This document shows, one piece after another, positions 1 to 30,605 of a stretch of 30,605 nucleotides of DNA. This DNA comes from Anaerolineae bacterium. GTDB lineage: Bacteria; Chloroflexota; Anaerolineae; B4-G1; SLSP01. The DNA is taken from NCBI GenBank assembly GCA_016934645.1, contig JAFGSL010000218.1, forward strand, positions 1 through 30,605, in the 5' to 3' direction. The position numbers were made by a program, and so were the translations under genes. The notes beneath the pieces are model-generated. The model did no database searches, was not told the DNA's origin, and saw nothing but the letters and a program-made list of their open reading frames with translations. Numbering within the stretch: position 1 is the stretch's first letter; the number at the start of each line of letters is the position of its first letter.

Positions 1-1196
1 ATATTGTCGCTGAAGCCGGCCATGTACTGCACGGCCTTGCCGGAGTCACCCAGGGAGACCACGCCGTTCTCATTGCGATCCACAGCGTAGGCGATAGCCT
101 GGCGGACTTCCTTCACGTTGAAGGGATACATCGTGTGGTTGAAGAACAACGCCGGGCCGGAGTAGATGGGCGGGCGGACGATGCGCACGCCGGAAGCCAC
201 AAAGGCTTTCTCGGTAGCGGGTGGGAACCCATGGGTCGCGTAGTCAACCTGCTGTGCAAGGACGAGCGGAGTAACGGTGGGCGTCTCGCCGTTGTACAGG
301 TAGACGATGTCAAAGTTCACCTTGTCAGCCCACCAGGAGGTGGGGTTCTTGACCAACGTCATGCGCGCTTCGTTGACGCTATCCATGTCGATGATGTATG
401 GGCCGGTCGCGTTCAGGGTTTCGGGGCGGAAAGCGTTGAAGTCCTGCAAAAGCGCATTCCATTCGTCGGAATCACTATCCTTGCCCTCATCCACCAACGC
501 CTGGACTTTATCAGACCACTCGCCATAGGTGGCGCGGTCCACAATAGCCTCATTGCGGATAACGTAACGTTCAACCACACTGGAAGGTTCGGACATCTTG
601 AAAACGACGGTGTAATCGTCCTTCGCGGTAACGCTTTCCAGGAAACGCCAGACAGTACCCTTTTCCAGACGGCGGCAGTTGAAAGTGGCAATCACATCCT
701 GAGCGTTGAAGTCGTCGCCATTGCTCCACTTGATACCCTTTTGCAGATAGACGGTCAATGTGGCAGCATCCGCGTCAATGTCCCAGCTTTCCGCCAGGTA
801 TGGTACCCATGAACCGTCAGCCCACATATACATTGCCAGAGGTGGCTGGAATAGGGTCCGGTAAATACCAACACCCATATTATTGGTGGCAAACATGTTC
901 AAATGGCCGACCGGTGGTACCGGATAGGGATACGCACCGTTGAAGACGCCGGGACCGGTAGGAACGGCCGTCACCTCAACGATCTTCTCGACCTCAACGG
1001 TCTTCTCGACGACCTTCTCAACCTCGACGGTCTTCTCGACCTCGACCTCGACGGTCTTCTCGACGACCTTCTCGACCTCGACGGTTTTCTCGATAACTTC
1101 CGGAGTCGGCGTTGCACAACTGGTCAGGAAAGAAAGGGTCAGGACCACGCACAACGCCACCCACAGCCAATTCTTGCGTAACTGCTGAGTCTTCAT
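1..1196 (-). CDS. Peptide/opine-type ABC transporter substrate-binding lipoprotein (3' end cut by window)
   Basis: This is an extracytoplasmic solute-binding protein (SBP_bac_5/OppA-DppA family) that captures the ligand for the importer encoded just upstream. The first 398 residues are visible and the C-terminus lies outside the window. A basic start and hydrophobic segment end in a lipobox (L-T-S-C, Cys27), so the mature protein should be lipid-anchored. Residues about 32-75 are a low-complexity linker of repeated V-E-K-V/T-V-E units, typical of Chloroflexota binding proteins. The mature domain has family features such as '[13 protein letters not shown]', 'NATGPYII' and '[11 protein letters not shown]'. 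The ATG is chosen because AAGGAGGAG lies 4 bases upstream. By context (NamZ, deacetylase, sugar kinase nearby) the ligand may be a muropeptide or amino-sugar oligomer, but the family mostly binds peptides and the ligand cannot be read from sequence. Confidence 0.93.
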
Positions 1197-1316
1197 CTAA
1201 GCTCCTCCTTAAGAGATTGATTAATGGTAAATAGTTGGAACATATACACCTACAGAACGAACACTTCTCTTATCTTCTTATACGCACCTCCTTGAACAAG
1301 CTTTTGGAATATGAAC

Positions 1317-1375
1317 CTATCCGAAAATTCACCGTGGATGCACCATAAACACTCACAAGCACAATTTTTGGATAG
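1317..1375. repeat. 13-bp inverted repeat upstream of the binding-protein gene
   Basis: CTATCCGAAAATT at 1317-1329 is matched by AATTTTTGGATAG at 1363-1375, one G/T wobble in 13 pairs, with a 33-base loop. TATCTTCTTA also occurs as a direct repeat on both sides (near 1270 and 1381). It lies in the 266-base gap between the small membrane protein gene and the binding-protein gene. It could be a leader hairpin setting the higher expression of the binding protein, an operator, or a repeat remnant. Confidence 0.55.
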
Positions 1376-1390
1376 AGTCTATATCTTCTT

Positions 1391-1437
1391 AAAAATCTGG
1401 GAGGTGGGGGCGGGTACAATCGGTCCCGGCCCACCAC
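1391..1437 (-). terminator. Possible attenuating hairpin after the transporter genes
   Basis: On the minus strand, GTGGTGGGC (1437-1429) can pair with GCCCCCAC (1411-1404), 8 pairs with one bulged T. An ATTTTT tract follows about 7 bases later (1396-1391). It would end or attenuate the permease-ATPase transcript before the binding-protein gene. The T tract is short and distant, so this is weak. Confidence 0.35.
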
Positions 1438-1462
1438 TTTCCCCCCTTTTTTGTCGAATGTG

Positions 1463-1648
1463 CTAACGCGATTGACGGCGCACAAGCACAAAAAGTACAA
1501 TGCCGAAAAAGATTCCTATCGTCAATGTAACAACCGTGACAATAAACTCGGCACTCCCCGGCTTGACAAAGGGCAGCAGCAACAGCGATGTCACAGTGAT
1601 AAACACAATGATCCTGAAGACGGCTTTGCCCAACTGTGGATTGATCAT
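1463..1648 (-). CDS. Small two-helix membrane protein coupled to the ABC ATPase
   Basis: A 61-residue protein whose ATG overlaps the stop of the preceding ATPase gene in an ATGA junction, so translational coupling is likely. It starts M-I-N-P-Q-L-G-K and contains two hydrophobic segments, about residues 11-28 and 35-55, joined by the short polar turn K-P-G-S-A-E and ending in R-R-Q-S-R. No catalytic motif is visible and I do not recognise a named family. Its place as last gene of the permease/ATPase block, directly before the binding-protein gene, suggests an accessory or assembly subunit of the importer, or a small structural membrane protein. A longer reading frame starting upstream exists but would run through the ATPase gene; the coupled ATG is preferred. 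Confidence 0.72.
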   Translation of the reverse strand: MINPQLGKAVFRIIVFITVTSLLLLPFVKPGSAEFIVTVVTLTIGIFFGIVLFVLVRRQSR

Positions 1649-2691
1649 GCCGGTGTACTCACCTCTTGCGCGCCCGCCTCTTGAATGCCTGCCTCCCGTA
1701 AAGCGATATGGCAAGCCACCGAACGGTTGTTCCCCACAGGCGTCAACTGCGGGCGTTTTACATCGCACAACCCCGGTTCAAAATAAGGGCAACGGGGATG
1801 GAAACGGCATCCGCTCGGTAGGGCCAACAGACTGGGAATATCCTGGCTACGCAGCTCAACACGCTTCTTACTGCGGGTCAGTTCCGGATCAGCCTCTGGC
1901 ACGGCGGCGAGCAACGCTTTGCTGTAGGGATGCAAGGGATTGTTGATCAACTGTGGCGTCGACGCAAATTCGACGATGCTGCCTACATACATCACGGCAA
2001 TACGACCTTCCCAGGCGAAGAATTTGGCGACGGCCAGGTCGTGGGTGATGAAAAGGTACGTCACGCCAAAATTTCGTTTCAGATCCGCCATTATGTTGAG
2101 CAGCCCTACGCGGATCGACACATCGACCATCGACACGGCCTCGTCTGCCACAATGAAGCGCGGGTTAACGGTCAATGTGCGGGCCACGGAGACCCGTTGA
2201 CGCTGTCCACCACTCAACTGGTGCGGATATTTGTAGAGGAAATCTTCAATCGGCCCTAACCCGACGATGTTAAGCAGCTCAACCACACGATCCAGTGCTT
2301 CAGAGGAATTGGCGACCAACTTGTGGTGCAACAATGGCGTGCTCAAGATTTTGTAGACGGTGTGCGATGGGTTGAGGGAAGCGTAAGGGTCCTGGTGAAT
2401 GATTTGCACGCCGAGCCGGTACGTTTTAAAATCCTCGCCCCTATTGCCTTTAGGATCCCACACCGATTTGCCCACATAGAGCACCTGCCCGGATGTGGGT
2501 TTGAGCAGCCCAGCGATCATCTTGCCGGTTGTCGTCTTACCACAGCCGCTCTCACCGACCAAGCACACCACTTCCCCTTCCCGAATGCCGAAGGAGACGT
2601 CATCCACCGCCGTGACCCGTTCCCGCCGCGAGCCAAACTTGCGCACCAGATTACGCGCTTCGATGAGATACTCGCCTGACCCCGCGTTCAT
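1645..2691 (-). CDS. Oligopeptide-type ABC importer ATPase (OppF/DppF-like)
   Basis: One of two cytoplasmic ATPase subunits that power the importer. The 348 residues match the usual family length. Walker A is G-E-S-G-C-G-K-T-T (about 46-54), the signature is L-S-G-G-Q (159-163), the H-loop lies in F-I-T-H-D-L. The C-terminal oligo_HPY region carries the Cys pattern 'GCRFHPRCP', a later C and 'VACH', the arrangement that binds a [4Fe-4S] cluster in some dipeptide ATPases. Walker B reads V-A-D-E-A-V-S-M-V-D: the catalytic Glu is kept but the usual Pro of 'DEP' is Ala. Its ATG overlaps the TGA of the other ATPase gene by 4 bases (ATGA) with AGGA upstream. Confidence 0.95.
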   Translation of the reverse strand: MNAGSGEYLIEARNLVRKFGSRRERVTAVDDVSFGIREGEVVCLVGESGCGKTTTGKMIAGLLKPTSGQVLYVGKSVWDPKGNRGEDFKTYRLGVQIIHQDPYASLNPSHTVYKILSTPLLHHKLVANSSEALDRVVELLNIVGLGPIEDFLYKYPHQLSGGQRQRVSVARTLTVNPRFIVADEAVSMVDVSIRVGLLNIMADLKRNFGVTYLFITHDLAVAKFFAWEGRIAVMYVGSIVEFASTPQLINNPLHPYSKALLAAVPEADPELTRSKKRVELRSQDIPSLLALPSGCRFHPRCPYFEPGLCDVKRPQLTPVGNNRSVACHIALREAGIQEAGAQEVSTPA

Positions 2692-3761
2692 TGTGCCTTT
2701 CCTCCCATGTATTTTTTATAGCGTTCTTGCAAATCGAGCGTATCCTGCTGTACTCGCTGAACGTTAAAACAGGCAACGCTGTGCGTCTCGCTGTAGTGTG
2801 TTTTGAGCTGTGGCTCCTCGACACGGCACTGCTCCGTCACATAAGGGCAGCGTGGATGGAATTTACAGCCCGGCGGCGGATCAACGAGATCTGGCGGCGC
2901 ACCGGGAATCGAGACCAAATCCTCGAATTCGCCGGTCACGGTTGGGACAGCACGGATCAATCCCAGGGTGTAGGGATGCGCCGGGCGATAGAAGATGTCG
3001 GCCACCGGCCCCAACTCGACGATGCTGCCTGCATACATTGTGGCGACACGATCCGCCAACTCGGCAGCAGTTGCCAGGTCGTGTGAGATGAAGAGCATGG
3101 CAAAGCCAATCTCCTCCTTGAGCCGCCGCAGTAGATCGATGATCGTCCGCTGCGTCAGGATGTCCAGCGCCGTTGTCGGCTCATCGAGGATGAGCACTTG
3201 CGGATCGAGGAGCAGACTCATGGCCAGGAGCACGCGTTGGCGCATACCACCGCTTAGCTCGTGTGGATAGGCGTCGATGACACGTTTGGGATCCAGTTGT
3301 ACATACTCTAACAATTGCAATGCACGTTCCCGGACCTGGCTCTTGGACATCCCTCCATGCGCTCTGGACGTATCGAGGATCTGATCCCAAATCCGTAACA
3401 CCGGGTTGAAGGCATTCAAGGCCGACTGGAACACCATCGCGCACTCGCGCCAGCGGAAGCGGCGCAGTTCACTCTCCTTAAGTGAGAGGACATCAATGCC
3501 CTTATTGCCACGCCAATACGTGATCTCGCCTCTGGGAATACGCGCGGCCTGAACCAAGAGACGAATCAACGCCACCCCAAACGTGGTTTTGCCGCAGCCG
3601 CTTTCGCCGATCAGCGCCAGACTTTCGCCTTTCGCCAGAGAAAGACTGACCCCGCGCACGGCTTTTACAACGCCGCGCTCAATCTGGTATTCAACCCAGA
3701 GGTCTTCTACCGTCAAAGGAACCTGATTTCCAATCTGTTGCGTCGTCTGTGGCTTTTTCAT
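2688..3761 (-). CDS. Oligopeptide-type ABC importer ATPase (OppD/DppD-like)
   Basis: The partner ATPase of the importer, 357 residues. It shows Walker A G-E-S-G-C-G-K-T-T (about 52-60), signature 'LSGGMRQR', Walker B 'LILDEPTTALD', H-loop 'FISHDL' and the C-terminal oligo_HPY Cys-rich motif 'PGCKFHPRCPY' followed by two more Cys. Unlike its partner, the canonical DEP is intact. I chose the ATG at 3761, four bases after the permease stop, giving M-K-K-P-Q-T. A TTG at 3803 would add 14 residues and overlap the permease gene, and is less likely. It is the third gene of the permease-permease-ATPase-ATPase block. Confidence 0.95.
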   Translation of the reverse strand: MKKPQTTQQIGNQVPLTVEDLWVEYQIERGVVKAVRGVSLSLAKGESLALIGESGCGKTTFGVALIRLLVQAARIPRGEITYWRGNKGIDVLSLKESELRRFRWRECAMVFQSALNAFNPVLRIWDQILDTSRAHGGMSKSQVRERALQLLEYVQLDPKRVIDAYPHELSGGMRQRVLLAMSLLLDPQVLILDEPTTALDILTQRTIIDLLRRLKEEIGFAMLFISHDLATAAELADRVATMYAGSIVELGPVADIFYRPAHPYTLGLIRAVPTVTGEFEDLVSIPGAPPDLVDPPPGCKFHPRCPYVTEQCRVEEPQLKTHYSETHSVACFNVQRVQQDTLDLQERYKKYMGGKAQ

Positions 3762-3765
3762 TGTG

Positions 3766-4671
3766 TTACCCCGTGCGCAAGCGTGGGTTGAAGATTTCTT
3801 CAAGCGAGCGGCTCATCCAGACGATGGACAACTGGAAGAGAGCAATCGCTGTCACAGGCGCCATAATGAAGTAGACACTGTCCTTGAAAAAGATGGCACC
3901 CTGCGTCCAGGCTAGGTTGATCATCACGCCCCAGTTGCGGGTCAAGGGAACCAATCCCAGAAAGACAAGGCCTACCTGCGCGTAGATGGCAGAGGTCATC
4001 CCGAAGGTAAAGCTGATGGCGATGTAACTCAGCATATTGGGAAGCACTTCGGAGAAGATGATGTGCCACATCCCCAGGTCCAGGGCGGTGGCGGCTTCGA
4101 TATAGTCGCGCTCCTTGATCGAGAAGACCTGCGCGCGAATCGAGCGGTACAGCCCGGCCCACGAAAGCACCGAGAGCAGCAACGCCAGGTAGATCAGATT
4201 GTCGAGTTTGACCAATGTCGCCAGCACCGCCAGCAGCGGAAAGCGCGGGATGGTCAGCCAGATGTCGGCCAGCATCGACAAAAAGGCATCAAATCCCCCT
4301 CCGATAAGCGCGCTCAACGAACCGAGCGCTACGCCGATGAATGTCGATATGACGCCGGTCAGCAGCGCCATCTGTAGAATATCCCGCCCACCATGCACAA
4401 TCTGCGACAAAATATCTTTTCCCTGGCTATCATTACCTAACGGATGTTCCCATGTGGGTGGCGCATAGATCGCGTTGATGTCGGCAGTTGTGACTTCTGG
4501 CACAAACCATGTTCCCACCGTCGTCATCAAAACAAAACCGATAAAGAGCAGGAAACCGGCAAACCCGGTTTTGTTGCGGCTCATCAACTTTAGGAACCGG
4601 CCGATACCACGCAGCACACGACCAGGCCAATAGCGAATACCAGTTTTAGGCGTCAAGGCTTGCGTCGTCAT
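3766..4671 (-). CDS. ABC importer permease, DppC/OppC-like
   Basis: One of the two membrane-spanning subunits, 301 residues. It has an N-terminal cytoplasmic stretch, a first helix near residues 35-55, the extracytoplasmic 'HPLGNDSQGKDILSQIVHGGR' region typical of DppC (OppC_N plus BPD_transp_1), then about five more helices. The EAA loop that docks the ATPases is seen as 'YIEAATALDLGMWHIIFSEVLPN'. The ATG shares one base with the TGA of the upstream permease (TGATG) and has GGAGGTGA upstream, so the two subunits should be made in a coupled way. Confidence 0.95.
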   Translation of the reverse strand: MTTQALTPKTGIRYWPGRVLRGIGRFLKLMSRNKTGFAGFLLFIGFVLMTTVGTWFVPEVTTADINAIYAPPTWEHPLGNDSQGKDILSQIVHGGRDILQMALLTGVISTFIGVALGSLSALIGGGFDAFLSMLADIWLTIPRFPLLAVLATLVKLDNLIYLALLLSVLSWAGLYRSIRAQVFSIKERDYIEAATALDLGMWHIIFSEVLPNMLSYIAISFTFGMTSAIYAQVGLVFLGLVPLTRNWGVMINLAWTQGAIFFKDSVYFIMAPVTAIALFQLSIVWMSRSLEEIFNPRLRTG

Positions 4672-5753
4672 CAGTCACCTCCGGCAATGCGCACACGGGG
4701 GTCAAACCACCCATAAACAAAATCGGCTATCAAGTTAGATAGAACGACCGAGATCGTGATGATCAAGAAAATACCCTGCATCAGCGGATAATCGCGCGTG
4801 GTGAGCGCCGCTGACAACCGGTAGCCGATTCCCTGGTAGACGAAAATATTCTCAATAAGAATCGACCCACCGACGACAAAGCCGATACTGATGAGCAGTT
4901 GCGTAATGAGTGGCAACATTGCGTTGCGACCTACATAGGCAGTCGTGATGCGCCCTTCGGAGAGGCCACGCGCCCGTGCGACGGTTACATAATCCTCACC
5001 CAAGGTGCCAATCGTGCTGCTCTTCATCGACAGAATCCACGAGCCGATGGTCGAGAGCACGTAAGTGAGAATCGGCATCGCTGCGTGGAAGAAAATATCT
5101 TTGATGAAGACCCAGGTGAAGGCTGGCTGGATACCTGGCGACCGTGAACCACGCATCTGGTTGATGGGTATGATCCCCCAATACACACCCAGGAACACGA
5201 GCAGCACGATGCCGATGATATAGTTGGGTATGGAGCTCAGTATCGAAGCCGTGCCGGATACTGCCGGTTCCCAGAGCGCTTGGCGCTTGTAAGCCAGCAA
5301 CATCCCGATCATCACCCCCAGGACAAAACTGATCAACAAGCCTAAGCCTACACTGAATAAGGTCCACGGAAGGAATGCGACGATGATTTCCCACACGGAC
5401 GTACCTGGCGAGCGCAGCGATTCTCCCAAATTCCCATGGAGCAATTGCCCCATATAATCGATATATTGCTTGGACAGCGGTGCATCCAAGTCGATGGCGA
5501 AGAGGGATGCGGCCTGGTCGCGCGCTTCTGCATATGGGATACTGTACTGCACGATCAATTCGTTGATATAGACCTCAATTGGATTAGATGGCATCAAGCG
5601 CACGAGGAAGAAGATCAAGCTGGTGACAAACCATATCGTAAAGATAGCCCGTGAAACCATCTTGACGACGTAATTCGAAGTGATACGTTTGATCCAATAT
5701 CGCAATGGCCTCTTTCTTGGAACGGCCTGTGTGCCTATGGTTACGCTGCTCAA
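4671..5753 (-). CDS. ABC importer permease, DppB/OppB-like
   Basis: The first membrane subunit of the importer, 360 residues. It shows the N-terminal helix with 'FLVRLMPSNP', an extracytoplasmic segment, 'NLGESLRSPGTSV' (the conserved DppB loop), and the EAA loop 'DYVTVARARGLSEGRITTAYVGRNAMLP'. Translation starts at TTG (5753), supported by a perfect AAGGAGGT five bases upstream; no ATG or GTG fits as well. It opens the transporter block and follows the NamZ gene after a 108-base gap filled by a large inverted repeat. Confidence 0.95.
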   Translation of the reverse strand: MSSVTIGTQAVPRKRPLRYWIKRITSNYVVKMVSRAIFTIWFVTSLIFFLVRLMPSNPIEVYINELIVQYSIPYAEARDQAASLFAIDLDAPLSKQYIDYMGQLLHGNLGESLRSPGTSVWEIIVAFLPWTLFSVGLGLLISFVLGVMIGMLLAYKRQALWEPAVSGTASILSSIPNYIIGIVLLVFLGVYWGIIPINQMRGSRSPGIQPAFTWVFIKDIFFHAAMPILTYVLSTIGSWILSMKSSTIGTLGEDYVTVARARGLSEGRITTAYVGRNAMLPLITQLLISIGFVVGGSILIENIFVYQGIGYRLSAALTTRDYPLMQGIFLIITISVVLSNLIADFVYGWFDPRVRIAGGD

Positions 5754-5757
5754 CGGG

Positions 5758-5765
5758 ACCTCCTT
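5758..5765 (-). promoter_or_regulatory. Strong ribosome binding site deciding a TTG start
   Basis: AAGGAGGT on the minus strand, five bases before the TTG at 5753. It is complementary to the 16S rRNA 3' end and is the reason to accept a TTG start for the DppB-like permease. Confidence 0.85.
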
Positions 5766-5775
5766 TCTGCTAGAC

Positions 5776-5857
5776 TAGGTGCAACGCACTTTATTCTTCG
5801 ATATACCGTGCGTTTATATCAACTTTAGTTTTGTTTTGTATAAGTGCGTTGCACCTA
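5776..5857. repeat. Perfect 16-bp inverted repeat between namZ-like gene and permease gene
   Basis: TAGGTGCAACGCACTT at 5776-5791 is the exact reverse complement of 5842-5857, separated by 50 bases. Each arm contains its own small dyad (GTGC-aac-GCAC). Nested inside is GATATA (5800-5805) against TATATC (5815-5820). The right arm also overlaps a 6-bp hairpin CTACAC/GTGTAG (5855-5871) that spans the stop codon of the upstream gene. It may be a dispersed REP-type element, a processing or attenuation hairpin in the polycistronic mRNA, or a two-site operator. No T tract follows, so it is not a classical terminator. Confidence 0.8.
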
Positions 5858-5861
5858 CACT

Positions 5862-7022
5862 TTACGTGTAGAGCCAATATTGACAGGACTTTTGCTCGAA
5901 ATCAGCCACGTCGCCTGCCCATCCCTCAACTAACTCAGTCACATCCACGCCCGCTTCTATAGCGCGCCGTACCTGATCCGTGCCCGCCAGCAGGTCAATG
6001 TGCGGATGCGTGCCTTCCCAACTCTGCGACAGCCACACGAAATTCGGCGGATAGAGCGCCTTCAATGCTGTGAGCAAATACAATCCCATCGTCACCGGGC
6101 GGAACGCTTCTCGATCTGTGATGTGAATCTGCACACCGCCACAGACTTCCCCGGCAAACTTGGACGCTGACGGCACAAACTGCGTAGGACGAAACCGCGC
6201 GCTTGGCAGTCCCAACGCGTTCAAATGCGACGCCAACGCCTCCCCATCGATCCACGGCGCACCGCAGACCTCGAAGGGCAACGCCGTTCCCCGCCCTTCG
6301 GAGACATTCGTTCCCTCCAAGAAACACATACCCGGATAAACCATCGCCGTCGAAACATGCGGCATAGCGGGAGAAGTCGGCACCCAGGTCAAACCGGTTT
6401 CGTCGAACCACCAGTCTCGTTGCCAACCTTCCATCGGAATCACGGTCAGGTCGGCGTGGAGGCCCTGCGTATCATCCATATACCGGGCCAATTCCCCTAT
6501 GGTCAACCCGTAGCGCAATGGGATCGGCAGCACACCGACAAAAGACTCGAAGCCCGGACTCAAGACCGGCCCTTCGCACACCCTACCGTTGATGGGGTTA
6601 GGACGATCCAGTACCACGACCGGCACATCCGCCTTGGCTGCACCCTTGAGTACGTAAAACAGCGTGCTGATAAAGGTGTAAAAACGCGCCCCCACATCCT
6701 GCATGTCAAAGAGCAACACTTCGATATCCGCCAGCATATCCGGCGTCGGTTCCTGTGTTATCCCGTAAAGACTGTAAATGGGCATTTGGGTATCGCTGTA
6801 GACAGCATTCTGCACGTGCTGACCATCAGCCACGGCCCCAGAAAACCCATGCTCCGGCCCAAATAACGCTGTCAATGTAACACCACAACGCAGGAACGCT
6901 GTAACACTGTCGGTGAGATCACGCGTCACGGCAGCGGGATGTGTCACCAATCCCACGCGCTGGCCTTTGAGTTGTGCAGCCCCACCGGCAATCAGACAAT
7001 CCAAGCCCGCCAGCACGCGCAT
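5862..7022 (-). CDS. namZ: NamZ-type exo-beta-N-acetylmuramidase (DUF1343, GH171)
   Basis: The family hydrolyses terminal beta-1,4-linked N-acetylmuramic acid from peptidoglycan fragments. The 386 residues match full length. Conserved blocks are F-G-P-E-H-G-F-S-G (54-62, with the Glu57-His58 pair of the active site region), 'LLFDMQDVGARFYTFIST' (about 103-120), 'DRPNPI.G' (139-146), 'PTSPAMP' and 'TNVSEGRGT'. Secreted family members carry a signal peptide; this one starts M-R-V-L-A-G-L-D and has none, so it probably works in the cytoplasm on imported fragments. Its ATG is 7 bases after the stop of the ROK gene. Together with the importer and the deacetylase/deaminase genes this supports amino-sugar salvage. 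The symbol is by family; activity is inferred. Confidence 0.9.
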   Translation of the reverse strand: MRVLAGLDCLIAGGAAQLKGQRVGLVTHPAAVTRDLTDSVTAFLRCGVTLTALFGPEHGFSGAVADGQHVQNAVYSDTQMPIYSLYGITQEPTPDMLADIEVLLFDMQDVGARFYTFISTLFYVLKGAAKADVPVVVLDRPNPINGRVCEGPVLSPGFESFVGVLPIPLRYGLTIGELARYMDDTQGLHADLTVIPMEGWQRDWWFDETGLTWVPTSPAMPHVSTAMVYPGMCFLEGTNVSEGRGTALPFEVCGAPWIDGEALASHLNALGLPSARFRPTQFVPSASKFAGEVCGGVQIHITDREAFRPVTMGLYLLTALKALYPPNFVWLSQSWEGTHPHIDLLAGTDQVRRAIEAGVDVTELVEGWAGDVADFEQKSCQYWLYT

Positions 7023-7029
7023 ACCCAGA

Positions 7030-8232
7030 TCACCGGCTGAAAGGGAATAACCCCAACTCGTGATGCATCAACAATGCCGCTGCACCGAGTAATACGATAT
7101 CGCCACCCAAACTCACAAAATCCACTTCGGATGCCTGCGAAAGCGCCGTAAGAGAACGCCGCGTCAGTTCGGCTTGGATAGCGTCAAGCAAAAACTGCCC
7201 AAAATACAAAAGGCGTCCCGCGATCAAAATGCGACACCCACCGAGAATCCCCACCAAACTCGCCGCGGCCGTGCCAAGATGCTGGCCCACCTCGCGGATC
7301 ACTTGTCGGGCCGCTTCATCACCGGCATCGAAGGCCTGGCATACCGTTTCGAAGGTGATCGCTTCAGGATCAGAGACAAGTTGATTGAGCATTGACTGTG
7401 GCATCTCCGCCGCGAGAACGCGTGCTCGTCGAACGATACCCCGGTTGTTAATGAGCGTCTCCAAACAGCCAACGTTACCACACTGGCAAGGCTCCCCATC
7501 TTCAACGACGGTCACGTGGCCAATCTCCCCGGCTCCCAACGGATTGCCGTGAAATAGCCGCCCACCAAGCACAATCCCGGCGCCTACCCCCTTGCCGATA
7601 TGGATCACCACCAAATCCTTTGAGCGATTGTTTTCTCCGAAGGTATATTCGCCAAGCGCCGCCACCTGGCAATCATTCGCCATGTAGACTGGTACCTTGT
7701 AACGCGCCTCAAGCAAATCTCGTAGGCGAACGTCGCGCCAGTTGAGGTTCACGGCCTGATAGATGACACCATCGACAGCATCCACCAATCCCGGCGTGCC
7801 TATGCCGATGCCGAGCAGGGGGTGCTGCGCTGCCGCGATCAACGCATCGACCAGCGCGTAAACCAGGTTCAAGGCTGCCTCTCCATCGTTACTGGGCAAG
7901 GGAAGGCTCACGCGATGCTGGATGTCGCCGCGTAAATCAATCAGTGCGCCGCGAAAATCCTCGCGCGCCAGGTCAAGCCCAATAAGACACCGTGATGTCG
8001 CATCGACACACAGCAAGATAGCACGCTTACCACCTGTGGAAGGGGCATGCCCGACCTCTTCAATCAGTCCTTCGTCCATCAACTCAGCGACGACATCGGA
8101 AACTGTAGGACGTGTCAGGCGCGTGATCCGCGCAATCTCGGCGCGGCTGATTTCCCCACGCTCGTAGATGGTACTGAACACCAATTGCGTGTTATGAATT
8201 CGCGTCTGCTCGTGCGTTGCCTTTTTTGCCAC
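7030..8232 (-). CDS. ROK-family transcriptional repressor (NagC/XylR type)
   Basis: A 400-residue regulator with an N-terminal winged helix (about residues 12-65, 'ISRAEIARITRLTRPTVSDVVAELM') and a C-terminal ROK sugar-kinase fold. The fold shows 'GIGIGTPGLVD' (141-151), 'ANDCQVAALGE' (185-195), 'GKGVGAGIV' and the zinc motif: His239 in G-E-I-G-H, then C-Q-C-G-N-V-G-C-L-E (249-258). ROK repressors release DNA when a sugar or sugar phosphate binds. The gene starts at GTG, heads a unit with namZ and the transporter, and has a strong promoter followed by an operator-like palindrome at 8346-8376, so autoregulation is likely. The inducer is probably an amino sugar such as GlcNAc, MurNAc or their 6-phosphates, by context only. 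Confidence 0.93.
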   Translation of the reverse strand: MAKKATHEQTRIHNTQLVFSTIYERGEISRAEIARITRLTRPTVSDVVAELMDEGLIEEVGHAPSTGGKRAILLCVDATSRCLIGLDLAREDFRGALIDLRGDIQHRVSLPLPSNDGEAALNLVYALVDALIAAAQHPLLGIGIGTPGLVDAVDGVIYQAVNLNWRDVRLRDLLEARYKVPVYMANDCQVAALGEYTFGENNRSKDLVVIHIGKGVGAGIVLGGRLFHGNPLGAGEIGHVTVVEDGEPCQCGNVGCLETLINNRGIVRRARVLAAEMPQSMLNQLVSDPEAITFETVCQAFDAGDEAARQVIREVGQHLGTAAASLVGILGGCRILIAGRLLYFGQFLLDAIQAELTRRSLTALSQASEVDFVSLGGDIVLLGAAALLMHHELGLFPFSR

Positions 8233-8345
8233 AGCCTGCGCCTTGATGACTACTGACTCGGACGTATGTTGCTAATCTTTCTGGGCCTATAAAGCTCCGG
8301 AATCGCTTTAGCATTTCATGTTCGGGTCAATAAAAGAGAGGGATG

Positions 8346-8373
8346 TTAGAAAGTTAATTTTACTTACGAAGTA
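8346..8373 (-). promoter_or_regulatory. Predicted ROK operator, site 1
   Basis: The 28 bases here match 13143-13170 at 27 positions. The core AAGTTAATTTTACTT (8351-8365) is a near palindrome of the form AAGTnAAnTTnACTT. Directly next to it ACTTAC-gaa-GTAAGT (8362-8376) forms a second dyad, and GGATGT/ACATCC (8341-8346, 8379-8384) frames the whole. It overlaps and follows the -10 box of the regulator's promoter, where a repressor would block transcription. Confidence 0.8.
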
Positions 8374-8402
8374 AGTATACATCCCTTTAGGGTGTTTGTC
8401 AA
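8374..8402 (-). promoter_or_regulatory. Sigma-70-type promoter of the ROK-namZ-transporter unit
   Basis: On the minus strand TTGACA (8402-8397), a 17-base spacer and TATACT (8379-8374). Transcription would start inside the operator, about 135 bases before the GTG of the regulator. Confidence 0.85.
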
Positions 8403-8403
8403 G

Positions 8404-8518
8404 CATTTACAGACTCAGTAGATGTGATTTTTACGTTCGTAGTAACGACTTTAGTCGTCCAAAGACCGCTAAAAGCGGTTACTACGAACAGATTTTCGAT
8501 CTACTGAGACTACAAATG
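8404..8518. repeat. Compound foldback (REP/MITE-like) element
   Basis: Nested symmetric arms: CATTT/AAATG (8404-8408, 8514-8518), CTCAGTAGAT/ATCTACTGAG (8414-8423, 8499-8508) and GTTCGTAGTAAC/GTTACTACGAAC (8435-8446, 8478-8489), all perfect. Inside are two separate small hairpins, ACGACT-tt-AGTCGT (8445-8458) and ACCGCT-aaa-AGCGGT (8465-8479). The shape is a cruciform or cloverleaf of about 115 bases with no coding capacity, as in non-autonomous REP doublets mobilised by RAYT-type transposases. It ends one base from the -35 box of the regulator promoter. The rest of the 8233-8600 gap contains the promoter/operator and nothing else I recognise. Confidence 0.85.
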
Positions 8519-8600
8519 TCTCACTCAGTATCTAGACAAACGGATGTCTGCACGAAACAACAAATTCGCAGAACATAGCATGTTTTGAGACCTTTGTAAT

Positions 8601-9542
8601 CTAACCCCGCCACAGATCTGCGGGATAAACATCCTGTTCAATCAACATGCGAATCGCCTGCTCGACCCGCGGTCGGTCTTCTTTGTACGTCACGCCGAAC
8701 CACTGCGCATCGCTGGTGAGAACCCTGACACGCGCTTTCTTCTCCTGCACCAGGTCGCCCACAATGTTAGGCAGGAAAAACTCTGCCTTGAGCAGGTTTT
8801 GGGCATTATCCCGAAGGAATAGTGGGAACCGGCGCTGCAATTCGCCGAACAGACTCGGTGTAAATCCCCAGATATTCATCGAGACGGTAGCCTGCGCGGG
8901 GATGTCGATCCAGGTTACGCCATCCTCAGTGTAAGCAACAGACGCTGTCGCTTCCAAGGCCACACCACGGCGTTCGATGTGCGTGCGCTCGCGGATGTGG
9001 ACGAGGAAGCCGTCCTCGTCCACGGTACAGACACCACGAGAGACGTGCCCATGCTCGGTGATCGTATTCTCCAGCACGTAGCCGACCATGCAATAGTCGT
9101 AGACACCGCCTTTATCCTCCGCCTGAGCGAGATACCCGGCTAATGTCTCAAAGGCGGCACGCCCGTAGAAATCGTCAGCATTGATGACTGCGAACGGTCC
9201 GGCGACCTCGTCCCGGCACCTTTGCACCGCCTGCCCGGTACCCCAGGGCTTCCGGCGTTCCGGCGGCACCACAAAACCCGGCGGCACATCTAACAGTCGC
9301 TGAATCACGTATGCCACGTCACAGTACTGTGCGATGGTTGCTCCAAAACGTTCCCGGAACGGCACTTCGATGGCCTCGCTGATGACGAATACCACTTTGT
9401 CAAATCCGGCGCGCAATGCGTCAAAAACGGCGTAATCAAGCAACGTCGCGCCATGCGGCCCTACCGGCTCGATCTGCTTGATACCCCCGTAGCGGCTTCC
9501 CAATCCGGCAGCCATCACGATCAACGTGGGATTTACAGTCAT
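8601..9542 (-). CDS. Sugar-phosphate nucleotidyltransferase (GT-A fold)
   Basis: Activates a sugar 1-phosphate with a nucleoside triphosphate to give an NDP-sugar. The 313 residues begin with the nucleotide-binding signature M-A-A-G-L-G-S-R-Y-G-G-I-K-Q (10-23), then K-P-W-G-T-G-Q-A-V (98-106, substrate/base contact) and I-N-A-D-D-F-Y-G (120-127, metal-binding Asp pair). The 'GSRYGGIKQIEPVGPHGATLLDY' type is a subfamily often found beside sugar kinases; here the neighbours are a kinase, a deacetylase and a SIS deaminase, so an N-acetylhexosamine 1-phosphate is a reasonable substrate, but this is inference. The ATG has AAGGAG five bases upstream. It is the last gene of the kinase-side group. 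Confidence 0.88.
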   Translation of the reverse strand: MTVNPTLIVMAAGLGSRYGGIKQIEPVGPHGATLLDYAVFDALRAGFDKVVFVISEAIEVPFRERFGATIAQYCDVAYVIQRLLDVPPGFVVPPERRKPWGTGQAVQRCRDEVAGPFAVINADDFYGRAAFETLAGYLAQAEDKGGVYDYCMVGYVLENTITEHGHVSRGVCTVDEDGFLVHIRERTHIERRGVALEATASVAYTEDGVTWIDIPAQATVSMNIWGFTPSLFGELQRRFPLFLRDNAQNLLKAEFFLPNIVGDLVQEKKARVRVLTSDAQWFGVTYKEDRPRVEQAIRMLIEQDVYPADLWRG

Positions 9543-9561
9543 GGATTCTCCTTGAGATGGT

Positions 9562-9629
9562 GTACGGAGTATGGAGTATGGAGTAAAAGTAATCTGACAC
9601 CTTACTTCCTACTGCTTACTCCGTACTCC
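9562..9629. repeat. Simple-sequence foldback between SIS and nucleotidyltransferase genes
   Basis: GGAGTAT is repeated in tandem at 9566-9586, and GGAGTATGGAGTAA (9573-9586) can pair with TTACTCCGTACTCC (9616-9629) with one wobble. The element fills most of the 91-base gap inside the operon. It belongs to the same low-complexity style seen at 18720-18845 and 27591-27641. Confidence 0.7.
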
Positions 9630-9633
9630 ACTC

Positions 9634-10683
9634 TCAATGCGTTAACGTCACTTTGCGTAAACCGCGCGGGGCTTCGGTGTCGTAGCCTTTGGCACGGGTG
9701 ATATAGTAGCTAAAAAGCTGTCCCGGTACAATCGTCACCAGCGGACTAAGCCACTCAGGCATATTGAGCGGTAGACAGAATGAGGTACGTGCGAGCGACA
9801 GCGCTTCATCGCGATTGGAAATCGCCAGCAGTTCAGCGCCTTGCACCGTGGCCAGGTTCTTCAACAAAGCAAACATATCGTCAAAGACAGCCCCATCCGG
9901 CACAACAGCCAGCACTGGGAAGCCTTGTGAAACCACGGCGACTGGCCCATGCTGGAAATCGGCGGAAGAGTACGGCGCAGCGATAATGTAGGCCAGCTCT
10001 TTCATCTTCAGCGACCACTCGAACGCCGTCGCGTAATTGAAACCGCGTCCGAGCACCACACACTGCTCCATGTAGCGATAGCGCTCAGCAGCGCGCGCGA
10101 TGACCGGATCGAGATCCAGAGCCTGCTGTACTAGGGCCGGAACACGCTCCAGATCGGGCCAACGATCCTCTGTATCCCCTGCCATCTCACTCATCGCCGC
10201 CGAAAGCATCGCAATCGCCATCAATTGCGCAGTGTAACTCTTCGTAGCGGCGACCGCCAACTCTGGTCCAGCCTCCACATCAATGACGAATTGCGCTGTC
10301 TGCGCCAGTGGTGACCGCGGCGCGTTGACGATCGCCAGCGTTGGCGCACCCTGACGTTGCGCTTCAGCCATCACTTTCACAATATCCGGCGATTGGCCCG
10401 ACTGCGAGATGCCTAACACCAGCGCGTTCTTCAGGCTTGGCGGTTTGCCATACAGGCTGAAGAGCGATGGCGTCGCTAATGCCGTCGGCAATTGATTGAA
10501 CGCCCCCCACAGGTATTTCGCATATAGCCCGGCGTTGTCCGAGGTTCCCCGTGCTACCAAAAAGAGATAGCGGATATCGTATTCTCGGAGCGCCACGGCT
10601 ATCGCCCGCATACGCTCTTTCTGATTTTCCACCAATTGCGCGAGCACATCCGGCTGTTCGAAGATTTCTGACTTCAAGCTCAT
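9634..10683 (-). CDS. Double-SIS isomerase/deaminase (GlmS isomerase-like, glucosamine-6-phosphate deaminase type II)
   Basis: A 349-residue protein with two SIS domains and no glutaminase domain. Sugar-phosphate-binding motifs are A-R-G-T-S-D-N-A-G (44-52), G-I-S-Q-S-G-Q-S-P-D-I-V (91-102), 'EAGPELAVAATKSYTAQ' and, in the second half, 'LGRGFNYATAFEWSLKMKE' and 'FQHGPVAVV'. Enzymes of this layout convert glucosamine 6-phosphate to fructose 6-phosphate and ammonia, or deglycate related sugars. The first gene product of the pair, a PIG-L deacetylase, would supply a deacetylated amino sugar. The ATG at 10683 is one base after the deacetylase TGA, with GGAGG eight bases upstream; a TTG at 10698 is less likely. 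MurQ etherase is excluded by length and motif. Confidence 0.88.
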   Translation of the reverse strand: MSLKSEIFEQPDVLAQLVENQKERMRAIAVALREYDIRYLFLVARGTSDNAGLYAKYLWGAFNQLPTALATPSLFSLYGKPPSLKNALVLGISQSGQSPDIVKVMAEAQRQGAPTLAIVNAPRSPLAQTAQFVIDVEAGPELAVAATKSYTAQLMAIAMLSAAMSEMAGDTEDRWPDLERVPALVQQALDLDPVIARAAERYRYMEQCVVLGRGFNYATAFEWSLKMKELAYIIAAPYSSADFQHGPVAVVSQGFPVLAVVPDGAVFDDMFALLKNLATVQGAELLAISNRDEALSLARTSFCLPLNMPEWLSPLVTIVPGQLFSYYITRAKGYDTEAPRGLRKVTLTH

Positions 10684-10684
10684 G

Positions 10685-11539
10685 TCATTGTCCTCCAAAT
10701 TTCTCTATCCGTGTGGTAACTTCTTGAGCTAGCCGTGTGATAAAAGACACCGTGTACGCCGTCACGCTTAAGTCCGGGTCTTCGATCAACGGGGTGAGGT
10801 CCATCGCAAAGATCAAGCCCGTGGCGACATCGGTGTCATGCGAGGCAAAATAGGTGGCGTTGGCCTGACGCCGTCCCATTGTCGCCAGGTCATAGCGTTT
10901 ACCGCCGCACACCTGCGAATCGAAAACGCCCAACAGCGCGGCTTGCAGCCCGCCGTGCGTTGAAACATCGAACGCGACTTTATCTGTGTCCAGCATCCAA
11001 TCCAGATTGCGCCACACTTCACAGCCATACAGGCGTTTGGGACGCATCTCAACGGGCAGGCGACGCAACGCATCGATCACACGCAGTGTCACGGCAACGT
11101 GCGTATCGTGCTTGTCGGCGAGGTTGTGCGTATAGATCACCTCAGGCTGAGCCAGGTGTAACAGCGCGTACAAATCTTCGACGGGCGCTTTGTTGGCGCT
11201 GTCTTTGACCGCGGAACTAGGATAATCCAACAGCACCTGCGCGCCATACTCCCCAATGACAGCAGCTTTCTTCTGCTCCTTGCGCCGGACCACTTGCATA
11301 GCCTCGTCAGTAAAATCGTTGTACAGGTCTGCGCGCGGCGATCCTGCACCGTTGGTCACGACAACGGCGGCAAACCAGCGATCGCTGCGCTGAAAGCACT
11401 TGATGATGCCATCGAACGCCATAATTTCCAGGTCATCCTGATGTGCACCGATGGCCATATGCGTGGTGCGCGCGAGCGCTGCCTCTGCTGGCAGTCCATC
11501 CGGCACAAAAATCTCCGCCTTCTCACGATGAAAGTTCAT
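10685..11539 (-). CDS. PIG-L/LmbE family amino-sugar deacetylase
   Basis: Zinc-dependent hydrolase family that removes the N-acetyl group from GlcNAc-type sugars. The 284 residues show the metal/catalytic motif A-H-Q-D-D-L-E (about 32-38; usual form AHPDDE, so Pro is replaced by Gln and the final Asp/Glu pattern is shifted) and the second metal motif H-D-T-H-V-A-V, plus 'THNLADKHDTH'. No signal peptide, so cytoplasmic. A start at 11539 is chosen (AAGGAG six bases upstream); the adjacent ATG at 11542 is possible. It sits directly before the SIS deaminase, suggesting a deacetylase-deaminase relay equivalent to NagA-NagB but from unrelated families. Confidence 0.9.
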   Translation of the reverse strand: MNFHREKAEIFVPDGLPAEAALARTTHMAIGAHQDDLEIMAFDGIIKCFQRSDRWFAAVVVTNGAGSPRADLYNDFTDEAMQVVRRKEQKKAAVIGEYGAQVLLDYPSSAVKDSANKAPVEDLYALLHLAQPEVIYTHNLADKHDTHVAVTLRVIDALRRLPVEMRPKRLYGCEVWRNLDWMLDTDKVAFDVSTHGGLQAALLGVFDSQVCGGKRYDLATMGRRQANATYFASHDTDVATGLIFAMDLTPLIEDPDLSVTAYTVSFITRLAQEVTTRIEKFGGQ

Positions 11540-11597
11540 CATCAGCTCCTTTCTCCAATCGTCTACTGATCCGGCTGTTCTGAAAGCATATAGACGT

Positions 11598-11614
11598 TTA
11601 GAAAGTTATGTTTA
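11598..11614 (-). promoter_or_regulatory. Degenerate third copy of the ROK operator-like motif
   Basis: TTAGAAAGTTATGTTTA matches the corresponding 17 bases of sites 1 and 2 at 15 positions, but the right half-site of the palindrome is poor. It lies in the 77-base gap upstream of the deacetylase gene, right after the kinase stop. A TTGACT that could serve as a -35 lies just upstream on the minus strand. Confidence 0.5.
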
Positions 11615-11616
11615 GA

Positions 11617-13014
11617 TCAGTCAATCGCCGGGAGGCTGGCGGCGGCGATGGCTTGTCCCACGCGGCGGCTCTTCTCGTCGGGCAGTTGGATGTGAATGCG
11701 CGCTGCCAGCTCGGGGAACTCCTGGGCCAATACCGTGTTTGCGCCATCGAGGATGATCTGTCCGCCTCTGCCAGATGTGCAGCGTCCCAGGATGAGGACG
11801 TGACGCAATGCGTAAAAGTCGGCGTAGTGCGCGATGGCGTAGCCCATGTACACGCCCATCGTCTCCCAGATCTGCCGCGCGCCTGTGTGACCCGCTTCCA
11901 ACTTCTCCTGGACGAACTTCAGCTTTGCCGCCGGGGTGATCTCCTCCGGTATAGTGATACCCGCGCGCGGGGCCAGACGGAAAACGCACTGTTGCGAGAA
12001 ATAGGTCGCCCCTACCCCACGATCACCCGACCACTCATCCACAGAAGCGTCGGGATTATAGTCCACCGGAGCAAAGGCCAACTCGTTTAGCCATCCGGTG
12101 ATCGTCCCGTCCAACGCGACATAGCCGCTAGCCTGGCTCGATCCCAGGGCAATGCCAAGGACACCGGTGTCTTCAAGCGACATCGCACCCGCCAGCGCCG
12201 TCACATCGCCGTCGTTCACCATTTCGAGCGGCGCGCCCATTTCGTCACGGATGCGGAGGAAAAGCGTCCTGATCTCGTCGTAGCGTTCCTTGGGGACTGC
12301 GCGAAACAGCGAGGCTACCCGGACCTTATTATCGACGTAGATGCCAGCAGAACTGCCCCCAATCGCATCCACGCAGGGCAGCTTCGCCGCCGCCGCGCGC
12401 AGGCTTGCCATAATCTCGCGATAATGATACTCAGGATCGCTATGGGTGCTCGGCTCCCACACCACTTCTTCGCTGTAGATCGGTTCGCCATCCACCACGG
12501 CAGACACCTTACGGTCCGAAGCGCCCAGGTCGAAGCCAATGCGGCAACCTTCGAGGTGACGCCCCAGGGGACGGCCGCTTTCCTGCGGAGAAGGAACATC
12601 TTCAGGCGCGCACGGGACAACTGTGAAAGGGCGCTCGTACACATCCTCGCCCATAAAGCGGTAGTCGAATGCACGCTTGCCGTCGGGGGCATAGATCGCT
12701 TGCAGAGTCTTGCCGATGTCCGACGAACCGCCCACGTAGACACGCCAGCCCCCACGCTGCCAGAGCAGGAATTTGAGCAGCCGCTCAGCGTAGGGCAGAT
12801 TTGCGCCAGCCTGAGGATGCCCATTGAGGAACACGCGTGTCTCGAAACGCGAAACGATACCGTTAGGCTTTTCCACACCAAAGATTAGCGGCACACCGCC
12901 ACCTGCGACAGTAACGGCAGATTGAAATGCGCGATTCGCCAGAATCGCTGGCCGAAATCCCGGATCAAGCGGAGGTATAAACCGAGGTTGGACAAGTTGA
13001 AAATCCTGACGCAT
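11617..13014 (-). CDS. ROK-like ASKHA-fold sugar kinase with N-terminal extension
   Basis: Probably phosphorylates an amino sugar. The 465 residues have a kinase core starting near residue 158: phosphate-1 motif G-F-D-L-G-A-S-D-R-K-V (160-170), 'IGGSSAGIYVDNKV', catalytic-type 'VNDGDVTALAGAM' (compare N-D-x-N-x-x-A-L-G-E in ROK kinases), 'GIALGSSQASGYV' and the C-terminal 'LILGRCTSGRGG'. The first 155 residues have no motif I know and are absent from ordinary ROK kinases of about 300 residues. The zinc motif of ROK regulators is absent. The start at 13014 is preferred because GAGGAG lies six bases upstream; the ATG at 13020 touches it. First gene of the salvage locus, behind its own promoter and operator. 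Confidence 0.78.
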   Translation of the reverse strand: MRQDFQLVQPRFIPPLDPGFRPAILANRAFQSAVTVAGGGVPLIFGVEKPNGIVSRFETRVFLNGHPQAGANLPYAERLLKFLLWQRGGWRVYVGGSSDIGKTLQAIYAPDGKRAFDYRFMGEDVYERPFTVVPCAPEDVPSPQESGRPLGRHLEGCRIGFDLGASDRKVSAVVDGEPIYSEEVVWEPSTHSDPEYHYREIMASLRAAAAKLPCVDAIGGSSAGIYVDNKVRVASLFRAVPKERYDEIRTLFLRIRDEMGAPLEMVNDGDVTALAGAMSLEDTGVLGIALGSSQASGYVALDGTITGWLNELAFAPVDYNPDASVDEWSGDRGVGATYFSQQCVFRLAPRAGITIPEEITPAAKLKFVQEKLEAGHTGARQIWETMGVYMGYAIAHYADFYALRHVLILGRCTSGRGGQIILDGANTVLAQEFPELAARIHIQLPDEKSRRVGQAIAAASLPAID

Positions 13015-13142
13015 CACCATCTCCTCTGAGAGTAGTCAGATAATCATTGGGCGGTAGTGCTAGTCTGATAGTTGAAGCGCGAGTGACTGCCACGTACGCA
13101 TTCGGCACGGAGTTAAGAGAAAGTCACAAGTCGCCGGGGTAC

Positions 13143-13170
13143 TTAGAAAGTTAATTTTACTTACCAAGTA
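13143..13170 (-). promoter_or_regulatory. Predicted ROK operator, site 2
   Basis: Copy of the sequence at 8346-8373 with a single difference. The palindromic core AAGTTAATTTTACTT is at 13148-13162. It follows the -10 box of the kinase promoter exactly as site 1 follows that of the regulator, which argues for a shared repressor. Confidence 0.8.
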
Positions 13171-13198
13171 TTATAGCGCAGAACGTGAGAGTTGTCAA
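13170..13198 (-). promoter_or_regulatory. Sigma-70-type promoter of the kinase gene
   Basis: On the minus strand TTGACA (13198-13193), a 17-base spacer and TATAAT (13175-13170): a consensus promoter. The remainder of the 13015-13336 gap holds the operator above and the hairpin at 13285-13302; I see nothing else in it. Confidence 0.88.
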
Positions 13199-13284
13199 GA
13201 TGCAAATGTGGAAAAGGTGAGATTTTATTAGTGCTGCTTGGAGAGGAGACCAATTCTTCGCATTAACCGAGATGCGTCACAAAC

Positions 13285-13302
13285 GCGGATCTGGTGATCC
13301 GC
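13285..13302 (-). terminator. Hairpin after the MaoC gene
   Basis: GCGGATC-tggt-GATCCGC, a perfect 7-bp stem with a 4-base loop, 35 bases beyond the MaoC stop. On the minus strand it is followed by GTTTGTG rather than a T tract, so it may only protect the mRNA end or terminate weakly. Confidence 0.45.
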
Positions 13303-13336
13303 TCAAAGCAAAACATCAGACTACGGGGCTATACAA

Positions 13337-13810
13337 CTAAAGACTACCCAACTCTCCTGAGCCATTTCTGCTGCGCACCAGCAGCGTCCAGGTGCCTTTT
13401 TGAACAGCTTTGTTATGCTGATTGAAAATAGTGACATATAACGTGATCAGACCGCCATCGTAGCCGGGCATCTCACGCTTTTTGTTAACTTTGAGCGTAG
13501 CCCAGATCGTATCACCGACCTTGACCGGCCCACGATATTTCCAGTCCAGACCAACAAAGGCATCAATGGTGCCACTCAGAAAGCCCAGACTGTTGGCCAA
13601 CCCAGTGCCGATGGAAAGGACCAGCGCACCTTGCACGATCAACTCACCAAAGGGGGCAGAGGCAGCGAAGTTCTCATCGGTGTGTAACGGGTTATAATCC
13701 CCGGACAGCTTGGTGAACGTCTCAAAGTCTTCCTGAGTGATTGTGCGCCGGTCAGTTTCAAAACACAGGGGGGGATGCAAGTCTTCGTAGTACAGCTTCT
13801 CGGTGGGCAT
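13337..13810 (-). CDS. MaoC-like hot-dog fold (R)-hydratase family protein
   Basis: A 157-residue single hot-dog protein. The hydratase-2 motif is visible as 'FTKLSGDYNPLHTDENFA', where the Asp and His are the catalytic pair, followed by 'FGELIVQGALVLSIGTGLANSL'. Members hydrate enoyl-CoA or enoyl-ACP, or act on other acyl thioesters. The ATG at 13810 has GGAG six bases upstream; an in-frame TTG at 13822 sits on that site and is rejected. It is the last gene of the probable glycan operon, 42 bases after the glycosyltransferase; a link to lipid-linked glycan acyl chains is possible but not shown. Confidence 0.88.
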   Translation of the reverse strand: MPTEKLYYEDLHPPLCFETDRRTITQEDFETFTKLSGDYNPLHTDENFAASAPFGELIVQGALVLSIGTGLANSLGFLSGTIDAFVGLDWKYRGPVKVGDTIWATLKVNKKREMPGYDGGLITLYVTIFNQHNKAVQKGTWTLLVRSRNGSGELGSL

Positions 13811-13852
13811 AACAATCTCCAAGTCACATCTCGGGAGTCAAAAAATTGAAGG

Positions 13853-15013
13853 TCAAAGCGCGCGTTGTACCTGCTCGAACAAGGCTTCGTACTCCGCGGC
13901 CGTGCGCTCAGAGGAGAAGCGCTCGGCGATTTCTTTGTGGGGACGGATATAGGCATCGCGATGCTCCAGGACTTGCAGCATAGCCTGCGCCAGACCGTCG
14001 GCATCGCCGATGGGGGCAATCTCGCCCATGCCGGTCTGCTGGATAGGCTGGCGCACGCCGGGCAGATCGCTGGCAACGCATGGGACGCCGCACAGCATCG
14101 ACTCCACCTGCACCAGGCCAAACGATTCCGTGGAATTGAGACTCGGCACGACAAGCAAGTCCAGGTTAGGATAGAAGGCCGCCATCTGGATCGGGTCCAG
14201 AACATCCAGGAACTTCCACTTGTCCATGTCTTCGTAACGCCGGATCAGTGGTCCCAACTTACGGGCGTAAGCCTCCTCCGCCAGCACGTTCTGGTACTGC
14301 CCGGCGAAGAGGATACGGGCGTCGGGATAACGTTCCAGGATACGCGGGAAGGCATTGAGCAGCACTTCCACGCCCTTCTCCGCGGCCATGCGCGCCGCCA
14401 TGCCGATAACCGGCTGGGCGCGCTGGGGATTATGCATCCTGGCAAAGGCCGCAATGCCGGAAGCCGTCATCGGCGGCAGTTCCACTGGCGGTGTGATGAC
14501 GTGCAATTTGTCGCTGAAGCGGCTCAGGAACGGCGAATGATCCGCGAAATCCTGGGTATACGCGACGACGCGGTGGGCGAATTTTCCAGCCAGGGCGTTC
14601 ATTACATCGACAACGCGGTTCACAGTCCAATTGAACCATCCCGGAGAAAGCTGCAGGTCGCAGTGGTAGGTGAGGATAGTCGGTTTCTTGAGCAGCCGGC
14701 CCCGCAAGGCCACGCCGGCTGCATCGAATTGCGGCAGGTGCAGGCTGATGACATCGGCTTGCGAGACCAGCTTCCATGCCAGGAACCCGAACGTGGGCAT
14801 AATTACACCCTTGCTGATGCGGAAGAGCACCGGTGCCCGCATGATGTGCACGCCATCACGGGTCTCGAAGCGCGGCAGATCGCGGCTGTAATGTGAGGTG
14901 AGGATCGTGACTTCATGTCCGTGCTGGACCAATCCCTTCGCCAGCCGCTCCGCATAGATGGTCAAACCACTGGTATGTGGGCGGTAATACGTCAAAACGA
15001 CGAGAACGCGCAT
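13853..15013 (-). CDS. GT4-family glycosyltransferase
   Basis: A GT-B retaining glycosyltransferase, 386 residues, transferring a sugar from an NDP-sugar to a lipid or glycan acceptor on the inner membrane face. The N-terminal acceptor domain starts M-R-V-L-V-V-L-T-Y-Y-R-P-H-T-S-G-L-T; the donor domain has 'IGMAARMAAEKGVEVLLNAF' and the E-x7-E type motif in 'NSTESFGLVQVESMLCGVPCVASDLPGV'. The hydrophobic patch 'KGVIMPTFGFLAWKLV' is common in membrane-associated GT4 enzymes such as phosphatidylinositol mannosyltransferases. The ATG at 15013 has GGAG six bases upstream; upstream in-frame sequence belongs to the intergenic region and the epimerase end. Confidence 0.93.
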   Translation of the reverse strand: MRVLVVLTYYRPHTSGLTIYAERLAKGLVQHGHEVTILTSHYSRDLPRFETRDGVHIMRAPVLFRISKGVIMPTFGFLAWKLVSQADVISLHLPQFDAAGVALRGRLLKKPTILTYHCDLQLSPGWFNWTVNRVVDVMNALAGKFAHRVVAYTQDFADHSPFLSRFSDKLHVITPPVELPPMTASGIAAFARMHNPQRAQPVIGMAARMAAEKGVEVLLNAFPRILERYPDARILFAGQYQNVLAEEAYARKLGPLIRRYEDMDKWKFLDVLDPIQMAAFYPNLDLLVVPSLNSTESFGLVQVESMLCGVPCVASDLPGVRQPIQQTGMGEIAPIGDADGLAQAMLQVLEHRDAYIRPHKEIAERFSSERTAAEYEALFEQVQRAL

Positions 15014-15053
15014 AGATGACTCCGTGACGTGATGCGTGATTGAGTAGACAAGA

Positions 15054-16079
15054 CTACTCCGCAAACAAAGCTTGATTTTCGACGACCCAATGGTAGAGTC
15101 GCGTGATCCCTTCTTCCACATTCACTTTGGGTTGCCAGGCCAATTGCTCAGCGGCCTTACGGATGTCGGCGACGAAAATGCGCTGGTCGCCGGGCCGCCA
15201 ATTACGCCAACTAACCGGGATCTCCCGAGCGGTCAGTCGCTCCAGCAGCGGGCTGAACTCTTGCCACACAGAAAGCTGGTTCACCGCCCCACCGCCAACG
15301 TTATAGATCTGCCCTGCCACCTGGTCAATGTTGGCGACGGCCGCATCATAGGCATCGAGCAGATCCTCAATATAGAGCAAATCACGGACCTGCTTGCCGT
15401 CACCATAGATCGTGATGGGGCGTCCCATCACCGCTGCGATGATGAACCAAGCGACCCATCCCTGATCCTCCACGCCGAATTGTCGCGGGCCGTAGATACA
15501 GCTTTGGCGGAAGACAACAGTTGGCAGATTGTAGATGCGCGCATAATCGCGCATGTACTGGTCGCCTGCACCTTTTGAACACCCGTAGGGCGAGTGAAAA
15601 TCGATGGGGTAAGTTTCGGGGATGCCGTATGGATAATCACGGTAAGCATAGCGTGTGTCACGTTCCTCGACAACGAGTGATTCCATTCCGCCATACACCT
15701 TATTCGTCGAAGCGAAAAGGATCGCCGGATGATTGCCTACGAGGCGCGCTGCTTCCAGCACATTGAACGTGCCGGTAACGTTGATCTCGAAATCTTCGCG
15801 TGGATTTGTAACCGAGGAAGTGACGGCAACCTGCGAAGCCAGGTGAACAATGACATCAACATTACTGGCAGAAGCGGTAAGCAATACCGCATTGCGAACA
15901 TCACCCTGAACAAGGGTAAAGGTGTTAGCGCCAAACGCTTCCCGCAGCCAATCGAGATTGAAAGTTGCGCCACGCCGCGAAAGATTGTCGAAGATAGTTA
16001 CACGCTCTCCCCGTGCCAAGAGCCGGTGAGCATAATTCGAGCCAATAAACCCGGCACCACCGGTGATCAAATAATGCAT
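15054..16079 (-). CDS. NAD-dependent sugar epimerase, CDP-paratose 2-epimerase-like
   Basis: Extended short-chain dehydrogenase of 341 residues. The Rossmann motif is T-G-G-A-G-F-I-G-S-N near the N-terminus, followed by 'FDNLSRRGATFNLDWL', and the catalytic Tyr-x3-Lys is in S-P-Y-G-C-S-K-G-A-G-D-Q-Y. The stretches 'FDNLSR.GAT', 'DFEINVTGT', 'TNKVYG', 'DFHSPYGCSKG', 'YARI', 'QGWVAWF', 'GKQVRDLLYIEDL' and 'DQRIFVADI' are what I recall from Tyv, which makes CDP-tyvelose from CDP-paratose. The other CDP-deoxysugar genes are not in the window, so the true substrate may be a different NDP-sugar. The ATG has GGAGGG upstream. Acts with the GT4 enzyme downstream in a surface-glycan pathway. Confidence 0.88.
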   Translation of the reverse strand: MHYLITGGAGFIGSNYAHRLLARGERVTIFDNLSRRGATFNLDWLREAFGANTFTLVQGDVRNAVLLTASASNVDVIVHLASQVAVTSSVTNPREDFEINVTGTFNVLEAARLVGNHPAILFASTNKVYGGMESLVVEERDTRYAYRDYPYGIPETYPIDFHSPYGCSKGAGDQYMRDYARIYNLPTVVFRQSCIYGPRQFGVEDQGWVAWFIIAAVMGRPITIYGDGKQVRDLLYIEDLLDAYDAAVANIDQVAGQIYNVGGGAVNQLSVWQEFSPLLERLTAREIPVSWRNWRPGDQRIFVADIRKAAEQLAWQPKVNVEEGITRLYHWVVENQALFAE

Positions 16080-16095
16080 TGTGGAACCCTCCGTA

Positions 16096-17157
16096 TTACG
16101 ATGGATCAGGAGAATGTGACTCTGGTGAGGCCTCAACCTGCTGCGCGTCACTGACGAGGCTCTTGAGAGAAATGCCCCAGATCAAGAGCGTGAGCGCGCC
16201 CATAATGATACCGGTGAGGTAAGCGAGCGCGTGGACGATCACGGCGTAGGTGAGGCCTGCTTCGTACGCAATGTCGAAGCCCCAAAAGAGCGCCTCGCGT
16301 ACTGCAAAGTGGAACGACCCCAGGCCGCCGGTTGCCGGGAACACCATGCCAAAGGCGCTGGACCAGGTGACGACCGCGGCCTTGAGCACGCTATCGCCCG
16401 CGGGCAGGAAGGGACAGGCTTGCAGCCCCACCAGAAAATACAGGGGGGTCACGATCCACAACACCACCGACCACAGCAGCATTGCCCCCCCCTCACGTGC
16501 AGAGCGCAATGCGATCAAGCCATCCAGGGCATGCTGCACAGGCTTCAACCAGCGTTCGGGGTTAGGAACGCGCAACATTTCCAGCACACGTTGCGCCAGC
16601 GCCTCGATCTTCTGGGGGAACAACGCCACCAGGAAGAACATAACCAAGAGACCCAAAGCCAGCACACCGCTCAGCCCGATGATCAATTGATACGAGAGGG
16701 ATTCACCTAGTTGCCCGCCGGCAAGATAAGTGCGCAGTCCGGGCACAAAGGGCAGCGTTACTACGAGCATGATGACGACGAGGAACATATCCAGAACACG
16801 TTCCACCACCACAGTGGAGAGTGCGGCAATGACCGAGACCGGCCCACGTGTGCTGGCAGCGACGGCGCGTGCTGGATCGCCAGCCCGCAGGGGCAGCACC
16901 CCGCTGACCAGATAACCGATGTTGATCAGGCCGAAGGTGTCGCGGAGGGAGAGTTTGCGTCCCAACAAAATCCGCCAACGTTGCGCGCGAACGACGAGCG
17001 TAAGCAGAATCAGCGCGAGGGTCAGCAGGAGCCAACCCATACGCACTTGCTGTAGCGCAGCACCCACCTCGGAGAAATCTACACCACGTAGTGCAAAATA
17101 GAGGGCCACCGCGCTCAGCACCAGGGTCATAGCAATTTGCAGGCTTCGCTTTTTCAT
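16096..17157 (-). CDS. Integral membrane protein of the LPG_synthase_TM / UPF0104 family
   Basis: A 353-residue polytopic protein with about eight hydrophobic segments. The family signature regions are present: 'INIGYLVSGVLPLRAGDPARAVAAS' (about residues 75-100), then 'VVVERVLDMFLVV', and 'WSSAFGMVFPATGGLGSFHFAVREALF'. It corresponds to the flippase-like membrane domain of lysyl-phosphatidylglycerol synthases and of AglD-type proteins. The domain alone cannot aminoacylate lipid; it often sits beside glycosyltransferases and may move lipid-linked sugars or phospholipids. The ATG at 17157 lies 7 bases after a TATAAT, with no ribosome binding site. First gene of the operon, 16 bases before the epimerase. 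Confidence 0.88.
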   Translation of the reverse strand: MKKRSLQIAMTLVLSAVALYFALRGVDFSEVGAALQQVRMGWLLLTLALILLTLVVRAQRWRILLGRKLSLRDTFGLINIGYLVSGVLPLRAGDPARAVAASTRGPVSVIAALSTVVVERVLDMFLVVIMLVVTLPFVPGLRTYLAGGQLGESLSYQLIIGLSGVLALGLLVMFFLVALFPQKIEALAQRVLEMLRVPNPERWLKPVQHALDGLIALRSAREGGAMLLWSVVLWIVTPLYFLVGLQACPFLPAGDSVLKAAVVTWSSAFGMVFPATGGLGSFHFAVREALFWGFDIAYEAGLTYAVIVHALAYLTGIIMGALTLLIWGISLKSLVSDAQQVEASPESHSPDPS

Positions 17158-17164
17158 AGGCGGT

Positions 17165-17170
17165 ATTATA
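17165..17170 (-). promoter_or_regulatory. Extended -10 promoter giving a leaderless mRNA
   Basis: On the minus strand TGGTATAAT ends seven bases before the ATG at 17157, an extended -10 (TGnTATAAT). A start about 6-8 bases downstream would fall at or next to the A of ATG. No Shine-Dalgarno sequence fits in between, so translation is likely leaderless. Confidence 0.75.
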
Positions 17171-17225
17171 CCACAGGCAGCATATTTTGAAGCCAAATTG
17201 CCGTCCCCGAAAACCTGACGAAGAT

Positions 17226-17253
17226 TTGCAACCTTCGCAAGGTTGGCTATAAC
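17226..17253 (+). promoter_or_regulatory. Possible promoter of coaX with an embedded hairpin
   Basis: TTGCAA (17226-17231), a 16-base spacer and TATAAC (17248-17253), 74 bases before the coaX ATG. The spacer overlaps a perfect 7-bp dyad CAACCTT-cgc-AAGGTTG (17229-17245), which could be an operator or a repeat of the family common in these genomes. Confidence 0.45.
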
Positions 17254-17327
17254 TGATAAAAAAGAGGATCAGACTATCTGACTAACGACAACCGGACTAG
17301 CTGACTGACAACGAACAGGAGGGACCG

Positions 17328-18101
17328 ATGCTCTTAGCAGTCAATGTAGGGAACACGAATATCGTTTTTGGCATTCACGACGGCGAAAAGTGGCTGCGGC
17401 ACTGGCGCGTGCGGACGGTGCGCGACAAAATGCCCGATGAGTACGGCGTGCTCTTCCGTGACTTTCTGCGGGAAGCAGGGGTGGCGCTGGAAGCGCTGGA
17501 GCAAGTCGCCATCAGCAGCGTCGTCCCGCCGATCACCGACCGGATGGAAGAGATGCTTATCGCGCAGACGGGGGTAGACCCATTGATTATCAGCACGTCG
17601 GTGAAGACCGGACTAACCTTCGCGTTGGACAACCCGGCGGAGCTGGGTGCGGACCTAATTGCCGACGGTGTCGCCGCTTACGACCGCGTGCAGGATGCGT
17701 GCATCGTGGTGGATTTCGGGACGGCAACGACGTTCTCGGCGGTGGCAGCAGATGCAAAGTTCCTGGGTGTCGCCATCGCACCGGGTGTCAATATGGCAGT
17801 GTCGGCGCTGGCGGGGGGCACGGCACAACTGCCGCAAATCCGCCTGAGTGCACCACCACACCCCATCGGCACAAACACCATCCATTCGATCCAATCGGGT
17901 ATCGTCCTGGGGTACGTAGGGATGGTCGAGAGCCTTATCGCGCGCTTCCGAGAGCAGATGGGCGTACCCGCACAGGCGTTGGCGACCGGTGGTCTGGCAC
18001 GGCTGATCGCACCGCTGACATCATACTTTACGGTATCGGACGAATGGTTGACGTTGGATGGGATCCGGCTGATCGCGCTATTGAACAAGAATGGCGAATG
18101 A
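17328..18101 (+). CDS. coaX: Type III pantothenate kinase
   Basis: Catalyses the first step of coenzyme A synthesis, ATP plus pantothenate to 4'-phosphopantothenate, in the cytosol; type III enzymes need a monovalent cation and are not fed back by CoA. The 257 residues match the usual length. ASKHA motifs are N-V-G-N-T-N at residues 5-10 (phosphate 1), 'NPAELGADLIADGVAAY' (pantothenate/catalytic Asp) and 'VVDFGTATTFSAV' (phosphate 2), then 'IAPGVN' and 'ATGGLA'. The ATG has AGGAGG five bases upstream. The downstream membrane glycosyltransferase starts directly at its stop codon. Confidence 0.96.
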   Translation: MLLAVNVGNTNIVFGIHDGEKWLRHWRVRTVRDKMPDEYGVLFRDFLREAGVALEALEQVAISSVVPPITDRMEEMLIAQTGVDPLIISTSVKTGLTFALDNPAELGADLIADGVAAYDRVQDACIVVDFGTATTFSAVAADAKFLGVAIAPGVNMAVSALAGGTAQLPQIRLSAPPHPIGTNTIHSIQSGIVLGYVGMVESLIARFREQMGVPAQALATGGLARLIAPLTSYFTVSDEWLTLDGIRLIALLNKNGE

Positions 18102-19622
18102 GTGAATCAATGGATGGGTGAATCACCAAATGATGCACCCCACAACCCGCAACTCGTAACCGTTGGGATACTCCTGCTGGCGCTGCTCGTGCGCGCGGCG
18201 TGGTTGATGTGCTTTCCGAGCACCCCCATCGCCCCGGTGGATGCGGAAGGCTTCCATCTACTCGCAGTGAATGTACTCGCCGGGCGGGGATTCGCCATCG
18301 GATGGGAAGCCCCCTTCTGCCCGACGGCGGTGCGCACCCCGTTATATCCCCTGTTTGTGGCCGGAATCTACGCGATCGTAGGCCAGGATCCCGTGCGGGT
18401 ACTGCCGCTGCAAATGCTGCTCGAAGTGTTGACGACAGCGCTGGTGATACGTCTGGGCCGCGACCTCGGCGGTAAGCGGATAGGAGTGTGGGCCGGCGTG
18501 CTCTATGCGCTTAACGGCACAACACAGCGTTACACCGGCTATCTCCTCTCCGAAACGCTGCTCCTCCCACTGTTGACGGCGGCCCTACGGATGACAACAC
18601 GCTATCTGCGCCATCCTTCGGCCAAGAAGGCCGCCTGCACTGGACTGCTCTGGGGACTCGCGCTACTCACCAAACCCAACGTGCAATTCCTCGCCCTGTT
18701 CGTGGGCGTGGTAGCGTTCAGCTTTCAGCGATCAGCTTTCAGCCATCAGCAGTTAGCAGTCAGCCATCAGCCAAGCCCTTCAACCATCATACGCTCCCCT
18801 TCTCATTTCTCATCTCTCATTTCTCATTTCTCATTTCTCTTTTTCTGGCTGGCTCTCGCCGTCGTGCTATTCCCCTGGCTAGCGCGCAATCGCGTGGTAT
18901 TTGGCAGATGGATGCTGTCCAGTGCATTCGAAGAGAACCTGGCACGGGTAAGTGCCGTGGCGACGTTGGCCGAAATCGAAGGCGTGCGTATTGAGCCATG
19001 GACGGAAACATGGGAATACTACTACGATAGCCTTGTCGCCGACGCAGACACAACAGCGTTGGGGGACACGCACAACGTGCAATATGATCCATGCGTGGAG
19101 GAACAACAGCGCCAAACTGAGGTGGCACGTGCCGCTTTTGACATCGTGAACGCCCACCCGTTCAGCTATCTCCGCATCCATTTACGCGGCGTTCTGACGA
19201 GCCTGCGCGATCCAGGACATCGTCTGTGGTACCACGTGCTGACGGGCAAGGAATGGGAGAGCACCGGCGTCGTCGCCGATATTGGGGCACGGATGGGGTG
19301 GGCGCTGGAACGGAGTGCAGTGGGAGACGCGCTGCACGCGCTGTGGACAGAACGCATCGCACGTCCGCCGTTACTGGCGGCACTGCTGTGGTGGGGATTG
19401 AGCACTGCACGCGTCACTGTGTGGTGGATGTGCGGGCGCGGGACCTGGCGCTTGCGCCACAAACCATGGGTGCTGCTCACGGTGACTTGCAGCATTGCCT
19501 ATATCCTGCTGCTGCCGGGACCTATCGCGCACGACCGCTTTTACCTGCCGGCAATTCCACTTGTGGTCGTGCTAATCGCTCTAGGAGACCCCGGTGGAAA
19601 AATTAAAGAAGTTTTCATGTGA
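18102..19622 (+). CDS. Polytopic GT39/PMT_2-like glycosyltransferase
   Basis: A 506-residue membrane protein resembling ArnT/PMT-type GT-C glycosyltransferases, which use polyprenyl-phosphate sugars on the outer membrane face. Support: an N-terminal helix (about 19-37), then an acidic extracytoplasmic loop 'PVDAEGFHLLAVNVLAGRGF' followed by 'TPLYPLFVAGIYAIVG', the usual catalytic loop position, and about nine further hydrophobic segments. Residues about 207-248 are encoded by simple repeats and break the family pattern. The GTG abuts the coaX TGA; an ATG at 18114 is an alternative, and the first 20 residues are also low complexity, so the start is uncertain. The donor and acceptor are unknown. 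Confidence 0.8.
   Translation: MNQWMGESPNDAPHNPQLVTVGILLLALLVRAAWLMCFPSTPIAPVDAEGFHLLAVNVLAGRGFAIGWEAPFCPTAVRTPLYPLFVAGIYAIVGQDPVRVLPLQMLLEVLTTALVIRLGRDLGGKRIGVWAGVLYALNGTTQRYTGYLLSETLLLPLLTAALRMTTRYLRHPSAKKAACTGLLWGLALLTKPNVQFLALFVGVVAFSFQRSAFSHQQLAVSHQPSPSTIIRSPSHFSSLISHFSFLFFWLALAVVLFPWLARNRVVFGRWMLSSAFEENLARVSAVATLAEIEGVRIEPWTETWEYYYDSLVADADTTALGDTHNVQYDPCVEEQQRQTEVARAAFDIVNAHPFSYLRIHLRGVLTSLRDPGHRLWYHVLTGKEWESTGVVADIGARMGWALERSAVGDALHALWTERIARPPLLAALLWWGLSTARVTVWWMCGRGTWRLRHKPWVLLTVTCSIAYILLLPGPIAHDRFYLPAIPLVVVLIALGDPGGKIKEVFM
18720..18845 (+). repeat. In-frame simple-sequence insertion inside the glycosyltransferase gene
   Basis: Repeats of the types AGCTTTCAGC and CAGCCATCAGC (18720-18775) are followed by about five copies of TCTCATT (18800-18840). 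They encode a Ser/His/Gln/Phe-rich segment that lies between two hydrophobic segments. The tract is a multiple of three in effect and the reading frame stays open. Confidence 0.85.
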
Positions 19623-19738
19623 ATAACCACTCCAACAACAAAAATGCTCGCACCGGATCACAGTCCGGCACAGCAGGGACGGCGGATTGTGATTCGCCTT
19701 AAGCATTGAAGTAAGATTGTTTCCAGAGAATGCCCCAG

Positions 19739-19774
19739 ATAAAAAGATGGGAGCCGGTCGTACAACCGGCTCCC
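19739..19774 (-). terminator. Intrinsic terminator of the CNB-phosphoesterase-CBS operon
   Basis: GGGAGCCGGT (19749-19758) pairs perfectly with ACCGGCTCCC (19765-19774), loop of six. On the minus strand it is followed by ATCTTTTTAT, a proper T tract, 28 bases after the stop of the cyclic-nucleotide-binding protein gene. Confidence 0.9.
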
Positions 19775-19802
19775 GTAATCCGTTCTATCTGTCGACGATG
19801 CG

Positions 19803-20294
19803 TCAAGCTGCCTCTGCGTCAGGCACCTTAGCGAACAACTGCTCACGGATATCCTGGTTGCTGGAGCGCAGTTTGCGCGCCAATTCTGCCGCAATACGAT
19901 GCATGATGTGAAAGCCGATCTCGGGATAATCGTAACAGAGCTTGAGCAAGCGGTCGCGTGAGATGCGGAGGAGCTGTGTATCCACTCGACAACGCGCGGA
20001 GGCCGACCGTGTACCCTCATCGACCAGCAGAATTTCGCCGAAGGTATCATTGTCACCCAGCACCGCGACCGTCATCGGCTCGCTCTGGGTCGTCTGCGAT
20101 TCCATGAGGATATCCACCTGCCCGCGCGCGACGATGTAGAGTGCGTCGCCAGGATCATTTTGATGGAAGATAAATTCTCCGGTGCGATAGCCGATCTCCT
20201 CGCACACCATCAAGACCAGATCAAGATGAATTTCGTTGAGGTCACAAAAGAGATCCGATTGCCTTAAAACGCGTTTACTTTCCTGGATATGCAT
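19803..20294 (-). CDS. Cyclic-nucleotide-binding domain protein (stand-alone cNMP sensor)
   Basis: A 163-residue protein made almost wholly of one cNMP-binding beta-roll (CAP_ED). Visible blocks: 'FIFHQNDPGDALYIVARGQVDILM' and the phosphate-binding-cassette region 'FGEILLVDEGTRSASARC', where the E-x-x-x-x-x-x-x-R-S-A-S arrangement resembles F-G-E-(x)-R-S-A. There is no C-terminal helix-turn-helix, so it is not a CRP regulator by itself. The ATG at 20294 follows GGGGGTAAGC; a TTG at 20306 is rejected. Last gene of a four-gene unit; it probably senses a nucleotide or is a regulatory subunit, but no partner kinase or channel is adjacent. Confidence 0.9.
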   Translation of the reverse strand: MHIQESKRVLRQSDLFCDLNEIHLDLVLMVCEEIGYRTGEFIFHQNDPGDALYIVARGQVDILMESQTTQSEPMTVAVLGDNDTFGEILLVDEGTRSASARCRVDTQLLRISRDRLLKLCYDYPEIGFHIMHRIAAELARKLRSSNQDIREQLFAKVPDAEAA

Positions 20295-20315
20295 GCTTAC
20301 CCCCAAAAAATCGCA

Positions 20316-20816
20316 TTACAACTCGATCCACTGAAGATCATCGGTGGCTAAATCCAAAATCGCGCAGGTAGCACAACGCCACCGTGCGCGGCCAATCGCT
20401 CCGGGGTTGATGACCCGCGTGGCCCCAATCGTTTCATCGGTAGGTGCGTGAGTGTGCCCATAAATGACATAACAGTGGCGTCCATCATCCGCGGGGGCAC
20501 GGATCAGAGCCGTGAGGCGCTGCCAGCTATCGCCATGCGTCATGGCGATACGCGCACCGTTGAAACTGAGATCGTGAATGCGAGCCAGTCGCTCCGCGCC
20601 AAAATACTCGGTCACCGCCAACGCCAGCTTGGGATCGTGGTCCATATTGCCCCTGGCGATCCACACATCGAAATCTGCGAATAGCTTGAGTGTAAACGCA
20701 CTCGTCACATCCCCTGCGTGGAGAACCGTCTTCACCTGTGCCTGGCGGAAACGCTCCAGAGCCATGCTAAGCGTATGCCTCTCATCGTGCGTGTCCGAGA
20801 TCAAGCCGATACGCAT
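20316..20816 (-). CDS. YfcE/MJ0936-family metallophosphoesterase
   Basis: A 166-residue calcineurin-like phosphodiesterase. Metal-binding motifs are in order: S-D-T-H at residues 7-10, 'HAGD' near 34, 'RGNMDHD' (the usual GN-x-D), 'MTHGD' and 'YGHTHAP'. Small enzymes of this family hydrolyse phosphodiester bonds, in some cases of cyclic nucleotides; the natural substrate is often unknown. The stop lies 21 bases before the cyclic-nucleotide-binding protein gene, so a role in cNMP turnover is attractive but unproven. The ribosome binding site is weak (ACGGAA directly before ATG). Confidence 0.92.
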   Translation of the reverse strand: MRIGLISDTHDERHTLSMALERFRQAQVKTVLHAGDVTSAFTLKLFADFDVWIARGNMDHDPKLALAVTEYFGAERLARIHDLSFNGARIAMTHGDSWQRLTALIRAPADDGRHCYVIYGHTHAPTDETIGATRVINPGAIGRARWRCATCAILDLATDDLQWIEL

Positions 20817-20858
20817 TTCCGTGAGTATTCCTATCCAACCAAGGACACTGGTGCGGGT

Positions 20859-21500
20859 TCAGTTCTGGCGCACATCTGCGACTTCAATGTCAATAGCTTC
20901 CATCGCACTGACAAGAGCGTCGCGCTCAACGCCACGAACCTTAACCATCATCGCGCCGCCACCATCCGGCTGGTGGAACGTACCTAGGGCGACAATGTCA
21001 CCGCCGAGAGCCGCGATGCTACCGGTGATACGACTAAGCGCACCCGGCTCATCGACGAGGTGCAGTGCCAAGCGCACACCAGCCTGACGCGCGCCCATCA
21101 TCTCCAAAATGGTCTTGAAAACATCGGTCTCCGTGATGATACCCACCAGGCGATCACCATCCATAACCGGAAGACCGCTGATTTTGCCATCGGCCATGAT
21201 CCGGGCTGCCTCTTCGAGGGGGGCACTAGGCGCGACAGTGGTAACGTCCTTCGCCATGATCTCCTCGACCTTAAGTTTGGAAAGCAAATAGCCCACTTCA
21301 TAGACGCTAAGGCTGGTCGCAGGTGACGGTGAAGCGTAAAGCAGATCTTTCTCAGAGATAATACCGATAAGTTTCTGTTTCTTGTTGATGATCGGCAAAC
21401 GGCGCACATTTTGCTGGCGCATGAAGCTCAACGCCTCGGCGACAGGCATATCAGGGCCAATCGTCACAGGGTTAGATGTCATACAGTCTTTGACTAACAT
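20859..21500 (-). CDS. CBS-pair plus ACT domain protein (AcuB-like)
   Basis: A 213-residue regulatory protein. Two CBS motifs form a Bateman module: residues about 7-55 ('MTSNPVTIGPDMPVAEALSFM', 'RRLPIINKKQKLIGIISEKDL') and about 80-133 ('MAKDVTTVAPSAPLEEAARIM', 'SGLPVMDGDRLVGIITETDVF'). An ACT domain follows from about 142 ('LALHLVDEPGALSRITGSIAALGGDIVAL'). CBS pairs bind adenine nucleotides or S-adenosyl ligands, ACT domains amino acids. No catalytic domain is attached. AGGAGG lies five bases before the ATG. It is placed between a duplicated-domain protein and a phosphoesterase. Confidence 0.93.
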   Translation of the reverse strand: MLVKDCMTSNPVTIGPDMPVAEALSFMRQQNVRRLPIINKKQKLIGIISEKDLLYASPSPATSLSVYEVGYLLSKLKVEEIMAKDVTTVAPSAPLEEAARIMADGKISGLPVMDGDRLVGIITETDVFKTILEMMGARQAGVRLALHLVDEPGALSRITGSIAALGGDIVALGTFHQPDGGGAMMVKVRGVERDALVSAMEAIDIEVADVRQN

Positions 21501-21521
21501 AAAAGCCTCCTCATTATAATT

Positions 21522-21971
21522 TCAGAATGCGCCTAATTGGCATTGCACGATACGCACTCCCATCTGATCAGCCACATAAGCGACCAGCATTTTGGGGACC
21601 GCAAACTCGGCGGCCACTTGCCACGCGCGAGTACAAGACAGCCTGCCATCGTCATCCAACGCAGCGCGGATGGCGGCTTCAAGCACCTCAGGCACGGGAC
21701 GCTCCGCAATCTTGGCTGCCTCCCACCCCTTGGTGTGACCTGGATAGCCATAGAGTCCCAGTTGGCAGCGATGGAGGTTTACACCCAATGCATCAGCAGT
21801 TTGCCCGACAACGAGCGGCATGACTTGAGCTGATTCCGCAATCGCAAAAGCCTGCGCGCACGCCAGATTCCCTTCTTTAGCACGCGCTTCCACCGCCGCG
21901 GCGAGCGCAGTATCTACCACAAAATCGGCAGGCAACTCCTTCACATTGAACTCCTTTTTATACTTATTCAT
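21522..21971 (-). CDS. Conserved hypothetical protein with internal duplication (C-Q-L-G repeats)
   Basis: A 149-residue protein I cannot name. After a short charged N-terminus it contains two related units of about 40 residues: 'LACAQAFAIAESAQVMPLVVGQTADALGVNLHRCQLGLYG' and, near the end, 'LSCTRAWQVAAEFAVPKMLVAYVADQMGVRIVQCQLGAF'. Shared positions are L-x-C-x-x-A-x-x-(I/V)-A-x, V-x-x-x-x-V and G-V-x-(I/L)-x-x-C-Q-L-G. The pattern looks like a helix-turn-helix-type repeat ending in a Cys strand; paired Cys in each unit could bind metal. The ATG at 21971 is preferred over 22055, because the longer form would translate a 7-bp hairpin region. First gene of the unit leading to the CBS-ACT protein, 21 bases away. 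Confidence 0.78.
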   Translation of the reverse strand: MNKYKKEFNVKELPADFVVDTALAAAVEARAKEGNLACAQAFAIAESAQVMPLVVGQTADALGVNLHRCQLGLYGYPGHTKGWEAAKIAERPVPEVLEAAIRAALDDDGRLSCTRAWQVAAEFAVPKMLVAYVADQMGVRIVQCQLGAF

Positions 21972-21982
21972 AGGTATGAACC

Positions 21983-21998
21983 CCAGGGCAAGCCCTGG
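21983..21998. repeat. Short perfect hairpin upstream of the duplicated-domain gene
   Basis: CCAGGGC-aa-GCCCTGG, seven pairs with a two-base loop, 12 bases upstream of the ATG at 21971. It may hide or expose the weak ribosome binding site, or be a REP-type repeat. Confidence 0.5.
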
Positions 21999-22100
21999 CC
22001 CCGTTATCACAGCAAGCCTCGGGAAATGCGACATGAACGCGGCTCTGTCGCGCATTCACACCGCTGGTGACTAGCTCAAGCATATACTGACCCCCAAAAA

Positions 22101-22127
22101 TTGCAAATATGAAAACCTGTCTATAAT
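22101..22127 (+). promoter_or_regulatory. Probable mscL promoter
   Basis: TTGCAA (22101-22106), a short 15-base spacer and a consensus TATAAT (22122-22127), 94 bases before the mscL ATG. The leader then contains TATGGAG/CTCCATA (22132-22138, 22163-22169), a possible 5' hairpin. Confidence 0.5.
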
Positions 22128-22220
22128 AACTTATGGAGCTATGCTTGCGCTACCTGCACGAACTCCATAGTGACCGTTGTAAATCTTTCTTACCATCAAT
22201 TAAGCGAAGGAGGCAACACC

Positions 22221-22661
22221 ATGTGGCAAGAGTTCAAGAAATTTGTCATGCGAGGCAATGTCCTCGACCTGGCCATCGGCGTCGTCATCGGAGGCGCGTT
22301 CGGCAAGATCGTGACATCTTTTGTCAACGATATTTTGATGCCCCCAATCGGGGCACTCCTCGGAAAAGTTGATTTTTCGAACCTGTTTATCGACCTGTCG
22401 GGACAGAAGTACACGAGCCTGGCGGCGGCTCAGGAAGCTGGCGCGGCAACGATCAACTACGGCCTGTTCTTCAACACCGTATTGGATTTCATCATTATTG
22501 CATTCGTGATCTTCCTACTCATCCGCCAAATCAATCGGATGAAAAAGGAGGAACCTGCAGCGCCCGCTGAACCGACGACCAAGCCGTGCCCCTACTGCTT
22601 CACCGATATCCCCATCAAGGCCACACGCTGCCCGCACTGCACGTCGCAGTTGGAAGGATGA
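22221..22661 (+). CDS. mscL: Large-conductance mechanosensitive channel with C-terminal zinc ribbon
   Basis: MscL opens under membrane tension to release solutes during hypo-osmotic shock. The 146 residues start [18 protein letters not shown], the conserved amphipathic N-helix and TM1 ('[27 protein letters not shown]'), then the periplasmic loop and TM2 ('[26 protein letters not shown]'). Instead of the usual C-terminal bundle alone, a Pro/Ala linker leads to C-P-Y-C...C-P-H-C at about residues 121-142, a rubredoxin-like zinc knuckle. The ATG at 22221 has GAAGGAGG upstream; in-frame upstream codons are not translated. A strong hairpin follows at 22678. Confidence 0.96.
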
Positions 22662-22677
22662 TTTGCTACTCCACATC

Positions 22678-22708
22678 CACACAGCCCGTCACTATGACGG
22701 GCTGTGTG
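22678..22708 (+). terminator. Strong hairpin after mscL
   Basis: CACACAGCCCGTCA-cta-TGACGGGCTGTGTG, a perfect 14-bp stem with a three-base loop, 17 bases after the mscL stop. No T tract follows, so it is either an atypical terminator or an mRNA-end stabiliser. Confidence 0.6.
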
Positions 22709-22840
22709 ACATCTAGGAAAAAGGTCAAACATTGATGTCTGCCTATTGACAGAGCCACAAATTGTGATAAGTTGGTCTCAATCCAGACATTTCTAACACG
22801 ACCAGAACAAATTACGCCGAATGACACATAGAGGTATGAA

Positions 22841-22949
22841 ACGCGCTATGTGACAACGGGGGAACCAGGTTGGGGGCGAATCGCTGACAGTAGTGTCATC
22901 GTAGGGCAACCTTCTTCAGCCCAAGCCCGACAGCTAACCTCGTAGGCGT
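22841..22949 (+). ncRNA. Cyclic di-AMP riboswitch (ydaO/yuaA leader)
   Basis: I recognise the conserved core of the ydaO motif from memory: 'ACGGGGGAACCAGG' (22855-22868), 'GGGGGCGAATC' (22872-22882), a variable hairpin TGACA-gtag-TGTCA (22885-22898), 'GTAGGGCAACC' (22901-22911), 'GCCCAAGCCCGACAGCTAAC' (22919-22938) and 'CTCGTAGGCG'. The ends ACGCgCTA (22841-22848) and TAGGCGT (22943-22949) can form P1. Known members bind two c-di-AMP molecules and usually switch expression off, mostly over cell-wall hydrolases and ion/osmolyte transport genes. An intrinsic terminator follows at once. The remaining bases of the 22662-23023 gap upstream (22709-22840) show only a weak TTGACA-like box near 22746. 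Confidence 0.87.
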
Positions 22950-22965
22950 GACGGGACCCGTCACC

Positions 22966-23005
22966 GAAGAAGGACACCTTGTGTTGCAAGGTGCCTTTTT
23001 GTTTT
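22966..23005 (+). terminator. Riboswitch expression platform: intrinsic terminator
   Basis: CACCTTG (22975-22981) pairs with CAAGGTG (22987-22993), extendable by GG/CC around a bulged A, and is followed by TTTTTGTTTT (22996-23005). The preceding GAAGAAGG (22966-22973) is fully complementary to CCTTCTTC (22910-22917) inside the aptamer and its last two G belong to the terminator stem, so aptamer folding and termination can be linked. Confidence 0.9.
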
Positions 23006-23023
23006 ATAGTTCTGAGGATCATA

Positions 23024-24946
23024 ATGCACAAGATTCTTATAACTCCAGGCTCTTTCCTTGTCGGTACAAACTACTGGGCTTCGCACGCGGGGACGGCGAT
23101 GTGGCGCGATTGGCAGGCCGACGTAGTGGAGCGCGATTTTAGGACGTTGGCGGAAGAAGGCTTGCAAGTGCTGCGCGTCTTCCCGCTCTGGCCTGATTTC
23201 CAACCCATCACGCAATTGTATGGCGGCACAGGCCGCCCTGTCGAAATCCGTCACGGTGAGGAACCACTGCCGGAAACTGAGGCTGGTCAGGCAGGCGTCT
23301 CCATAGAGGCCATTCAGCGTTTCGAAGAATTCATGCGGTTGGCGGCAAAGCACAACCTCAAGCTTATCGTTGGCTTGATCACCGGCTGGATGAGTGGGCG
23401 GTTGTTTGTCCCGCCTGCTTTGGAAGGGCGCAATGTACTCACCGACCCGGTTGCGCTGCTATGGGAAATGCGTTTGGTGCGGTACTTTGTGCGCTACTTC
23501 AAGGACAATCCTGCCATCGCCGCGTGGGATTTGGGCAACGAGTGCAACTGTATGGCTCCGGTTCCCCATCACGAGGCCGCATGGACGTGGACGGCGACCA
23601 TTGTCAACGCCATCCGCGCGGTTGACCCCGAACGCCCCATCATCTCCGGAATGCACAGTCTCACGCCGACCGGCGATTGGCGAATGCAGGATCAGGGTGA
23701 GTTGACCGACGTGCTGACGACGCATCCCTATCCGGTTTTCACGCCGTACTGCAACCAGGATCCCGTTAACACGATCCGAACGCAACTTCACGCGACGGCG
23801 GAATCGCTGTTCTACGCCGAACTGGGCGGCAAGCCGTGTTTTGCCGAAGAACTCGGCACGCTGGGGCCGATGGTTGCCAGCGATGCGGTGGCCGCCGATT
23901 TTATCCGCGCCGGGTTGTTCTCGCTGTGGGCGCACGATCTCCGAGGTCTGCTGTGGTGGTGCGCCAGTGACCAGACGGCGCTAACGCACGCGCCCTACGA
24001 TTGGCACGCGATGGAGCGCGAACTGGGGTTGCTGCGTTCCGACGGCACGCCAAAACCTGTCATCAAGGAATTGGGGAAGTTTCGCGCCTTGGTGGACGGA
24101 TTACCCCAGCCGTTACCGCCGCGCGTGAAAGAGGCAGTCTGTATCCTCAGCGATGCACAGGATCAGTGGGGCGTGGCATACAGCACATTCATCCTGGCAA
24201 AGCAGGCCGGTTTCGATCTGGAATTTCAGTACGAAACACAGCCGCTCAAGGATGCAGGTCTCTACCTGCTGCCTTGCATCAGCGGGCACCGGGTGATCCA
24301 TCGCCGCAGATACATGAAGTTGATGGCACGTGTAGCGGAAGGCGCTACGCTCTACATCTCATACGCGGGTGGTTTCATGAGCCAGTTTGAGGAATTGACC
24401 GGCTTGCGAGTGCTCACACGCTTCCGGGGGATGAGGGAGACAGCGTTTGCGTGGGTCGATACAGACTTCACACTTGGTGGTGACTACAAACTAACCTTGG
24501 AATCCGTCCGAGCCGAGGTATTGGGTGTCGAAACAGATGGTAATCCGGCGTTCACGCGCGCGCCGTATGGCAAGGGATGGGTTTATTTCCTTGGTTTCCC
24601 GCTGGAGATGGCCCTCACGACCACGCCTGGCGCGTTCCACACCCCAGAGGCGCAGCCGTTCTGGAAGCTCTATCGCGCCATTGCGCAGCCCTTTATGCAG
24701 AAGCGCGCCATCGTCAAGCATCACCCTATGCTTGGCGTGACCGAACACCCGCTTGATACGCTCCGCCGCGTCGTGGTCGTCATCAACTACAGCCCCGAAC
24801 CGGTAGAGACCACGCTGGACCTAGCACCGGGTTGGACGTTGGGGCCGGTCTGGTATGGCGTGCCTACTCGCGCATCAGGGTCGACTGTAGAGATCTCGCT
24901 GCCACAAAATGACGCTTACGTGGCGATTGTCGAAAAGCAAGCATAA
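23024..24946 (+). CDS. Clan-A glycoside hydrolase-like protein (GH5/GH42-like) under c-di-AMP riboswitch
   Basis: A 640-residue predicted (beta/alpha)8 glycosidase with a C-terminal GH42-like region. The N-terminus 'FLVGTNYWASHAGTAMWRDW' matches strand 1 of GH5-type barrels; W-D-L-G-N-E-C-N carries the acid/base Glu173 after strand 4, and 'CFAEELGTLG' carries the nucleophile (Glu275 or 276). From about residue 370 a second domain ('AVCILSDAQDQWGVAYSTFILAKQAGFDL', 'LYISYAGGF') looks like the trimerisation/GATase-like domain of GH42 enzymes, then a beta domain closes the chain. No signal peptide, so probably cytoplasmic. GAGG precedes the ATG at 23024, 18 bases after the riboswitch terminator. 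Substrate unknown; first gene of the operon with two DUF362 genes and a DapA-like gene. Confidence 0.85.
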   Translation: MHKILITPGSFLVGTNYWASHAGTAMWRDWQADVVERDFRTLAEEGLQVLRVFPLWPDFQPITQLYGGTGRPVEIRHGEEPLPETEAGQAGVSIEAIQRFEEFMRLAAKHNLKLIVGLITGWMSGRLFVPPALEGRNVLTDPVALLWEMRLVRYFVRYFKDNPAIAAWDLGNECNCMAPVPHHEAAWTWTATIVNAIRAVDPERPIISGMHSLTPTGDWRMQDQGELTDVLTTHPYPVFTPYCNQDPVNTIRTQLHATAESLFYAELGGKPCFAEELGTLGPMVASDAVAADFIRAGLFSLWAHDLRGLLWWCASDQTALTHAPYDWHAMERELGLLRSDGTPKPVIKELGKFRALVDGLPQPLPPRVKEAVCILSDAQDQWGVAYSTFILAKQAGFDLEFQYETQPLKDAGLYLLPCISGHRVIHRRRYMKLMARVAEGATLYISYAGGFMSQFEELTGLRVLTRFRGMRETAFAWVDTDFTLGGDYKLTLESVRAEVLGVETDGNPAFTRAPYGKGWVYFLGFPLEMALTTTPGAFHTPEAQPFWKLYRAIAQPFMQKRAIVKHHPMLGVTEHPLDTLRRVVVVINYSPEPVETTLDLAPGWTLGPVWYGVPTRASGSTVEISLPQNDAYVAIVEKQA

Positions 24947-24985
24947 AATAACGTTTCAATGGTTTATTCAGGAGTAAAAATAATA

Positions 24986-26245
24986 ATGGTAGACACAAAC
25001 ACTGATTACAGAGTTCGCGCCGTATATTGTGACCACAAGGCCGCCGATGACACCGTTTACGAAGCACTGCGACGTGCGACGCTGCCTCTGGAGCGTTCCT
25101 GGGCAAAACTTCGACAGGCGAAGCGCATCGCGATTAAGTTCAACCAGGACTGGGTGCTCAGCCATGTGGTCTATTTCGAAGGCCAGCGCCGCCAACTGGT
25201 AAGCGACAGCGTGGCGCGCGCGGTATTGCGCCTGCTGCGCGAGGAGACCTCCGCCGAGTTGATCTGCGTTGACGCAAGCTACTACGTGATGTACCAGGAA
25301 AACGCCCACACTGTCGCTGACACAACGAACCTTGATGCAATCCTGCGTGAGTTCGATGTGCCGTACATCGACGGCACGCAGCCGCCGTACAAGGTTGTTG
25401 GCGTGCCTGGCGGTGGGCAGATGTTCGAGCAATACGGGATGATGCAGGACGTGGTCGATGCCGACGCAGTCGTCTCCGTGGCAAAGATGAAGAACCACGC
25501 CTACATGGGCGTCACCGGCTGCCTCAAGAACCTCTTTGGGCTGATGCCGGGGGTGATGCCAAGCCGCCCGCGCCACTACTACCATCACCTGGTGCGGATG
25601 CCCTATATGCTGGCGGACATCGGGCGCATCATCAATCCCGCGCTCAACATCGTGGATGCGCTGGTGGGTCAGGCCGGTTCCGAGTGGGGACGCGAACCCG
25701 ACGTCGGACGCATCGTCGATGCCCTTATCGCGGGCGACCACGTCATCGCCACCGACGCATGCGTGACGCACCTGATGGGCCACGATCCGCAGAGTGACTG
25801 GCTCACTGAGCCGTTCCACCGCGACCGCAACGCGCTCCTGGCAGCAGCGGAAAGTGGTTTTGGAACAGTAAACCTGGATGAGATTGACTTTGAGTCGGAG
25901 GTCGAACCGCAACCCGAAGGGACGTTCTTCTCCAGAAAAGGCGATGATCTGCGCACCGTCGTCACCTGGCGGCGCACGATGTGTGAGCAAGCGCTTTACT
26001 ATCGCGATCACCAACGTGACTTCACAGACAGGTACGCCGGCGAATTCATCCTACTCCAGGATGGCGAGGTAAAGTGGCACGACACCGATGGGATGCTGCG
26101 CGTCAGCCGTCGCCAACTCGCCGGTGCGCACCGCGATCATGCGATGTTCTTCAAGTACGTCGATCCCGAAGATCGCGAGCAGGAGCACTACGAAGTCTAC
26201 GAAAAAGCGTTACATCATGTCAAAGGTCTAGGGTCCAAAGTCTAG
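24986..26245 (+). CDS. DUF362-family protein, first tandem copy
   Basis: A 419-residue protein of the DUF362 family, function unknown. Recognised blocks: 'IAIKFNQDW' (about 47), 'VARAVLRLLREE', 'DADAVVSVAKMKNHAYMGVTGCLKNLFGLMPG' (about 160-190) with the K-M-K-N-H motif, 'RHYYHHLVRMPYMLADIGRIINPALNIVDAL' and 'VDALIAGDHVIATDA'. It lacks the ferredoxin Cys clusters found in some DUF362 proteins. The ATG at 24986 has AGGAG 11 bases upstream; another ATG at 24959 has no ribosome binding site. It starts 39 bases after the glycosidase stop. The 3' end reads into a foldback that spans the stop codon, so the last residues (G-L-G-S-K-V) may be repeat-derived. Confidence 0.85.
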   Translation: MVDTNTDYRVRAVYCDHKAADDTVYEALRRATLPLERSWAKLRQAKRIAIKFNQDWVLSHVVYFEGQRRQLVSDSVARAVLRLLREETSAELICVDASYYVMYQENAHTVADTTNLDAILREFDVPYIDGTQPPYKVVGVPGGGQMFEQYGMMQDVVDADAVVSVAKMKNHAYMGVTGCLKNLFGLMPGVMPSRPRHYYHHLVRMPYMLADIGRIINPALNIVDALVGQAGSEWGREPDVGRIVDALIAGDHVIATDACVTHLMGHDPQSDWLTEPFHRDRNALLAAAESGFGTVNLDEIDFESEVEPQPEGTFFSRKGDDLRTVVTWRRTMCEQALYYRDHQRDFTDRYAGEFILLQDGEVKWHDTDGMLRVSRRQLAGAHRDHAMFFKYVDPEDREQEHYEVYEKALHHVKGLGSKV

Positions 26246-26282
26246 CGTCACTCGCCCTCAATCCCCGGCGTTGGACTTTGGA
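26234..26282. repeat. Foldback repeat across the stop codon of the first DUF362 gene
   Basis: TCCAAAGTC (26234-26242) and GACTTTGGA (26274-26282) are perfect inverted copies, with further related words (AAAGGTCTAGGG, TTTGACTTTCGAC) around them. The left arm is coding, the right arm is in the 78-base gap to the next gene. Confidence 0.65.
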
Positions 26283-26323
26283 TATTTGACTTTCGACTGA
26301 TTCAAAAAGGAGATCATTCAACG

Positions 26324-27577
26324 ATGGATACTCAAAAGGAAAAATACTGTGTTCGTGCCGTCCATTGCGATTATCGCGCCGAAGATGAGGCCGTGTACGA
26401 GGCGCTGAAGCGTGCCACTGCGCCGTTGACCAGAGCCTGGGACAAGTTGCGTGCGGCGAAGACCATCGCCATTAAATTCAATCAGGACTACGATCCACGT
26501 CGCACACCCTACTTTGAGGGCATACGCCTGCAGTTGGTGAGTGATACCGTCGCGCGGGCTGTGATCCGCCTGTTGCGCGAAAACACGGATGCCGATCTGT
26601 TCTACACCGACATCACCGTCTTTCACCGCGAAGACACCTACGATCCGGTGGAATCGACACAAATCGCGGCGTTGATGCGTGATCTCGCCGTGCGCTATGA
26701 CAATGCGAATATGCCACCTTTTGACGTTTACCAGGTGCCGGATGGGGGACAGATGTTCCGCCAGTACGTGATGCCGGAGCGCATCATGCAGGCCGATGCG
26801 CTGGTGAATGTTCAGCGGATGAAGAACCATGCCTTTATGGGCATCACGCTTACGCTCAAGAATCTCTTTGGCCTGGTGCCGATGCGTGAACCGGACGGCC
26901 GATCGCGCCAATACTTTCACCACCTGGTGCGGATGCCCTATATGCTGGCTGACATCGGGCGGCTCCTCAATCCTACATTGAACATCATCGACGCCCTTAT
27001 TGCGCAGACAGGCGGCGAATGGAGCGCGACAGGACAGGAGGCGCCACGCATCGTCAACGCCCTCATCGCAGGCGATCACCCCATCACCACCGATGTTGTT
27101 GGCGCAGACTTGATGGGTCTCGACCCGACGGTGGACTGGCTGACCGAGCCATTCCATCGCGACCGCAACCCGCTGCTCGTGGCAGCGGAAGGTGGCTTCG
27201 GCACAGTCAATCTGGACGAGATCGACTGGACTTCCGAGGTTGCACCGCAGTCAGCAGGCACCTTTTTCGCGGCGATGACCGACGATATTGCGCGCGTCAT
27301 CTCCTGGCGGCGAACCACCTGCGAGCAAGCGCTCTACTACCGTGACCATCAGAAGGATTTCATCGATAAGTACGCCGGGCAGTACATCTTGCTACAGGAG
27401 AACGAGGTCAAGTGGAACAGCGAGAGCAGCTACCTCCGAGGCAGCCGCCGCCATCTCTCCGGCGACCGGCCAGGCCAGGCCATGTGGCTCAAGTATGTCG
27501 ATCCCGACGAGGTTGAAGGCGAGCATTTCGAGGTCTACGAAAACGCGCTGGCGGACATTGCAGCGCGCGGGCTATAG
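26324..27577 (+). CDS. DUF362-family protein, second tandem copy
   Basis: A 417-residue paralogue of the preceding protein, clearly alignable along its whole length: 'IAIKFNQDYDPRRTPYFEG', 'VNVQRMKNHAFMGITLTLKNLFGL', 'RQYFHHLVRMPYMLADIGRLLNPTLNIIDALIAQTGGEW' and 'TEPFHRDRNPLLVAAEGGFGTVNLDEIDW'. Most differences cluster in the region after 'LFYTDITVFHRED' (residues about 95-120), where copy one has 'ICVDASYYVMYQEN'. The ribosome binding site AGGAG is again 11 bases before the ATG, as in copy one, which suggests that the duplication included the leader. No enzyme activity can be assigned; the two may form a heteromer or have diverged for different ligands. Confidence 0.85.
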   Translation: MDTQKEKYCVRAVHCDYRAEDEAVYEALKRATAPLTRAWDKLRAAKTIAIKFNQDYDPRRTPYFEGIRLQLVSDTVARAVIRLLRENTDADLFYTDITVFHREDTYDPVESTQIAALMRDLAVRYDNANMPPFDVYQVPDGGQMFRQYVMPERIMQADALVNVQRMKNHAFMGITLTLKNLFGLVPMREPDGRSRQYFHHLVRMPYMLADIGRLLNPTLNIIDALIAQTGGEWSATGQEAPRIVNALIAGDHPITTDVVGADLMGLDPTVDWLTEPFHRDRNPLLVAAEGGFGTVNLDEIDWTSEVAPQSAGTFFAAMTDDIARVISWRRTTCEQALYYRDHQKDFIDKYAGQYILLQENEVKWNSESSYLRGSRRHLSGDRPGQAMWLKYVDPDEVEGEHFEVYENALADIAARGL

Positions 27578-27590
27578 CTGAGAGTCCTCG

Positions 27591-27641
27591 CGCAAAGACG
27601 CAGGGACGCCAAGAAAACTCTAAAGTCTCTGCGTCTTTGCG
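27591..27641. repeat. Foldback repeat of the CGCAAAGACGCAG type
   Basis: CGCAAAGACGCAGGGAC (27591-27607) pairs with GTCTCTGCGTCTTTGCG (27625-27641), 16 of 17 positions, loop of 17. I know this word as a widely dispersed intergenic repeat in several bacterial phyla. It separates the second DUF362 gene from the DapA-like gene and could slow or partly end transcription. Confidence 0.8.
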
Positions 27642-27720
27642 GCTCTGCGGGAGATGTTCACTTTACTGATGTTGTTACCCATTACGGATTCGTGGTTTAC
27701 TTTGTGCAAGGAGGCTCCCT

Positions 27721-28620
27721 ATGACCACTAAAGACTGGCGTGGCAGTTTTGCGATTCCGATGACGCCTTACACGGACGATGATCGCATCGATGAAAATGT
27801 GCTGGCGGCAGAAATTGAGTTTTGCATCGGAAGTGGTGTGGGCGGGATCATGACGCCGTTGATGGTGAGCGAGTTCTTCGTGCTCTCCGAGGACGAGCGC
27901 AAGCTGATGATGCGGCTACCCGTCGAGGTCGCTGCCGGGCGTGTGCCGGTCGTCGCCAACGTGGCGGCGGTGAATACACCGTTGGCCGTCCACTACGCCG
28001 AGTATGCGCAGGCCATCGGCGCGGATGCCGTCATCGCGATGCCGTCCTACATCCACAAGCCCGACTTCGAGACGATCTACGCGTACTACAAGGCCATTTC
28101 CGACGCCGTCACCGTGCCCGTATGGATTCAGAACGCCAGCATCGCGGCAATGTCGCCCGACCAACTGGTGAAGCTGTGCGAGGAAATCGAACACGTGTGT
28201 TGGGTCAAAGAGGAAGTGCCGCCGAGCACCAAGAACATCACCCGCCTGGTCGCAAAAGACAGTCCCGCCATCCACGGGGTGATGGGTGGCGGCGGCGGGC
28301 GACCACTGCTGGAAGAGTACGCGCGCGGCTCCAAAGGCTGCATCCACGCCTGCCAGTTCTGCGACGTAGTGCAGGCGGTGTGGAATCTGCTCGACGCGGA
28401 CGAATGGGATGCGGCAGCGGATTTATTCGAACATCTACTGCCCTCGCTGATGCTGGAAGGACAAATGGGCATGGCGTATTCCAAAGAGATCATGGTCCGG
28501 CGCGGCGTCTTCAAAAACTACAAAATGCGCAACAATGCTAAACCGCTGGACGAACACGATATGCGCGAAATCGACCGCACGTGGGCGCGCATCCAGCCGT
28601 ATCTGATCTGGGGAAAGTAG
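27721..28620 (+). CDS. DapA/NanA-family (class I) aldolase-lyase
   Basis: A 299-residue TIM-barrel protein of the dihydrodipicolinate synthase/N-acetylneuraminate lyase family. The early 'AIPMTPYTDDDRIDENVLAAEIEFCI' and 'GGIMTPLMVSEFFVLSEDERKLMM' match the family (the usual G-G-T-T-G-E/G-S-T-G loop is altered to M-T-P-L-M-V-S-E). The Schiff-base Lys is in C-W-V-K-E-E-V. The strand that normally carries the catalytic Tyr ('YN-x-P') reads V-P-V-W-I-Q-N-A-S, so the Tyr is absent. It is therefore unlikely to be a standard DHDPS; it may act on a sugar acid or be non-canonical. AAGGAGG precedes the ATG. Last gene of the riboswitch-led group. Confidence 0.88.
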   Translation: MTTKDWRGSFAIPMTPYTDDDRIDENVLAAEIEFCIGSGVGGIMTPLMVSEFFVLSEDERKLMMRLPVEVAAGRVPVVANVAAVNTPLAVHYAEYAQAIGADAVIAMPSYIHKPDFETIYAYYKAISDAVTVPVWIQNASIAAMSPDQLVKLCEEIEHVCWVKEEVPPSTKNITRLVAKDSPAIHGVMGGGGGRPLLEEYARGSKGCIHACQFCDVVQAVWNLLDADEWDAAADLFEHLLPSLMLEGQMGMAYSKEIMVRRGVFKNYKMRNNAKPLDEHDMREIDRTWARIQPYLIWGK

Positions 28621-28628
28621 CCCAGGGT

Positions 28629-29597
28629 TCACTTCTGCCGCTTGTCAGCCAGCAGCGCCAGCAAATCATCGACGCGCGAGTTTCCGGGACTGACGCGCCG
28701 CGCATTGTTCAGCACCTTTTCCGCTAGCTCGAAACGCGCCAGGTTGATGTAGGCGACGGACAAGACGAGGTAGGCTTCCACCGTTTCCCTGAGCAGCAGC
28801 CCTTGGTGCAAATGCAAGGCAGCCAAAGCCCACGTCTTTTGCTGGGCATAGGCTCGCCCGCGCAACCACAAGCCCACCTCGCTGCCTTCCACATCATCGT
28901 CGAGGCGCAAGACCAACCTGCGTTCCTTAAACGAGAAGTGATCATAGAGCCTCAAGAGCAATACCAGCGAAAGGAGAGAAAGCGCCACAATCACCACATC
29001 ACTGCCGATAATGCCGGCACGCACCCAGTTGACCCAACGCCCTGCCGGTTTCACGGTAAATGCAAACACCATCTCCGGCGTCAGCGTATCCAAACGGCTG
29101 GTAATGACGATAACGAGCTTGGCAAGCCCGGCAACGATTCGCAGCCCTTCCATAAGCAGCATCACAAAGTAGAGCGGCGGCCACCGGCTGAGCAAACCAA
29201 GAATGATGCAAATTGATAATCCACCGGGCAGCAATGCGAGCCAGAAAAGCCCTCGCGGTACAAGCCCGAAGAGGACTGCCGCCTCATCGGGAGATAAATC
29301 CACCTTACCCAGGTAAATGGGGATGAGTTGCAAAATGCTATCGAGATCGACGCGCATCCCGATGTAGGTGAACAACAACAGAGGGAGCAGCACGCTGAGG
29401 AAGACAAAGATAACCTCCAACTCGACGAGAATCCAATAGGCGGATGAGCGATTTTCCGCTTCGCGGCGCTTGACCCACAGCAGTTGCCCACAAGCAGGGC
29501 AACGCGGCGCTTCCCATTCGGTGGGCGCCGCGCAACAGACACAATTCAACTCGTCATCGAAAATATCTTCGGGTGGAGGTGGACCAAATTTAGGCAT
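28629..29597 (-). CDS. Membrane protein with N-terminal zinc ribbon and C-terminal TPR-like helices
   Basis: A 322-residue protein without a recognised name. Residues 19-36 hold a zinc-ribbon pattern (C-V-C-C near 19-22 and C-P-A-C-G at 33-37). Three or four transmembrane segments follow, about 54-82, 113-140, 142-165 and 200-218. The C-terminal 100 residues are soluble and helical with TPR-like repetition ('GRAYAQQKTWALAALHLHQGLLL', 'AYLVLSVAYINLARFELAEKVLNNAR'). It resembles a membrane-anchored adaptor. Its ATG overlaps the end of the metallo-beta-lactamase-fold gene by eight bases, so the two are one unit; the gene converges on the DapA-like gene with an eight-base gap. Confidence 0.82.
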   Translation of the reverse strand: MPKFGPPPPEDIFDDELNCVCCAAPTEWEAPRCPACGQLLWVKRREAENRSSAYWILVELEVIFVFLSVLLPLLLFTYIGMRVDLDSILQLIPIYLGKVDLSPDEAAVLFGLVPRGLFWLALLPGGLSICIILGLLSRWPPLYFVMLLMEGLRIVAGLAKLVIVITSRLDTLTPEMVFAFTVKPAGRWVNWVRAGIIGSDVVIVALSLLSLVLLLRLYDHFSFKERRLVLRLDDDVEGSEVGLWLRGRAYAQQKTWALAALHLHQGLLLRETVEAYLVLSVAYINLARFELAEKVLNNARRVSPGNSRVDDLLALLADKRQK

Positions 29598-30297
29598 ACC
29601 GTGTCAAGAGTTGCCGTAAAACCTCCGGCGCAAACACTTGCCCGTGCGTGATGTAGACGATCTTGGGCTGGCGGTCCAGCAAAGCGCGCAGACTCGCCCA
29701 GTTGAGGTCAAGATCCCACGCGATGCGAGGCGGCGTTGCACGCTTGGGGAAGAGCATACTCGCCATCACCACATCGCCGATGATGGCCTCGCCATTATCG
29801 AGCAGCAGCGAGACGGAGCCGGGCGAGTGTCCCGGTGTCGGGATGACCTCACCGGCAACACCGTGTTCATCCAACCGCCATGCCGCGTCGAAGACGATGT
29901 CCGGCTCCAACGCGGAATCCGGACCGGGCGGAGCCAGGCGCGCCCCCAGGCGCATCAACATCCCGAACAAACGCGACGTGGAAACCGCACTTTCCGTGAG
30001 GTCTTCCTCGCCGCGCAGCGCTGCCGCATCTCCGGCGTGAACAGCGACCGGCGCGCCGGTGCGCTCGCGCAATTCCCGCGCGCTGCCAATGTGATCCACG
30101 TGTCCGTGAGTGATGAGGATCAGGCGGATAGCTTCGGGCTTCACACCATGTGCCGCCAAGGCGTCCAGGATCTGGCCAGCCTGACCGGGCATGCCGGTAT
30201 CTACCAACACCGCTCCGGTCTCGCCTCGCACCAGAAAGACTTTGCTCATCGGGCCGAGGGCAATGGGAGTGACCTGCGAATCGGTTATCGTCGTCAT
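29590..30297 (-). CDS. Metallo-beta-lactamase-fold hydrolase
   Basis: A 235-residue zinc hydrolase of the glyoxalase-II-like subgroup. The metal motif T-H-G-H-V-D-H-I-G is at residues 63-71, followed by 'PTPGHSPGSVSL' (third His), 'IIGDVVMA' (bridging Asp) and a late 'YITHGQVF' His; 'VDTGMPGQ' precedes as usual. Substrates of this subgroup are thioesters, lactones or phosphodiesters and cannot be told apart here. Three consecutive ATG codons (30303, 30300, 30297) are possible; the last is eight bases from GGGG and gives M-T-T-I-T-D. The first would overlap the stop of the upstream gene as ATGA. Confidence 0.93.
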   Translation of the reverse strand: MTTITDSQVTPIALGPMSKVFLVRGETGAVLVDTGMPGQAGQILDALAAHGVKPEAIRLILITHGHVDHIGSARELRERTGAPVAVHAGDAAALRGEEDLTESAVSTSRLFGMLMRLGARLAPPGPDSALEPDIVFDAAWRLDEHGVAGEVIPTPGHSPGSVSLLLDNGEAIIGDVVMASMLFPKRATPPRIAWDLDLNWASLRALLDRQPKIVYITHGQVFAPEVLRQLLTRYA

Positions 30298-30299
30298 CA

Positions 30300-30605
30300 T
30301 CATTTCCCCGTTGAGATTCCCCACCCCTGCACCATCTCGGCGACAGACGCGCGCGTCGCCTCTGCACCAAATCCCCACACGAGAAGCGTGAAGTAATCGG
30401 TGATGCCATTCACGCCAAAGTCGAGTCGACCGCCGTACAATTCGACGAATCCGGCAAGCGCCAGGAAGACGACGGCGAAAGCGTACGTGAGCCACGTAAA
30501 CCAACGCAGACGATTGCGCGCACCAGCCACTTTCTCCGGCAACGACTGTACATAGATGGTCGGTGGGGCGGAAAGCCAGCTTTCCATTTGCGGGAGGCCT
30601 TTGGG
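30300..30605 (-). CDS. C-terminal part of a membrane protein (5' end cut by window)
   Basis: At least 101 residues of an open frame that runs to the window end without a start that must be used (the ATG at 30587 has in-frame codons before it). Two hydrophobic segments are visible, 'WFTWLTYAFAVVFLALAGFVELY' and 'ITDYFTLLVWGFGAEATRASV'. The stop overlaps the ATG series of the metallo-beta-lactamase-fold gene, so it is the upstream gene of that unit. I do not recognise the family; the N-terminal domain outside the window would decide it. Confidence 0.7.
   Translation of the reverse strand, partial: PKGLPQMESWLSAPPTIYVQSLPEKVAGARNRLRWFTWLTYAFAVVFLALAGFVELYGGRLDFGVNGITDYFTLLVWGFGAEATRASVAEMVQGWGISTGK

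Follow-up and report, generated by a model that had tools for sequence, protein, structure and literature searches.

A c-di-AMP riboswitch linked to a pair of DUF362 genes in one order of Chloroflexota

Riboswitches of the ydaO class are tied to osmoregulation, and the targets named for them (PMC7266159, PMC3766115) include transporters of K+ and other ions, amino acids and osmolytes as well as genes for cell-wall remodelling and osmotic shock, with transporters as the usual case. In a 30,605-nucleotide stretch of DNA from an Anaerolineae bacterium (hereafter the window), a preliminary description made from the letters alone recognised such a riboswitch ahead of genes for a glycosidase, two DUF362 proteins and a DapA homologue. 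It took the glycosidase as the target and supposed a pathway that no family name describes. Which of these genes does the riboswitch control, and what could their products do? Searches of open-access literature brought up no report of a c-di-AMP riboswitch over DUF362 or LarA-like genes, although an earlier mention is possible.

The riboswitch and the operon in the window

The locus comprises the following features.

22170..22661, plus strand: mscL, mechanosensitive channel (PF01741, 151.6 bits), the neighbour upstream of the riboswitch
22805..22962, plus strand: c-di-AMP (ydaO/yuaA) riboswitch aptamer, RF00379 (cmscan, 71.1 bits; gathering cut-off 38)
22967..23000, plus strand, T tail to 23005: intrinsic terminator hairpin, the expression platform (fold and consensus scan)
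23024..24946, plus strand: GH, glycosidase of 640 aa, likely clan GH-A (GH5-like)
24986..26245, plus strand: DUF362-A, LarA-fold by prediction (PF04015, 104.5 bits; cut-off 24)
26324..27577, plus strand: DUF362-B, paralogue of DUF362-A (PF04015, 96.7 bits; cut-off 24)
27721..28620, plus strand: DHDPS-family protein, 2-keto-3-deoxy-sugar-acid dehydratase-like (DHDPS, 100.7 bits; cut-off 22.1)

The full RF00379 model (1-134) matched positions 22805-22962 of the plus strand with an E value of 8.3e-15, and the score bore out the presence of a ydaO riboswitch before the four genes, which run in one direction from 23024 to 28620. The riboswitch belongs to the known class RF00379; the consensus core of its aptamer is intact and an expression platform is present ahead of the gene. 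The span originally proposed, 22841..28620, is exact at its end, but it starts 36 bases late, because the aptamer begins at 22805. The segment 22940-23010 folds with a minimum free energy of -29 kcal/mol (z -3.86), a stability reached by none of 200 shuffled sequences, and the fold includes a small extra hairpin (22948-22964) ahead of the terminator. Between the end of the T tail and the start codon of the GH gene at 23024 lie 18 bases, exactly as described beforehand. A consensus scan of the plus strand from 22600 to 28700 found two terminator-like sites, namely the riboswitch terminator and one within the GH gene, and a single promoter-like site, which lies past the end of the operon at 28642. 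A separate promoter between the terminator and the ATG, which the preliminary description had raised as an objection to its own reading, was thus not seen, although the scan is weak evidence, since both strands together gave three promoter-like sites and shuffled sequences 2.7. When the nine linked aptamers were aligned, a loop CTTCTTC and a 3' GAAGAAG proved complementary; both are nearly unchanging, so the pairing gives no covariation. Two rows aligned poorly at their 5' ends.

An alternative open ATG for DUF362-A is found at 24959. A homologue of mscL also lies upstream at three related loci, L002, L003 (partial) and L004.

Linkage of the riboswitch to DUF362 genes

We collected DUF362-A relatives from GTDB genomes, the best 80 of 133 matches giving 78 distinct loci in 73 genomes. 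Among these genomes, RF00379 was found at 39 sites in 20 of a set of 49, and at three sites in two of the other 24, which by their titles are mostly non-Chloroflexota. The order to which genome G002 belongs is represented by 48 genomes. Nine of them carry close DUF362-A/B relatives (E 1e-150 or better for DUF362-A) and 12 carry ydaO, and all nine fall within the 12; the searches of the 49-genome set and of the whole order used stricter filters, by which weak matches are lost.

In seven of the nine genomes (G001-G005, G007 and G012) the riboswitch stands upstream of DUF362 and shares its contig and strand, and the window is a further case. In the remaining two, G006 and G021, the contig breaks at the place where the riboswitch would be read: the DUF362 contig of G006 starts inside an MFS gene, and in G021 one contig ends with ydaO-MFS-MFS while another opens partway through DUF362-A and continues with DUF362-B and the DHDPS-family gene. 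Of the 40 genomes in the 49-genome set that belong to other orders, 11 carry ydaO (14 sites), none with DUF362 following in the stretches examined, several of which are cut by contig ends. These counts across relatives place the link between riboswitch and genes beyond chance.

The gene order behind the riboswitch varies at its beginning. It reads GH-DUF362-A in G003, DUF362-A-DUF362-B in G001, G002 and G004, MFS-MFS-DUF362-A-DUF362-B-DHDPS in G007, MFS-MFS-DUF362-A in G005 (with DUF362-B and the DHDPS-family gene on another contig) and MFS-DUF362-B in G012. At locus L004, the roughly 700 bases that precede DUF362-A consist of short palindromic repeats with no recognisable gene, and at L013 DUF362-B was taken from tblastn. 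Because the first gene may be GH, one or two MFS genes or none of these, the conserved target is DUF362 rather than the glycosidase. A close homologue of GH (83% identical) occurs in one of 15 related genomes, G003, inside such an operon; three others have a homologue of 56-61% away from the DUF362 genes, and 11 of the 15 have none at E 1e-30. Contrary to the preliminary description, the glycosidase is therefore not taken to be what the riboswitch mainly controls. The DHDPS-family gene is likewise absent, at E 1e-50, from G001-G004 and G012, so neither it nor GH is essential to the operon core. Of the four-gene neighbourhood whose conservation the preliminary description proposed to check, the link between riboswitch and DUF362 held, but the GH and DHDPS-family genes are variable. 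Comparative sequence data thus make control of the operon by the riboswitch well supported.

In a DUF362 tree of 70 rows, from which rows of more distant loci and short matches had been excluded beforehand, DUF362-A formed a clade of eight rows (support 100/98) and DUF362-B a clade of nine (100/99), and both contain only members that are riboswitch-linked or cut by a contig end. A label test on the tree gave three changes, as few as in 158 of 500 shuffles; it compares linked with contig-cut rows only and is silent on the origin of the link. Most of these genomes have kept both paralogues behind the riboswitch.

The DUF362 operon is probably one branch of a c-di-AMP regulon in these bacteria, since varied genes follow the 39 ydaO sites. 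A c-di-AMP cyclase (DAC) domain is encoded in 25 of 27 relatives, in line with a lineage that makes c-di-AMP. We looked for the best hairpin with a U run behind 40 aptamers, the 39 sites of the 49-genome set plus the window: it ends no more than 45 bases downstream for 29 of them and further off for six, including the DUF362-linked aptamer of G012, and none was found behind the other five. Downstream genes were assigned for 31 of the 39 sites, one ABC representative having been scanned and the rest assigned through BLAST clusters: an ABC transporter of about 760 aa at 15 sites, 12 of them with DUF1854 next to it, DUF362/MFS/GH operons at eight, a microprotein of 47-49 aa at six and NuoB/antiporter-like operons at two.

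The proteins encoded by the operon

DUF362-A and DUF362-B are 59% identical (BLASTP) and share the motif KNH...G.T..LKN. The predicted model of DUF362-A has a LarA fold over about half its length: VIA aligns 213-219 of its 420 residues, and the Foldseek TM-scores to the LarA family are low, 0.23-0.38 among the ten best. A His/Lys pair with the spacing of LarA H174/K184, the histidine ten residues before the NPN-binding lysine (NPN, the nickel-pincer cofactor), is present in every row of the two sets compared (120 of 120; 87 of 87), the correspondence being assigned by motif spacing and not by superposition; in DUF362-A the lysine is residue 181. The DxTR motif, which holds the phosphate-binding R75 of LarA, occurs in none of the 120 DUF362 rows, and GTH, which holds the second catalytic histidine H108, in seven of 120, counted irrespective of position within the proteins. 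The mechanism of LarA is therefore not simply transferable to DUF362, in which other residues might stand in for the two motifs. Comparison of the DUF362 profile with a LarA profile was not significant (probability 1.3%), the latter being built from ten rows, one with a foreign N terminus and one without the motif searched for. LarC was found in 23 of 27 genomes, LarE above the cut-off in seven of 10 and LarA homologues in 15 of 15. LarC was not found in G006, G007, G012 and G033, and LarE was not above the cut-off in G007, G012 and G033; by their titles these are draft metagenome assemblies. G006, G007 and G012 carry DUF362-A or -B though LarC was not found there; both LarC and LarE are missing from G007 and G012, yet their riboswitch-DUF362 operon is present. 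We rejected the presence of LarC and LarE as proof that DUF362 uses the nickel-pincer (NPN) cofactor, because the LarA homologues already account for them.

The catalytic tyrosine of canonical DapA sits in a YNxP motif. In the DHDPS-family protein the Schiff-base lysine K163 is present in 121 of 121 rows, Q137 replaces the tyrosine in all 121, and YNxP is found in none of 120. With Gln in place of Tyr, identity as canonical DapA (4-hydroxy-tetrahydrodipicolinate synthase) was rejected, in agreement with the earlier view of a non-canonical homologue. The NCBIfam dapA model reached 72 of the required 206 bits, and the best NCBIfam match, 5-dehydro-4-deoxyglucarate dehydratase, was also below its cut-off (91.4 of 278 bits).

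The closest solved relatives of GH are the endo-beta-mannanase 7bob (E 7.2e-20) and 9y4v. It scores below the Pfam cut-offs for Cellulase (21.3 of 23.5) and GH42M (23.1 of 25.8), and towards the C terminus it is similar to the GH42 trimerisation domain, again short of the cut-off. Clan GH-A is still likely from the sequence, because both glutamates are conserved: N172-E173 and E276 are invariant columns among 18 aligned sequences, and among the rows listed, the window's own included, the NE motif occurs in 120 of 120 and the E-GT-GP motif in 116 of 120. By eye, no signal peptide is evident.

We surveyed 79 loci, the window included and many of them short, for genes within 7 kb of DUF362. Clusters of open reading frames comprised the DHDPS-family protein (at 10 loci), enolase-superfamily dehydratase-like proteins (13), SDR (7) and zinc dehydrogenase (5); the enolase cluster was identified from two representatives, the SDR and zinc dehydrogenase clusters from a single one apiece. 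The enolase representatives matched models of dehydratases for galactonate, gluconate and mannonate, in each case below the cut-off. This company suggests non-phosphorylative sugar-acid metabolism and, as far as gene content can tell, points to sugar acids rather than a compatible solute. As the preliminary description had supposed, we found no family name that describes the pathway.

Possible function and comparison with known systems

The aptamer, the terminator, the conserved linkage, the LarA fold of the model, the motif conservation and the dehydratase-type signature are directly supported. Taking them together, we lean slightly towards a c-di-AMP termination riboswitch over a LarA-fold DUF362 pair in a c-di-AMP-repressed pathway for sugar acids or 2-hydroxy acids. 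The sign of control, co-transcription and the reaction types of the operon enzymes we infer. In known bacteria c-di-AMP is high when K+ is high or osmolarity is low, and in Bacillus c-di-AMP turns the switch off. At high c-di-AMP the aptamer would hold, the terminator would form and the operon would be off; when c-di-AMP falls, the operon would be transcribed. The sugar or sugar acid would be supplied by MFS import in some relatives and by the putatively cytoplasmic GH-A glycosidase in the window. A 2-hydroxy (aldonic) acid would then be the substrate of the DUF362 pair, with epimerase-like or hydride-transfer activity, and the 2-keto-3-deoxy acid that of the DHDPS-family enzyme, working as a Schiff-base dehydratase. 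The link suggests that c-di-AMP controls a sugar-acid pathway not described before.

Another explanation is that a compatible solute or a glycoside is produced or recycled by the operon, GH cleaving a cytoplasmic glycoside and the DUF362 and DHDPS-family proteins recycling the parts when osmolarity changes. The osmoregulatory ties of c-di-AMP riboswitches (PMC7266159, PMC3766115) would agree with it, as would the nearby mscL, here and in three relatives, and the apparent lack of a signal peptide in GH; but GH is in the operon of one of 15 relatives and none of the operon's genes was seen to belong to a known family for solute synthesis, and we consider it unlikely. It is more improbable that the riboswitch chiefly controls transport, with the DUF362 and DHDPS-family proteins as passengers. 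MFS is the first gene behind the riboswitch in G005, G007, G012 and G021 (contig cut), in keeping with the usual ydaO targets, but G001-G004 and the window keep riboswitch and DUF362 without MFS behind it. That the riboswitch is a chance neighbour or a decayed copy without control of these genes can hardly be credited: the aptamer match spans 158 bases and an extra hairpin follows it, but the core and terminator are in place and the linkage recurs in the relatives.

Setting aside which pathway the operon serves, DUF362-A and -B may not be NPN enzymes at all, the Lys/His pair being used otherwise, for example in metal-dependent or Schiff-base catalysis or for binding without catalysis. The missing DxTR, the rare GTH, the genomes in which LarC was not found and the non-significant profile match favour this view, to which we give a substantial chance, though somewhat below even. 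A more specific version of the sugar-acid reading we offer only tentatively, as rather doubtful: the two paralogues might represent a new branch of LarA-fold, possibly nickel-pincer, enzymes and together epimerise sugar acids or transfer hydride on them, by means of one catalytic histidine of H174 type and under direct c-di-AMP control through RNA, so that osmotic signalling would be wired to non-phosphorylated sugar-acid metabolism in one Chloroflexota order.

Compared with known enzymes, GH shares sequence matches to 7bob and 6gvb, the NE acid/base and the later glutamate with GH5-like beta-mannanases and exo-beta-mannosidases, and differs from them in its sub-threshold Pfam scores and its GH42-like C-terminal part. 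The DHDPS-family protein has L-2-keto-3-deoxyarabonate dehydratase as its best PDB match (E 1.1e-27, residues 3-294), with which it has in common the Schiff-base lysine and Gln at the DHDPS Tyr position, but it is distant (100 bits). From the LarA superfamily DUF362-A and -B differ, beyond the DxTR and GTH motifs, in matching PF04015 only, at E up to 0.001, and not Lar_N (PF09861). LarA-like enzymes with a single catalytic histidine exist; in those described in PMC12611868, H108 is kept and H174 lost, whereas the DUF362 motifs suggest the reverse. The conserved ydaO-DUF362 link would be a new c-di-AMP output and a regulatory clue to the function of a DUF362 subfamily, and because its pattern is confined to one order and nine genomes, with a first gene that changes, a test would need no more than one RNA and two proteins. 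The riboswitch itself resembles the ydaO/yuaA class in its full-length aptamer above the cut-off, the terminator behind it and the gene just downstream; unlike the targets named in PMC7266159 and PMC3766115, the genes it precedes here are DUF362 with GH or MFS and the DHDPS-family gene.

Neighbourhood of the riboswitch in the window

Upstream of the ydaO riboswitch lies mscL, whose homologues are likewise found upstream in three DUF362 loci of relatives (L002, L003 and L004), and the interval between mscL and the aptamer in the window contains an inverted repeat without a T run. A gene for a CBS-CBS-ACT protein is also close to the riboswitch and was found in L002 and L004 as well; some CBS proteins bind c-di-AMP.

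20859-21500, minus strand: CBS-CBS-ACT protein
22170-22661: mscL, 5' of the riboswitch
27578-27720: interval with a short palindromic repeat

By eye, short palindromic repeats separate parts of the operons: a single one precedes the DHDPS-family gene in the window (within 27578-27720), and a cluster in L004 (9300-9980) has the riboswitch on one side and DUF362-A on the other.

Microproteins behind ydaO riboswitches

We observed a family of microproteins of 47-49 aa, every copy of which is located a short way 3' of a ydaO riboswitch (loci L121, L138, L130, L133, L139 and L193). The seven copies come from six genomes (G001, G003 with two, G005, G007, G021 and G110) and share a conserved core, in which an acidic stretch is followed by an R..REP-like motif. 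In L121, two copies follow a tandem ydaO.

Other ydaO sites and targets

Three ydaO sites (L161-L163) belong to genomes G064 and G071, which were reached via one Poribacteria (L066) and one Latescibacterota (L075) record. In G023 and G024, ydaO lies 5' of an operon for NuoB-like and proton-antiporter subunits (L113, L115).

The most frequent ydaO target in these Chloroflexota is an ABC transporter of ~760 aa, found at 15 of the 39 sites (L109-L111, L116-L119, L122-L125, L129, L132, L134 and L135), and DUF1854 comes next after it in 12 of those 15. For the one ABC/DUF1854 pair scanned, the best NCBIfam match, below the cut-off, was to the cyanophycin-associated ABC/DUF1854 models.
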